From Actinomycetota bacterium (GTDB lineage: Bacteria > Actinomycetota > Rubrobacteria > Rubrobacterales > Rubrobacteraceae): a DNA stretch of 64,000 nucleotides. The stretch is from positions 1 to 64,000 of the forward strand of contig SIRX01000144.1 in the NCBI GenBank assembly GCA_004563715.1, in the 5' to 3' direction. The stretch's first letter is position 1, and the number at the start of each line of letters is the position of its first letter. The position numbers and the translations under genes were made by a program. Below the pieces are notes generated by a model. That model was not told the DNA's origin. It made no database searches and saw only the letters and a list, made by a program, of their open reading frames with translations. Positions 1-64,000 of this stretch are shown here, one piece after another.

Positions 1-153
1 GATGCAGCGGTCTATGTCCACGGTGAGCATCCCGCGGGTGCGCTCCGGGAGGTCGCGCTTGTACTCGGGGTACTGGCGCGTGATCTTTTTCCCGAACAAA
101 TGTCTCAGGGTTATCCCCATCCCTTTTAGGATTCCCTGTCCTACCTGCGGCAT
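1..153 (-). CDS. nuoI: NADH-quinone oxidoreductase subunit I, N-terminal part (runs off window start)
   Basis: Minus-strand reading MPQVGQGILKGMGITLRHLFGKKITRQYPEYKRDLPERTRGMLTVDIDRCI; directly follows nuoH. Confidence 0.85.
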   Translation of the reverse strand, partial: MPQVGQGILKGMGITLRHLFGKKITRQYPEYKRDLPERTRGMLTVDIDRCI

Positions 154-166
154 ACTAAGCGTCCTC

Positions 167-1186
167 CTAAACTATCAACATCACGCCGGCCACCACGACC
201 AGCCAGACGAGCGTCAGCGGCACCAGCACCTTCCAGCCCAGGTCCATGAGCTGGTCCATACGCAGACGCGGGATGCTCCAGCGGATCCACTGGAACGTAA
301 ACATGATCAAGGCAGTCTTGAGCCCGAACCAGACCCAGTTGAACTGCCCCAGGTCCAGGAACTCGAACGGCGGCTGCCAACCGCCCAGGAAGAGCGTCGT
401 CGTGATCGCGGACATCAGCCCCATCCCGGCGAACTCGGCGGCCTGGATCAGGGCCCACGTCATGCCGGAGTACTCAATCATAAAGCCGCCCACGATCTCG
501 CTCTCCCCCTCCGGCAAATCGAACGGTACCCGCTTGACCTCGGCCAGCCCGGAGATGTAGAACGCCAGGAACGTCGGGAACAGCGGCAAGAAGTACCAGT
601 TCCAGAACCCCCCGGCCTGGGCTTCTACCACGTCGACGAACGAGAGGCTGCCGGCCAGCACGACCACTCCGAGCAGGCTCAGGATCAGGGGCACCTCGTA
701 GGAGATCATCTGCGCCGCGCCCCGCAACGCCCCGAGCAGCGAAAAGGTGGAGCGGCTCCCGTAACCGGCCATGATCACCCCGAGGGCGCCGATGGACGTG
801 ACGGCGACGAAGAACAGTATGGCGACGTTTATGTCCGCAACCACCGCTCCCGGCGCGAACGGTATTACGAGCCACACGACCGCCGCCGGCAGGAACATGG
901 CTATCGGAGCCGCCAGAAAGATCCAGCGGTCCGCCCGGTTGGGCGAGACGTTCTCTTTGGTAAAGAGCTTGAAGACGTCGGCCAGCGGCTGCAAGATACC
1001 TCGCGGCCCGACGCGGTTTGGCCCGTAGCGGAGGTGTATGTAGGCGGAGACCTTCCGCTCGGCCATCGTGAGGACGGCCGCCAGGTTGAGGGTGAGAAAG
1101 AGTATCGCACCGAAAGCGAGGATAAAGCGCAAGGGCTCCTGTTCCAGAAGGTTCAGAACCGTCTGCACGCTACTTGTCCCACCCAC
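167..1186 (-). CDS. nuoH: NADH-quinone oxidoreductase subunit H
   Basis: ORF 339 aa with [33 protein letters not shown] and [13 protein letters not shown] motifs. Confidence 0.97.
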
Positions 1187-2354
1187 CGGAGACCGGGTCT
1201 ATAAGGCCCATGATCGGCATGATGTCCGGCAGGTAGTGGCCCGGCACGATTTCCTGCAAGAGCTGCATGTTGGCGAAGCTCGGGTCCCGGTAGTGGACCC
1301 GGTAGGGCGTGTCGGAGCCGTCGGAGACTATGTGGACAGCGAACTCCCCGCGGGGGCTCTCGATCCGGGAAAAGCCCTCGCCCTCGGGCGGCCGGACGCG
1401 GCGGCCAACTTTCCCCATAACCTCGCCCTCGGGCATCCGCTCCAGCAACTGCTTGATGAGCCGGATGCTCTGCAAGCACTCGCCGATACGTACCCGGTAG
1501 GACGCCTCCACGTCCCCGGCGTCGTCCGTGATCACGTCGAAGTCCAGCTCGTCGTAGATACTGTACGGGTAGTCCCGCCGCACGTCGAAGTCCACGCCGG
1601 TGCAGCGCAGCGGCGGCCCGGTAAGGCCCATCTCCAGAGCCTTCTCCGGGCTCATCTTTCCGATGTCCCGGGTGCGGGAGACGAAGATTTCGTTGCCCGC
1701 GATCAGGTCTACGAAGTCCCTCGTAAAGCGTTGCTCCAGCCCCTCGATGTACTCCCAGATCTGGTCTTCCATCCCCGGGGGCAGGTCCGCCTTTACGCCG
1801 CCGATACGGATGTAGTGGTACATCATCCTGGCCCCGGTGACGGCCTCGAAGATGTTCTGTATGCGCTCCCGCTCCCGGAAGGAGTACAGGATGGGCGTGA
1901 ACGCCCCGAGCTCCAGCAAGAGGAAGCCGATGGACGGGATGTGGCTCGCCAGCCGCATCAGCTCGGACATCAGAACCCGAATGTGCTCGGCCCGCGGCGG
2001 TATCTCCGCCTCCAGCAGGTCCTCGACGGCCAGGCAGTAGCCGTGCTCGTTGTGCATGTTGGCGAAGTAGTCGAGCCGGTCGGTGAGCGGGATGACCGCC
2101 GGGTACATCCGGTTCTCGGCGATCTTCTCCTGGCAGCGGTGCAGGTAGCCCATCACCGGGTCGCACCGCACCACGGTCTCGCCGTCGAGCTCGAGTATGA
2201 GCCGCAACAGGCCGTGCATCGCCGGGTGCTGCGGACCCATGTTCATGTCCATCGTTTCGAGCCCGAACTCGTCCCGGATGTCGGGGTCTGTCAGCCGGCC
2301 CGTTTCCCGGCCGCTGAGCGCCACGCTCTCTATGTTCCGTTCCTCGCTAAGCAT
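1170..2354 (-). CDS. nuoD: NADH-quinone oxidoreductase subunit D
   Basis: 394 aa; [31 protein letters not shown]-terminal DPVSGGWDK; overlaps nuoH start. Confidence 0.97.
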
Positions 2355-2356
2355 CT

Positions 2357-2848
2357 CTAACGCAACCCTTCAAAGGTTCTTCTGGTGTTGATCTCGAAGC
2401 TCTTCAACAGCGGGTGGTGGTCGAAGTGGTCCTGCCACATGTAGACCCGGCGCAGGTCCGGATGCCCGGCGAACGCCACCCCGAACATGTCGTACGCCTC
2501 CCGCTCGTGCCAGTTGGCCGTGGGATATATGTGGGTGACGGTCCCGATGACCGGCTCCTCGCCCTCCACCACGGCCTTGACCCGAACCTGGCCGCCCCTC
2601 AGGTCCGCCAACTCGTAGGTTATCTCAAAGGACCCCATCCGGTCCACCACCGTGACGTACGAGAGGTGCAGCACCCCGAGCTCCTCGCGGGCCGTGGTGA
2701 GGACGGCGGGCACGGCCTCCGGGCTCACCAGCAGCCGGACGGTGTTGCCCACCACCTCGGACTCTTCGAGGCCGTGCCGGTTGCGGAAGCCCTCCAGATA
2801 TCGCTCCAGGCGGTCTTCCAGCGCACCCTCCGGCAGCCGCACGGCCAT
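2357..2848 (-). CDS. nuoC: NADH-quinone oxidoreductase subunit C
   Basis: 163 aa; [44 protein letters not shown]. Confidence 0.96.
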
Positions 2849-3628
2849 CTAGGCGTTCTCCTTCGAGCTGCCGTTCGTCGAATCGCCGTTCGCCTGGACG
2901 GTCCCCGCAGTAGCCTCGCGGGCTTTCTCCTGCTCCTTGAGCTTCTTCTTGGTTTCCTCGGGGATCCAGCCAACCTCCGTCTGGGAGGCGGGCGGCAGGC
3001 CCTTGCGCTCGAAGACGTAGGTGCGCTCGAGGGGCTTTATGTTCTCGAGGCGCGGGGCCTTGCCCTCGCTGATGTTCGTGTACTCCCGCTCCGGCAGGTA
3101 CTCCATGACGTTGCCCTCGTCGTCCACCAGCGCCGGGCGGGGCCGCTCGTAGCCGACCTGCTGGTCGCGCTCGATCTTCTTCTGCAGCGTCAGGATGCCG
3201 AAGATGAGGGCCTCGGGCCGCGGCGGGCAGCCCGGCACGTAGACGTCCACCGGGATCACCCGGTCGGCCCCCATGAGGACCGAGTAGCCGTCCAGGAAGG
3301 GGCCGCCGCTTATGGCGCACGCTCCCATAGCTATGACCCACTTGGGCTCGGGCATCTGCTCGTAGAGCCGGGTCATCCGCTCGGCCATCTTGGTGGAGAC
3401 CGTGCCCGAAACGATCATGACGTCCGCCTGCCGGGGCGAGCCCGTAAAGAAGCCCGCGCCGAAGCGGTCCAGGTCGTTGTGGGCCATGCCGGAAGACATC
3501 ATCTCGATGGCGCAACACGCCAGCCCGAACTGCAGCGGCCACAGCGAGTTCTTCCGCGCCCAGTTAAAGAGCTTGTCCGTGCTCGTCGTAACGATGTTCG
3601 GCTCGTTGAACTGCTGCATCACACCCAT
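2849..3628 (-). CDS. nuoB: NADH-quinone oxidoreductase subunit B with long C-terminal extension
   Basis: 259 aa; [30 protein letters not shown] cluster-ligand motifs. Confidence 0.96.
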
Positions 3629-4008
3629 TTAAGGGCTCCCTTCTTCCACTCGTAGACGAGTCCCACGGTCAGGATAAAGACGAAGATGACCATCTGGACA
3701 AACCCGTAGAGCCCCAGCTCCCCGTAGACCACCGCCCACGGAAAGAGAAACGCCGCCTCCACGTCAAAGATCAGGAACAGCAGCGCGAAGATGTAGTACC
3801 GCACCGGGAAGGGCCGCCAGGGGTCGGTCACGGTAGACTCGCCCGTCTCGTAGTTCTGCCCCTTCGTCGCCGAACTACTGCTCGGGGAGAGCAGCCGCGC
3901 CAGCACCAGAACGAAGGCGATAAAACCCGAAATCAGCAACATGGAGATCCCGACGTACAGATACAACGTGCCGTAAGCGATCTCCTGCTGCAACAGACCT
4001 AGCGTCAA
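3619..4008 (-). CDS. nuoA: NADH-quinone oxidoreductase subunit A
   Basis: 129 aa; [44 protein letters not shown] start. Confidence 0.95.
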
Positions 4009-4039
4009 ACCGCGCCTTTCTAACCGGGTAACTAACCGG

Positions 4040-4068
4040 AATATACTCTTGTTTTATACAACTTTCAA
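4040..4068 (-). promoter_or_regulatory. Predicted sigma70-type promoter for the nuo operon
   Basis: Minus strand TTGAAA-N17-TATATT (TTGAAA at 4068..4063, TATATT at 4045..4040), just upstream of nuoA. Confidence 0.65.
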
Positions 4069-4095
4069 GCGGTAGCTAACGGTAGCAAAAGCCTG

Positions 4096-5217
4096 TTAAT
4101 ATGGGCTTCCGTTGCGACCCAGTATCTGGCAGAACTGAACGAGCATCTGGCGGTAGGTCTCCAGCGAGTCGGACACCACGTACTCCCGGGGACCGTGGTG
4201 GCCACCGCCGATAGGTCCGAACTCCACCCCCGGCATGCCGGCGCGCTGAAAGTACACGATGTCCGAGGCACCGTGGCGTCCCACGCCGACCGGGTTCCCG
4301 TGAAAGTGGCGGGCGGCGACCTCCCGCAGAACGTTCACGTAAGGGCTGGAGCGGGAGACGTAGGTCGGCTCGCGGCTGAACAGGGCCTCTACCTCTGAGG
4401 GGATGTCTATGGACCGGATCTGGCGCGTTATCTCCTCCGGGTCCTGTTGGGGGAGGTAGCGGATGTCCAGGTCGTAGGTGCAGCGGTCCGGGACGCGGTT
4501 TATGACGTCGCCCCCGATAATGCGGGCCAGGTTGACGCTCGGGTAGGGGAAGAGCTCGTTTCGCTCGCTGGCGAAGGGTAGCTCCAGCACGCGCCGGTAG
4601 TGCTCGTAGGCGAACAAGACGGCGTTCTTGCCCAACCAGGGCACCGAGCCGTGGGCGCTCTTGCCGAGCAGCGTGATGCGCAGGTCCAGGACGCCCTTCG
4701 CCTGGGTCCCGATGTGGAAGTCGGTGGGCTCGCCCGTGATCAGGAAGTCCCCCTCGTGGCCGTTGCGGATCAGGATCTCCGCCCCGGTCGGCCCTTCGTA
4801 CTCGCGCTCTTCGTCCGGGACGATGAGGAGCTCTACCGTGCAGTCACACCCGATCTCGTACAGGTCCTGTACGGCGTACATCATGGCCGCCAGGGCGCCC
4901 TTCATGTCGTAGACCCCGCGCCCGTAGAGTTCTCCGTTCTCTTCGTAGGGCTCGAACTGCCACTCGTCGCCGGGAACCACGTCCACATGCCCGTGCAGTA
5001 TTATCCGCGGCTCCCCGGAGCCTACCCGCACGACGAGCGAGGTCAACTCTCCGTTCGGGCCCGCTCCCGGGTAACGCCGGGTCTCCAGGCCCCGCGCCTC
5101 GAACCACCCGTTGATAAAGTCCATAGCCGACTGGGCCGCGCCCGGCGTGTACGACTGGTACCGTACCAGCCGCCGGGTAAGCGTCAGAACCTCGGTGGTG
5201 TCGGTCTTTACCGCCAG
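4096..5217 (-). CDS. M20-family metallopeptidase (ArgE/DapE/ACY1 type)
   Basis: HGHVDVVPGDEW, GRGVYDMKGALAAMMYA motifs; first ATG at 5124, but in-frame homologous-looking N-terminus extends to a CTG at 5217. Confidence 0.85.
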   Translation of the reverse strand: MAVKTDTTEVLTLTRRLVRYQSYTPGAAQSAMDFINGWFEARGLETRRYPGAGPNGELTSLVVRVGSGEPRIILHGHVDVVPGDEWQFEPYEENGELYGRGVYDMKGALAAMMYAVQDLYEIGCDCTVELLIVPDEEREYEGPTGAEILIRNGHEGDFLITGEPTDFHIGTQAKGVLDLRITLLGKSAHGSVPWLGKNAVLFAYEHYRRVLELPFASERNELFPYPSVNLARIIGGDVINRVPDRCTYDLDIRYLPQQDPEEITRQIRSIDIPSEVEALFSREPTYVSRSSPYVNVLREVAARHFHGNPVGVGRHGASDIVYFQRAGMPGVEFGPIGGGHHGPREYVVSDSLETYRQMLVQFCQILGRNGSPY

Positions 5218-5342
5218 CTCTCGTCTCCGTTCTGCGTGTCTGGGCTAGACGGTTATTCTATATATCCGCGATGGCTTTTGCCGCGATCGGGCCCACCCGA
5301 GAGGAAACGGCCTGTTCGGGCCGGACGAAAGCAGAGACAGGT

Positions 5343-6626
5343 CTAGGGGTATACGGCCGCGTCAGCCCCGGCAAAAGCAACCGTCGCACCGAGCCGGGAC
5401 AGTTTCTCCTCGAAACCCTCGTAGCCTCGCAGGATGTGGCTGGCACCGTCTACGACGGTCGTCCCCTGGGCGACCAGCCCGGCCATCACCAGGGCCGCCC
5501 CGCCCCGCAGGTCCGGCGACTGCACGATCGTCCCCGAAAGCCGGCGCGGGCCACGAACCAATGCCCGGTGGCCGCCGAACAAGTCTATGCCGGCCCCCAT
5601 CCGGTTGAGTTCCTCGGCCACCTGCAACCGGTTCTCGTACACGTTCTCCGTAATTATCCCGGCCCCGGAAGCCTGGGTTAGCAGAACCATCATCTGGGCC
5701 TGGAGGTCGGTGGCGAACCCGGGAAAGGGCAGGGTCGAAACGTCCACCCCGGACAAGTCTTCCGGGTCCTCGACCCGCACCCGGACGGAGCCATCCGCGG
5801 GCTCGAGGTCCACACCCATCTCGCGCAGCTTCTCGAACTCCATCTTGAGGTGCCCGGGCACGACGTTGCGCACCGTGACATCCCCCCCGGTCGCGGCGGC
5901 GGACATAATGAACGTACCGGCCTCGACCCGATCCGGCATTACCGCGTACTCGACCGGGTTCAGCTCGTCCACGCCCTCGATGACGATGCGGCCCGTGCCG
6001 GCCCCCTGGACACGGGCGCCCATCAGGTTCAGAAACTCCGCCAGGGCTACCACCTCGGGCTCGCGGGCGCCGTTCTCGATGATCGTCGTGCCCCGGGCCA
6101 GCACCGCGGCCATCATCACGTTCTCCGTGGCGGTCACGCTCGGGTACTCGAAAAGCACCTCCGCTCCCCGCAGGCCATCCGGCGCGGTAGCCCTTATAAA
6201 GCCGTGGTCGAGCTCCACGTCAGCCCCGAGCGCCCGCAGGCCGTCCAGATGGAAGTTGAACTTGCGCAGCCCCAGGTTGCAGCCCCCGGGAGCCGAGACC
6301 TCGGCCCGTCCGAAGCGGGCTACCAGCGGACCCAGGACGACTATGGAAGCCCGCATCTTGCGGACCAGCTCGTAGGGCGCCGTGTATGAGTCGACCTCCC
6401 CGGCCTCAACGCGCAAGGTGTGGCCCTCGAAAGAAGTCTCCGCACCCAGACCGTCTAGCACGGCAAGCATGGTCTCAACGTCCCTTATGCGCGGCACGTT
6501 GTGCAGCGTCGTCCGTCCGGGGGCCAGCAGGGCGGCGGCGATCAGCTTCAGCGCCGCGTTCTTGGCGCCGGAGACCTCCACCTCGCCCTTTAGCCGCACG
6601 CCGCCTTCTATCAGAAACTTTTCCAC
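5343..6626 (-). CDS. murA: UDP-N-acetylglucosamine 1-carboxyvinyltransferase
   Basis: 427 aa; GGVRLKGEVEVSGAKNAALKLIAAALL, PGGCNLGLRKFNFHLDGLRALGA. Confidence 0.96.
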   Translation of the reverse strand: MEKFLIEGGVRLKGEVEVSGAKNAALKLIAAALLAPGRTTLHNVPRIRDVETMLAVLDGLGAETSFEGHTLRVEAGEVDSYTAPYELVRKMRASIVVLGPLVARFGRAEVSAPGGCNLGLRKFNFHLDGLRALGADVELDHGFIRATAPDGLRGAEVLFEYPSVTATENVMMAAVLARGTTIIENGAREPEVVALAEFLNLMGARVQGAGTGRIVIEGVDELNPVEYAVMPDRVEAGTFIMSAAATGGDVTVRNVVPGHLKMEFEKLREMGVDLEPADGSVRVRVEDPEDLSGVDVSTLPFPGFATDLQAQMMVLLTQASGAGIITENVYENRLQVAEELNRMGAGIDLFGGHRALVRGPRRLSGTIVQSPDLRGGAALVMAGLVAQGTTVVDGASHILRGYEGFEEKLSRLGATVAFAGADAAVYP

Positions 6627-6672
6627 AACCGTTCCTCCCCCAACGCAGAGACTAGGCTTGGAGCCCAGCCTT

Positions 6673-7121
6673 CTAGCTGTCCTCTCTGTACTCGCGGGCT
6701 ACGCGGGCAAAATTCTCCCCGATTCTGCGCCGCCGTTCGATGTCTTCGCGGATCCTATCGACGTCCTCTTCGTCTTCGGCGGCCTCGGATATCTCCGAGA
6801 GCTCCCTCTCTGCCTGTTCTACCTGATGCTCCGCCTGGTCGATGTCGATCTCCTCTGCCGCCTGGGCCTCCTCGACCAGGATCTGCACCAGGTTATCTGC
6901 TACCCGGAAAAACCCGTAGGAGGTGGCGAAAACCGTTGTTTCGTCGCCCTGGAGGATACGGACGTCCCAGGGCACCACCGTGGAGACGACGGGCGCGTGA
7001 TCCGCCAGGACCCCAAGCTCCCCGTCGGAAATCCGTACGACGACCCGGTCCGCCTGGCCGTCAAACACCATTCTCTGGGGCGTGATCACCCGGCAGAACA
7101 GTTGGCGTCCGCCGTTAGCCA

Positions 7122-7122
<1 letters not shown>
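6673..7122 (-). CDS. atpC: ATP synthase epsilon subunit
   Basis: CRVITPQRMVFDGQADRVVVRISDGELGVLADHAPVVS; end of atp operon. Confidence 0.93.
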
Positions 7123-8648
<1,526 letters not shown>

Positions 8649-9524
8649 CTAACTGCCCAGGGCTTCCGCCCCCGCCGCGATCTCCAGGATTTCCTGGGTG
8701 ATCTGGGCCTGACGAGCCTTGTTCATCTGCCGTGTCAGGTTGTCCGCCATCTCGTTGGCGTTGTCCGTCGCGCTCTTCATCGCCGTCATCCGCGCCCCGT
8801 GTTCCCCGGCCGCGCTCTCCAGCATCGCCTGCCAGACCACCGTTTCTACGTACTTGGGAATGAGATCCGTCAGTATCTCGTCGACCCCCGGTATGAACTC
8901 GAAGGCGGCGAGGGGGTCGTCGCCGTGCTGCTGGTCTTCCTGGTCTTCGTCCGGGGCGGCGGGCAGCAGCCGGGTTACCACCGGCGTCTGCACCATCGCG
9001 CTTTCGAAACGGTTGTAGACCAGGTACACCGCGTCGGCCTCTTCTTCCTCGAAAAGCCCAGTAAGGAGTCGGCCAACCTCTACGGCTTTCTCGTAGGACG
9101 GGGAATCAGAGAAACCGCTGAGGGTCTCTTCGAGCCTTATCCGGCGGAACCGGAAAAAGGCTATGGACTTGCGGCCGAGGGCGACCTGCTTCAGCTCGCC
9201 CTCCTGCTCCCGCCGGAACCGCATCGTGCGGCGGAGTACCTGGGCGTTGAAGCCGCCGCACAAGCCCCGGTCCGCCGTCATGGTGGCGACGGCCACGGTG
9301 TTCACCTGCTCCCGTCCGATCAGGAGCAGGTTCTTGCTGTCCTGCGCCTTCCGGGCGATGTCCTGCATCATCTGCTGCATGTTCTCGGCGTAGGGGCGCG
9401 AGTTCCTGACCCGCGCCTCCGCCTTGCGGAACTTCACACCTGACACGGTCTGCAGGGCGTTGGTGGTCTTGGCCGTATTCCGGACGGACTGTATCTGGCG
9501 CTGGAGATCTTTGAGAGAGGCCAA
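8649..9524 (-). CDS. atpG: ATP synthase gamma subunit
   Basis: LKDLQRQIQSVRNTAKTTNALQTVSGVKFRKAEAR; TDNANEMADNLTRQMNKARQAQITQEILEI. Confidence 0.97.
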   Translation of the reverse strand: MASLKDLQRQIQSVRNTAKTTNALQTVSGVKFRKAEARVRNSRPYAENMQQMMQDIARKAQDSKNLLLIGREQVNTVAVATMTADRGLCGGFNAQVLRRTMRFRREQEGELKQVALGRKSIAFFRFRRIRLEETLSGFSDSPSYEKAVEVGRLLTGLFEEEEADAVYLVYNRFESAMVQTPVVTRLLPAAPDEDQEDQQHGDDPLAAFEFIPGVDEILTDLIPKYVETVVWQAMLESAAGEHGARMTAMKSATDNANEMADNLTRQMNKARQAQITQEILEIAAGAEALGS

Positions 9525-9527
9525 GCC

Positions 9528-11132
9528 CTAGCCCGTCCCTTCTCCCTCTTCGTTTTCTCCTTCGTCCTCGTCGCCCGGAGCGACGTCTATGGAGACGCCG
9601 GTATCCTGCGGCTCGTAGTCGCGGTTGAAGCTGTCCAGGGCATCTTTGAGGTTCCCCTCGTTCTCTTCCGAGAGCTTCTTCTCATCCCGGATAGACTCGA
9701 GAACTCCGCCGTGCCGGTCGCGCATATACTCGCGGAACTGGCCCTCCCAGTCGGGGACGTTGGACGCTTCGATCTCGTCCAGGTAGCCGTTGCTGACGGC
9801 GTAGATAATCACGACCTGCTCCTCGACCGGCAGCGGGTCGCGCTCCTCCTGCTTCAGGATGGCAAGCTGGCGCTCCCCGCGGGCCAGGGAGTCCTGGGTG
9901 GCCTTGTCCAGGTCGCTGCCGAACTGGGCGAAGCTCTGAAGCTCCCGGTACTGGTTGAGCTCCAGCCGCATCGTGCCGGCGATGCTCTTCATGGCCTTGA
10001 TCTGGGCCGAGCCCCCGACCCGGCTGACCGAGTTGCCCGTATCGACGGCGGGCCGCTGGTTCTGGTTGAAGAGGTCGGTGTCCAGGAAGATCTGGCCGTC
10101 GGTGATAGAGATGACGTTGGTCGGGATGTACGACGATATGTCCCCGGCCTTGGTCTCGATGACGGGCAGCGCCGTGAGCGAGCCGCCGCCGTACTCGTCG
10201 GACATCCGGGCCGCCCGCTCCAGCAACCGCGAGTGCAGGTAGAAGACATCGCCGGGGTACGCCTCGCGGCCCGGCGGGCGCCGCAGCAACAACATCATCT
10301 GCCGGTAGGCTACGGCGTGCTTGGAGAGGTCGTCGTAGATCACCAGGGCGTCCTGGCCGTTGTACATGAAGTACTCGCCGATGGCGCAACCCGCGTAGGG
10401 CGCCAGGTACTGGAGCGTGGCCGACTGGGAAGCCGAGGCGTTCACGATGGCCGTGTAGTCCAGGGCGCCGGCCTCCTCCAGGTCGCGCATCACGGCGGCC
10501 ACCGAAGAGTCCTTCTGACCGACGGCCACGTAGACGCACTTCACGTCCTGGTCGCGCTGGTTGATGATCGTGTCCACGATAATGGAGGTCTTGCCCGTCT
10601 TGCGGTCGCCGATTATGAGCTCGCGCTGACCCCGGCCGATCGGGATCATGGCGTCGATAGCCTTGATGCCGGTCTGGAGCGGCGTGTTGACCTCCTGACG
10701 CCGGATGACGCCCGGGGCGATGATCTCCACGGGCCGCTGGTCTTCGGCCTGGATCTCGCCCTTGCCGTCCATCGGCACCCCGAGCGCGTTGACGACGCGC
10801 CCGAGGACACCGCCGCCGACGGGCACGCTCGCCAGCCGCTCTGTACGGCGCACCGTGCTGCCCTCCTGGATGTGACGGTCGTCGCCCGCGACGATGGCGC
10901 CGACGTTGTCCTCCTCCAGGTTCAGGGCGAGGCCCAGAATCTTCTCTCCCCGGGCGTCCTCGAACTCCAGCATCTCCTGGTACATTACGTTGGAGAGCCC
11001 GTGAATCCGGGCGATGCCATCGCCCACGTCCAGAACCTGACCCACCTCTTCGGTCCGGACGCGGTTCTCGTAGTCCGTGATCGCACCCTTCAGAATAGAG
11101 GAGATCTCCTCCGGCCTGAGCTGTTCAGCCAC
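9528..11132 (-). CDS. atpA: ATP synthase alpha subunit
   Basis: [46 protein letters not shown]. Confidence 0.98.
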
Positions 11133-11670
11133 TTACAACACTCCTCTCGAGCATCTCTTGCCGGAGGCCTTCGAGCCGGCCCCGGATACTACCGTCGATC
11201 AGCACGCCCCCGAAGCGGAACACCGCGCCTCCTATGATATCCGGGTCTACCTGGATATCCAGGATCACCTCGCGGCAATCCAAAATCTTTGTTAGCCGCT
11301 CTCTTATAAGCTCCACGGTGGCCTCAGAGGGCTCCACGGCGGTCACGACCTCGATCTCCACCCGGCCGAAATGTGCCTCCACGAGCTCTTCGTAGCGCCG
11401 GAGCGCGTCGGGGAATATCTCGGTTCGGTCGTTGTCCGAGAGCACCTTGAGGAAGTTCCGCGCCGAGGTCCGCATGTCTTCGGTGAGGGCATCTATAGCC
11501 CGCCGTTTCTCCCGCTCGCTTATCTGCGTGCTGTAGAAAAACTCCCGCAACTCCTCCATGCTCTCCAGCATCTCCGCAAACCCTTTGAGGTCGACGAGCA
11601 CTTCCTCCAGCTCCTCGCGCTCCCGGGCGGCCCCGTAGAGGGCTTCAGCGTAGGTGGATGCCGCGCTCAA
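11125..11670 (-). CDS. atpH: ATP synthase delta subunit
   Basis: [14 protein letters not shown]...; [36 protein letters not shown]. Confidence 0.93.
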
Positions 11671-12203
11671 ACCCGCTGGCTTTCATCCCGGGAAATACCA
11701 CCGGCCACCTCGGCCTCCAGGCTATCGAGGGCCTCGGAGATCAAGCGCTCGTGCTCGTCGCGGTCTACCTCGCGTCCCAGCACCCTCTCGGTAGCCTCCA
11801 CGACCATCCCGGCGACCTCGCCGCGCACCTCCCGCAGGGCGGTGTTCCGCTCTCGGGTGATCTCCTCGCGGGCCCGCTGGATAATGCGGTCGCCCTCTTG
11901 CTGGGCTTCGGTCCTGATCCGCTCCCGTTGGGCCGCGCCCTGCTTGCGCGACTCCTCCAGTATCCGGCGGGCCTCGCCGCGGGCCTCCTCGATCTGGCGC
12001 CGGTACTCAGCCAGCAACTCACGCGCCTCGCTCCGCGTCTTCTCTGCCTCGTCGATAGCCCGCTCGATCTGGCTCTGCCGTTTTTGGATTTGTTCCTGGA
12101 TCGGCGGGTAAACGTACTTGTACAACAGGTAGAGCAAGATCAGGAAGGTGATGATCTGCCAGAAGTATACGCTCGTATTCAGCGGGTCAAAGACCGTACC
12201 CAC
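11667..12203 (-). CDS. atpF: ATP synthase b subunit
   Basis: FWQIITFLILLYLLYKYVYPPIQEQIQKRQSQIERAIDEAEKTRSEA coiled coil. Confidence 0.93.
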   Translation of the reverse strand: MGTVFDPLNTSVYFWQIITFLILLYLLYKYVYPPIQEQIQKRQSQIERAIDEAEKTRSEARELLAEYRRQIEEARGEARRILEESRKQGAAQRERIRTEAQQEGDRIIQRAREEITRERNTALREVRGEVAGMVVEATERVLGREVDRDEHERLISEALDSLEAEVAGGISRDESQRV

Positions 12204-12220
12204 GACTTACCTCCTGCTTC

Positions 12221-12475
<255 letters not shown>

Positions 12476-12575
12476 CTACCCCTTTCTCAATAACTTCCTC
12501 AACCTACACGTACACCACGAGTGACCCTGCCATTGCGGTCCGCACCTTTGTCAGAGGTCTTGACTGGGATCTAAC

Positions 12576-13382
12576 CTAGTGCTCCTCGCCAAACATAGCC
12601 ATCTCGATGTATACCTGGGATAAGATAGCAAATATGTACGCCTGCAAAATGGACACGAACAACTTGAAAGCGGAGAACACCACGGTCACCGGCACCGACA
12701 CGAGCGCCGTTGCCGCACCGAAGTACAGTATCAAGCTCAGGAACACGTAGATCAAAAGGCTCCCGGCCAGCATGTTGGCGTAGAGCCTGACCGCGAGCGT
12801 CGCCGGCTGCGAGAAGAGGCGGCTCATGGCTTCGATGAGAAACAGGAAGGGCGCGATCAGGAACTTCCCGAAGGCGTTGTCTGGCAACCCTCCGGGCAAC
12901 CAACTCTTCAGGTACCCGCCGAGCCCGTTCCGGGCGATGCCTTGCTGCTGGACGAGGAGAAACGTACAAAGCGCCAGCACGAGCGTGACAGAGAGATTGC
13001 TGGTGACGGGGTAGCTGTTGGGCAGAAGCCCGAGAACGTTGAGCGTCAAGACGAAGACGAACAGCGTGAGCGTGTAGGGGAACCACTTGCGTCCCTCCTC
13101 CGCCATCTGCCCGCCGAGGTGGTTGCGTCCGAAGCCGTATATGTCCTCTACGATGACCTGGTAGGCTCCCGGCCGGTCTTTGAGTATGCGTGCGCCGACG
13201 AACATGATCAGGAAGGTCACAGCCGCCCCGATCCAGAGGAACCAGATGATCTTGTTTATAGAGATGTCCACCGGCCCCAGGCTGAGCGGTATCGCCCACG
13301 TCTCCCTGGCGGTCTCCCAGGTGTACAATATCTCGCTGCGCAAATCGTCCTGGGTCATCTGCGCAAGCGCAACCGTGTTCAT
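12576..13382 (-). CDS. atpB: ATP synthase a subunit
   Basis: In-frame ATG at 13382 (MNTVALAQMTQDDLR); RLFSQPATLAVRLYANMLAGSLLI. Confidence 0.93.
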   Translation of the reverse strand: MNTVALAQMTQDDLRSEILYTWETARETWAIPLSLGPVDISINKIIWFLWIGAAVTFLIMFVGARILKDRPGAYQVIVEDIYGFGRNHLGGQMAEEGRKWFPYTLTLFVFVLTLNVLGLLPNSYPVTSNLSVTLVLALCTFLLVQQQGIARNGLGGYLKSWLPGGLPDNAFGKFLIAPFLFLIEAMSRLFSQPATLAVRLYANMLAGSLLIYVFLSLILYFGAATALVSVPVTVVFSAFKLFVSILQAYIFAILSQVYIEMAMFGEEH

Positions 13383-13849
13383 GCGATCACCTTTTTCTCC
13401 ATTCCTCCCCCGCTGCCAGAGCTTTCTACGCCCTCGCCGGTCCGACGTATCGCGCGCCGCCCGGCACTTTTTTCTGCACGGCCCAGAGCGCCAAGCGCGG
13501 TGGACAGTATCGCGACGTTCTCCACCAGGTAAACCCCGACGAAGCCGCCCAGCATGGCCACTGCGGGCCACATACCAAAGTACGCCGGAACCCCGAGAGC
13601 GGCCGCCACGAGCCCGTACCGTACCATGAAAGATACCCCCCCCACAGCCCGCCACCGCATCGACCGGTTCGCCAGCAGCGAAACGCTGAGGGCCGCGGAG
13701 ACGAAGCTCGCAAGCCCAACCCCAACCCCGTACCAGAAGGCCGCGGCCTCTGCGACCCCGAAGTACGCCCACACGGCCGCGCTGGCGACGACCGCCGCCA
13801 CGGCCACCCAGGCCGCATATCGAAGGGCGAGCCACCAGTGGGCGCTCAC
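13379..13849 (-). CDS. AtpI-like membrane protein
   Basis: Small multi-TM ORF overlapping atpB start; positional. Confidence 0.65.
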   Translation of the reverse strand: MSAHWWLALRYAAWVAVAAVVASAAVWAYFGVAEAAAFWYGVGVGLASFVSAALSVSLLANRSMRWRAVGGVSFMVRYGLVAAALGVPAYFGMWPAVAMLGGFVGVYLVENVAILSTALGALGRAEKSAGRRAIRRTGEGVESSGSGGGMEKKVIA

Positions 13850-14085
13850 CGGCTATCCATCTGCTTCAAGGCTAGATACAGGTAGTAGAGACCACCGGCG
13901 AAGCCAACTGCCAGGCCCAACAGCAAGAACAGCGGCAGAGTACCCAGAGCCCGGTCTACGAACAAACCTATGCCGCCGAACACCACCAGAACCGCGACCA
14001 GGGCAAAACTTACGGCTATGGATCTTGCGTAGTAAGAGCCCAAGTTCTCCCTGCGAAAATAGGTGACGGTCATCGCCGAGATCAT
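13846..14085 (-). CDS. AtpZ/AtpI-family small membrane protein
   Basis: 79 aa, two TM segments; FVDRALGTLPLFLLLGLAVGFAGGLYYLYLAL. Confidence 0.7.
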   Translation of the reverse strand: MISAMTVTYFRRENLGSYYARSIAVSFALVAVLVVFGGIGLFVDRALGTLPLFLLLGLAVGFAGGLYYLYLALKQMDSR

Positions 14086-14171
14086 ACCCTAACGACCAAG
14101 CTGTTGCAAAAGGTTTCAAGTGCTCCAGGGGCGGCAAAGCGGCCCGGGGATAGATGTCGAGGCCGGGCTTC

Positions 14172-14450
14172 ATTCCGCGGCCTGGATGCCGCCGGCCAGA
14201 AAGTCCTCGATAAGGTCCGCGAGCCTCCAGGGCTGGTCTTCGGGAACGAAGGTCATGGAACCAGGCAGGGTCACGAGGACGGCATCTGGAGAGCAGGCCG
14301 GGAGGCGAACGGCCAGCCTGGTCCAAAAAGGCCTTCCCGTCTCGGACGAGCAGCACCGGACGCCGGGAACGTCTAAAGCATCTGGCGGCGTCCAGCGTGT
14401 AGCGGTTTATCCGCCGGTCCCGACGGCCCGGCACACCTCCCGGAACGGGC
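14172..14450 (-). pseudogene. Frameshifted alpha/beta-hydrolase C-terminal remnant
   Basis: Minus-strand pieces in two frames: RINRYTLDAARCFRRSRRPVLLVRDGKAFLDQAG then LVTLPGSMTFVPEDQPWRLADLIEDFLAGGIQAAE*. Confidence 0.65.
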
Positions 14451-14451
14451 G

Positions 14452-14958
14452 CTATCTTCCGTCTTCTCCGGCTGGAAACGGCGACATCCGCAGGCCGCCC
14501 TCGGCGGCGAGCTCCATCGCGAGCGGGTCGGGGTAGCCGGCGGCGTAACGGACCTCCTCGATGCCGGCGTTCATGATCATCTTGACGCACAACAGGCAGG
14601 GCTGGTGGGTGCAGTAGAGGGTCGCCCCGCGGATGTTCACGCCGTGGTAAGCCGCCTGGATTATGGCGTTCTGCTCGGCGTGGAGCGTGCGCTGGCAGCT
14701 CTCGCGGCCGTCCACGATGCGGATGAGGCACCCCACGTCATCGCAGTGCGGCATCCCGGACGGGCTGCCGTTGTAGCCGGTGGTCAGGATACGCTTGTCC
14801 CGCACGATGACTGCCCCCACCGCCAGCCGCGGGCAGGTGGAGCGGGTGGCGACCTCGTGCGCGATGCGCATGAAGTACTCGTCCCACGACGGGCGCGGCG
14901 GCCGTAGCCGGTGGGCGCCGGTGGCCTCCTCCTGCGCCGGGTTTCTAGAGGGTTCCAT
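14452..14958 (-). CDS. Deoxycytidylate (dCMP) deaminase-like (ComEB type)
   Basis: TLHAEQNAII ... YCTHQPCLLCVKMIMNAGI zinc motifs. Confidence 0.92.
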   Translation of the reverse strand: MEPSRNPAQEEATGAHRLRPPRPSWDEYFMRIAHEVATRSTCPRLAVGAVIVRDKRILTTGYNGSPSGMPHCDDVGCLIRIVDGRESCQRTLHAEQNAIIQAAYHGVNIRGATLYCTHQPCLLCVKMIMNAGIEEVRYAAGYPDPLAMELAAEGGLRMSPFPAGEDGR

Positions 14959-15580
14959 ACAGCCTGTCCCCCGCGTCGCCGAGGCCCGGCACGATAAACG
15001 AGTTCTCGTCCAGCGCCGGGTCCACGGCGGCGGTGTAGAACTGCACGTCCGGGTGCTCGGAGGTTACGCTCTTTACCCCCGGCACGGCGGCGACGACATG
15101 CAGGCAGGAGATGCCGGTCGCCCCGTGCTCCTTGAGCTTCGTGAGCGTGGCGGAGAGGCTGCCGCCCGTGGCGAGCATGGGGTCGAGCACGATCACGAAG
15201 TACTCCTCCAGGTCGCGCGGCAGGTTTACGTAGTACTCGACGGGCTCGGCGGTCTCCTCGTCGCGCTGCAACCCCACAAACCCGACCGTGGCGGTCGGCA
15301 GCAGCGCCAGGGCCCCGTCGAGCATCCCGAGCCCCGCCCGCAGCACCGGCACCAGGCAGACCGGGGCGGAGATCTTCTCCACCTCCGTCTCCTTGAGCGG
15401 GGTGCGGATGCGGGCCGGGCGCGTCGGCAGCCCCGTCGCCGCCTCGCCGACCAGGAGCAGGGCCAGCTCCCGCATTACGCGCCGGAACTCCGGCAGCCCG
15501 GTCTCCTCGTTGCGCAACACGGCGAGCTTCTGCCGGCTGAGGGGACTGTCCAGGACGTGGAGGTTCGGCGCCTCACTCAT
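14945..15580 (-). CDS. upp: Uracil phosphoribosyltransferase
   Basis: [50 protein letters not shown]. Confidence 0.96.
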
Positions 15581-16793
15581 AGAGCGGGTAAGCCTCGGTG
15601 AGGGTTGTCACCCGGTCCCGCAGGCCCTGCGTCTCGCCCCGGACGGCGGCGGCGATGACGTCGGCGATCTCGCGCATCTCGGCCTCTCCCATGCCGCGGG
15701 TGGTCATGGCGGCCGTGCCGAGCCGCACCCCGCTGGTGACCATCGGCCCCTCGGGGTCGTTGGGGATCATGTTCTTGTTGCACGTCACCCCCACCTCGTC
15801 CAGAAGCTCCTCGAGCTCCTTGCCCGTGGTCCCGGTGCCGCGCAGGTCCACCAGGATCAGGTGGTTGTCCGTGCCGCCGGAGACGAGGTTCAGGCCGCCC
15901 TCTAGCAGCCCCTCGGCCAGCGCCCGCGCGTTCTCCACGATGCGGCGGGCGTAGTCCTCAAACTCTGGCTTGAGCGCCTCCCCGAAGGCGACCGCCTTGG
16001 CCGCGATGACGTGCATCAGAGGTCCGCCCTGCATCCCCGGGAACACCCGGCTATTGATCTTCTTGGCGAACTCCTCGCGGGAGAGGATGAGGCCGCCCCG
16101 CGGCCCGCGCAGCGTCTTGTGCGTGGTCGTGGTGACGATCTCGGAGTGCGGCACGGGCGACGGATGCACACCCGCCGCCACGAGGCCCGCGATGTGCGCC
16201 ATGTCCGTCAGCAAATACGCCCCGACCTCGTCGGCGACCTCGCGGAAGCGGTCGAAGTGGATAACGCGCGGGTAGGCGCTGGCCCCCGCGATGATCATGC
16301 GCGGCCTCTCCCGGACCGCGACCTCGCGCACCCGGTCGTAGTCTATGTACCCGTTCTCGTCCACCCCGTAGTGGACGAAGTCGTAGGTCCTGCCGCTGAA
16401 GTTGAGCTTCATGCCGTGGGTGAGGTGCCCGCCGTGGGCGAGGTCCATGCTCAGCACCTTCTCCCCCGGCTCCAGCAGCGTCGCGTAGGCTGCCTCGTTC
16501 GCCTGGCTCCCGGAGTGCGGCTGTACGTTGACGTGCTCCGCCCCGAAGAGCTCCAGCGCCCGGCCCATGGCGAGCCTCTCGGCCTTGTCCACCTGCTCGC
16601 ACCCACCGTAGTACCGCTTGCCCGGGTATCCTTCGGCATACTTGTTCGTCAGCACCGACCCCTGGGCCGCCAGCACCGCGGGCGACGCGAAGTTCTCGCT
16701 GGCTATCAACTCGATGGTCGTTCGCTGCCGCTCTAATTCCCCGTCCAGCGCCTCCTGGACCTCTGAGTCGACCTCAGTGTACGGACCTATCAT
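15573..16793 (-). CDS. glyA: Serine hydroxymethyltransferase
   Basis: [58 protein letters not shown]. Confidence 0.97.
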
Positions 16794-16880
16794 GCTCTAC
16801 CTCCAGCTCAGGTTTATAGTCAGTTCTGCCGGGCGGTGCGTTCTGGTGCCGGGCCTCTCTGGTACGGTACGCCGACAGAG

Positions 16881-16909
16881 AGTATAAACACTGTGCATGG
16901 CACCCTCAA
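16881..16909 (-). promoter_or_regulatory. Predicted sigma70-type promoter for glyA
   Basis: Minus strand TTGAGG-N17-TATACT (16909..16881). Confidence 0.55.
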
Positions 16910-16920
16910 ACGGACGGGGA

Positions 16921-17487
16921 CTACTCCGTGTTCGCCAGGCGCTTCAGGTCTTTCTCCGTCAGCATCGCGCTCGGGCGCAGCAGCCGCGGCTCGGGGCCGG
17001 AGAGGTCGACGACCGCCGAGGCTTCACCCCGGCCCGTCTCGCCCAACACGACCAGCTCTACGGCCTCCAGTATCCGGTGGTCCACTTCCTCCAGGGAAGC
17101 CGGTGGCTGCTCGCCGGCAAGGTTCGCGCTGGTGGCGTAGAGCGGCCCGCCGTAGGCCGCGAGTAGCTCCCGGACCACCGGATGGTCCGGGACCCGCACC
17201 CCGACGGTTCCGCCGCCGGACGGCAGCACCAGCGTCAGGGGTCCGGGCCAGTAGACAGCGGCGAGCTTCTCCGCGAGCGGCGGCACGCGGTCGGCCAACC
17301 CGAACGCCTGCTCTGCGGTGGCGCACAGCAAGGCCACCGGCTTGTTCGGGTCCCGGCCCTTGATCCCGGCCAGCGCCCGCAGCCCTTCTCCGGTTGCCAC
17401 GAGGCCCACGACCGTCTCGGTGGGAACCAGCAGCACCCGTCCCTCACGCAAGGCTCCGGCCGCCTCTTGCACGTCCACCACCCTCAC
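16921..17487 (-). CDS. tsaC: L-threonylcarbamoyladenylate synthase (Sua5/YrdC/TsaC)
   Basis: RVLLVPTETVVGLVATGEGLRALAGIKGRDPNKP; adjacent to prmC. Confidence 0.93.
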   Translation of the reverse strand: MRVVDVQEAAGALREGRVLLVPTETVVGLVATGEGLRALAGIKGRDPNKPVALLCATAEQAFGLADRVPPLAEKLAAVYWPGPLTLVLPSGGGTVGVRVPDHPVVRELLAAYGGPLYATSANLAGEQPPASLEEVDHRILEAVELVVLGETGRGEASAVVDLSGPEPRLLRPSAMLTEKDLKRLANTE

Positions 17488-18362
17488 GCCGTCCTCCAGG
17501 CCAGGAGCACCGCGCGGGGCGTGCCCGCCAGGTCCGGCCGTACGCCCAGCGGCACAAAGCCGGCCCGGCGGCCCAGTTCCATCACCGCCTCATCCTGGCT
17601 CTCCCCGACCTCCAGCACCACTTCCGCGCCCTCTCTGAGCACGCCGGGCGCCTCGGCCAGGATGCGCCGGTAGAAGCCCAGGCCGTCCGGGCCGCCGTCG
17701 AGGGCGGCGGGCGGGTCCCAGTCCCGCACCTCGGGAGGCAGATGCCGCAGGTCGCCGCTCTTTACGTAGGGCGGGTTGGACACGAGCAGGTCGATCCCGC
17801 CGGGTAAAAGTTGCTCCAGGCCCGAGAACAGATCCCCCGGATAAAAGCAGACGTCGACCCCCGCTTCTTCAGCGTTGCGCCGCGCCACCTCCAGGGCCAC
17901 CTCCGAGACGTCGGTGGCGTACACCGAGCAGCGGGGACGCTCCTGGGCGACGGAGACCGCGATGGCCCCGGAACCCGTCCCCAGATCCAGGACCCCCGCC
18001 GCCCCCCCGCGGGCGTCGAGGCGTTCCAGAACAGCCTCTACCACGCTCTCGGTGTCAGGCCGGGGAACAAGGGTCTCCTGACTCAACTTCAGCTTCAGGT
18101 TGCGGAAGTAAGCGTATCCGAGGATACGTTGCACCGGCTCCCGCGCCTTGCGCCGGGAGGTCCAGTTTTCGTACGTCGAGAGCTGGTCTCGGGTGAGAAG
18201 CTTGGTCTGGAGGGCGAGGTCCGCACGACCGACGCCGAGCAACTCGGAGAGCAGAACCTCCGCCGAGGCGAGCGGCTCGGGGACTCCGGCCCCCTCGAGC
18301 TCCCCCGCGGCAACCCGGACCGTCTCCCGCGTCCGCCGGGCACCGGCGGCGTCCGCCAACAT
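17484..18362 (-). CDS. prmC: Peptide chain release factor N5-glutamine methyltransferase
   Basis: ETLVPRPDTESVVEAVL, DLGTGSGAIAVSVA, LVSNPPYVKSGDL. Confidence 0.95.
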   Translation of the reverse strand: MLADAAGARRTRETVRVAAGELEGAGVPEPLASAEVLLSELLGVGRADLALQTKLLTRDQLSTYENWTSRRKAREPVQRILGYAYFRNLKLKLSQETLVPRPDTESVVEAVLERLDARGGAAGVLDLGTGSGAIAVSVAQERPRCSVYATDVSEVALEVARRNAEEAGVDVCFYPGDLFSGLEQLLPGGIDLLVSNPPYVKSGDLRHLPPEVRDWDPPAALDGGPDGLGFYRRILAEAPGVLREGAEVVLEVGESQDEAVMELGRRAGFVPLGVRPDLAGTPRAVLLAWRTA

Positions 18363-18365
18363 CCC

Positions 18366-19460
18366 CTAGCCGGGCGTGCCGGCGGCCTCGGCGGCGAGCC
18401 GGTCGGCCCGCTCCTTGGCGGCGAGCGCCTGGGTGAACTCATCGACCTCGCCGGCCAGCACGGCCTCCAGGTTGTGCGAGGTCAGGCCCACCCGGTGGTC
18501 CGTGATGCGGCCCTGCGGGAAGTTGTAGGTGCGGACCTTCGCCGACCGGTCGCCGGTGCCTACCTGCGCCTGGCGCAGCGCGCCCTCCCGCTCCTGCTGC
18601 TCGCGCGTCTCGCGCTCCAGCAACCGGGACTTCAGGATACGCAGGGCCTGCTCCTTGTTCTGGAGCTGGCTCTTCTCGTTCTGGCACGTCACTACCAGAC
18701 CCGTCGGCTTGTGCGTGATCCTCACCGCCGAGTCCGTGGTGTTTACGCTCTGGCCGCCGGGACCACTAGAACGGTAAACGTCTACTTCAAGGTCGTTCTG
18801 AGAGATCTGGATCTCCACGTCCTCGGCCTCCGGGAGCACGGCGACGGTGGCGGTTGAAGTGTGGATGCGGCCCTGGCTCTCGGTCTTGGGGACCCGCTGA
18901 ACGCGGTGGGTCCCGCCCTCGTGTTTAAAGACGGAGTAGGCCCGGTCACCGGAGATCTCGACCGCGACCTCCTTGTAGCCGCCGACCTCGGCCGGGCTCG
19001 ACGACATGGTGCGGTGTTTGAAGCCGAGCCGGTCGGCGTAGCGGGTGTACATTTCGAAGAGCTCACCGGCGAACAGGGCGGCCTCATCGCCACCGGCGCC
19101 GGCCCGGATCTCCAGGATCACATCCTTATCGTCGTTCGGGTCGCGGTCTATGAGCTCGGCCCGGATCTTCTCCGAAAGCTCTTCCACGCGTTCTTCGGCC
19201 TGCCGGGCTTCCGCCGCGAAGAACTCCCGCTCTTCGGCGTTCTCGGCCTGCGGGATGAGCTCCCGCGCCTCGTCACCCGCCTCGATAGCCTCGAACAGCT
19301 CCTGGGCCATCTCCGCGCCGCGGCGCATGCGGGCGTGCTCCTTTGCCACCTCCGTGTAGCGCTTCTGGTCCGAGTAGATGTCCGGGTCGGAGAGCTCCTC
19401 CGTGAGCGCCTTGTAGCGCGCGAGCGTCTCCTCCGCCAGCTTTATAACCTGTTCGTCCAT
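18366..19460 (-). CDS. prfA: Peptide chain release factor 1
   Basis: [48 protein letters not shown] (GGQ). Confidence 0.97.
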
Positions 19461-19461
19461 C

Positions 19462-20376
19462 CTAGATCACCAGCTTGTTCGTCGCCTCGTCCGGCCTGAG
19501 CTTCGCCTCTTCTTCCATCGCGAGCACCTTCTTCAACGAGGACATCGCGACCTCCACCATGTCGTCCGACGGCTCCCGCGTCGTCAGCTTCTGGAGTTGC
19601 AACCCCGGCCATACCAGTACCTGAACCACAGGGTTGTTCTGGTTGCGGGCGCTCCACATAATGAACTCGAACGCCAGCCCCGCCACGAGCGGGATCACCA
19701 CGATCCGGCTGACGACCATGTACAGCCAGCCTTCGACGCCGAGCAGTGAGAAGACCAGGATGCTCAGCACCAGCACGTAGAGCACGAAGCTGGTGCCGCA
19801 GCGCACGTGGCTCGTGTCCAGTTTGCGGGCGTTCTCCGGGGTTAGTTCCTCTCCCCGTTCGTAGACCTTGATCGCCTTGTGCTCCGCGCCGTGGTAACCG
19901 AAAAAGCGTTTGATGTCCCGGCTGGCGGCGGTGATGACCACCAGGTACGCGATAAAGATCGCGATCCGCAGCACGCCCTCGACGAGGTTGAAGACTATGG
20001 GGTTCTCGATGCTCTCCCCGAGCAGCGCGCCGATGCCCTTGGTACCGAGCACCGGCGCGGCGAGAAACAGAACCAGCGCGAGCCCGAGGCCGAAGAGGAG
20101 GGTCAGCGCGATCTCCTTTTTCGACAGATCCTCTTCTTCGCCCAGGGCGATGTTGGTCGAGAGGGTAAGCGCCTTCATGCCGAGCCAGAGGGTCTCGGCG
20201 AGCGAGAGAAAGCCCCGGACCACCGGCAGCCGGAACAACCAGCTCTTGCGCGTGATCGAGCGAAACCGTTCCGCCTTTATGTCCAGTTCCCCCGATGGCG
20301 TCCTTACGGCCATCCCCCAGAAGTTGGGGGAGCGCATCAGGACGCCCTCCATTATGGCCTGGCCGCCGACCCTCAC
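19462..20376 (-). CDS. DUF1385 family membrane protein
   Basis: [39 protein letters not shown]; typical prfA-rpmE neighbourhood. Confidence 0.9.
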
Positions 20377-20388
20377 GGTACGGTCCCC

Positions 20389-20640
20389 TTACCGCTGACG
20401 GCGGGCGCGGCGGTTCTCGAACCTCTGGACCCGGCCGCCCGTGTCTACTATCCGCTGCTTCCCCGTGAAGAACGGGTGGCTCGCGCTGGAGACGTCCAAC
20501 TCGACGAGCGGGTAGGTGTTGCCGTCCTCCCACTCGATGGTCCGGTCGGTCTGGACCGTGGAACGCGTCAGAAAGGTAAAGTCCGCGCTCGCGTCGCGGA
20601 ATACTACCGTCCGGTACTCCGGGTGAATGCCCTGTTTCAT
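20389..20640 (-). CDS. rpmE2: Ribosomal protein bL31, type B
   Basis: [29 protein letters not shown]...[21 protein letters not shown]; no CxxC zinc motif. Confidence 0.93.
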
Positions 20641-20743
20641 AGGTTATACCTCCGTCTTTCGGTTTCGGCGACGGCCGGACGATGCCTCCCGCCGCCTTTC
20701 GAGCCGCCCTAGTTTAATACGGGCGGCGGCAGAAAACCTCGAA

Positions 20744-20777
20744 AGGACGGGGCGAGTTCCGGAACTCGCCCCGTCCT
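20744..20777 (-). terminator. Perfect 34-bp palindrome downstream of rho
   Basis: AGGACGGGGCGAGTTCC/GGAACTCGCCCCGTCCT followed on minus strand by TTTCGAGGTTTTCTG. Confidence 0.75.
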
Positions 20778-20792
20778 CCCGAAGCCGGGAGC

Positions 20793-22295
20793 CTAGCTGC
20801 GAACCCGCTGTAGCTCGCGCAGGAACTCGGAGTTCGTGCGCGTTTCCTTGAGCTTGGTGATCAAGAGCTCCAGCTTCTGCCCGCTGTCGAGGGCGTTGAG
20901 GATGCTGCGCACCTGCCAGACCCGCTGGGCCTCGGCGGGCTCCATGAGCAGCTCCTCCTTGCGTGTACCCGAGTCCTCGATGTTGATGGCCGGGTAGATC
21001 CGCTTGTTCGCCAGCTTGCGGTCGAGCCGCAGCTCCATGTTGCCGGTACCCTTGAACTCCTCGAAGATGACCTCGTCCATCCGGCTTCCGGTCTCGATCA
21101 GGGCGGTAGCCAGGATGGTGAGGGAGCCGCCGTGCTCGATGTTGCGGGCCGCCCCGAAGAACTTCTTGGGCGGGTAGAGGGCCGCAGAGTCCACACCGCC
21201 GGAGAGGATGCGGCCCGAGGCCGGTGCCGCCAGGTTGTAGGCCCGCGAGAGCCGGGTTATGCCATCGAGCAACACCACCACGTCTTCGCCCTCTTCGACG
21301 AGGCGCTTGACGCGCTCCAGCACCAGCTCGGCGACGGCGATGTGGTTGTCGGCGGGCTGGTCGAAGGTCGAGGCTATGACCTCGGCCTCCCGGACGCTGC
21401 GCTCCCAGTCGGTGACCTCCTCCGGCCGCTCGTCGGCCAGGACCACAAAGAGCTTCGTCTCCGGGTAGTTGGCGGCTATGGACTGGGCGATCTGCTTGAG
21501 CATCGTGGTCTTGCCGGCCTTGGGGGGCGAGACGATCATGCCGCGCTGTCCCTTGCCGATGGGGGCCACGAGGTCTATGACCCGGGGCGCTATGTCGTTG
21601 GGCTTCCACTCCAGCCGCAGGCGCTCCATCGGGTAGAGCGGCGTCAGGTCGTCGAAGTTGGGACGCCGGCGGCCCTTCTGGGGCTCCTGGTCGTTTACGG
21701 ACTCGATGCGTACCAGGGCCGGGTACTTCTCGCCGTCGCGGGCGGGCCGGATCTGGCCCACGATGTAGTCTCCGCGCCGCAGGTTAAAGCGCTTTATCTG
21801 GGAGGTGGAGACGTAGACGTCGTTCTTGCCCTGGCTGTAGCCCCCGGTCCGCAAAAAGCCGAAACCGTCGGGCAGCACGTCCAGGACACCGTTCTGGCGG
21901 GGGGCGTCACCCTTCTCCGCAGGCTTCTGGCCACCCCGGTCGCGCTGGCGCTCCTGCCGCTCGGGCTTGCGCTCTTCCCGGCGGCGCTCCACCTCGGCGG
22001 GTTTCTCCACGACGGCCGTATCAGCCTCCCCAAAAGCGTCCACCGGTGCCTGCGTGGCGCCGTTAGACGCCTCGGGAGCCTGCTCGGCTGGCGGGGCGGT
22101 CGAAGCCTGCGCGGAGCTCTCGCCCGAGCCGTCGCGGGCGGTCTGCTGGCTTGCGGCCTGCTCCGTCGCTACCTGGTAGATCTTCTCGGCCAGCTCGGGC
22201 TTGCGGTACTTCCGGTACTGCTCGATCCCGAGTTGGGAGGCGATCTGGTGCAGATCGCTCAGGCGTTTGCGCTCAAGGGTAGCTAGTTCCGTCAT
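20793..22295 (-). CDS. rho: Transcription termination factor Rho
   Basis: 500 aa; [36 protein letters not shown]; Arg-rich N-terminal insertion. Confidence 0.97.
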
Positions 22296-22358
22296 GCTCT
22301 TTTACCTCTCTTGTGTTGCGATATGAAAGCGTTCTTCATCGTGCTTTGTTGCTGACTT

Positions 22359-23366
22359 TTAGAGTTGGAACCCCTGTATGCCCGCATCGGGCTCTAACGC
22401 GTGGATGGAGTCTATAAATCTTACCATACGCGGCTCGGTGCACATCACTATCGAGTGGGTGCGGCCCCCGCCCCGGAAGTACCGGACGCCGCTGAGGACC
22501 TCTCCCGGGGTGATGCCGGTGGCGGCGAAGATCACGTCCTCCCCCCGCACGAGGTCTTCGAGCGTCAGCTTTTTCTCCGGGTCTTCGAGCCCGTTCTCTC
22601 TCAGCTTCTCGACCTGCGAGCGTTGGGTGGGCCACATCGTAGCCTGCATCTCGCCGCCGAGGCACTTGATCGCCGCCGCCGCGAGTATCCCCTCCGGGGC
22701 GCCGCCGACGCCGATGACCGCGTGCAGTTCCGATCCCCGCAGTCCCACGGCTATAGCGGGCGTCAGGTCGCCCTCGGCCCGGATCTGGATGCGGGCTCCG
22801 GTACCCCGGATCTCCTCGATGAGATCCTCGTGGCGCTCCCGGTCGAGGACGGCTACCGTTATCTCCGAGGGCCGGCGCTCGATGGCCTCTGCTATGGCCT
22901 CTATGTTCTCCGCGACCGGCGCGTCGATGTCTATCTTGCCCTTTGCGCGCGGGCCGACGATCAGCTTTCTCATGTACATGTCCGGCACCCGGAGCATGCT
23001 CCCCAGCGGGGCAACGGCGAGCGCGGATATGGATCCTTCCTGGCCCTTGATGAGAAGCTGCAAGCCCTCGACCGGCTCGACGGCGAGGTCCATCTCCGCC
23101 GCGCCGGTGCCGAGCCTGTCGCCCACGCCCAGGACGCCGGGACGGGTCTTGAGGCTCCGTATCCGGCCGCTCTCGTCCAGACGCTCCTCCCGGAGAATGG
23201 CCACCTCCCCCGCGATAGAGACTTTTTCCAACTCCTCCTGAAAGGTCTCGGTCGCCAGGGTATAGGCCTCCTCCGGCGCCCCGGAACCTTCGAAGTGGGC
23301 CACCCGGAGCGCCACGCGCTCCGTGACGGTGGCGTACTCGATAGCCGTTCTTGCTATGGAATCCAG
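22359..23366 (-). CDS. glpX: Class II fructose-1,6-bisphosphatase (GlpX)
   Basis: GVGGAPEGILAAAAIKCLGGEMQ; ORF track starts at GTG 23315, homologous-looking N-terminus extends to CTG 23366 (DSIARTAIEYATVTERVAL). Confidence 0.9.
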   Translation of the reverse strand: MDSIARTAIEYATVTERVALRVAHFEGSGAPEEAYTLATETFQEELEKVSIAGEVAILREERLDESGRIRSLKTRPGVLGVGDRLGTGAAEMDLAVEPVEGLQLLIKGQEGSISALAVAPLGSMLRVPDMYMRKLIVGPRAKGKIDIDAPVAENIEAIAEAIERRPSEITVAVLDRERHEDLIEEIRGTGARIQIRAEGDLTPAIAVGLRGSELHAVIGVGGAPEGILAAAAIKCLGGEMQATMWPTQRSQVEKLRENGLEDPEKKLTLEDLVRGEDVIFAATGITPGEVLSGVRYFRGGGRTHSIVMCTEPRMVRFIDSIHALEPDAGIQGFQL

Positions 23367-23524
23367 CCGGAACTCAAACGAGCTAATGGGTGATCACCCA
23401 ACCTCCCTCCCTCGCCACAGAACCACGTAGAACGGACGGCTTGCGGGGCGAGAGCTTTTCGGAACGGTGCTGGGCGCCTCCGCGCCCGGAGCCAGAAACG
23501 GGAACCCGCCTCTGAGCCTCTAGA

Positions 23525-24862
23525 TTATACACCAGCCGCGGGAGGCTGCCCACCGTTCTCCCGGAGGGCTTCCCGGGCTACCCGCAGCAGCGCGTCGTCG
23601 AGCCCTTCTCCGACCGGGTTGTTGTCACAGTAGAAGACCGGCTTTCCTTCCTCGGCGCCGCGCCGGGTCACCACGTCCACCGCCGCGGCCTTTATCTCGG
23701 TGAGGTACGCTTCAGCACCCTCCACGGCGTCCAGGTCCGCGACCAGCCGCCGGCGGTCCGAGAGGTTCCCCGAGACCGCAACGACCTCGCAACCGTGGCT
23801 CTCTTCCAGGTGACGCGCCAGCTTCTCCAGCACCTGCGGCGGGGCGGTCGAGACGTACGCCACCTTCAGACCTTCGACCTCGCCGACGGGCCGGGGCCGG
23901 AACACAGTGGGGATAACCTCGATCTCCGGCTTTACCTCCCGCACTTTCTCCACGAGCCGCCTTACCTTCTCGCCGCTCGCCATCGGCTCCTCGCTCATCG
24001 CCAGGAGAAGGAGGTCCGAGATCATGAGCCGGTAAGCCCCGAGGTATCCGGTGATGTAGTCCTCTTCCTGATGCGCCCCGGCGACGAGTACCCGCCGGTC
24101 TGTAGCAACCGGCGGTATCGCTGCCCCCGAGCCGTCGAAGACCGTGATCCCGGTCTCCAGCGTGTTCGCCAGTGCCGCCCCTTCCAGCACGTTGGAGACG
24201 AACGGGTCCCCGGCGAGCCCCCCGCCGCAGCGCCGGCAGCCGACGGTCGTGACCCGGCTGAGGGCCGCCGTCTCGTAGTAGTCGCTCGCCGCGTGCGCCC
24301 CCCGCTCCAGGGCCTCCAGCAGGTAGTCGCTGCCGACGAGGAGCTTGTGGCCCTCGATCACCTCCGGCTCCGGCGGCCCGCCCCGGCCCATCGAGACGAC
24401 GCCGGGATCAAAGCCCTCCCGCGCCAGAAGCCGCGCCAGGTACCCCGCTATAGCCGTCTTCCCCACCCGCTTGCCGGTCCCGATAACCGCCAGCGAGGGT
24501 TTCTCCGAGACGTTTTGCAGCTCCGGCGGCCGCAGCTCGAAGTCGCTCCCCACGTAGCGCGCCCCGGCCGCCAGGGCCAGAGACGCGATCCTCATCCGCT
24601 CCCGGTAACCCACCACCGGCTCGTCGGAGAGGTCCACCACCACATCTACAGCGTGTTCGTCGAGCGCCCGGCCGACCGCCGCCACGGGCGAGCCGCCCTT
24701 GATCAGGGGCACGCCGTAGTCCGTGCCTTCCTTGAGCTTCTCCGTGCCGCCGAGAAAGGCCGCGGCCACGCCCTCGGCGCCAAGGTCCTCGCGCACGGCC
24801 CGCATGGCGTCGAGGACGACGGGCGGGTAATGCTCGCCGTCTATGAGGAACAGAGCCCGCAC
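23525..24862 (-). CDS. Cyclic 2,3-diphosphoglycerate synthetase-like GTP/ATP-binding protein
   Basis: LFLIDGEHYPPVVLDAMRAV; AVIGTGKRVGKTAIAGYLARLLAREGFDPGVVSMGRGGPPEPEVI; VGCRRCGGGLAGDPFVSNV. Confidence 0.78.
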   Translation of the reverse strand: MRALFLIDGEHYPPVVLDAMRAVREDLGAEGVAAAFLGGTEKLKEGTDYGVPLIKGGSPVAAVGRALDEHAVDVVVDLSDEPVVGYRERMRIASLALAAGARYVGSDFELRPPELQNVSEKPSLAVIGTGKRVGKTAIAGYLARLLAREGFDPGVVSMGRGGPPEPEVIEGHKLLVGSDYLLEALERGAHAASDYYETAALSRVTTVGCRRCGGGLAGDPFVSNVLEGAALANTLETGITVFDGSGAAIPPVATDRRVLVAGAHQEEDYITGYLGAYRLMISDLLLLAMSEEPMASGEKVRRLVEKVREVKPEIEVIPTVFRPRPVGEVEGLKVAYVSTAPPQVLEKLARHLEESHGCEVVAVSGNLSDRRRLVADLDAVEGAEAYLTEIKAAAVDVVTRRGAEEGKPVFYCDNNPVGEGLDDALLRVAREALRENGGQPPAAGV

Positions 24863-24875
24863 AGAACCGGGTGCG

Positions 24876-25703
24876 CTACTCTCCGCGGACCACGGTCTCC
24901 GGGTCCACGCCGACCTCGGAGTCGATCTTCTCCTCGTAGCGGGAGTACCGGTGCGTCTCGGCGTTGAAGTCCACGGCCAGCTCCCGCTGCTTGAACGGGT
25001 ACTTGCGGAAAACCTGTACCCGGCCGTTCTCGATCTCGATGATGTTGTAGCAGGGCCGGGTGTTGCCCCGCAACCGGGTCGTCGAGGCGGTGCCGGCGTT
25101 CACGATGAACATGTTCTCCAGCTTCCAGGAGTACGGCACGTGCTTGTGGCCGGAGAGGACCAAGTCCACGCCCACCTCATCCAGAAGCTCCAGCACGTCG
25201 CCGGCGTCGAAGATGATGTTCCGCTCCCGGCCCGTGCCGGGGATCGGGATCAGGTGGTGGTGGATCACGAAGATCTTGAGCTTGTCGTCCTTGCCGGAGA
25301 ACGCTTCGTGGATAAAGCCGTAGTGCTCGCGCCCCACCCGTCCGTCGTTCAGGTCCGGCTCTGAGGAGTCTATACCGACCATGACGGCCTCATCGAAGTC
25401 GATGCACGAGTACCGCTCGCCGAAGAGCCGCTCGAAATGCACGTATCCCACGTTGCGGGAGTCGTGGTTGCCCGGGATGACCATTACGTGTTCGCAGCGG
25501 ATGCGGCTCACGTACTCGGCCGCCGTCTCGAACTCCTGCCGGTAACCCGAGGCCGTGAGATCCCCGGAGACGACCACCGCCGTGGGCTCCAGGTCGTTGA
25601 CCTCCAGGATAGTCCGCTCCAGCAGGTCCGGTATAAAGTAGGGGTTGTTGCCGCAGTGGATGTCGCTGATCTGGCAGATCGTCAACCGGCCGCCCGTGCT
25701 CAT
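24876..25703 (-). CDS. Calcineurin-like metallophosphoesterase
   Basis: CQISDIHCGN, VVSGDLT, IPGNHDSRN, VLSGHKH motifs. Confidence 0.92.
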   Translation of the reverse strand: MSTGGRLTICQISDIHCGNNPYFIPDLLERTILEVNDLEPTAVVVSGDLTASGYRQEFETAAEYVSRIRCEHVMVIPGNHDSRNVGYVHFERLFGERYSCIDFDEAVMVGIDSSEPDLNDGRVGREHYGFIHEAFSGKDDKLKIFVIHHHLIPIPGTGRERNIIFDAGDVLELLDEVGVDLVLSGHKHVPYSWKLENMFIVNAGTASTTRLRGNTRPCYNIIEIENGRVQVFRKYPFKQRELAVDFNAETHRYSRYEEKIDSEVGVDPETVVRGE

Positions 25704-25794
25704 TCTCTCCCCGATGCGCTGGACCCTGGAACCTATATGAGAGTATAACAGAGGGCCGCGTCCCGCCGCCGCGTTGTCCCGCGCTGTGTTTTCG

Positions 25795-27432
25795 TCACAT
25801 CTTCTCCGGCGCCTCGACCCCGAGCAGTTCGAGCCCCGCGCGCAGCACGACCTTGGTGGCCGCGCACAGCGCGAGCCTCCTTCCCCGCACCACCTCGTCT
25901 TCCACCAGGACCCGGTGCACCGTGTAGAACTGGTGAAAGCGGGTCGCCAGGGTCTCCAGGTAGGTTGGCACGGGGTGAACCTCCCGGCGCTCCGCCGCGT
26001 TTTCCACCACCCTGGGGAAGTCCAGAAGCTCCAGCACCAACGCCCGCTCTTCCGGCGCCAGATCTCCGGTGGGGAACTCGCCAGCTTTCTTCGGGCTCGC
26101 GCCCGCCCGCCCGAAGATGCTCGCGATACGGGCGTGGGCGTACTGCACGTAGAAGACCGGGTTCTCGTCCGACTGCCGGATGGCGAGGTCCAGGTCGAAG
26201 TTCATCTCGGTCTTGTGGGAGGAGCGGACGTAGAAGTAGCGGGCCACGTCCTCCCCCACCTCGTCCATGAGCTCGTCGAAGGTGACGAAGGTGCCGGCCC
26301 GCTTGCTGACCTTTACCTGCTCCCCCTCGCGCATCAGCTTCACCAGCCGCACCAGCTCCACGTCCAGAAAGTCCTCCGGGATGCCGAGCGCCACGAGGCC
26401 CGCCCGGATGCGCGGCGGGTACCCGGCGTGGTCCGCGCCCAGCACGTCCACCGCCGTCCCGAAGCCCCGCTGGTACTTGTCCCGGTGATAGGCGAGGTCC
26501 GGGGCCATGTAGGTGTAGGACCCGTCGCTCTTTACCAGCACCCGGTCCTTGTCGTCCCCGAAAGCCGTGGAGCGGAGCCAGAGCGCGCCCTCGCTCTCGT
26601 AGACGTGCCCGGCTTTCTTCAGGTCCCAGATAAGGTCCTCCACCGCGCCGGACTCGTAGAGGCTCTTCTCGTTGAAGTAGTCGTCGAAGGTGGCCCGCGC
26701 CCGGTTCAGGGTGCGCTCGATCTCCTCCATGCACCAGCGGGTGGCGAAGGCGCCGATCTCCGGCAGCGCCTTTTCACGGCCCATCTGCAGATACCGGCCG
26801 CCGGCTTCCTTCCGGAGGTCCCGGGCGATCTCGCGGACGTACTCGCCCCGGTAGAGGGCGTCCGGGTCGGAAACGGGCCAACTCTCCTCGTACAACTCCG
26901 CGTAGCGGAGGGCGACCGACTCCCCGAGAAGCCGGATCTGGTTCCCACCGTCGTTGAAGTAGTACTCCCGGAAGACCCGGCGGCCCGCCGCCTCCAGTAT
27001 CCGCGCCAGCGAGTCACCGTAGGCGGCGTGGCGGCCGTGGGCCACGGTCATCGGACCGGTCGGGTTTACGCTGACGTACTCCAGCAAGATGGGCTTTCCG
27101 TGGGCCGCCCGCCGTCCGTAGCCCTCTCCGGCCTCCAGCAGCTCCCGCACCCCGTCCCAGAGCGCCTCCGCCGAGAGCCAGAAGTTCATGAACCCCGGGC
27201 CCGCGACCTCCGCCTTCTCGACGATCGGCGACGCGAGGGACTCCGCCAGGGTCCCGGCCACCTCCCGGGGGTTTCGCCGGAAGACGCGCGCGTTGGCCAG
27301 CGCCACGTTGGTCGCGAAGTCGCCGTGGGTAGGGTCGTTGGGCCGCTCGACGTGAACCTCGGCGAGCTCGACGCCGTACCTCTCGCGGACGGCCTCCCGG
27401 ACCAGCACCGCCAGCCGCGCCTCCAGGCTCAT
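25795..27432 (-). CDS. argS: Arginyl-tRNA synthetase
   Basis: VSVNPTGPMTVAHGRHAAYGDSLARIL (HxGH); MSLEARLAVLVREAV start. Confidence 0.96.
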   Translation of the reverse strand: MSLEARLAVLVREAVRERYGVELAEVHVERPNDPTHGDFATNVALANARVFRRNPREVAGTLAESLASPIVEKAEVAGPGFMNFWLSAEALWDGVRELLEAGEGYGRRAAHGKPILLEYVSVNPTGPMTVAHGRHAAYGDSLARILEAAGRRVFREYYFNDGGNQIRLLGESVALRYAELYEESWPVSDPDALYRGEYVREIARDLRKEAGGRYLQMGREKALPEIGAFATRWCMEEIERTLNRARATFDDYFNEKSLYESGAVEDLIWDLKKAGHVYESEGALWLRSTAFGDDKDRVLVKSDGSYTYMAPDLAYHRDKYQRGFGTAVDVLGADHAGYPPRIRAGLVALGIPEDFLDVELVRLVKLMREGEQVKVSKRAGTFVTFDELMDEVGEDVARYFYVRSSHKTEMNFDLDLAIRQSDENPVFYVQYAHARIASIFGRAGASPKKAGEFPTGDLAPEERALVLELLDFPRVVENAAERREVHPVPTYLETLATRFHQFYTVHRVLVEDEVVRGRRLALCAATKVVLRAGLELLGVEAPEKM

Positions 27433-27665
27433 CGCGTGTCCCGCCGGTCGCCGCGTTTCAGCAGCTCGTCCAGCAGCCGCCGGTTCTCGTCCGCCAGGCG
27501 CGCCGTCTCCTCCGGCTCGGGCTCGAACCGCACGGTGAACACGTCGCCCGGCGTGGCCCCGGCGGGCAGCGCCTCGCGAGGCACGTCGAAGGTCCGGTCC
27601 CCGGCGGGGTAGGGCAGCAGCACGGCCCACCCATTGTCCTCGAACCTGTCCAGCTGAACGCGCAT
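27429..27665 (-). CDS. DUF3006-like protein
   Basis: MRVQLDRFEDNGWAVLLPYPAGDRTFDVPREALPAGATPGDVFTVRFEPEPEETARLADENRRLLDELLKR. Confidence 0.75.
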   Translation of the reverse strand: MRVQLDRFEDNGWAVLLPYPAGDRTFDVPREALPAGATPGDVFTVRFEPEPEETARLADENRRLLDELLKRGDRRDTR

Positions 27666-27736
27666 CCGGGTGTATGTTAGCATCCGGCTCCTCCCGGTCG
27701 GTTTGATGAGGTCTTCCACGCCGTTCATCAGCGCGA

Positions 27737-28213
27737 TCACCAGTGGTACTTCTCGCCGCGATCTATCTTGACCGCCCGGTAGAGTTGCTCCAGCAGGACT
27801 ACCCGGGCCAGGGCGTGCGGCAGGGTTAGCGGCCCGAAGGACCACCGCTCGTCCGCCCGTCCCAGCACCCCGGGCGCGAGGCCGAGCGCCCCACCGAGCA
27901 CGAAGGTCACGTGGCTCTTCCCGGCGAGCGCCAGGGGCGCGAGCTTCTTGCGCGCCAGCTCCTCAGAGGAGTAGGCTTTGCCGCTCTCCCGGTCCAGCGC
28001 CACGACGTGGGCGCCGTCCGGCAGCCGCTTCAGGAGCCGGCCTGCCTCGGCGGCGAGAACCTCGCTCCGGCTCCGGCGGTTCATGTCCTCCTCCGCGACC
28101 TCGACGATCCCGACGGGGAAGTACCGGCGCAGGCGGCGGGCGTAGTCATCACAGCCTTCGGCCGGCCAGCCGCGCAGCTTCCCCACGGCCAGGACTGTGG
28201 CCCGCCGGATCAC
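27737..28213 (-). CDS. rlmH: 23S rRNA (pseudouridine1915-N3)-methyltransferase
   Basis: VLAVGKLRGWPAEGCDDYARRL; FVLGGALGLAPGV; EQLYRAVKIDRGEKYHW; GTG start overlapping upstream stop. Confidence 0.92.
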   Translation of the reverse strand: MIRRATVLAVGKLRGWPAEGCDDYARRLRRYFPVGIVEVAEEDMNRRSRSEVLAAEAGRLLKRLPDGAHVVALDRESGKAYSSEELARKKLAPLALAGKSHVTFVLGGALGLAPGVLGRADERWSFGPLTLPHALARVVLLEQLYRAVKIDRGEKYHW

Positions 28214-29052
28214 TCGGTATCGAAGAGCCGCCCGGCGTCCGGGCTGGCCTCGTGGTTGTAGACGTACTGCGTGGGTTCGCAGGGCCGTCCGACCTCCACC
28301 CAGGGGGTGGGATGACCAACTACCGCCGCCCGAACCCGGATGACGCCGTAACCCGCCTCCCGCAAAGCCCGGTGCACCGTGCCGCAGGCGCGGGCGGGCG
28401 AGTTGTTCTTGGCGGAGAGGTGCGCGAGCACGAGGTCCTTGAGGCCGTATGGCGCGAGCTTCAGAGCGGCCTCCGCCGCCTGGTGGTTGGAGAGGTGGCC
28501 GTTGGAGGAGGAGATCCTGCGCTTCAGGTCCGCCGAGTACGGTCCGCGCCGCAGCCACTCCGGGTCGTGGTTGGCCTCCAGGACCACGGCGTCGGCGCCC
28601 CGCAGCCAGCGCAACACCCCCGCTCCAGTCTCACCCAGGTCGGTGGCGAGCGCCACGGCACGCTCCCCATCCGAGAGCCGCAGGCCGTAAGTGGGGGCGT
28701 CGTGGGGCACCTCGAAGTAGGTAGCTGTCATTCCCGCAACCTCGAAAGGTTCACCGGCCTCCGGCGCCACCGCTTCCGGCCCCTCCAAGACGCCGGGTGC
28801 GGCGTAGACTCCGGCGGAGCGCCGCCGGAGCAGGGACCGGAGGCCGGAGGTGTGATCTCCGTGACCGTGGGTCAGGAGAACGGCGTTTACGTCGTTCAGG
28901 TTGCGTCCGATCCGGGCCAGCAGTGCCTCTATGCGCCGGCACGAGAGCCCGGCGTCCACCAGCAGGCCCCCGTCTTCCGTCTCCACGTACGTGGCGTTGC
29001 CCGAGCTACCGCTCGTAAGAACGCTGAACCGAAAGCCTTTTGAGTCCCGCAT
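28210..29052 (-). CDS. MBL-fold metallo-hydrolase (YycJ/WalJ-like)
   Basis: VLTSGSSGNATYVETEDGGLLVDAGLSCRRIEALL; LLTHGHGDHTSGL. Confidence 0.9.
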   Translation of the reverse strand: MRDSKGFRFSVLTSGSSGNATYVETEDGGLLVDAGLSCRRIEALLARIGRNLNDVNAVLLTHGHGDHTSGLRSLLRRRSAGVYAAPGVLEGPEAVAPEAGEPFEVAGMTATYFEVPHDAPTYGLRLSDGERAVALATDLGETGAGVLRWLRGADAVVLEANHDPEWLRRGPYSADLKRRISSSNGHLSNHQAAEAALKLAPYGLKDLVLAHLSAKNNSPARACGTVHRALREAGYGVIRVRAAVVGHPTPWVEVGRPCEPTQYVYNHEASPDAGRLFDTE

Positions 29053-29080
29053 CAGGGCGGAGATATTAGCACGGGCCGGG

Positions 29081-29956
29081 TCAGGCGTTTTTGTCTACCA
29101 GTTCGCCCTGCACGACCAGCCGCTTTGAGTAGTCGGGAAGGGTGCAGGTCTGGAGGGTCACGATCTCCCGGCCCTCGATCGGGTTCATTACCTCCACGTC
29201 GAAGGGGTCGGTCACGAGGGTATTGAAGACCCGGTAGCCGTACTCGTTTCCAGCGGAGTCCCTGACGAGGATCTCGTCTCCCTCCACCAGCTTGTCGAGG
29301 TCGTAGAAGACCAAGTGGGACCCGGTCCCCGGATAACCGATGCGGTGTCCGGCGATGTAGGTGTTGGCCCCCTCTTGCCACGGGAAGCCCGTCGCCGGAA
29401 CGTGGACGGTAGACTCTACCAGGGCCTCGTCGGAGGTGGAGTTGATGACCTTTACGTCCTCCAGCCCGATCCTGGGCACCGTGACGTACATCGTCTTGTC
29501 CTCCGGACCGCCCGGGTCGCGGCCGAAGTTAAAGGGCTTTACGGCCGGTATGGCCCCGGCCGAACCACCCGTGTTGAAGAACTGGGCGGTGTTCGGCACG
29601 TCGTTGCCTATGGACGGGTCGTTCCAGTCCTTGAACTCCGGAGCGCCCTGCAAATTTTCAGGGTCCGGCGTCGCCGTCTCGGAAGCGGACCGGAGCAACT
29701 CCTCGTACTCGTCGCCGACAGCCTCTTCCCCGGCAGGGGCCCGGTCCGGCTCCGTAGCCTGCTGCGTATCTTGCTGCTGCGTATCTTGCTGCTGCGTATC
29801 TTGCTGCTGCGTAACCTCCGGCGGCCGCTCGACGCTCGCGCTCTCTCGATCGGTGGCCGTACCAGCGCAACCTGCCAGCGTGAGGGCGACAGCAAGCAAC
29901 AGGGCGGCGAGCGCCGCCCTGGTGCAATTTGCTGGTAGTAGGAATCGCCGGGTCAT
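29081..29956 (-). CDS. Sortase (class E-like) with lipoprotein signal peptide
   Basis: LTLAGC lipobox; NTYIAGHRIGYPGTGSHLVFYDLDKL; IVTLQTCTLPDYSKRLVVQGEL. Confidence 0.87.
   Translation of the reverse strand: MTRRFLLPANCTRAALAALLLAVALTLAGCAGTATDRESASVERPPEVTQQQDTQQQDTQQQDTQQATEPDRAPAGEEAVGDEYEELLRSASETATPDPENLQGAPEFKDWNDPSIGNDVPNTAQFFNTGGSAGAIPAVKPFNFGRDPGGPEDKTMYVTVPRIGLEDVKVINSTSDEALVESTVHVPATGFPWQEGANTYIAGHRIGYPGTGSHLVFYDLDKLVEGDEILVRDSAGNEYGYRVFNTLVTDPFDVEVMNPIEGREIVTLQTCTLPDYSKRLVVQGELVDKNA
29761..29814. repeat. 15-bp in-frame tandem repeat within sortase gene (QQQDT repeats)
   Basis: tgctgcgtatcttgc x3 plus tgctgcgta. Confidence 0.95.
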
Positions 29957-29966
29957 ACTCTCCGCA

Positions 29967-30659
29967 CTATACCGCCCGGTGCGGTCCGCCGGCAGTCGGC
30001 CCGCCGGTATCCATCATCTCGCCCATGCCGAGGAACGGCGCGACGGCCGCGAGTACCTCGTCTACGGTGAGCGCCTGCGGGAAAGCCTCGGTCGTCGGGG
30101 GAACGAAGCCCAGCAGGTTCCTGACGGAGACCACGTGCTCGCCCTCGACGCCGGCGATGCTGCCCGCGGCGGCCAGGACGGTCGGGTCCTGGATCAGCGG
30201 CCCGGCCCCGATGTAGGCTCCCTGGCCCGTGGGCTCCAGGACGCTCGCCAGTTCCAGGACGCCCTGCTGGCTGGCCAGCGACTCCGGCGGGAAGGTGAAC
30301 TCCGGCTTCTCCACCGGCGTACCGCCGAACTGCTCGATCAGCCCGATAATGGCCTCGGCGTGCGCGATCTCGTGGTCGCGCAGGTTGGTCACCACGCCCA
30401 GCGCGGAACCCGAGAGGACCCCGGAATCCACCGCCAGCGTGTAGAACTCCGCCTCCAGGAACTCCAGCGTCAGGGCGAAGTTCGCTATGTCTATGTCGTC
30501 GTTGATCTCGCCGAGCTGCGCGTTGGCCGGCCGGGACAGCATCATGCCCCCGGCGGCCGCCCCGATGCTGGCTGCAGCGAGGGTCTTCAAGAAGTTCCTT
30601 CTGCTGTGGGGCTTCTCGAACGCCCCGAAGCTCGGGACCTCTATCTTCTGGTTAACCAT
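29967..30659 (-). CDS. Tat-exported ferritin-like domain protein
   Basis: SRRNFLKTLAAASIGAAAGG twin-Arg signal; ANFALTLEFLEAEFYTLAVD...DHEIAHAEAI. Confidence 0.87.
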   Translation of the reverse strand: MVNQKIEVPSFGAFEKPHSRRNFLKTLAAASIGAAAGGMMLSRPANAQLGEINDDIDIANFALTLEFLEAEFYTLAVDSGVLSGSALGVVTNLRDHEIAHAEAIIGLIEQFGGTPVEKPEFTFPPESLASQQGVLELASVLEPTGQGAYIGAGPLIQDPTVLAAAGSIAGVEGEHVVSVRNLLGFVPPTTEAFPQALTVDEVLAAVAPFLGMGEMMDTGGPTAGGPHRAV

Positions 30660-30677
30660 AGTTAGCTATCTCCCTCC

Positions 30678-31382
30678 TTAGCCCAAGCCGAACGGCGCGA
30701 CGGCTTCCTGCACCTGCGGCAGCGGCAGCGCCTCCTCGAAAGCCACGTTGTTGGGCGGGTCTATCCCGAGAAGTATCTTGATCCCGTTCCAGTGCTCGCA
30801 CTCGGAGTTGTGGATCGAGAGCGCCGCGCCCAGGATCTCCTTGCTCTCCAGCGCCGGAGCCGCACCCTGGTAAGCTCCGATGCCGACCGGCTCGAAGGTG
30901 TTCGCCAGGTCCAGGAAAGACGCCGGGTCTTCGAACACACCGTCCGGATAGGTGAACTCCGGCGTAGCCGGAACCTCGGCCCCCAGCTGCTGCAGCGTGG
31001 CCGCCAGCGCGTCGGCGTGCGCGAACTCGTGGTCGCGGATCGCCTCCACCTGCGCCAGAGCGTTGCCGCTCACGGTGCCCATGTCGGCGCCCATCTGGTA
31101 GAACGTGCCCTCCAGCAGCTCGAGCTGGTAGGCGAACTGCAGGATAGCGGCGTCCCCGAGCCCCTGGTAGGTCTCGAAGGGCGCACCGCCACCCTCCTGC
31201 GCTCCAGCGTACCGGGTGGCGAATCCGACCCCGCCGATACCGGCCGCCGACAGGGCCGCTCCGGCCCACGCCGCGGTCTTCAAGAAGTTGCGCCGTGAGA
31301 CCTCCCGGCCGATACCGGCTGCCCCGACGCCCCGCACTCTACTCATCGACATGTCCTTCCTTTCTGGGCCAGAAAAGCCCAT
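30678..31382 (-). CDS. Tat-exported ferritin-like domain protein (paralog)
   Basis: SRRNFLKTAAWAGAALSAAG; LQFAYQLELLEGTFYQMGAD...DHEFAHADAL. Confidence 0.87.
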   Translation of the reverse strand: MGFSGPERKDMSMSRVRGVGAAGIGREVSRRNFLKTAAWAGAALSAAGIGGVGFATRYAGAQEGGGAPFETYQGLGDAAILQFAYQLELLEGTFYQMGADMGTVSGNALAQVEAIRDHEFAHADALAATLQQLGAEVPATPEFTYPDGVFEDPASFLDLANTFEPVGIGAYQGAAPALESKEILGAALSIHNSECEHWNGIKILLGIDPPNNVAFEEALPLPQVQEAVAPFGLG

Positions 31383-31627
31383 CCAGAGGTCAGTTGCTAC
31401 CAGGCATTACGGGAGCGGGTTGGTCCTGGATCATCCACAGAACGACCCTGCAGCGAAAATGGGCGCACAAGCGCGTTCTGCCTTTGACACGCGCACCGGT
31501 TCGCTACCGGAGGTACGGGTGAACGCTCTCGACGAGCCCCTCGTCGCCACGCGGGGCGTAACCGCCGTCAGGGGCGTTGAAGCCGGTCGTGATCCGGCCC
31601 ACGCCCGGCACCGTAGAATATACAATC

Positions 31628-32215
31628 GTGGCGAGCAGGAACAAACACTACTTGCGGCTGGCGGACGAGGACCTCATCTCCCTCGTGGAGAGCGGAGACT
31701 CCGGGGCCTTCGCGGCCCTCTACGACCGGCACAGCCGGGCGGCTTTCTCCCTGGCTTACCGGATGATGGGCGGGCGTCAGGCGGCCGAGGACTTGGTTCA
31801 GGAGGTGTTCCTCAGGGTGTGGCGCTCCACGGGCAGCTACAAAGCCGGGCGCGGCAGCGTTCGGACCTGGATCCTCTCCATCGTCCACCATCGGGGCGTG
31901 GACCTCCTGCGCTCGGCGGCCAGCCGGCGCCGGACGCAGGACAAGGTCGAGGCGTCGGCCGAAAGCTCCCAGCCAAGCGAGGCGTTCTCCGAAGCCTGGC
32001 GTAACACCCAGAGAGATGAGATACGGCAGGCGCTCGGCACGCTCCCGCCGGAGCAGTTGAAGATCCTGGAGTTGGCGTACTTCTCCGGCTACACCCACAT
32101 GGAGATCGCCGACCTGTTGGACCTGCCGCTCGGGACCGTAAAAGGCCGGATGCGTCTAGGCCTCAAGAAGATTCGGGATTACTTTAGTTCTAGAGGGATG
32201 GCGATACCCGGATGA
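31628..32215 (+). CDS. ECF RNA polymerase sigma factor
   Basis: ALYDRHSRAAFSLAYRMMGGRQAAEDLVQEVFLRVWR; LELAYFSGYTHMEIADLLDLPLGTVKGRMRLGLKKI; GTG start. Confidence 0.95.
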   Translation: MASRNKHYLRLADEDLISLVESGDSGAFAALYDRHSRAAFSLAYRMMGGRQAAEDLVQEVFLRVWRSTGSYKAGRGSVRTWILSIVHHRGVDLLRSAASRRRTQDKVEASAESSQPSEAFSEAWRNTQRDEIRQALGTLPPEQLKILELAYFSGYTHMEIADLLDLPLGTVKGRMRLGLKKIRDYFSSRGMAIPG

Positions 32216-32928
32216 GCGCGATGGATCGAGACCGGTTCGAGGACTTGCTGGCGGCCTACGCCCTGCGTGCCCTCTCCGAAGAGGAGCGTCGGGAGCTGGA
32301 AGATTACCTCGAAGCCCATCCCGAACTCCGCGCCGAAGCGGAAGAACTGACCTCCCTGGCGAATCTGATGGCCCTCGCCCCAACGGAACACGAACCCTCG
32401 CCAGGGCTCCGGAAGAACATCATGCGGGTCGTGGAGTCCGAAGCGTCCCCCCGGGAAAACGCGCGGCCCTCGACGCTGGAACGGATGCGCGAGTTCCTGA
32501 CCCTCCGCAGGCTCGGGCTCGCCGTCACGGCGCTCCTGGCCATCGCGCTGCTCTCGTGGAACGTGCTGCTCCAAAGCGAGGTTCAGGATCTCAGAGGACA
32601 GCTCGAAGACAGCCAGACCTACGCGATGCAGGGAGCCGGGGAGGCCAGCGCCGCGGAAGCCGAGGTCGTCGAGCTCGAAGACGGGCGGGCCGTCCTCGTG
32701 GCGGAGAACATACCTTCGGTGCCGGAAGACCAGACCTTCCAGATCTGGGTGATCGAAGACGGGACCCCCAGATCCGGCGGCACGTTCAGGCCGGAAGACG
32801 GCACGGCCGCGGCGGCCCTCGATGCCCCACTCGCGGGAGCCGAGGCCGTAGCGGTGACCGTCGAGCCGGCCGGCGGCTCGGAACAACCGACCAGCGATCC
32901 CGTGCTACAAACTGAACTCCCTTCGTAA
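32212..32928 (+). CDS. Anti-sigma factor (RskA type, zinc-less)
   Basis: LLAAYALRALSEEERRELEDYLEAHPELRAEAEEL; single TM; C-terminal RskA-like domain; overlaps sigma gene. Confidence 0.92.
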   Translation: MSAMDRDRFEDLLAAYALRALSEEERRELEDYLEAHPELRAEAEELTSLANLMALAPTEHEPSPGLRKNIMRVVESEASPRENARPSTLERMREFLTLRRLGLAVTALLAIALLSWNVLLQSEVQDLRGQLEDSQTYAMQGAGEASAAEAEVVELEDGRAVLVAENIPSVPEDQTFQIWVIEDGTPRSGGTFRPEDGTAAAALDAPLAGAEAVAVTVEPAGGSEQPTSDPVLQTELPS

Positions 32929-33042
32929 ATCGTTCCCCTCAACCCGCACCCAGATACCGGGCTTGCTCTCCGGGAGAGTTTCCACGACGTTTATTTTCGG
33001 AGCACCCGGGTAAGAAAAGATTAGGGAAAGCGAACGAAAGGA

Positions 33043-33258
33043 GTGCCCGTGTCCGTCGCACGAGTAACCGAGATAAGCGCAACATCCTCAGAGAGCTTCG
33101 ACGCGGCCGTCGAAGAAGGCATACGGCGTGCCACGAAGACCCTGCGAGGCGTGGAAGGTGCCTGGATCAAGGACATGAACGTCCTGATCGAGAACGGCAA
33201 CATAACCGGCTACAAGGTGAACCTGGCCGTGACCTTCCTCCTGGAAGACCAGGCTTAG
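33043..33258 (+). CDS. Dodecin
   Basis: VTEISATSSESFDAAVEEGIRRATKTLRGVEGAWIKDMNVLIENGNITGYKVNLAVTFLLED. Confidence 0.95.
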   Translation: MPVSVARVTEISATSSESFDAAVEEGIRRATKTLRGVEGAWIKDMNVLIENGNITGYKVNLAVTFLLEDQA

Positions 33259-33282
33259 CAACCCGCAAACCTATCTCCCCCC

Positions 33283-33315
33283 CTGTGCCCCGGTTTTGCC
33301 GGGGCACAGTTTTTT
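33283..33315 (+). terminator. Intrinsic terminator after dodecin
   Basis: ctgtgccccgg-ttttg-ccggggcacag-tttttt. Confidence 0.93.
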
Positions 33316-33479
33316 CACAAGCTTCGGAGACCTCGCCGCGGATGTCCGGGGCACGAGACCAGTAGATCCCGGCTGTGGAGTCGGGCCTCGGGCGGCCGGC
33401 GCTCGTGTAATATTGGCCGCGTGCCCGAGAAGCCTGAGGAGACTGCTGCAATGGGAACCAGCCAGAGGCCCCGCCGGCT

Positions 33480-34406
33480 ATGATGCGACGCCTGAAGGTG
33501 CTGGAGGAGAACCTGCTGTGGTTCGTCCTCGGTACGACCACCCTGGGGCTCGTTCTGCCTTCGCTCGGCGAAGTCCTCTACCCGCTCGTGAGCCCGCTGT
33601 TGGCGCTCCTGATGTTCCTCGTGAGCCTCACCTTCGACGCCGCGGACGTAAAGCGGGTCTTGAAGAGACCGTCGTGGCAGGCTCTGGCGACGTTCCTGGT
33701 CTACGGCCCGATGGCGCTGGCCGGAGCCCTGATCGGCCGCCTGTTCTTCGGGGGCTTCGGGGCGAACCCGCTCGCGGTGGGACAGGCGCTAGTGGGGGCG
33801 CTGCCCACCGACGTCTCCGCGCCGCTGCTGGTGCTCCTAGGGCGTGGCAACGTGGCGCTCGCCGCGGTCTTGAACGCGGTGAACACGGCCCTGGCCCCGT
33901 TCGTGGTGCCGCCGCTGTTGCTACTCTTGACGGGCATACGCTTCGAAGTACCCCTGGTGGAGCTAATGCTGGAGCTGGCCCTGATCATCCTGGTGCCGCT
34001 GATAGCCGGGGTCTTCTTGCGGAGCCGCTTCCCACGGGCGGTCTCCGGCCTCGACCCGATCTACTCCTTCGGCTCCTCCCTCACCTACCTGCTCCTGCTG
34101 CTGGCGGTCGTCGGGCCCAACGCCGGTACCATCCTCGACTACGGGGCCTACGCCCTCGTGATCCTGGCCGCGCAGCTAACGCTCAACCTCACCGGCTATG
34201 CCCTGGGAGCCTCCACCCGATGGGTTACCGAAAGCCGGGAAACGCAGATCGCCTTCCTGTTCACGGTGAGCAAGAAGGAGTTCTCCATAGCGGCGGCCGT
34301 GGTGGTCGCCAGCGGCCTGCCCGAAGAGGTGCTCATCCCGGCGGTCTTCTTCGCCGTGGTGCAGATGCTCACCTCACCCCTGGCGGTCCGGCTCGTGAAC
34401 CGCTAA
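33480..34406 (+). CDS. Bile-acid:sodium-symporter-like (BASS/NTCP-type) transporter
   Basis: Hydrophobic 308 aa; VGALPTDVSAPLLVLLGRGNVALAAVLNAVNTALAPFVVPPLL. Confidence 0.75.
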   Translation: MMRRLKVLEENLLWFVLGTTTLGLVLPSLGEVLYPLVSPLLALLMFLVSLTFDAADVKRVLKRPSWQALATFLVYGPMALAGALIGRLFFGGFGANPLAVGQALVGALPTDVSAPLLVLLGRGNVALAAVLNAVNTALAPFVVPPLLLLLTGIRFEVPLVELMLELALIILVPLIAGVFLRSRFPRAVSGLDPIYSFGSSLTYLLLLLAVVGPNAGTILDYGAYALVILAAQLTLNLTGYALGASTRWVTESRETQIAFLFTVSKKEFSIAAAVVVASGLPEEVLIPAVFFAVVQMLTSPLAVRLVNR

Positions 34407-35768
34407 CGGGTCCGCGTACAACCAATCAAGGGCCACGGCCGCCGTCCAGGACTGGTACAGAGACCCCAGCGGTTCGTCCACGAAAGGCTCGAAGTACTCA
34501 CCGAAACCACGTTCGTCAAGCTGCTCCAACCCTTCCAGGCGCAACCGGCCCGCGGCTTTCGTCTGGCCCGCCCGCCCGAGCGCCCACCACAGCAACCAGT
34601 TCATGACCGGCCACACCGGCCCCCGCCAGTAGCTGCGGCGCTCGAACCCCAGGTCTTCCGGGCTGGTGGAGGGAGGCAAGCTCCTGCACAGCCTGGGATG
34701 GCCGGCGAACTCCGACGACTGGAGCCGGGCGACGAGCGCCTCCAGCCGGCCGGGGTCCAGCTTCCCGGAGACGACCGGCGCGAAGCCCGCCACGGTCCGG
34801 GTCGGCAACAGCTCTCCCGCCCGGAGGTCGTAGTCCAGGTAGAGACCCCAGTCCGGATCCCAACACCCCTCAAGGCCCCGGCGGCCGCGCGAGATCCAGG
34901 TCTCCAGAACCTCCCGCTCCCCTTCTTCGGCCCCAACGCGTACGGCGATCTCCAACAGCGCCTCGTTGGCCGCCACCAGGATCGCGCTCGCCAGCACGTC
35001 CTTCACCAGAAATGGGTGCGTGTCGTAGATGGCGTCTTCGTCGCACCGGGTGCGCTTTATCAGCTCTACGAGCCAGAGGTAGCGCTCGTACTGAAAGTCC
35101 GTCGGGCGCTCCGAGGGGTCTTCGACGTGCTGGAGGTCCTGCCGCACAAAGCCCGGCATCTCGCCGACCTCGAGCCTCTCCATCGGCCGGTCCCAGCGGG
35201 GAGAGTTGTCCGTGCCGCTCTCCCAGGGATGGTAGATCGTCACCAGCCCCGACTCTTCCGGGTCGCGGCACGTCAGGAGGTACCGGTGCCAGGACAGCAG
35301 GGCCGGGTAGATCCTCTTCAGAAAGCCGTCTACCTCTTCCATGTCCGAGCCCCGGCGCTCCGCGACCCGCCAGATGTGCCGGACGGCGATCGCGTGTACC
35401 GGGGGCTGGCAGAGGGCGCTCGTGCTGGACGGATCAGGGGCGGAGTCCGGGAAGTTGCAGGCGCTGGACCAGTGCTCCGGCCCCGGAAAGTAGCTCTCGG
35501 GCGGCGCGTGGTCGTCGAAGACGATGTGCGGCACCTTGCCGGTCTTCCACTGGTGGGCGAAGAGGCCCTCGATCTCCCGGGCAGCGCGGCGGATGTCGAG
35601 ATGGGCCAGGCCGATGGCGATAAACGCGCTGTCCCAGCTCCACTGGTGCGGGTAGAGGTCCGGCGAAGCCCGGGTCCACCCCCCCATGTCGTTCATGCGA
35701 AGCACCTCTTCCGCCCGATGTGCCAGGCTGGAAGGCTCTTCAAACGCCGGTTCGGTAGAAAAACCCAT
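34374..35768 (-). CDS. GH63-type mannosylglycerate/glucosylglycerate hydrolase-like glycosidase
   Basis: GGWTRASPDLYPHQWSWDSAFIAIGLAHLDIRRA; YHPWESGTDNSPRWDRP; YWRGPVWPVMNWLLWWAL. Confidence 0.8.
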   Translation of the reverse strand: MGFSTEPAFEEPSSLAHRAEEVLRMNDMGGWTRASPDLYPHQWSWDSAFIAIGLAHLDIRRAAREIEGLFAHQWKTGKVPHIVFDDHAPPESYFPGPEHWSSACNFPDSAPDPSSTSALCQPPVHAIAVRHIWRVAERRGSDMEEVDGFLKRIYPALLSWHRYLLTCRDPEESGLVTIYHPWESGTDNSPRWDRPMERLEVGEMPGFVRQDLQHVEDPSERPTDFQYERYLWLVELIKRTRCDEDAIYDTHPFLVKDVLASAILVAANEALLEIAVRVGAEEGEREVLETWISRGRRGLEGCWDPDWGLYLDYDLRAGELLPTRTVAGFAPVVSGKLDPGRLEALVARLQSSEFAGHPRLCRSLPPSTSPEDLGFERRSYWRGPVWPVMNWLLWWALGRAGQTKAAGRLRLEGLEQLDERGFGEYFEPFVDEPLGSLYQSWTAAVALDWLYADPLAVHEPDRQG

Positions 35769-35885
35769 CGGCCACCTTTCGTCCCCACCGCTTCTGGTCT
35801 CGCAACCCATGTTATCAAACGCGGGTTTCCGGGATCTGGGTAGGAGAACACAATCTCCGGGAGCCGGGTGTTGTATACCCGGCTC

Positions 35886-36758
35886 ATGATACGTTTGGGG
35901 TACCCGACCCAGAACCTCACCATACCTGCCGGGACCAACCGGACGCTGCGGCTCGCGAACCTCCGGGACACGGATAAGGTAAAGGACCTGGTCCGGGCGA
36001 ACATCGCGGGGCTGCGTGAGATCCTGCGGTGGAATGCCGCCCGCGGCGTCGGCCTCTTCCGGATGGGACAGAGCCTGGTTCCTTTCGCCTCCCACCCGGC
36101 TTTCCCCTACGACTGGCGTTCCGAGCACGCCGCTGAGCTGCGCGCGGCCGGCGAGCTGGCGCTAACCGCCGGCATCCGGCTCTCGATGCACCCCGGGCAG
36201 TACATCCAGCCGTCGAGCCTCAAGCCGGAGGTCGTCGAACGGAGCCTGGAGGAGCTACGGGCCGCGGCCCGCATCCTAACCCTCCTCGGCAGTCCGGACG
36301 GCGTGCTAGTGCTGCACCTGGGTGGCGCCAACGGGGACAAGACCGCGACCTCCCGGCGCTTCGTGGAGGCCCTGCGGAGCGAGAAAGAGGTCCTCCGCTA
36401 CCTGGCGCTGGAGAACGACGAGCGCGTCTGGAGCGTCCCCGAGATCGTCGAGACGGCGGCCGAGCTAGGCGTGCCGGCCATAACCGACACCCTCCACCAC
36501 GAGCTCAACCCCGCGAACCTTCCGCTCCGGGAGGCGCTGGATCTCTCGCTGCCCACCTGGGAACCTCGGGGAGCACGCCCGAAGGTCCACATCTCCAGCC
36601 AGGCACCGGACAAGCAGGCCGGGGCCCACGCCTACTCCATAGACCTCGCCGACTGGAACGCCCTGCTCGCCGCCTTGGGCGACCGGGAAGCCGACGTGAT
36701 GGTCGAGGCCAAGGGCAAGGAGCAGGCCCTCATACCGATGGGCGTAGAGGTGGTTTAG
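35886..36758 (+). CDS. uvsE: UV DNA damage endonuclease (UvsE/UvdE)
   Basis: [57 protein letters not shown]. Confidence 0.93.
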
Positions 36759-36819
36759 CCCCGCGCGTTTATACTCTCCTTCGACACGTCAGGCTAACAA
36801 CCGCCCGAAGGAGAACGCC

Positions 36820-37239
36820 ATGCACCACAACCCATCCGACGCGGAGGTCCGGGACCTGTTGAAGGAGGCGCGCACCGTGGCCGTCGTCGGCCTCTCGGAC
36901 AAGCCGCACCGCACGAGCCACGCCATCGCCCGGGCCTTGCAGGACTTCGGGTACAGGATCTTCCCGGTAAACCCCAACCTCACGGGTCCGGTGCTCGGCG
37001 AGGAGCCCTACGCTTCGGTAAAGGAGATCCCGGAGCCGGTAGACATCGTCAACGTGTTCCGCCGCAGCGAGTTCGTGGACCCCGTCGCCGAAGACGCCGC
37101 CGCGGCCGGGGCGAAAGCCCTGTGGATGCAGCTCGGCGTCGTCAACGAGGAGGCCGCGGATCTCGCCGCCCGCAACGGGCTCGCCGTGGTGATGGACCGC
37201 TGCATAAAGGTCGACTACGCGGGCCTCGTCGGCCGCTAG
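36820..37239 (+). CDS. CoA-binding protein (YccU-like)
   Basis: VAVVGLSDKPHRTSHAIARALQDFGYRIFPVNPNL; DIVNVFRRSEFV. Confidence 0.92.
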   Translation: MHHNPSDAEVRDLLKEARTVAVVGLSDKPHRTSHAIARALQDFGYRIFPVNPNLTGPVLGEEPYASVKEIPEPVDIVNVFRRSEFVDPVAEDAAAAGAKALWMQLGVVNEEAADLAARNGLAVVMDRCIKVDYAGLVGR

Positions 37240-37241
37240 AG

Positions 37242-37721
37242 GTGTCCGCCCACACCCCCGACGGGTTCTTTACGCTGTTCGTCTACGGCACGCTCAAGCG
37301 CGGCCACGAAAACCACGCCAGGTTCTGCCGGGGCGTGCTCGAGGTCGAGGAGGCGGTGGTACACGGCCGGATCTACGGCCTGCCCTTCGGCTTTCCGGCG
37401 CTGGTCGTGGCGCCGGAGACCGTACACGCTACGGGTACCTCCGACCCGCTGCGCGACGTGGCCGTTCCCCGGAAGACCAGCGCACCGTCGATGGGGACAC
37501 CTGACGGCCCGCGCGTTTTCGGGGAGATCCTCACCTTCGACGACGCGGAAGCCCGGCTCCCACGGCTCGACCGTTTTGAGGGGTTTGATCCGGACGGGCC
37601 GAGCCTCTACCGGCGCGTGTTGGTCCCGGTAGAGACGGAAACCCGCAACCTGCTGGCCTGGACTTACGCCGTAGACCGGCCGTCCGGCGACCACCTGCCG
37701 GACGGTCGATGGCCAGCGTAG
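37242..37721 (+). CDS. Gamma-glutamylcyclotransferase-fold protein
   Basis: FTLFVYGTLKRGHENHARFC; LDRFEGFDPDGPSLYRRVLVPV. Confidence 0.85.
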   Translation: MSAHTPDGFFTLFVYGTLKRGHENHARFCRGVLEVEEAVVHGRIYGLPFGFPALVVAPETVHATGTSDPLRDVAVPRKTSAPSMGTPDGPRVFGEILTFDDAEARLPRLDRFEGFDPDGPSLYRRVLVPVETETRNLLAWTYAVDRPSGDHLPDGRWPA

Positions 37722-37733
37722 CTTCCGCAGACC

Positions 37734-39071
37734 CTAACGTTCGCTTGCGGGCACGTAGTCCGCGTCGCGGGCGCCGGTGTAGATCTGGCGCGGACGTGCG
37801 ATGCGCAACTCTTCGTCGTGGTGCATCTCCAGCCACTGGGCGATCCAGCCGCTGGTACGGGGTATGGCGAACATCACGGTGAACGCGTCGGTCGGGATGT
37901 CGAGCGCCTCGTAGATGAGCCCGGAGTAGAAGTCCACGTTCGGGTAGAGCTTGCGGTCGGTGAAGTACTCGTCGTCGAGCGCCCGCTTCTCCAGCTCGAT
38001 AGCTATGTCGAGCCAGGGGCTCTCCTTGTTGGTGGCCTCCAGCACCTCGTCCACGTGGGACCGGATGATGCGCGCCCGCGGGTCGTAGTTCTTGTACACC
38101 CGGTGTCCGAAGCCCATGAGCCGCTCGTCGCCCTTCTTGACACCCTCCAGGAAGTCGGGGATGTTGTCGGTGGAGCCTATGCGCTGGAGCATCTTGAGTA
38201 CGGCCACGTTGGCCCCGCCGTGCAGCGGCCCGTAGAGGCCGGCGACGCCCGCCGCTATCGCCGAGTACGGGTCCACGAGCGAGGAGCCTACGACCCGCAC
38301 GGCCGCCGCCGAGCAGTTCTGCTCGTGGTCGGCGTGGAGGATGAACAGGATGTCGAGCGCCCGCTCCAGGCGCGGGTCGGGCTCGTAGCGGGGCTCGGCC
38401 ATTTTGAAGAGCATGGAGAGGAAGTTGCCCGCGTATGAGAGCTCGTTGTCCGGGTAGACAAACGGCAGCCCGAGGCTGCTGCGGTACGCGAAAGCGGCCA
38501 GCGTGGGCATCTTGGCGATCAGGCGCACCGCCGCCATGTGCCGCTGGTGCTCGTCGCTTATGTCCTGGGCCTCCGGGTAGAAGGTCGAGAGCGCGCCCAC
38601 CGCGGAGAGCAGCGTCCCCATCGGCGGCGCGTCGTACCGGAAGTTCTGCATGAAGCTCTTCATGTTCTCGTGCACGTAGGTGTGGTGCGTGATCTCGTAC
38701 ACCCACTTCGAGAGCTGGTCCTCGGTGGGCAGCTCGCCGTAGATGAGCAGGTACGCCACCTCCAGGTACGAGGAATGCTCGCAGAGCTGCTCGATCGGGA
38801 TGCCCCGATGCTGCAGAATGCCCTTCTCGCCATCGATGTAGGTGATAGCGCTCCGGCAGCTCGCCGTGTTGGAGAAGCCCGGATCGTAGGTCATCAGGCC
38901 GAAGTCCTCTTCATCGACCTTTATCTCGCGAAAGTCCATCGCCCGCACGGTGCCGTCCGTTATCTCGATGTCGTACGTCTTGCCCGTACGGTTGTCCGTG
39001 ACCGTCAGGCCTTTTTTGCCATTGGCTGTCGTGGCTTCGGTGTCCCCCGCGCCGTGCGTATCTCCCGTCAC
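37734..39071 (-). CDS. gltA: Citrate synthase
   Basis: 445 aa; LHADHEQNCSAAAVRVVGSSLVDPYSAIAAGVAGLYGPLHGGAN; GFGHRVYKNYDPRA. Confidence 0.96.
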   Translation of the reverse strand: MTGDTHGAGDTEATTANGKKGLTVTDNRTGKTYDIEITDGTVRAMDFREIKVDEEDFGLMTYDPGFSNTASCRSAITYIDGEKGILQHRGIPIEQLCEHSSYLEVAYLLIYGELPTEDQLSKWVYEITHHTYVHENMKSFMQNFRYDAPPMGTLLSAVGALSTFYPEAQDISDEHQRHMAAVRLIAKMPTLAAFAYRSSLGLPFVYPDNELSYAGNFLSMLFKMAEPRYEPDPRLERALDILFILHADHEQNCSAAAVRVVGSSLVDPYSAIAAGVAGLYGPLHGGANVAVLKMLQRIGSTDNIPDFLEGVKKGDERLMGFGHRVYKNYDPRARIIRSHVDEVLEATNKESPWLDIAIELEKRALDDEYFTDRKLYPNVDFYSGLIYEALDIPTDAFTVMFAIPRTSGWIAQWLEMHHDEELRIARPRQIYTGARDADYVPASER

Positions 39072-39291
39072 TTCTGCCCCTTTCTAAGATTACCCGCCGG
39101 GCTTTAAATGAACGCCCCCCGACTTCTGCCACACCAATTATCTACCACAGCGGACGAAAGCGAAAGTGGCAACCCCGTACCCGAAGCTTCAGGCCGCAAG
39201 ACTTCCCATTCTTGTACTCATCGCTACTTGTATTGGTGGTAGATGTGCAATAGAGTAGTGAGGTTTCAAATACGGAAGAAAGGATAATTCT

Positions 39292-40932
39292 TTGCGAGGC
39301 TACCTGAGAACGCACACCAACCCTCCGGTCTTTATCATCTCGGCGGCGGTGATCCTGGCCTTTGTAGCTTTCGGTGTCTTCTTTACGGATCTCGCCGAGA
39401 CCGTGTCGGGGGCCGTGCAGGGCTTTATTACCACGTACTTCGGCTGGTTCTACATAATCGGCGTCAGCTTTTTCCTGATCTTCACGATCGCGCTGTTGTT
39501 CACGCGCTACGGCAAGGTCCGGCTGGGGCCTGACGACAGCCGGCCGGAGTTCAGCACGCTGGCCTGGTTCGCCATGCTGTTCACGGCCGGCATGGGCATC
39601 GGCCTCGTGTACTTCGGCGTGGCGGAACCGGTGGCCCACTTCACCAGCCCGCCGGTCGGAGAGGGCGAGACGGAAGCGGCCGCCCGCGAGGCGATGAACC
39701 TGACCTTTTTCCACTGGCTGCTCCACCCGTGGGCCGTCTACATAGTTTTCGCGCTCTCGCTGGCCTACTTCTCGTTCCGGAGGGGCCTGCCGCTGCGGCC
39801 CGCCTCCGCCTTCTACCCGTTGATCGGGGACCGAATTCACGGCTGGGTGGGCAACCTGGTTGACATTCTCGCCGTGTTCGGCACCATGTTCGGGCTGGCA
39901 ACCTCCCTGGGGCTCGGGGCGCAGCAGGTCAACTCCGGGCTCAACACGCTTTTTGGCATCCCCAATACCACCGGCGTGCAGATCGGCCTCATAGCCATTA
40001 TCACGGCCGTGGCGGCGGTCTCGGTCGTGCTCGGCATAGACAAGGGCATACGTAACCTGTCCCTGATCAACATGTGGCTGGCGGTGGGTCTGGCGCTGTT
40101 CGTGTTTGTGGTCGGGCCGACGCTCTTCGTGCTCAACTCGTTTGCCACCAACATCGGCTACTACCTGCAGAACATTGTGGGCACGAGCCTCAACATGTAC
40201 ACCGGCAGCGAGGACGGCGCCGAGTGGCAGAGCGCCTGGACGCTCTTCTACTGGGGCTGGTGGATCTCCTGGTCGCCGTTTGTCGGCATGTTCATCGCCC
40301 GGATTTCCCGCGGGCGCACCTTGCAGCAGTTCGTCGGCGGCGTGCTGTTCGCCCCGGTGGGGGCGTCGGCCGTCTGGTTCGTGGTCTTTGGTGGGACCGC
40401 CATAAACTACCTGCAGACCGGCGCGGCGGGCGGCCTCGCGGACGCCGACTCTTCCAACGCGCTGTTCGTGCTCCTCGGGGCTCTGCCCATCGCGAGCATA
40501 TTCAGCGTTATAGCCTCGGTGGTGGCGATCGTGGTGGTGGTGCTGTTCTTCGCCACCTCCTCGGACTCCGGTTCGCTGGTGATCGACATACTCACCAACG
40601 GCGGCGACCCCGATCCGGTGTGGTACCAGCGGTTGTTCTGGGCGATCCTGGAGGGCGTCGTGGCCGCGGTGCTGCTGCTGGTCGGCGGCCTCACCGCGCT
40701 GCAGACGGCCTCCATAACCGCGGGGTTGCCCTTCGCCCTGGTGCTGGTGTTTATGTGCATCGGGTTGTACAGGGGGTTGCAGCAGGAGGACTTGCCGTCC
40801 ACGACGCCGGACCCCGGCCGGGAAGGATCGCCGGAGATTGGCCGCCCGCCGAGCCGCCAGAGCGGAACCACCGCCGCCCAGCAGATGAGTCGGCTCGACG
40901 ACAACGAACCCAGAGGGGACAACCGCACCTAG
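39292..40932 (+). CDS. BCCT-family (betaine/choline/carnitine) transporter
   Basis: LFTAGMGIGLVYFGVAEPVAHF; YWGWWISWSPFVGMFIARISRGRTLQQFV; TTG start. Confidence 0.95.
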   Translation: MRGYLRTHTNPPVFIISAAVILAFVAFGVFFTDLAETVSGAVQGFITTYFGWFYIIGVSFFLIFTIALLFTRYGKVRLGPDDSRPEFSTLAWFAMLFTAGMGIGLVYFGVAEPVAHFTSPPVGEGETEAAAREAMNLTFFHWLLHPWAVYIVFALSLAYFSFRRGLPLRPASAFYPLIGDRIHGWVGNLVDILAVFGTMFGLATSLGLGAQQVNSGLNTLFGIPNTTGVQIGLIAIITAVAAVSVVLGIDKGIRNLSLINMWLAVGLALFVFVVGPTLFVLNSFATNIGYYLQNIVGTSLNMYTGSEDGAEWQSAWTLFYWGWWISWSPFVGMFIARISRGRTLQQFVGGVLFAPVGASAVWFVVFGGTAINYLQTGAAGGLADADSSNALFVLLGALPIASIFSVIASVVAIVVVVLFFATSSDSGSLVIDILTNGGDPDPVWYQRLFWAILEGVVAAVLLLVGGLTALQTASITAGLPFALVLVFMCIGLYRGLQQEDLPSTTPDPGREGSPEIGRPPSRQSGTTAAQQMSRLDDNEPRGDNRT

Positions 40933-40953
40933 AAGGCTGCGACAGGGAGCTAC

Positions 40954-40993
40954 AAAGTACCGTCCGACCGCTTACGCGCCGGACGGTACTTTG
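40954..40993 (+). promoter_or_regulatory. 14-bp inverted repeat with 12-nt spacer between BCCT gene and hsp20
   Basis: caaagtaccgtccg-N12-cggacggtactttg. Confidence 0.6.
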
Positions 40994-41057
40994 CTATATT
41001 CTCGCCCCGACGCTGCTTCACAGCTTCACAGCAAAAGTCCAGGAGGAGTACGTATAT

Positions 41058-41519
41058 ATGAGACGCTCTAGAAACCCGTTCCGGGGGATAGTGGATACCA
41101 TAAGCGAGATGAACCGTACGCGGGAACACTGGATGACGGGCTACGATCCCGGTCACGAAGACCAGCAGAGAACCCACGCTACGGCCTGGATCCCGACCAC
41201 CGACATCTTCGCCCGGGGCGACGACCTCGTCATCCGGGCCGAGCTGGCCGGCGTGGAGCAGGACGACATAGAGATCACGCTAGCTTCGGGCGTGCTGACC
41301 ATCTCCGGCGTCCGCCGGGGCGACGAGACCGACGACACCAGCTACTATATCCGGGAGCGTTTCTACGGCCAGTTCCGCCGCACGATGACCGTTCCCGAAG
41401 GGATAGACGAAAGCAGCGTCGAGGCCTCTTTCGAGAACGGTATGCTGGAAGTCTGTATAAAGGACGGCGCCTCTAGCGCCCAGCCCCGCCAGATAAGGAT
41501 CGGGAAGCCCTCTTCGTAG
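41058..41519 (+). CDS. Hsp20/alpha-crystallin family small heat-shock protein
   Basis: WIPTTDIFARGDDLVIRAELAGVEQDDIEITLASGVLTISGVRRG; aggaggag RBS before ATG. Confidence 0.94.
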   Translation: MRRSRNPFRGIVDTISEMNRTREHWMTGYDPGHEDQQRTHATAWIPTTDIFARGDDLVIRAELAGVEQDDIEITLASGVLTISGVRRGDETDDTSYYIRERFYGQFRRTMTVPEGIDESSVEASFENGMLEVCIKDGASSAQPRQIRIGKPSS

Positions 41520-41529
41520 AGAGCCAAGC

Positions 41530-41565
41530 GAGAGGGGCCGGAACCAAAAGGTTCCGGCCCCTCTC
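41530..41565. terminator. Bidirectional hairpin terminator between convergent genes
   Basis: gagaggggccggaacc-aaaa-ggttccggcccctctc perfect 16-bp stem. Confidence 0.8.
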
Positions 41566-41593
41566 TGGCGCGCCCCAGTTCGAGAGGGCCTTC

Positions 41594-42985
41594 TCAGCCG
41601 ACGATGTTCTCCAGCTCCTCCTGGAGGTTCTGAACCACCTGCTCGGGTTCCACCTCGCCGCTCAGCGAGTTGTTGAAGCCGCGGGCCAGCCTGCCGGATA
41701 TGTCCGAATAGAAGGCCGTCACGGGCCTCGCCCGGGTGTTCTCCACGATCACGTTCCGGGCCAGCTCTACCACGGGCACCTGGTTTAGCAGCTCCTGATC
41801 GTCGTAGAGCTCGGAGATGGTGGGCAGGAAAGAGCCTTCCAGCGCCCGGATCCTCTGTTGTTCGGGAGCGGTGGCGAACTTTATGAACTCCCAAGCGGCG
41901 TCCTGCTTGTCCGAGGCGGCGTTGATGTACATGTTCCAGCCGCCCAGACAGCTCCAGCTGCGCATTCCTTCTTCCTCGACCGGCAACGCGGCGATGCCGA
42001 TCTGGTCCTGGCTCACCTGGGAGTCTTCCTCGGCGGCCAACGCGTACATAAAGGGCCAGCCCCTCATGAACACGGCCTCCCCGGCCAGGAAGGTCTCGTG
42101 CGTCTGAAGCTCCTGGTACTCGACGACCTCCTCGGGAGCGATGCCGTCCGTTATCATGCTACGAGCGGTCTGCAAGCCCCGCGCCGACTGTGGGCTGTCT
42201 ATGTTGATGACGTCGGGACTCAGCGACCTCGGCCGGTCGGACTCGATAATGCTGATGTTGCCCGTCAACACGTTCCCGCCCGCGTTCCAGATGTACTCCA
42301 GACCGTTTACGACACCGCCTTCGTAGTTCGCTCCCTGGAACACGAAACCGTGCTCGATTCCCGCCTCTTCCTGGATCTGGCTCGCCATATCCTGCATGCC
42401 GCTCCAGGTAGTCGGGGGAGCGCCGAAGCCGGCGTCTTCCAGCAAGTCCTGCCGGTAGTAGAGCAGACCAGCGTCCGTAAACCACGGCACGCCCCACAAG
42501 CTGTTCCGGTAGGAAACGGAGGTGATGGGGGCCTGCAAGAACGCGTCCGGCACCTGGGGCTCGTAGTCGGTGTACATGCGGCGGCTGATGTCCTCGATCC
42601 AGCCGTTCTGCGCGAACTCAGCGGCCCAGATGACGTCCCCGCCGATCACATCTATATCCCCGCCGCCCGCCCGGAAGTCCGACGTTAGGTCCCGGAAGTA
42701 CTCGTCGGTCAGCCGCGACATCTCCCGGAACTCGACCTCGATCTCCCCCTCGTACTCCTGGTTGAAGCGGTCCACCAGGTCTTGTAGCGTGCCCGAGTCA
42801 TCGGGGCCGAAGGAGAAGACTATCCTGGTCGCCTCCCCATTTTCGTCGGCCACCGGCCCGCAGGCAGCAGCACCGAGCATGGCGGTTCCGGCGAGGCCGG
42901 CCCCGCCGATCTTCAAGAAGTCGCGCCGACTGTAGCGCCTTCTTGCCAGGGACGGGCTCCGGCCCGGCCTGTTCCTTTTCCCCAC
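41594..42985 (-). CDS. ABC-type sugar substrate-binding protein, Tat-type lipoprotein signal
   Basis: YSRRDFLKIGGAGLAGTAMLGAAAC; GVPWFTDAGLLYYRQDLLEDAGF; FIKFATAPEQQRI. Confidence 0.92.
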   Translation of the reverse strand: MGKRNRPGRSPSLARRRYSRRDFLKIGGAGLAGTAMLGAAACGPVADENGEATRIVFSFGPDDSGTLQDLVDRFNQEYEGEIEVEFREMSRLTDEYFRDLTSDFRAGGGDIDVIGGDVIWAAEFAQNGWIEDISRRMYTDYEPQVPDAFLQAPITSVSYRNSLWGVPWFTDAGLLYYRQDLLEDAGFGAPPTTWSGMQDMASQIQEEAGIEHGFVFQGANYEGGVVNGLEYIWNAGGNVLTGNISIIESDRPRSLSPDVINIDSPQSARGLQTARSMITDGIAPEEVVEYQELQTHETFLAGEAVFMRGWPFMYALAAEEDSQVSQDQIGIAALPVEEEGMRSWSCLGGWNMYINAASDKQDAAWEFIKFATAPEQQRIRALEGSFLPTISELYDDQELLNQVPVVELARNVIVENTRARPVTAFYSDISGRLARGFNNSLSGEVEPEQVVQNLQEELENIVG

Positions 42986-43029
42986 TTCAAGTCCTCCTTC
43001 TCATAAACTCCAGCAGGACCTCCACCCCT

Positions 43030-44619
43030 CTACCGGAAAATATACACTATCACGAACGTCGAGATGAGCAGCACGATCGACAGGAACCGGTAGTTCTTCC
43101 AGATCGGCGTGCCCCTCAACTCCTCGGTCTCCGCGTGCCAGTAACTGGTATCCCACGTAAGCTCTTCCGTCTTCTCCGGGTCCGGGGCCCGTCCGAGCAG
43201 GCTGATCACCACCAGGAAGGTGATGCTGGTGGCAAACGAGATGCCCGCGAAGTAGAGGAACTGGATCGGGAAGAAGCCCCACACCTGCGTCAGGATGAAC
43301 AACACCACCCCGAGGGGGATCAGGATGACCAGCGTTAGGAAGGCCGCCGTGGCCGTTACCCGCTTCCACATGATCCCCAGCAGGAACGTGGCGACGATGG
43401 GCGGCACCGTGTACGAGAGGATCGACTGCAGGTAGCCGTAGAGCGTGTCGAACTGGGCGATGGTCGGGGCCCAGATGATCGCTACGATCAGGGCTCCTAT
43501 GGTCGCGATACGGCCGATCAAAACCAGCCCCCGCTGACTCGTGTCAGGCCGCAGCGTGCGCACGAAGTCCATCGTCACGATCGTCGAGGCCGAGTTGAGG
43601 ATCGAGTCCACCGTAGAGGTGATGGCCGCGATCACCGCCGCCAGCATTATGCCCCGGATGACGGGCGGCAACAGGTCGAAGACCAGCGTCGGGAAGATGA
43701 GGTCCGGGTTCTGTATGTCGGGGTAGAGCACGATGGCGAACGTGCCGGGGAGGATAAAGAAGAACAGGAACGTGAGCTTTATGAAAGCCGCCGCCAGCGA
43801 TCCCCACCGGCCGTGGTCCAGGCTCTTGGCACCCAGGGTTCGCTGAACGACGAGCTGGTTGGTCGTCCAGTAGTACATGCCGATCACCACCACGCCGGTT
43901 ATGAGGCCGGGCCACGGAAGGTCTTCGTTGCCTATCGGCAGGATGAGGCTCATCCTCTCCTCGCCCGCCTGCTCTCGAACCGCGTCCCACGAGGGTATCT
44001 GCGCGAGGACCAGGAAGAACACGACGGCCCCGCCGATCAGGGTCAGGCTCGCCTGAAACGAGTCGCTGATCATAACCGCCCCGAGCCCGCCGAAGACCGT
44101 GTAGACGGCGGCCAGAATAGCCAGCGCGGCGATGGTGATCCACAGCGGCAGCGCCGGGAAGACGGCCTGAACCACGAGCGCGCCCGCGTACAGGGCGGCG
44201 GCCATGTCTATGAACATGTTGGCGAAGAGGTTGAAGCCCGCGAAGGTCATCCGGGATCGGCCGTCAAACCGGTTATTAAGGAACTCCGGCAGCGTGTAGA
44301 CCCCGGAGCGGAGGTAGAACGGAAGGATAAAGAAGATGAAGATGACCAGGATCACGCTGGTCATCCACTCGTAGGCGTAGACCGAGATCCCCTGGGCGTA
44401 GCCGGCTCCGGCCAGGCCCACGTAGGTCGCCCCGGACATGTTGGTGGCGACCAGCGAGAGCGCGACCATCGGCCAGATAAAGTTTCGCCCGCCGAGGAAG
44501 TAGCTGTCGGAGTCGCTCCCCGCGCCCTTTGACAGCAGCAGGGGTATGATCCTGCTGAGTATCAGGTATACGATGACGACGCCGATGTCGAGACCGGTGA
44601 CTTCGAACCTCTCAGACAT
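43030..44619 (-). CDS. Sodium:solute symporter (SSS family)
   Basis: 529 aa multi-TM; FFLGGRNFIWPMVALSLVATNMSGATYVGLAGAGY-like; LPEFLNNRFDGRSR. Confidence 0.92.
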   Translation of the reverse strand: MSERFEVTGLDIGVVIVYLILSRIIPLLLSKGAGSDSDSYFLGGRNFIWPMVALSLVATNMSGATYVGLAGAGYAQGISVYAYEWMTSVILVIFIFFILPFYLRSGVYTLPEFLNNRFDGRSRMTFAGFNLFANMFIDMAAALYAGALVVQAVFPALPLWITIAALAILAAVYTVFGGLGAVMISDSFQASLTLIGGAVVFFLVLAQIPSWDAVREQAGEERMSLILPIGNEDLPWPGLITGVVVIGMYYWTTNQLVVQRTLGAKSLDHGRWGSLAAAFIKLTFLFFFILPGTFAIVLYPDIQNPDLIFPTLVFDLLPPVIRGIMLAAVIAAITSTVDSILNSASTIVTMDFVRTLRPDTSQRGLVLIGRIATIGALIVAIIWAPTIAQFDTLYGYLQSILSYTVPPIVATFLLGIMWKRVTATAAFLTLVILIPLGVVLFILTQVWGFFPIQFLYFAGISFATSITFLVVISLLGRAPDPEKTEELTWDTSYWHAETEELRGTPIWKNYRFLSIVLLISTFVIVYIFR

Positions 44620-44886
44620 CTAGCACCCTCCCCTCACACCCGTTTTCTCCCCCGACGCCGGGTCTGCAACGCCGGCGCATATGAAAGCCGTATAAATCGT
44701 GGCAAAACTCCCTGCCCCATGTCACGTCTGTGCTACTCCTTCCCCGTCCAGGAGCGGTCACTACCCCATGACCACCGTTATTCCCCGTTAAGGCTGTCGC
44801 CATACTACTTACGGTGAATTTCCCGCGCAAGGCGTTCCGGGGAACTTCAAACCAAAAACTTTCGGCCCGCCGGACGCCTCCCCGAT

Positions 44887-45519
44887 TCAGCGGGCGGCAG
44901 CGCTTTTTTGGTCTCGCAGGTAGTCCAGCACCGCCTCCACGGAGACCACGTCTCCGTACTTGGCGTCCACATCGTAGAGGCTGGCCTCGTGGGCTGCGGG
45001 GTTGCGGTCGCCCACCGCCTCACGCGGTAATACGGGCCGGTAACCGTACTGCAGGGCGTCCACCGCCGTAGCCCGCACGCAGCCGGAGGTCGAGGCGCCC
45101 GTGACGATGAGGGTATCCACACCCGCGGCCACGAGCGCGCTGGGAAGCCCCGTTCCGTAGAAAGCCGAGGCGAAGAGCTTGTTCAAGACGGGCTCGGTCT
45201 CCCGCGGCGTAATGCGCGGGTCCACCTCGGCCCACCGGCTGCCGGCTTTGAGCGTGAGAAGGGCCGGCACCTTGTCTATGAACGCGGCGGCGGTCACCTT
45301 GTCGGACTCGCGGTAGGCGACGGTGGTGTAGATAACAGTTATCTCGGCCAGCCGGGCCGCCGCCAGAAGCCTGCCGATGTTCTCTACCGGGCCTTCGAGG
45401 TCGCAGGCCAGGGGAGATCCGGGGTCGGTGAAGCCCAGGGTCATGTCCACGATGATGAGGGCGGGCCGGCGGCCGAAGCCGCCGCGCCCGCCGAAGCCTT
45501 CCAGGTGCCGGTCGCTCAT
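44887..45519 (-). CDS. Isochorismatase-like hydrolase, N-carbamoylsarcosine amidase/maleamate amidohydrolase-like
   Basis: ALIIVDMTLGFTDPGSP, KLFASAFYGTGL, TGASTSGCVRATAVDALQYGYRPVLPREAVGDR (D-K-C triad); ATGA overlap with hyuB. Confidence 0.85.
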   Translation of the reverse strand: MSDRHLEGFGGRGGFGRRPALIIVDMTLGFTDPGSPLACDLEGPVENIGRLLAAARLAEITVIYTTVAYRESDKVTAAAFIDKVPALLTLKAGSRWAEVDPRITPRETEPVLNKLFASAFYGTGLPSALVAAGVDTLIVTGASTSGCVRATAVDALQYGYRPVLPREAVGDRNPAAHEASLYDVDAKYGDVVSVEAVLDYLRDQKSAAAR

Positions 45520-47417
45520 CGGCGACCGTTGGTCCGCTGCGCCCCGAGCTCGCCCGAGAGCCACTCATTGAACGCCCGGCGGGTCTCGGCGACAACGCGC
45601 CGCTGCTCTTCCAGCGGCGGGAGCGGACCGTGGTCGAAGCCGGGCAACTCGCCACGGGCACCTTTTAGCTCCTCTCGCCGGGCCTCGGTCGCCGCAGCGT
45701 CCACGGCTCCACCGTCCAGAACGACGCCGTACTCGTCTGCTGCAGCCTCCGCACTGACGAGGCCCCAGCGGACGTCCCTGGCGACGGCTTCCGGCTCACG
45801 CTCCAGAGGGTCGCCGACGCCGCCGGCTCCGGCGGTCTCGAAGACCAGGCGGTCGCCCTCGAAGACGGGTACGTCGCGCACCTTGGAGGGCAACTCCACC
45901 TCCTCACCGCCCTCGCGGACCAGGGTCTTCCGCGAGGCCGCGCCAGGCTTGCCGCCAGCGACGCCGTAGGGGAAGGTGTGGTGGCGATCGTCCTGGTAGG
46001 TGATGCGGCCGTCGGTCAGGAAACGGTAGACCTTCTTTATGCCGCAGCCACCGCGGAACTGGCCCGCGCCGCACGAGTCCTTCCGGGCGGAGTACTCGGC
46101 CACGATCATGGGGTAGTACGTCTCCATGTACTCAGCGGGCACCGCCAGGAACTCCGGCCACCAGGAGTGTCCGTCCAGGCCGTCCTTGCCGGGGATGGCC
46201 GGTATCCCGCCGTACAGGATCTCCATGGTCTGGAACGGCTCGCCATCCTTTTTCACGCCGGAGTAGACGAAGTTCGGGCTCGTGCCGTAGGAGCCGGAGA
46301 CGTTGAAGCCGATTGCCTTTGCGTAGACCGCGCCGAGCACGTCGAAGAGGCGCGCCATGACGACCAGACGGTTGGACAGAGGCGCGGGCTCCTCCGGGCG
46401 CAGGACCGAGCCCTCGGGGATGTTGACCTTTATGACGTCCGAGTAGCCGTCGTTAAACAGGATGGTCGGGTCTACGGCGGAGATCAGGAACACCCCGGCG
46501 AACATCTGGAACATCCGGTGGTTGAGGAGGAAGTTGACGGGCCCGGGGACCTGAGCGTCGGTGCCGGTCCAGTCCAGGTGCAGAATGTCGCCCTCGCGCC
46601 ACATGGAGAGCTTGAGCTTTATGGGACCGTTGCCGAGGCCGTCGTCGTCGGTGTAGTCCTCGAACTCGAAGGTCTGCCCCTCGGGGATGAGCTGGTGGAT
46701 CAGGCCGATAATGCTCGTCCTCGTCCGGTCGAGCAGGGCGTCGCACGCCTCCAGGTAGGTGTCTTTGCCGAAGCGGTCGCAGATGTCCTTTACCCTTTGG
46801 GCGCCCGCCGCCGTGCCGGCGGCTATGGCCATGACGTCGGCGCGGGTCTCGCGCGGAGTGCGGGAGTTGTGGCAGAAAAAGCGCAGGACCTCCTCGTTCA
46901 GCCTGCCCGCGTCGTAGAGCTTCACGGGCGGCATCCGGACGCCCTCCTCGTAGATCGAGCGGGCGTCGATGGGGATGCTCCCGGCGGTCGAGCCGCCGAC
47001 GTCCATGAGGTTGCCCCACTGCAGGGCGTAGCCGATGTGCTCGCCGTCGTAGAAGATCGGACGCACCAGCAGGATGTCGGGGAGGTGGGACGTGCTCCCC
47101 TCCATCATGTACGGATCGTTGAGGGCGATGACGTCGCCGTCCTTGAGGTCCTCGACGCTGTAGGGCGAGTGCTCCAGCACGGTGTCCACCGGGCTGCCGA
47201 ACTGGCCCACGACCATCCGGCCCTGGCGATCGGCTATAAGGGGGAACTCGTCGGCCTGCTCCCGGATAACGGGGCTCACGGCGGTGGTCACCAGCACCCG
47301 GTCCATCTCGTGGCGGATGTTCTTGAGAGCGTTCTCGATGATGTCGAGGGTTACGTGGTCTATGTCGTGCTCCCGGACGAAGTCCGGCAGGCCCTGTTCT
47401 CTCTCGTGTAGCACCAT
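45516..47417 (-). CDS. hyuB: Hydantoinase B/oxoprolinase family protein
   Basis: LNDPYMMEGSTSHLPDILLVRPIFYDGEHIGYALQWGNLMDVGG. Confidence 0.94.
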   Translation of the reverse strand: MVLHEREQGLPDFVREHDIDHVTLDIIENALKNIRHEMDRVLVTTAVSPVIREQADEFPLIADRQGRMVVGQFGSPVDTVLEHSPYSVEDLKDGDVIALNDPYMMEGSTSHLPDILLVRPIFYDGEHIGYALQWGNLMDVGGSTAGSIPIDARSIYEEGVRMPPVKLYDAGRLNEEVLRFFCHNSRTPRETRADVMAIAAGTAAGAQRVKDICDRFGKDTYLEACDALLDRTRTSIIGLIHQLIPEGQTFEFEDYTDDDGLGNGPIKLKLSMWREGDILHLDWTGTDAQVPGPVNFLLNHRMFQMFAGVFLISAVDPTILFNDGYSDVIKVNIPEGSVLRPEEPAPLSNRLVVMARLFDVLGAVYAKAIGFNVSGSYGTSPNFVYSGVKKDGEPFQTMEILYGGIPAIPGKDGLDGHSWWPEFLAVPAEYMETYYPMIVAEYSARKDSCGAGQFRGGCGIKKVYRFLTDGRITYQDDRHHTFPYGVAGGKPGAASRKTLVREGGEEVELPSKVRDVPVFEGDRLVFETAGAGGVGDPLEREPEAVARDVRWGLVSAEAAADEYGVVLDGGAVDAAATEARREELKGARGELPGFDHGPLPPLEEQRRVVAETRRAFNEWLSGELGAQRTNGRR

Positions 47418-47421
47418 CTTT

Positions 47422-49470
47422 TTATGCCTCCTCGATCAGGATGTTCCCGAAGCGGTCTACGGCGCCCTTGTAGCCGGGCTCGATGACGGTCGTGGTGTCG
47501 TCCTGCACGACGACCGCCGGTCCCTCGACGGCGTGGTCGGGCCGGAGCAGGCCCCGGTCGTAGATGGGCGTTTCCCTCCAGGCGCCGTTGAAGTACACCT
47601 GCTCGGTGCGCAGGACCGCGCTCTCTTCCCCGGCGCCGTTCTCGCTCTCGACCAGGCTCACGCCCTTTATGGTGCCGCGCCCGACGACGCGGACCGTGGC
47701 GATCTCCAGCGGCGAGTCCGGCAGCTCGAAGTTGTAGCGCTGGCGGTGGGCCTCCTCGAAGCGCGCCCGCAGGAAGGTCGAGTCCTCGCCGGCCAGCTCG
47801 TCCAGCTCGAAGCGGCAGGGGATCTGGATGTTCTGCAGGTAGTAGCGGCAGTCCGCGTACAGGTCGAAGCGCTTGTTCGCCTCGGAGACGCCCTCGCCGT
47901 CCAGCCACTCGTTCGCCTGGGAGATGAGGCCCTCCACCGTCTCCTTCAGCTCCGAGGCCGGGGTGTCCTCGGCGTTACGCAGGTACGTCTCGGGAAACTC
48001 GTTCTGGATGTCCGAAGAGAGGAAGCCGAAGGCGCTCATCACGCCCGGCGTCGGCGGCACGATAACGGAGCGGGAGCGGATCAGCCGCCCCAGGGCGTTC
48101 GCGTGCATCGGCCCCGCCCCGCCGAACGCCACGAGCCCGAACTCCCGCGGGTCGTGCCCGCGCTCGACGCTCACGACCCGGAGCGCCGCGTGCATGTTCT
48201 CGTTGACGATCTCCAGGATCGCCTCCGCCGCCTCCTCGACGCCCATCCCGAGCCCCTCGGCGACGGTGGAGACCGCCCGGCGGGCCGCCTCCTCGTCCAG
48301 CTCCAGCGTGCCCCCCAAAGCCACGCCGGGCGGGATGCGGTGCAGCACCACGTTCGCGTCCGTGACGGTCGGGGCCTCGCCGCCGCGCCCGTAGGCCGCG
48401 GGGCCGGGGTCCGCGCCCGCGCTCGCGGGGCCGACCTGCAGGGCGCCGCTCGCGGAGAGGAAGGCTATCGAGCCGCCGCCGGCGCCGACGCTGTGGACGT
48501 CAACGGCCGGGCTCTTGAAATGGAAGTAGCCGAGCTGGATGTCGCGGCGCACCGGCGTCTCGCCGCCCAGGCAGAGGGAGACGTCGGTGCTCGTCCCGCC
48601 CATGTCGAACGTGAGGACGTCGGGGACCCCGATCTCACGCGCCAGATACGCCGAGCCCGTCACGCCGCCGGACGGCCCCGAGAGCGCGATCTGGATGGGT
48701 CTGTCCGCCACCGCCTGGGTGCTCATCGCTCCGCCGTCGGAGCGGACGATGGAGAGTCGGCCACCAAATCGCTTCTCGTCCATCGAGGACTCGAAGTTCC
48801 TCATGTAGAGCATCGTGCGCGGCTGGACGGCGGTGTTCACGACGGTCGTGAGCGTCCGCTCGTACTCGCCGTACTCCTGGCCGATGTCCGCCGAGATCGA
48901 GACCGAGAGGTCCGGGTACAGCTCGCGCAAGATCTCGCGCGCCCGCCGCTCGTGCGCCGGGTTGACGTAGGAGTTGAGGAAGCCGATGGCGACCGACTCG
49001 ACGCCCCGCTCGACGAGCGTCTTCACCGCTTCGCGCACCCCGTCCTCGTCCAGCTCCAGCAGCACCGAGCCGTCGGCCCCGATGCGCTCGGCGACGCCTA
49101 TGGTGTCGGTCGGGTCGGCGGGCGGGTCCGGCTTCTGGAGGGCCATCCAGCCGTAGAGTGGGCCCGGCGTCCAGGCGCGGGCGAGCAGGAGGACCTGCTC
49201 GTGGCCCTTTGTCGTCAGCAGCCCCACCCGCGAGCCGGTGTTCGTGAGGATCATGTTCGTCACCACGGTGGTGCCGTGGAAGAGCAGGTGCAGGTCGGTA
49301 AATCCTATACCGACCTTCTCGCACACGCTCTCGATGCCGGTCACGACCCCGCGCGAGGGATCCTCCGGCGTCGAGAGGACCTTGCCCTCGGTCAGCTCGC
49401 CCGTCTCCTCGTTGAAGACCAGCACGTCCGTGAACGTCCCGCCGACGTCTACCGCCACGTTGTACGCCAA
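47422..49470 (-). CDS. hyuA: Hydantoinase A/oxoprolinase family protein
   Basis: YNVAVDVGGTFTDVLVFNEETGELTEGKVLSTPEDPSRGV; TFDMGGTSTDVSLC; TTG start with GGAGGAA RBS. Confidence 0.94.
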   Translation of the reverse strand: MAYNVAVDVGGTFTDVLVFNEETGELTEGKVLSTPEDPSRGVVTGIESVCEKVGIGFTDLHLLFHGTTVVTNMILTNTGSRVGLLTTKGHEQVLLLARAWTPGPLYGWMALQKPDPPADPTDTIGVAERIGADGSVLLELDEDGVREAVKTLVERGVESVAIGFLNSYVNPAHERRAREILRELYPDLSVSISADIGQEYGEYERTLTTVVNTAVQPRTMLYMRNFESSMDEKRFGGRLSIVRSDGGAMSTQAVADRPIQIALSGPSGGVTGSAYLAREIGVPDVLTFDMGGTSTDVSLCLGGETPVRRDIQLGYFHFKSPAVDVHSVGAGGGSIAFLSASGALQVGPASAGADPGPAAYGRGGEAPTVTDANVVLHRIPPGVALGGTLELDEEAARRAVSTVAEGLGMGVEEAAEAILEIVNENMHAALRVVSVERGHDPREFGLVAFGGAGPMHANALGRLIRSRSVIVPPTPGVMSAFGFLSSDIQNEFPETYLRNAEDTPASELKETVEGLISQANEWLDGEGVSEANKRFDLYADCRYYLQNIQIPCRFELDELAGEDSTFLRARFEEAHRQRYNFELPDSPLEIATVRVVGRGTIKGVSLVESENGAGEESAVLRTEQVYFNGAWRETPIYDRGLLRPDHAVEGPAVVVQDDTTTVIEPGYKGAVDRFGNILIEEA

Positions 49471-49505
49471 AATTCCTCCTTTTCCCGATAAAGCAACCTG
49501 CTCGT

Positions 49506-50399
49506 TTATCCTGATACCGGCTCGAAGTTGCCGGCCTTGTACACCTGTCCCGGAAGCTCCTTGCCGAGCTGCTCCGCCATCCAGGCCGCCACCCCGATGA
49601 GCGCGTCGAGGTCTATCCCCGTCTCGTGTCCCATGCCGTGCAGGAGGTAGACGAGGTCTTCGATAGCTATGTTGCCGGTCGCCCGCGGGGCGAAGGGGCA
49701 GCCGCCCGTCCCCCCCGCCGCCGCGTCGAGCACCGTCGCCCCGCTCTCGATGGCCGCCACCGCGTTCGCCATCCCGGTGTTTCGCGTGTCGTGGAAGTGG
49801 CACCCGGCGGTGACGCCGAGGTCCGCCACGCCCGCGACCAGCTCCCGCACTTGCGAGGGCACCCCGACCCCGATGGTGTCAGCGAGCACGACCTCGTCGG
49901 GCGCCGATTCGGCGACTTTCCCGGCGATGCGCAGCACGTGATCCGGCTCGACCCGCCCCTCGAACGGGCACCCGAAAGCGGCGGAGAGCGTGATCGAGAC
50001 CCGCACCCCGTCGAGGCGCGCCCGCTCTACGATACGGCCCGCGAGCGCCGTGGCGTCCTCGACGGTCGTGTTCTGGTTGCGCCCGGCGAACTCCTCCGTG
50101 ACCGGGAAGGCGTAGCGCACCTCGTCCACGCCCGCTGCCACGGCCCGCTCGTAGCCCTTCTCGTTCAGGACGAGGCCGGCGTAGCCGGTGCCCTCGCGCC
50201 GGTTCAGGTTCGCCAGCACCTCCTCGGCGCCGGCCATCTGCGGTACGCGCTTGGGGTTGACGAAGCTGGCGGTCTCGACCCGCGGGACGCCGGCGGCGGC
50301 GAGCCGGTCGCACAGCTCGGCGCGCGTCTCGGGCGAGAGCGTCGTGCTCTCGTTCTGGAGGCCGTCGCGGGGGCCGACGTCCACGACCTCGACGCGCAT
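49506..50399 (-). CDS. Hydroxymethylglutaryl-CoA lyase-like
   Basis: VDVGPRDGLQNESTTLSPETR; GCHFHDTRNTGMANAVAAIESG; GGTGGCPFAPRATGNIAIEDLVYLL. Confidence 0.92.
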   Translation of the reverse strand: MRVEVVDVGPRDGLQNESTTLSPETRAELCDRLAAAGVPRVETASFVNPKRVPQMAGAEEVLANLNRREGTGYAGLVLNEKGYERAVAAGVDEVRYAFPVTEEFAGRNQNTTVEDATALAGRIVERARLDGVRVSITLSAAFGCPFEGRVEPDHVLRIAGKVAESAPDEVVLADTIGVGVPSQVRELVAGVADLGVTAGCHFHDTRNTGMANAVAAIESGATVLDAAAGGTGGCPFAPRATGNIAIEDLVYLLHGMGHETGIDLDALIGVAAWMAEQLGKELPGQVYKAGNFEPVSG

Positions 50400-51613
50400 C
50401 AGACGAGCCCCCGCTCGCGCAGCCCGGCCAGTTCCTCCGCGCCCAGATCCAGGAGATCACCGTAGACCTCGTCGTTGTGCTGCCCGAGCGCGGGGCCGGT
50501 CCAGCGGACCTCTCCGGGCGTCTCGGTCAGGCGCGGGACGACGTTCTGCATGGGGAACGGCCCGATCTCCGGGTCCTCCACCTCGACGACGTTGCCCCGG
50601 GCGGCGTAGTGCGGGTCCTCGACCATGTCCGCGGCGGTGAAGACCTTGCCCGCGGGCACCCCGGCCTCGCGCATGGCTTCGAGTATCTCGTCACCGGTCC
50701 GCTGTTTCGTCCACTCGGAGATCCTGGCGTCCAGCTCCTCCATGTTCTCGCCGCGGGCGTGGTGGGTAGCGTAGCGTTCGTCCTCGGCCCACTCGGGGTG
50801 CCCGAGCGCCTTGGCGAGCCGGCGGAAGACGTTGTCGGCGTTGCCGGCTATAAGGACGTAGTCTTTATCCCTCGTGGGGTAGATGTTAGACGGGGCGACG
50901 AAAGGCAGCACGCTGCCGGTGCGGCCCCGAACCTGGCCGGCCAGCACGTACTCGGGGATGGTGCTCTCCATGAGCGCCAGCACGGCCTCGTAGATGCCGA
51001 CGTCCACCACCTGTCCCCGCCCGTCGTGCGCCTCGCGGTGGTAGAGGGCGGTCAAAGCGCCCAAAGCGCCGAAGGTCGCCGCGAGCGAGTCGCCCAGCGA
51101 GATGCCGGTGCGCGGCGGCGGCAGGTCCGGGAAGCCGGTGACGTGCCGGATGCCGCCCATCGCCTCGCCGATAGAGCCGAAGCCGGCCTGTTTGCGGTAG
51201 GGACCGGTCTGGCCGAAACCCGAAACCCGCACCATCACCAGGCCGGGGTTTATCTCCGAGAGGCCCTCGTAGCCGAGCCCCCACTTCTCCATCGTGCCAG
51301 GCCGGAAGTTCTCGACCAGCACGTCGGCCTCGGCTATGAGCCGGCGCGCCAGTTCCTGCCCCTCCGCCTCGCGCAAGTTCAGCGTCACGCTCTTCTTGTT
51401 GCGGGCGATTATGGGCCACCAGAGGGTACGCCCGTTCTTGCGGTGGCGGCCCCACTCGCGCATAGGGTCGCCCTTGCCGGGCGGCTCGACCTTTATGACC
51501 TCCGCCCCGAAGTCTCCCAGAAGCTGGCCGCAGAACGGCCCGGCTAGCAGGCTCCCCATCTCGACCACGCGGACGCCGTCGAGCGGGCGGGTGCCGTCTG
51601 GCGCTGGGTTCAA
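50399..51613 (-). CDS. CaiB/BaiF family (type III) CoA-transferase
   Basis: LDGVRVVEMGSLLAGPFCGQLLGDFGAEVIKVEPPGKGDPMR; SVTLNLREAEGQ; LVENFRPGTMEKWGLGYE. Confidence 0.95.
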   Translation of the reverse strand: MNPAPDGTRPLDGVRVVEMGSLLAGPFCGQLLGDFGAEVIKVEPPGKGDPMREWGRHRKNGRTLWWPIIARNKKSVTLNLREAEGQELARRLIAEADVLVENFRPGTMEKWGLGYEGLSEINPGLVMVRVSGFGQTGPYRKQAGFGSIGEAMGGIRHVTGFPDLPPPRTGISLGDSLAATFGALGALTALYHREAHDGRGQVVDVGIYEAVLALMESTIPEYVLAGQVRGRTGSVLPFVAPSNIYPTRDKDYVLIAGNADNVFRRLAKALGHPEWAEDERYATHHARGENMEELDARISEWTKQRTGDEILEAMREAGVPAGKVFTAADMVEDPHYAARGNVVEVEDPEIGPFPMQNVVPRLTETPGEVRWTGPALGQHNDEVYGDLLDLGAEELAGLRERGLV

Positions 51614-51681
51614 GTCGTGCCCTCCTTACTTTCGGGATCAGGGGTGCCCCTAAGCATAGCCTCGCGGAGCTCCAGGCGCCT

Positions 51682-52002
51682 TCATACTCGGGCGGTCTCC
51701 GCGACGAGCGCGTCGAGCTGCCTGCCCCAGCTCTCGTAGGACCTGAGCGGCGTCCATTCGAGTTTCACCATCGTCGAGTAGCCCTCAGCCCACATCGGCA
51801 GGGCATGGATCACCTCGTCTATCGTGTCGGCGGTCTCGGCTTCGATGATGCCCATGACCTCATCCTGGCCCGGGACCTTGTAGAGCTCGCGGATCAAACC
51901 CAACTTCAGCGCCTCGCGGCCCGCGACGGTCTCCCGCTGCCAGACGCCGTAGAACTCCTCGTTGGACATACCGGGTGGCCGCTTCACCCGGGCGCGCAGC
52001 AT
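51682..52002 (-). CDS. Muconolactone delta-isomerase-like small protein
   Basis: 106 aa; MSNEEFYGVWQRETVAGREALKLG-LIRELYKVPGQDEVMGIIEAETADTIDEVIHALPMW. Confidence 0.7.
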   Translation of the reverse strand: MLRARVKRPPGMSNEEFYGVWQRETVAGREALKLGLIRELYKVPGQDEVMGIIEAETADTIDEVIHALPMWAEGYSTMVKLEWTPLRSYESWGRQLDALVAETARV

Positions 52003-52028
52003 GAATAAAATTACTGCCTCCTTTCTGG

Positions 52029-52155
52029 CTCAGATCTCCCGTCCTAGCTTCTCTTCCTCGTAGATCACTGCCGCCGCCCGCCGCGGGGCCACAGCGTCGC
52101 CGACGCGATGTACTTCGGGGAGTCGCCGCACAACTCGTGGTAGAGACGGTCATTC
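52029..52155 (-). pseudogene. Remnant C-terminus of an NADH:flavin oxidoreductase/2,4-dienoyl-CoA-reductase-like flavoenzyme
   Basis: Minus strand NDRLYHEL then (shifted frame) RLPEVHRVGDAVAPRRAAAVIYEEEKLGREI*. Confidence 0.65.
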
Positions 52156-52193
52156 GGCGTTCTGCTCATCACCAGGACCACAGAAAGCGCCCT

Positions 52194-53675
52194 TCAACCC
52201 AGTCCGAGCGAGCCAGGGTTCACGAAGCCGCCGGGGTCCACGATGCTCTTGAAGCCACGGAGCACCTCCCACGTCTTCGGCTCCAGCCGGTCGGCGTAGT
52301 CGTAGTACTTGCCAACCTGGATATGGACGCCGCCCAGAGCGTCGAAGGTCGCCGCGAGCCTGCGTCGCAGGTCGAGCACGGCCGCCCGGGCCTCCAGGTC
52401 CGTTGGCGTCTTCTCCCACTCGGCCGCCGCCTCGGAAGCTATGCGCTCCAGGCGGAACCTGCCGAGCTGGTCGAACCAGTAGAACGAGGGCTCGAAGACG
52501 AAGTCGTTGCCCGAAGCGGCGGTGAGGTAGGAGACCTTTATGCCGTGCTTCTCCAGCGTCTCCCGGTTCTCCTCCATGAACGCCTGAACCGCCTCGACCG
52601 CCTTCTGGGAAGTCGAGTAGGGCAGAAAGGCGTGGATCGGCAGCCACAGCTCCCCTTCGGGTCCGAGCAGCACGGACTGGACCGCCCCGAACGGGTCGGC
52701 CCGGAAGGCCGTGGCCGCCGTCGGGTCTATCTCCCGCCCGTGCCTGGCGGCGATGCCCTTGAGGAAGTCGAGGCTAGCCCGGGCGGTCGGCTCGTCGGGG
52801 CCATCCACGACGATGTGGACGCTCCAGTCGTGCTCCGCGAGGTAGTCCAGGCCGATGCGGGAGAGCACGTCGTGGTAGAAGGGGTCGAGGCCGTAGATCT
52901 CCGCGGCCAGACCGTGGTTCGCCATCTCCTGCATCGCCCGCACGCTGTCGGCGAGGCTGTCCACGGCGAAACACGCCCCGACCGTCACCGCCGGCCTTGG
53001 CACCAGCCGCAGCGCCGCGCGGGCCTTTATGCCAAGTGCCCCGGTGTCCCCGAGGAACGGCCCCGTGAGGTCCGGGCCGTTGTAGCGGAAGAACGGCGTG
53101 CTGCCCTTGCGCGCCCACGATCCCGTCCGCAGCACCTCGCCGCCCGCGAGGACGACCTCCAGCCCGAGGACCGAGTCGGCGACGGTGCCGTGCACCCCCG
53201 AGCCGTAGAAGAGGCTGTTCTGCGAGAGCGCCCCGCCGACCGTGGCGTACTTGCCGGAGAGCGGGCCGAAGTAGGGCGTGCGGACCCCCTGCTCGCCCAG
53301 CTCCTCGTAGAGCTGCTTCCAGGTGCAGCCGCACTCGACGACCGCGTAGAGGCTCTCGGTGTCCACCTCGACGATGCGGTCCATCCGGCGCATGTCTATG
53401 AGCACCGTGGACGGCCCCTGGGGCGTGAAGCCGCGCGTGTAGGACATCCCGCCGCCGCGGGCGACAACCGGAGAGCCGGCCTCATGCGCGACGCGGACCA
53501 CGGCGGCGAGCTCCTCCGTCGAGCCCGGCTGGACGACGATCTCCGCGATCTCCGCCCTCTCGAAGCTGAGGTCACGCGAGAAATACTCGCGCTCTTCCTG
53601 GTCCGTTATGACGTGCTCGGCGCCGACGATCCCGGCCAGGGTGTCAACGAGTTGGGGTGTCGTCTCGGTGGTCAT
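52194..53675 (-). CDS. FAD-linked oxidase (GlcD/D-lactate-dehydrogenase-like)
   Basis: VVARGGGMSYTRGFTPQGPSTVLIDMRRMDRIVEVD; KYATVGGALSQNSLFYGSG. Confidence 0.92.
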   Translation of the reverse strand: MTTETTPQLVDTLAGIVGAEHVITDQEEREYFSRDLSFERAEIAEIVVQPGSTEELAAVVRVAHEAGSPVVARGGGMSYTRGFTPQGPSTVLIDMRRMDRIVEVDTESLYAVVECGCTWKQLYEELGEQGVRTPYFGPLSGKYATVGGALSQNSLFYGSGVHGTVADSVLGLEVVLAGGEVLRTGSWARKGSTPFFRYNGPDLTGPFLGDTGALGIKARAALRLVPRPAVTVGACFAVDSLADSVRAMQEMANHGLAAEIYGLDPFYHDVLSRIGLDYLAEHDWSVHIVVDGPDEPTARASLDFLKGIAARHGREIDPTAATAFRADPFGAVQSVLLGPEGELWLPIHAFLPYSTSQKAVEAVQAFMEENRETLEKHGIKVSYLTAASGNDFVFEPSFYWFDQLGRFRLERIASEAAAEWEKTPTDLEARAAVLDLRRRLAATFDALGGVHIQVGKYYDYADRLEPKTWEVLRGFKSIVDPGGFVNPGSLGLG

Positions 53676-54177
53676 CTTCCCTCTCCTCGTTCGTGCCGCC
53701 CGACATCCGGTCGGCGGCGGTACTCACGGCCTGAACGATCTTCTGGTAGCCGGTGCAGCGGCAGAGGTTGCCCTGGAGGGCGTGGCGTATCGCCGCCTCG
53801 TCCGGCCGCGGGTCGGTCTCCAGCAGCTCCTTTGCCGAGAACATCATCCCCGGCAGACAGTAGCCGCACTGGAAGCCGTACTCGTCCCAGAAGGACTGCT
53901 GGATCTGGTGCAGCTTCCCGTCCCGGGCGAGGCCCTCGACGGTCTGGATCTCGCGCCCGTCCGCGCTCGCCGCGAGCATGAGGCACGACTTGGCGATCTT
54001 GCCGTCCACGACGACCGTGCAGGCCCCGCAGTCCCCGGTGAGGCACCCTATATGCGTCCCCTTCAGCCCGAAGACGTCCCGGATCGCCTCCACCAGCAAC
54101 AGGCGCGAGTCTACTTCAGCTGAATGCTCCCGGCCGTTTATGGTCGTCCGCACCGCCACGATGCTCTTCGTCTCCAT
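53644..54177 (-). CDS. Xanthine-dehydrogenase-family [2Fe-2S] subunit
   Basis: GCLTGDCGACTVVVDGK; QCGYCLPGMMFSAKELL; LCRCTGYQKIVQAV. Confidence 0.95.
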   Translation of the reverse strand: METKSIVAVRTTINGREHSAEVDSRLLLVEAIRDVFGLKGTHIGCLTGDCGACTVVVDGKIAKSCLMLAASADGREIQTVEGLARDGKLHQIQQSFWDEYGFQCGYCLPGMMFSAKELLETDPRPDEAAIRHALQGNLCRCTGYQKIVQAVSTAADRMSGGTNEEREDDHRDDTPTR

Positions 54178-54187
54178 CCTGTTCCTC

Positions 54188-55051
54188 CTAACCGCCGTTC
54201 GCCGCCGCGAGCAGCACCCGCTTCGCAACGACCCCGGCGACGCTCTTGCGGTACTCGCCGTCGGCCAGCACGTCCGTCCACGGCTCCGCCACCGCCCGGT
54301 GGGCAATCTCCTCGACCTCCTGGGCCACCTCCCGCGTCACGGGCGAGCCCTCGAGGACGGCCCCCACCTCGACCCGGAGCGGCGTCTCCGCCACCGCCCC
54401 GAGCGCGAGGCTCGCCGAGCGGCAGCGCCCCTCCTCGTCGAGTCCGAGCACACAGGCGGCGGTGGCGATGGGCCACCCGCTCTCGCCGAACTTGAGCTTG
54501 TGGTACGCGAAGCGGGCGCCGGCGGGCGGGGTCGGGATCGCCATCCCGGTTAGCATCTCGTCCGGCCGGGCTGCGGTCCGGAAGGCCCCCCGAAAGAAGT
54601 CTTCGGCGGCGACCTCCCGCTCCCCGCTCGCTCCCAGGAGGCGCATCTTCGCGCCGAGGGCGACGAGCCAGGCCGGAGCGTCGGAGGAGGGGATGGCGTA
54701 GCAGGCCGAGCCGCCAGCGGTGGCGAAGTTCCTCACCTGGGCGCCGCCGGTGATCTTAGCAGCGGCGATTGGCAAGAGGCCGACCTTCTCGCGCAGGAGG
54801 CTCGATGCGACGATCTCCGAGTAGGTGGCCGTCGCGCCGACTACGACGTGGCCGTCCTCCTCGCGTATCTCTGAGAGCCCGGCGCGCCGGAGGTCGATCA
54901 CGCGCGCGGGCCGGACCCTGCCGTGGGTCATGTCGGGGACGACCCAGGTCCCCCCGGCCAGCAGCTTCGCCTCGCCGGCGGAGGGGGTGAGCATCTCCAC
55001 GGCTTCTCCGGTGCTCCCGGGGACCAGGTACTCAAGGGTGCGTGTGATCAC
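54188..55051 (-). CDS. Xanthine-dehydrogenase-family FAD-binding subunit
   Basis: AKLLAGGTWVVPDMTHGRVRPARVIDLRR; ITGGAQVRNFATAGGSACYAIPSSD. Confidence 0.92.
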   Translation of the reverse strand: MITRTLEYLVPGSTGEAVEMLTPSAGEAKLLAGGTWVVPDMTHGRVRPARVIDLRRAGLSEIREEDGHVVVGATATYSEIVASSLLREKVGLLPIAAAKITGGAQVRNFATAGGSACYAIPSSDAPAWLVALGAKMRLLGASGEREVAAEDFFRGAFRTAARPDEMLTGMAIPTPPAGARFAYHKLKFGESGWPIATAACVLGLDEEGRCRSASLALGAVAETPLRVEVGAVLEGSPVTREVAQEVEEIAHRAVAEPWTDVLADGEYRKSVAGVVAKRVLLAAANGG

Positions 55052-57462
55052 GATACACCTCCCTTCTCCGCGGCCTCCCGGATGGCGCGCAGCACGTTCG
55101 GCGGGCTGAGCGGCATCTGCCGGAGGGTGACGCCTAGCGGCGCGAGCGCGTCGTTGACGGCGTTGGCGACGGCCGCCTGCGAGCCGCCGACGCCCGCCTC
55201 ACCCGCGCCCTTCGCCCCGAGCAGGGTGAAGGGACTCGGGGTTACCTGGTGCTCCATCTCGAAGGAGGGCAGGTCGCCGGCCCGGGGCATCAGGTAGGTC
55301 TTGAAGCGATCCGTCAGCAGGTTCCCTTCGTCGTCGTAGATGAGCTCCTCGGAGAGCGCGGCGCCCACGCCCATAGCAACCGCGCCCTGCATCTGGCCCT
55401 CGACGAAGGTAGGGTTGATGATGGTGCCGCAGTCGTGGACGACGCCGAAGCGCTTGAGGTCCACCACGCCGGTCTCGGCGTCTACCTCGACGACCGCCAG
55501 GTGGACGGCGCTGGAGTAGGACGGGTAGGGTTGGATGCGGCCCTTCTCATCCGGGATGTGGGTGATGTTGTCCGGCTTGTAGACCCGGGTGGACTCCAGC
55601 GTGGGCTCGACCATCGCGGCGGTGGCGAAGGCGAGGGTGAGCACAGAGTAGGCGACGGTTTCGGTGGGTAGGGAGGCGTCGGGGTTGTCGCGGCGGGAGA
55701 TCACGCCCTCTCCGAACTCCAGGTTCTCGGGCTCAGTCTCCAGCATCGCGGCCGCGACCTTGGCGAGCTTCTCGCGGATGTCACGCGCCGCCAGGGCTGC
55801 GGAGCCCCCGCCGACGAGCATGCTGCGGCCAGAGTAGTTGCCGAAGCCATAGGGGCAGAGACCGGTATCGCCCTGGATCACGGTGACATCCTCCAGAGAC
55901 ACCCCGACCTCGTCGGCCACTATCTGCGCGATACCGGTCTCGTTGCCCCCGCCCGGCGTCGTGACCCCGGTGAGGACCGTAACCTTGCCCTGCGGGTCCA
56001 TCTTGACGGTCGTAGTGTCGAAGCCGGCCACCAGCGTGCCGGGGATGTCGCCGCCCTCCGGCGTGAGCTCGAACGCGAGACCGATGCCGAGGTAGCGGCC
56101 CTCGGCGCGCAGCCGCTCCTGCTCGGCGCGCAGGTCGTCGTAGCCCATCATCGCAAGCGCCTTGTCCAAGGCGCCGTGGTAGTCGCCGGAGTCTATGTTG
56201 AGGCCGGCGTTGGTCTTGTAGGGGAACTCGTCCTTGTTTATGAAGTTGCGCCGCCGGACCTCGGCCGGGGCCATGCGGAGCTTCTGCGCCACGAGGTCCA
56301 CGATGCGCTCCATGACGAGGTTCGTGGCCTCCTTGCCGTAGCCGCGGGAGGCGTTCCAGGGACCTTTATTCGTTGCGACGATGGAGACCTGGACGTCCTG
56401 GTTGGGGATCCTGTACCCGGTCGGGAAAGAGAGCGCCGTGAGAAACGCCATCCCCCACCCCGGCGGCGCCCCGAGAGCCCCCACGTTGGCGACGATGTTG
56501 TTGCGCAGGCCCGTGATCCTGCCCTCGTCGTCAAACGCGACCTTGAAGGTGTGCGTCTGCTCCCGCCCGCCGATGAGGAAGGTCTCCCTGCGGTCCTCGA
56601 TCCACCGGACGGGCCGCTCCAGCATCCGGCTGAGCATGCACACGAGCGCCTCCTCAGGGTGCCCGTGCATCTTGAGGCCGAACCCGCCGCCGACGTGCGG
56701 GGCGACGATCCTGATCTTCCCCTCCGGCAACCCCAGAGCATGCGAGAGAACCCAGCGCAAGGGGTGCGGGTTCTGGCAGGCCCCGTAGAACGTGAGGCTC
56801 TCTGCAGAGGTGTCCCAGTCGGCGACGTAGCCGCGAGTCTCAATGGGCGCCGTGGTATAGCGCTGGATGCGGACCTCGTCCTCCAGGGTATGCTCGGCCT
56901 CCGCGAAAGCCGCCTCCACGTCACCCTCGACGAAGGGGATGTGGATGATCGTATTGTCCTCCCATCCCTCGTACAGCAGCGTCCCTCCCTGCGTTCCCGC
57001 CGCGGGCTCGAGCCCCACCTCCAGCGGCTCATACTCGACGGCGATGGCGTCGAGGGCGGCCTCGGCGTCGTTGCGCGAGGCGGCTACGACGGCGGCGACG
57101 GGCTGACCGGCGTAGACGACCTTCTCCACGGCCAGGCAGCGCACCTCCGCCGTCTTCCCGCCGAAGACGGCGGGGTCTATGAAGTGCGGCACGGGGCCCG
57201 TAAGCTCCCGGGCGTCCTCGCCGCTCACCGCGGCGACCACGTCGGATATCTCCAGCGCCCGGCTCACGTCCACGCTCTTTACGTGGGCGTGGGCGTGCGG
57301 GCTGCGGAGCACGGCGGCGTGCAGCATGCCGGGAAGCTCGATGTCCGCGACGTACCGCGCCTTGCCGCGGACGAAGAGATCCCCTTTGAGCTTCTTCTGG
57401 CGGGAACCGACGTACCTCCTGCGCGGGGCCTCTCGCGGCGCCCGCTCGACCTCTATGGTCAT
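55048..57462 (-). CDS. Xanthine-dehydrogenase-family molybdopterin-binding subunit
   Basis: 804 aa; VGGGFGLKMHGHPEEAL; NASRGYGKEATNLVMERIVDLVA; GAKGAGEAGVGGSQAAVANAV. Confidence 0.95.
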   Translation of the reverse strand: MTIEVERAPREAPRRRYVGSRQKKLKGDLFVRGKARYVADIELPGMLHAAVLRSPHAHAHVKSVDVSRALEISDVVAAVSGEDARELTGPVPHFIDPAVFGGKTAEVRCLAVEKVVYAGQPVAAVVAASRNDAEAALDAIAVEYEPLEVGLEPAAGTQGGTLLYEGWEDNTIIHIPFVEGDVEAAFAEAEHTLEDEVRIQRYTTAPIETRGYVADWDTSAESLTFYGACQNPHPLRWVLSHALGLPEGKIRIVAPHVGGGFGLKMHGHPEEALVCMLSRMLERPVRWIEDRRETFLIGGREQTHTFKVAFDDEGRITGLRNNIVANVGALGAPPGWGMAFLTALSFPTGYRIPNQDVQVSIVATNKGPWNASRGYGKEATNLVMERIVDLVAQKLRMAPAEVRRRNFINKDEFPYKTNAGLNIDSGDYHGALDKALAMMGYDDLRAEQERLRAEGRYLGIGLAFELTPEGGDIPGTLVAGFDTTTVKMDPQGKVTVLTGVTTPGGGNETGIAQIVADEVGVSLEDVTVIQGDTGLCPYGFGNYSGRSMLVGGGSAALAARDIREKLAKVAAAMLETEPENLEFGEGVISRRDNPDASLPTETVAYSVLTLAFATAAMVEPTLESTRVYKPDNITHIPDEKGRIQPYPSYSSAVHLAVVEVDAETGVVDLKRFGVVHDCGTIINPTFVEGQMQGAVAMGVGAALSEELIYDDEGNLLTDRFKTYLMPRAGDLPSFEMEHQVTPSPFTLLGAKGAGEAGVGGSQAAVANAVNDALAPLGVTLRQMPLSPPNVLRAIREAAEKGGVS

Positions 57463-57478
57463 GGACGTTCCTCCTCGG

Positions 57479-58063
57479 TCAGGGGAGCTCTATCCTCAAA
57501 ACGACGCCCCTGCGCTCCGTGATGTTGCGCTTCTCGACGTCGAGCTTGTGGATACCGCCCCTCTCGTCCAGCTCGGACTGCAGCCCTTGCGTAAGCGCCC
57601 GGTGGCTGGTGTACAGCGTCAGCGCGCCGTCCACGAGCGGGAACGGCGGCTCGTGCCAGGTGCCCCGGTGGAGGTTGACGGCGACGTCCCCGGGAACGAA
57701 GAAAGCGTGCACCTCGTCCAGCGCCGGTATGCCGTCCTCCTCCCGGCAGTCCGGCGGCGCCACCGCCAGGATGAACGGGTGGCCGGCCAGCGGAACGAAC
57801 GTCTGCGTCAACTCCACGTGCCGCTCCAGGAAATGCACCCGGAACTCGCGCAAACGGTTCCTCGTGAGCAGGAACTCTACGGGCTGGTCCGACTCGAAGA
57901 CGCCGGGCCGGTAGACATCTATCCGGTCGCCGTAGATGTCTATCGGCAGCCGCTCCAGCCCTTCCAGACCGAGCACCTCCCCGAACGGCGCAAACGCCTC
58001 TCGCGTCAGCAGCTCCGCCCGAACCGTCCGGACCTCCAGCCCGGTACCACCCTTGAGAGACAT
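57479..58063 (-). CDS. Ureidoglycolate lyase family protein (AllA-like)
   Basis: LLTREAFAPFGEVL; PLAGHPFILAVAPPDCREEDGIPALDEVHAFFVPGDVAVNLHRGTWHEPPFPL. Confidence 0.85.
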   Translation of the reverse strand: MSLKGGTGLEVRTVRAELLTREAFAPFGEVLGLEGLERLPIDIYGDRIDVYRPGVFESDQPVEFLLTRNRLREFRVHFLERHVELTQTFVPLAGHPFILAVAPPDCREEDGIPALDEVHAFFVPGDVAVNLHRGTWHEPPFPLVDGALTLYTSHRALTQGLQSELDERGGIHKLDVEKRNITERRGVVLRIELP

Positions 58064-58147
58064 GGGGTCTCGTCCTCCTTCCGCAGCTTCCATAGCCGCA
58101 AAGCGGCCCCCTACACCGCCAGCTGTTCTTCGACGCCAACTAGCGTC

Positions 58148-58188
58148 TTTGTATACAAATACTAATCCCGGCCGCTGTCTTGTGTCAA
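58148..58188 (-). promoter_or_regulatory. Promoter plus GntR-type operator in front of catabolic operon
   Basis: Minus strand TTGACA (58188..58183)-N18-TAGTAT (58164..58159) overlapping palindrome TTTGTATACAAA (58148-58159). Confidence 0.75.
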
Positions 58189-58254
58189 GTATTTCAAGAA
58201 ATTTCGCCTTTTGTACAGCTTTTTCGGCTTGGCGTCGGTCACGGGCCAGTACGG

Positions 58255-58262
58255 TGTATACA
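58255..58262. promoter_or_regulatory. Possible additional operator half-conserved copy
   Basis: TGTATACA core shared with the two flanking operators. Confidence 0.4.
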
Positions 58263-58293
58263 TTGCGGATAATTCGAGGCTAACGGCGGGTGG

Positions 58294-58977
58294 TTACCCC
58301 AGCTCTCTCTTGAGGGCTTCGATCACGAAGTCGCGGCCTTCGTAGACGTGCTCGCGCATGACGATCTCGGCCCGCTCGGCGTCGCCCTGTTCCAGGGCGT
58401 GCAGTATCTGCCGGTGGTAGTGGTTGGAGATGGTCCGCTCGTGGGGCGTGTACCAGTAGAAGGCCTTGAACATGAGCGGGACCTGGACGGTACGCTGAAT
58501 CAGGCGCTCCAGCCGCCGGTTGCGGCACGCCGTGACGATGGTCCCGTGAAAGTCCTGATTGCGGGCGACGAGCCACCGGATCTCCTCTTCCCGGTCGGCG
58601 AATCGCCCGGGGTGCGTCCGCTCCATCTCCGCCGCCAGGCTCCGCAGCTCGTCCAGCTCGCGCGCCTCTATCCGGGCGGCGGCCCTACGGGCGGCATAGC
58701 CCTCCAGCACGGCCCGCAGGTCGTAGATGTCCCAGACCTCCTCGATCCCGAAGGAGCACACCGTCGCACCCCGGTTGGGTGAGATCTCCACCAGCCCCTC
58801 GGCCTCCAGCATCGTGAGCGCCTGACGCACCGGCGTCCGGCTTACCCCCAGACGCTCCGCGAGCTGCTCCTCCACCAACCGCTCGTCCGGCCCGTACTCG
58901 CCCTCGAGGATCAAACCCCGCAGCCGCTCGAAAACCCCCGGAGAGCTCCCTTTGCCCTTCGCCCTCGTATCCATCAC
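58294..58977 (-). CDS. GntR-family transcriptional regulator (FCD/FadR subfamily)
   Basis: DERLVEEQLAERLGVSRTPVRQALTMLEAEGLVEISPNRGATV; FCD-type C-terminal domain. Confidence 0.95.
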   Translation of the reverse strand: MMDTRAKGKGSSPGVFERLRGLILEGEYGPDERLVEEQLAERLGVSRTPVRQALTMLEAEGLVEISPNRGATVCSFGIEEVWDIYDLRAVLEGYAARRAAARIEARELDELRSLAAEMERTHPGRFADREEEIRWLVARNQDFHGTIVTACRNRRLERLIQRTVQVPLMFKAFYWYTPHERTISNHYHRQILHALEQGDAERAEIVMREHVYEGRDFVIEALKRELG

Positions 58978-59016
58978 CCTTCTTCTCCTGCCCGCTTACA
59001 CGTCCCTTACCACCCT

Positions 59017-59054
59017 TTGTATACAATCTTAGCTGCGTCAGGGCTTTGTGTCAA
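59017..59054 (-). promoter_or_regulatory. Promoter plus operator in front of gntR gene
   Basis: Minus strand TTGACA (59054..59049)-N17-TAAGAT (59031..59026) abutting palindrome TTGTATACAA (59017-59026). Confidence 0.75.
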
Positions 59055-59104
59055 TTGTTCCAGATCAGATGCCGAGGACAACAAGCTGGCTCGATGGTTC
59101 GTCT

Positions 59105-59300
59105 TCAAGGTGTGGCTCCAGGGGGCAGGGGTTCTTCCACCAGGAACGCCCGCACGACGTCGGCGTAGAGTACCGGCCGGGCGTCCGCGATGGAGTGTCC
59201 CGCACCTTCGACCACCAGCAGGGTGGCGTCGGGGAAGACGTCCCGGTACTCGCGGGCGACCTCCCGCCACCAGACTCTCCGCAGAACCCGTCGGGATCGA
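59105..59300 (-). pseudogene. Truncated alpha/beta-hydrolase C-terminus
   Basis: REVAREYRDVFPDATLLVVEGAGHSIADARPVLYADVVRAFLVEEPLPPGATP* without an N-terminal half. Confidence 0.7.
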
Positions 59301-59397
59301 ATCCACCGCTCACATTGACACGCGAACATAAAGACTGATATACATGGCATAGTACGCTGAGCCGTTTGGCGTCCCGTGAAGTGTGAAGGAGCCCCGA

Positions 59398-60063
59398 ATG
59401 ACTGGTCGCATCGATGCCGTTGCTTTCGACGTACTGGAGACGCTGCTCGACCTCGACCCGATCGGGGCCCGGCTCGAGGAGGTCGGGCAGCCCGCGGCGG
59501 TGCTGGGGCCGTTCTTCATGCGCTTCCAACGGGATGCGATGGCGCTGACCCTTGCCGGTGACGTCGCGGACTTCACCGCGACGGCCCGCCAGGCGCTGCG
59601 CACCGAGACCAAGCAGGCAATGTCGGAAGACGCCATTGCCCACGTCCTGGAAGGCTTCGCGAAAGTCCCGGCGTTCCCGGATGCCGAGCCGGCGCTGCGC
59701 AATCTCTCCGAAGCCGGGGTGACCATCGGCTGCCTGACCGTCGGCGACCCGGACAACACCCGATCGTTTTTGGCCGGGGCGGGCCTGGAGACCTACGTCG
59801 ACCACGTAGTGACGTCCGATGCGGTCGGCGTGTGGAAGCCCGCCCCCGAGGTTTACCATTACACCGCGAAGGCCCTGGGCTGCGACCTGGACCGCATGGC
59901 GCTGGTCGCGGTGCACGCCTGGGACTGCCACGGTGCCAAGCGGGCCGGCGCCCTCGCCGGCTGGTGCTCCCGGCTCGAGGGCGAGCCCGGCGACGTCTTT
60001 CAGCCCGCCGACGTCCGGGGCGATGACCTCGTCGAGGTCGTCGACGGGCTGCTGGCGCTCTGA
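59398..60063 (+). CDS. HAD-superfamily hydrolase (type II haloacid-dehalogenase-like)
   Basis: AVAFDVLETLLDLDPIGARL; VTSDAVGVWKPAPEVYHYTAKALG; HAWDCHGAKRAGALAGWC. Confidence 0.88.
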   Translation: MTGRIDAVAFDVLETLLDLDPIGARLEEVGQPAAVLGPFFMRFQRDAMALTLAGDVADFTATARQALRTETKQAMSEDAIAHVLEGFAKVPAFPDAEPALRNLSEAGVTIGCLTVGDPDNTRSFLAGAGLETYVDHVVTSDAVGVWKPAPEVYHYTAKALGCDLDRMALVAVHAWDCHGAKRAGALAGWCSRLEGEPGDVFQPADVRGDDLVEVVDGLLAL

Positions 60064-60090
60064 GCGCGCTCTGAGCACCCCCTCGCATGG

Positions 60091-60470
60091 GTAACCGCGA
60101 TGTGTGTGCTGGATCTCGTTGACGGTGGTCTTGGAGAGTCCGAGCTTCTTCGCTATCTCCCGCTGGGATAACTCCTCGACCTCCGAGAGCCGGACGACTT
60201 CCGGGGCCTGACGGTCGGATGACCGGTAGCCGGGCCGTCGACCAAACCTCTGTCCACGAGCCTTGGCCGCCGCTACCCCGAGCGCACGCGCTCCCGGAGT
60301 AGGTCATGTTCGAACTCGACGAGAGAAGCCATCAGGCTGGCGATTAGCTTCCCCTGCGGCGTCGCTAGATCGCACGCCAATCCCGTCTGGGCGATCAGCG
60401 AGACGTCCCAAGAGGCGAGTTGTCCCAGTGTGTCCCCCAAGGAGCACTGGCAGAAGATCTGCTCGAACAT
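60091..60470 (-). pseudogene. Frameshifted, N-terminally truncated serine recombinase (resolvase)
   Basis: DLATPQGKLIASLMASLVEFEHDLLRERVRSG* then +1 frame VAAAKARGQRFGRRPGYRSSDRQAPEVVRLSEVEELSQREIAKKLGLSKTTVNEIQHTHRGY. Confidence 0.88.
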
Positions 60471-60570
60471 CCCGCTGGAGAGTGAACAAGGAGGTCAAGA
60501 GGAGGACGAACGTGGTGGGCATCTTCCCCGACGAGGCGGCTATCATCCCTCGTCGGACAGAACTGGGAGT
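60460..60570 (+). mobile_element. IS256-family transposase C-terminal fragment
   Basis: NIPLE(R)-frameshift-VNKEVKRRTNVVGIFPDEAAII. Confidence 0.8.
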
Positions 60571-60737
60571 TGAAGCTGTAGCCTTTCCGCAAACCGCGAA
60601 CGGGCGCGGGTACACCGCGAGCAAGCAGGCATCCGCTGGCGTTCGTAACGGTCCTGGAAGGCGCGCCCCGCATACCGCCGGTCTTCAGGCATCCGGCCAC
60701 CCGGGGTAAACTGGCGGGGAGCGAGGAAAGGAGCGGG

Positions 60738-61970
60738 ATGCCGACGGTAGTTCTTGTGGGGACCCTGGATACAAAGGGCGAGGAGTACGCGTTCCTGGGC
60801 GACCGGCTCCGGGAGCACGGTGTGGATACCCTTCTGGTGGACGCGGGCGTGCTGGGCGAGCCGCGGACCGAACCGGACGTTACGCGCGAGGAGGTGGCCC
60901 GGGCGGGCGGCGCGGACGTCGAAGACCTGGTCCGGGCTGGCGACCGGGGGGCGGCGGTCGAGGCGATGGCCCGCGGGGCGGGCGAGGTCCTCAAGCGGCT
61001 GCACGCCGAGGGCCGGCTGGACGGCGTGATGGGGTGCGGCGGCTCCGGCGGGTCGGCGCTCGTGACCCAGGCCATGCGGGAGCTGCCGGTCGGCGTGCCG
61101 AAGCTCGTGGTCTCGACGATGGCCTCGGGGGATACGCGGCCCTACGTGGGCGCGGTGGACGTGGCCATGATGTACTCGGTGGTGGACATCGCCGGGATCA
61201 ACCAGGTCTCCGCCCGCATCCTCGCCAACGCCGCCGGGGCCATAGCCGGGATGGCGCGGGCCGAGGTCCCCGAGGACGCGCGGGCGGACAAGCCCCTCGT
61301 GGGCGCCACGATGTTCGGGGTCACGACCCCGGCGGTGGACGCCGCCCGCGGACGGCTGGAGGAGCTGGGCTACGAGGTGCTCGTCTTCCACGCCACGGGA
61401 ACCGGCGGCCAGTCGATGGAAGCCCTCATGCGCGACGGGTTTATCACGGCGGCGCTGGACCTCACGACGACCGAGCTCGCCGACGACCTGGTGGGCGGCG
61501 TGCTCTCGGCAGGGCCGGACCGGCTGGAGGCGGCCGGGGAGCTCGGCGTACCGCAGGTGGTCTCTTTAGGTGCCCTGGACATGGTCAACTTCGGGCCGAT
61601 GGAGAGCGTGCCCCAGGAGTTCCGGGACCGCAACCTCTACGTCCACAACCCCACCGTTACGCTCATGCGGACCACGCCGGAGGAGTGCGCCGAGCTGGGG
61701 CGGCGCATCGCCCGCAAGCTAAACGCCGCGAAGGGGCCGGTCACGCTCTTCGTGCCGCTCGGGGGCGTCTCGCTCATAGACACCGAGGGCCAGCCCTTTC
61801 ACGACCCGGAGGCGGACCGGGCGCTCTTCGACGCCCTGCGTGAGAACCTGGACGAGAACGTCGAGGTACGGGAGATGGAGACCGACATAAACGACCCGGA
61901 GTTCGCCCGGGCGATGGCCGAGAGGCTGCACGAGCACTACCAGGCATGGAGCCAGAGGAAGGAGGCGTGA
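60738..61970 (+). CDS. Tm-1-like ATP-binding domain protein (UPF0261)
   Basis: [78 protein letters not shown]. Confidence 0.93.
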
Positions 61971-62791
61971 TGCGGCGGGAAGAGGCGCTCTTGCGGCTGC
62001 GGGAGCAGGTGGAGAGCGGGAGGCCGATCATCGGAGCGGGGGCCGGGACCGGGCTCTCGGCCAAGTGCGCCGAGGCGGGTGGAGTTGACCTGATCATCAT
62101 CTACAACTCCGGCCGCTACCGGATGGCCGGGCGCGGCTCGCTCGCCGGCCTGCTCCCCTACGGCGACGCCAACGAAATAGTCGTGGACATGGCCCGCGAG
62201 GTCCTCCCGATAGTAAAGGACACGCCCGTGCTCGCCGGCGTCTGCGGCACCGACCCCTTCCGCCTGATGCCGGTCTTCCTCGAGCAGCTCAAGGAGATAG
62301 GTTTCTCCGGGGTGCAGAACTTCCCGACCGTGGGCCTCTTCGACGGCAACTTCCGCCAGAACCTGGAAGAGACCGGCATGGGCTTCGAGTTGGAGGTGGA
62401 GATGATCCGGCTCGCCCGCGAGCTGGACCTGCTCACCGCCCCCTACGTCTTCAATGAGGAGGAGGCCCGCGCGATGGCCGGAGCCGGGGCCGACGTGCTG
62501 GTGCCCCACATGGGCCTCACCACCAGCGGGACCATCGGGGCGCAGACCGCCCTCACGCTGGAGGAGTCCGTCGAACGGGTGCAGACGATGCACGACGCGG
62601 CCAAAGAGGTCAACGAAGACGTGCTCGTGCTCTGCCACGGCGGTCCCATAGCCGAGCCAGACGATGCCCAGTACGTGCTGGAGAACACTACCGGCGTCGT
62701 CGGTTTCTTCGGGGCGTCGAGCATGGAGCGGCTGCCGACCGAGACGGCGATGACCGAGAACATGAAGCGGTTCAAGAGCATCGGCTCCTAG
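61970..62791 (+). CDS. Phosphoenolpyruvate hydrolase-family TIM-barrel protein (Tm-1 C-terminal-like)
   Basis: [76 protein letters not shown]. Confidence 0.92.
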
Positions 62792-62925
62792 ACCCCCCAA
62801 CGTCACACGAACACCGCCTTCAGAGAGCAGCCGGGTTGGAACCGCGCGTAAGGAGCTGCCTCCCGCCACCGCTATCCGGCGGGGTAAAATGGGTGTGGCG
62901 CAACCCTTCGGGAAAGGGGAATGAC

Positions 62926-64000
62926 ATGCCCATCTTCGAGAAGCTGGACGAGTACCGCTACGAGCAGCTCGTGTTCTGTCACGACAAGGCCACGGGGCTG
63001 CGCGCGATAGTAGCCATCCACGACACGACGCTGGGGCCGGCTTTGGGCGGCTGCCGGATGTACCCCTACGCCACCGAGGAGGAGGCGATAGTGGACGTGC
63101 TGCGGCTGGCGCGCGGAATGACCTACAAGGCCGCCGCCAGCGGCCTCAACCTCGGGGGCGGCAAGTCGGTGATCATCGGGGACCCGGAGCGGGACAAGTC
63201 CGAGGAGCTGTTCCGGTCTTTCGGCCGCTACCTGGAGACGCTCGGGGGCCGCTACATCGTGGCCGAGGACGTGGGCACCTCGACGGAGGACATGGAGAAC
63301 ATCCGCATCGAGACCTCCAACGTCGTCGGGGTGGACGTTACCCACGGCGGCTCGGGCGACCCGTCGCCGTTCACCGCCCTGGGCGTGTTGCAGGGGATGC
63401 GGGCCTGCGTCGAGGAGGTCTTCGGGACGCCCTCGCTGGAGGGGCTCACGGTGGCGGTGCAGGGGCTCGGGCACGTGGGGAGCAACCTCTGCAAGCTGCT
63501 GGACGAGGATGGGGCGAACCTGATCGTGACCGACATCAACCGGGAGGCCGTTGAGCGCGCGGTCGCCGCCTTCGGGGCCAAGTCGGTGGCGCCGGAGGAG
63601 ATCCTGGCCGTCCCCTGCGACGTGTTCGCCCCGTGCGCTTTAGGCGCGGTGGTCAACGACGAGACCCTGCCCGGCTTCCGGTGCGCCATCATAGCGGGCA
63701 GCGCCAACAACATCCTGCACGAGCCGCGCCACGGGGAGGCGCTCGTCGAACGGGGCATCCTGTATGCCCCGGACTACGTCATAAACGCCGGCGGCCTAAT
63801 AAACGTCGCGGATGAGTTAGAAGGCTACAACGAGCAGCGGGCCACCAAGCGTGTCCTGCGCATCTACGAGTCGGTAAAGAGGATCCTCGCCATCGCCAAG
63901 CGCGACGGCGTGCCGCCGGGCGTCGCCGCCGACACCTCCGCTTTGGAGCGCATCGCCGCCATAAAGTCCATCGAACGCCTCCACACCGGCCATCCCTACG
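62926..64000 (+). CDS. Leu/Val/Phe (Glu-family) dehydrogenase, runs off window end
   Basis: Not in supplied ORF track; frame from ATG 62926 open to the end: [48 protein letters not shown]...[17 protein letters not shown]...[15 protein letters not shown]. Confidence 0.93.

Follow-up and report, generated by a model that had tools for sequence, protein, structure and literature searches.

A putative GntR operator at two promoters of a Rubrobacteraceae catabolic locus, with a probable auxiliary site

FCD-GntR regulators with related binding sites

The solved structures closest to the GntR protein described here, by sequence and by fold, are PmiR of Pseudomonas aeruginosa (PDB 7xp0 and 7xp1) and Atu1419 of Agrobacterium fabrum (PDB 6z74, 6za3 and 6za7), both FCD-GntR regulators. 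Atu1419, a member of the VanR group, binds the palindrome ATGTATACAT and loops DNA, and its DNA-contact residues are Arg31, Glu34, Ser44, Arg45, Thr46 and Arg49 (PMC7797058). In vitro the loop forms between palindromes 190 bp apart, and the protein also binds a degenerate palindrome, matching at 8 of 10 positions, that lies 109 bp from a main site (PMC7797058). More generally, the motifs of the FadR subfamily are A/T-rich palindromes made up of TKGT and ACMA boxes, with two bases separating the GT and the AC (PMC4494728).

The window analysed here is a stretch of 64,000 nucleotides corresponding to positions 1–64,000 of contig SIRX01000144.1 (assembly GCA_004563715.1), from a parent genome of 3.47 Mb. 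It includes a gene for an FCD-GntR protein (Table 1), in which both the N-terminal winged helix (PF00392, 71 bits) and the C-terminal FCD domain (PF07729, 87 bits) scored far above the cut-off. PmiR was the best match in the PDB by sequence (E 1.2e-24) as well as the best by fold, but at a sequence identity of only 31–32%. In an AlphaFold model (pLDDT 83.8) the C-terminal domain has six predicted helices (residues 78–102, 105–119, 129–150, 154–174, 178–196 and 200–226) rather than seven; six is the number that defines the VanR group, to which the model assigns the protein. The PhnR model (TIGR03338) was considered and rejected, as the protein scored 137.6 bits against a curated cut-off of 271.5. 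The genome also codes for two other FCD-GntR-like proteins, paralogues at 32–37% identity.

The likeness to Atu1419 extends to the residues expected to matter for function. R33, E36, S46, R47, T48 and R51 match the DNA-contact residues of Atu1419 and are identical to them, and N140, H144, H188 and H210 align with its zinc-binding N137, H141, H192 and H214; all ten are invariant among the orthologues aligned. The second set would provide the Asp/Asn and three His residues of metal-binding FCD regulators, a metal site that is predicted here by alignment. As in Atu1419, a 10-bp palindrome with a TGTATACA core lies over promoter elements of the regulator's own gene and of a catabolic promoter, and a degenerate second palindrome is found, 105 bp from the main site here and 109 bp there. 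The differences are an overall identity of about 30%, operator ends that distinguish TTGTATACAA from ATGTATACAT, and the catabolic genes, which are not the same. The site is also a TKGT/ACMA palindrome with 2-nt spacing, at both promoters and in relatives, and so has the form of the FadR-subfamily motifs, but these belong to other genes and lineages and the likeness is one of motif (PMC4494728). The original prediction had stated that FCD-GntR proteins bind short AT-rich palindromes of this class, which agrees with both the Atu1419 site (PMC7797058) and the 2-nt-spaced motifs of the FadR subfamily (PMC4494728). Neither the exact 10-mer nor the 12-mer led to anything useful in the literature, and the same was true of a search for MdcY.

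The palindrome at two promoters and its conservation

Table 1. Positions of the regulator gene, promoters, putative operators and catabolic genes in the window
Feature	Position	Strand	Details
Conserved targets: caiB (CoA transferase III), hmgL, hyuA, hyuB	45516–51613	-	directly after gntR in most relatives
Rest of block: coxL, coxM, coxS (molybdenum hydroxylase), FAD-linked oxidase, muconolactone-isomerase-like (MIase) protein	51682–57462	-	
allA-like gene (ureidoglycolate lyase family)	57479–58063	-	Pfam PF04115; leader sequence
Operator B (main, putative), TTGTATACAA	58149–58158	-	inside 12-mer TTTGTATACAAA, 58159–58148
Catabolic-operon (allA) promoter	58159–58188	-	TTGACA 58188–58183, 18 nt, TAGTAT 58164–58159
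Probable auxiliary operator, ATGTATACAC	58254–58263	-	8/10 matching; core TGTATACA 58262–58255
gntR, FCD-GntR regulator	58294–58977	-	227 aa; VanR group (from model); Pfam FCD and GntR
Operator A (putative), TTGTATACAA, at gntR promoter	59017–59026	-	exact copy; kept upstream of gntR in relatives
gntR promoter	59026–59054	-	TTGACA 59054–59049, 17 nt, TAAGAT 59031–59026

Two near-identical promoter-palindrome architectures had been predicted on the minus strand, and both are present, at a frequency above chance and with recurrences in relatives (Table 1). An independent consensus promoter scan of positions 45300–60000 (14.7 kb) gave three hits, compared with 0.8 in shuffled sequences, and these included both promoters, each with 10 of the 12 consensus bases. 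The palindrome had been described as abutting the -10 element and covering the expected +1. It does overlap the predicted +1 at both TTGACA promoters, but at gntR the first T of Operator A is also the last base of the -10, making this an overlap rather than an abutment. Similarly, the proposal of an explicit operator held in that the palindrome occurs at both promoters, while the conserved unit proved to be the 10-mer TTGTATACAA and not the 12-mer.

The 10-mer is rare. The window contains two exact copies, against 0.1 expected in shuffles even when one mismatch is allowed, and these are the only two in the whole 3.47-Mb genome, one before allA (58158–58149) and the other before gntR (59026–59017). 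The genome scan that had been suggested as a means of defining the regulon thus yields, in this genome, an exact-match regulon of one locus, and in a search for a wider regulon no site matching at 8/10 or better was found in the other operon gaps checked.

The surroundings of gntR were compared at 26 loci, namely the window, 23 further Rubrobacteraceae genomes in which the sequence upstream was usable and two Sphaerobacter contigs, with gntR orthologues at 59–80% identity. In every case the 10-mer was found, exactly in 23 and with one mismatch in three, either in the 320 bp ahead of gntR or in the gap that follows it; the window has it in both places. While these flanks held 23 exact copies of TTGTATACAA, 19 other palindromes of equal composition gave no exact match there. 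A perfect TTGACA begins 27–31 bp ahead of the operator at 19 promoters, and the gntR promoter string TTGACACAA-N-TAAGATTGTATACAA was found again in four relatives (G061, G028, G011 and G007). Among 40 genomes of the family there are 45 exact sites, of which, in a tally made by hand, 28 adjoin gntR and 17 lie elsewhere, compared with 14 for the reversed control pattern; in genomes that lack gntR the 10-mer is close to background. This conservation pattern is the signature of a putative operator evolving together with its regulator. The gntR tree was weakly resolved, and the order of the operator arrangements was not separable from it.

Individual sites include two that adjoin gntR and have one change in the core (TTGTGTACAA and TTGTATGCAA, in G033 and G016; L029 and L024). 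Away from gntR, an exact TTGTATACAA lies beside a gene for an rpoD-like sigma factor, in intergenic sequence shared by three members of one genus (position 1501 of L083, L084 and L087); these sites were set aside.

Auxiliary sites and their spacing

The third core noted in the original prediction, at 58255–58262, is present and is probably an auxiliary operator, a reading that draws on its counterparts in relatives. It lies 30 bases past the gntR stop codon and 105 bp upstream of Operator B, centre to centre, which corresponds to 10.0 helical turns, so that the two palindromes at looping distance that characterize Atu1419-type looping are found at this promoter (58263–58254 and 58158–58149). 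Counterparts occupy the homologous gap at 126 bp (G022, G001 and G013), 115 bp (G019) and 117 bp (G008). Elsewhere, second sites were found upstream of the promoter-bearing site at 128 bp (G009), 125 bp (G023) and 134 bp (G003), as well as at 145 and 167 bp in the Sphaerobacter contigs, and three genomes (G004, G012 and G021) have a different arrangement consisting of pairs 52 bp apart. Over all scanned regions together, about 0.37 auxiliary sites were expected by chance.

The ten main-to-auxiliary spacings, ranging from 52 to 167 bp, all fall within 0.24 turn of a whole number of turns at 10.5 bp per turn, which suggests DNA looping, if indirectly. Tested against uniform spacing, the phasing gave p ~0.0003 over all ten arrangements. 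Leaving out the 52-bp pairs raised this to 0.001, restricting it to Rubrobacteraceae whose auxiliary sites lie upstream to 0.003, and counting each lineage once to 0.015. The test was applied post hoc, after the pattern had been seen, to values that are few, partly related and not fully independent. At 12 of the 26 loci, including those of G061, G028, G020 and G036, the auxiliary site is absent, so that a loop would not be required for control in general. Operator A likewise has no looping partner within 260 bp, and the 7/10 match at a distance of 319 bp is too poor to qualify.

The target operon and its proposed control

In most relatives gntR is followed by caiB, hmgL, hyuA and hyuB; G016 showed no hmgL and G023 neither hyuA nor hyuB, and a contig end cuts several of the gntR loci short. 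A block comprising allA, coxLMS and the FAD oxidase and MIase genes (51682–58093) separates gntR from caiB in the window. For allA, the ATG at 58063, which has AGGAGG ahead of it, is more likely to be the start than the ATG at 58093. No gene of the block is present at the gntR loci of the relatives, allA and the FAD oxidase were not found among the other 39 genomes of the family, and a search for a donor in 396 other genomes of the phylum gave no match to the FAD oxidase at E <= 1e-100. The gap that follows gntR in the window can be aligned with the one between gntR and caiB in G019, G008 and G022, including the auxiliary and main sites and the TTGACAC promoter, and the promoter and operators are therefore probably older, with the block inserted behind them. 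The allA-cox block is best read as a lineage-specific insertion into an operon that was already under control, and the older target of that control would be caiB-hmgL-hyuA-hyuB. The 'AllA/Cox operon' of the original prediction would be this insertion, standing ahead of the conserved target. hyuA and hyuB (45516–49350) scored highest against subunits of caprolactamase and acetophenone carboxylase, though falling far short of the cut-offs; at a guess, from the family names, the substrate may be an N-heterocycle or lactam-like compound entering a CoA pathway.

An autoregulatory, occluding operator at the gntR locus is strongly supported by the conservation of the site and its likeness to the Atu1419 site (PMC7797058) and the FadR-subfamily motifs (PMC4494728). 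From the sequence comparisons, it is very probable that GntR represses two promoters, that of its own gene and that of the catabolic operon, via these sites. A GntR dimer on TTGTATACAA would cover the transcription starts of both and so keep RNA polymerase off, and a small molecule derived from the pathway would release it by binding to the FCD domain, which holds the predicted metal site. The operon promoter has in addition the weaker second site (58263–58254) ten helical turns upstream, and by analogy with Atu1419 a dimer of dimers could bring the auxiliary and main sites together, closing a short loop of DNA and so tightening repression. We give this loop an even chance. Counting against the proposed model are the degeneracy of the auxiliary site in the window and the low identity to Atu1419. 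The promoter of the operon, along with both its sites, would predate the allA-cox block, which, by entering between the sites and caiB, may have been placed under existing control.

Repression might also be simpler, with the start at each promoter occluded by a single dimer and without any loop; the third core would then be a remnant or have arisen by chance. The many loci that have no auxiliary site, together with Operator A, would fit this explanation. On the other hand, an auxiliary core occurs at the homologous position in several genera, at spacings (105, 115 and 126 bp) that differ by approximately whole turns, and the number of sites expected by chance over the scanned regions is well below one. 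Repression without a loop is a serious possibility, though it falls somewhat short of an even chance.

Some FadR-subfamily proteins both activate and repress. This dual behaviour, and the position of the auxiliary site upstream of the -35, would suit activation of the operon by GntR from these sites instead of repression, but the exact, conserved site extends over the presumed start and reaches the -10, where a bound protein would normally block polymerase, and the -35 and -10 are already close to consensus; activation is most unlikely. Binding of the palindrome by another regulator, such as one of the FCD-GntR-like paralogues, or its being a common promoter element, appears more improbable still. 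Related regulators share similar motifs (PMC4494728), and the genome does have such paralogues, at 32–37% identity. However, as the genome has no further exact TTGTATACAA, there is none near the two paralogues, and across genera the site tracks gntR.

Taken with repression by GntR, the comparative data raise the tentative possibility, to which we would give rather less than even weight, that looping by an FCD-GntR tetramer, as demonstrated in vitro for Atu1419, is a conserved device of the Rubrobacteraceae, with operators shifted by whole turns, and that a catabolic block of foreign origin fell under regulation as soon as it arrived behind a looped promoter. The locus would be a local gene switch of an ordinary kind, and the conserved, phased auxiliary site is its most interesting part. 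For a lineage that has received little study, it supplies a defined putative operator and a regulon of one locus, and it exemplifies how a regulated promoter already in place can be captured by inserted catabolic genes. The whole-turn spacing over several genera offers a comparative handle on how commonly GntR-family repressors may loop DNA.
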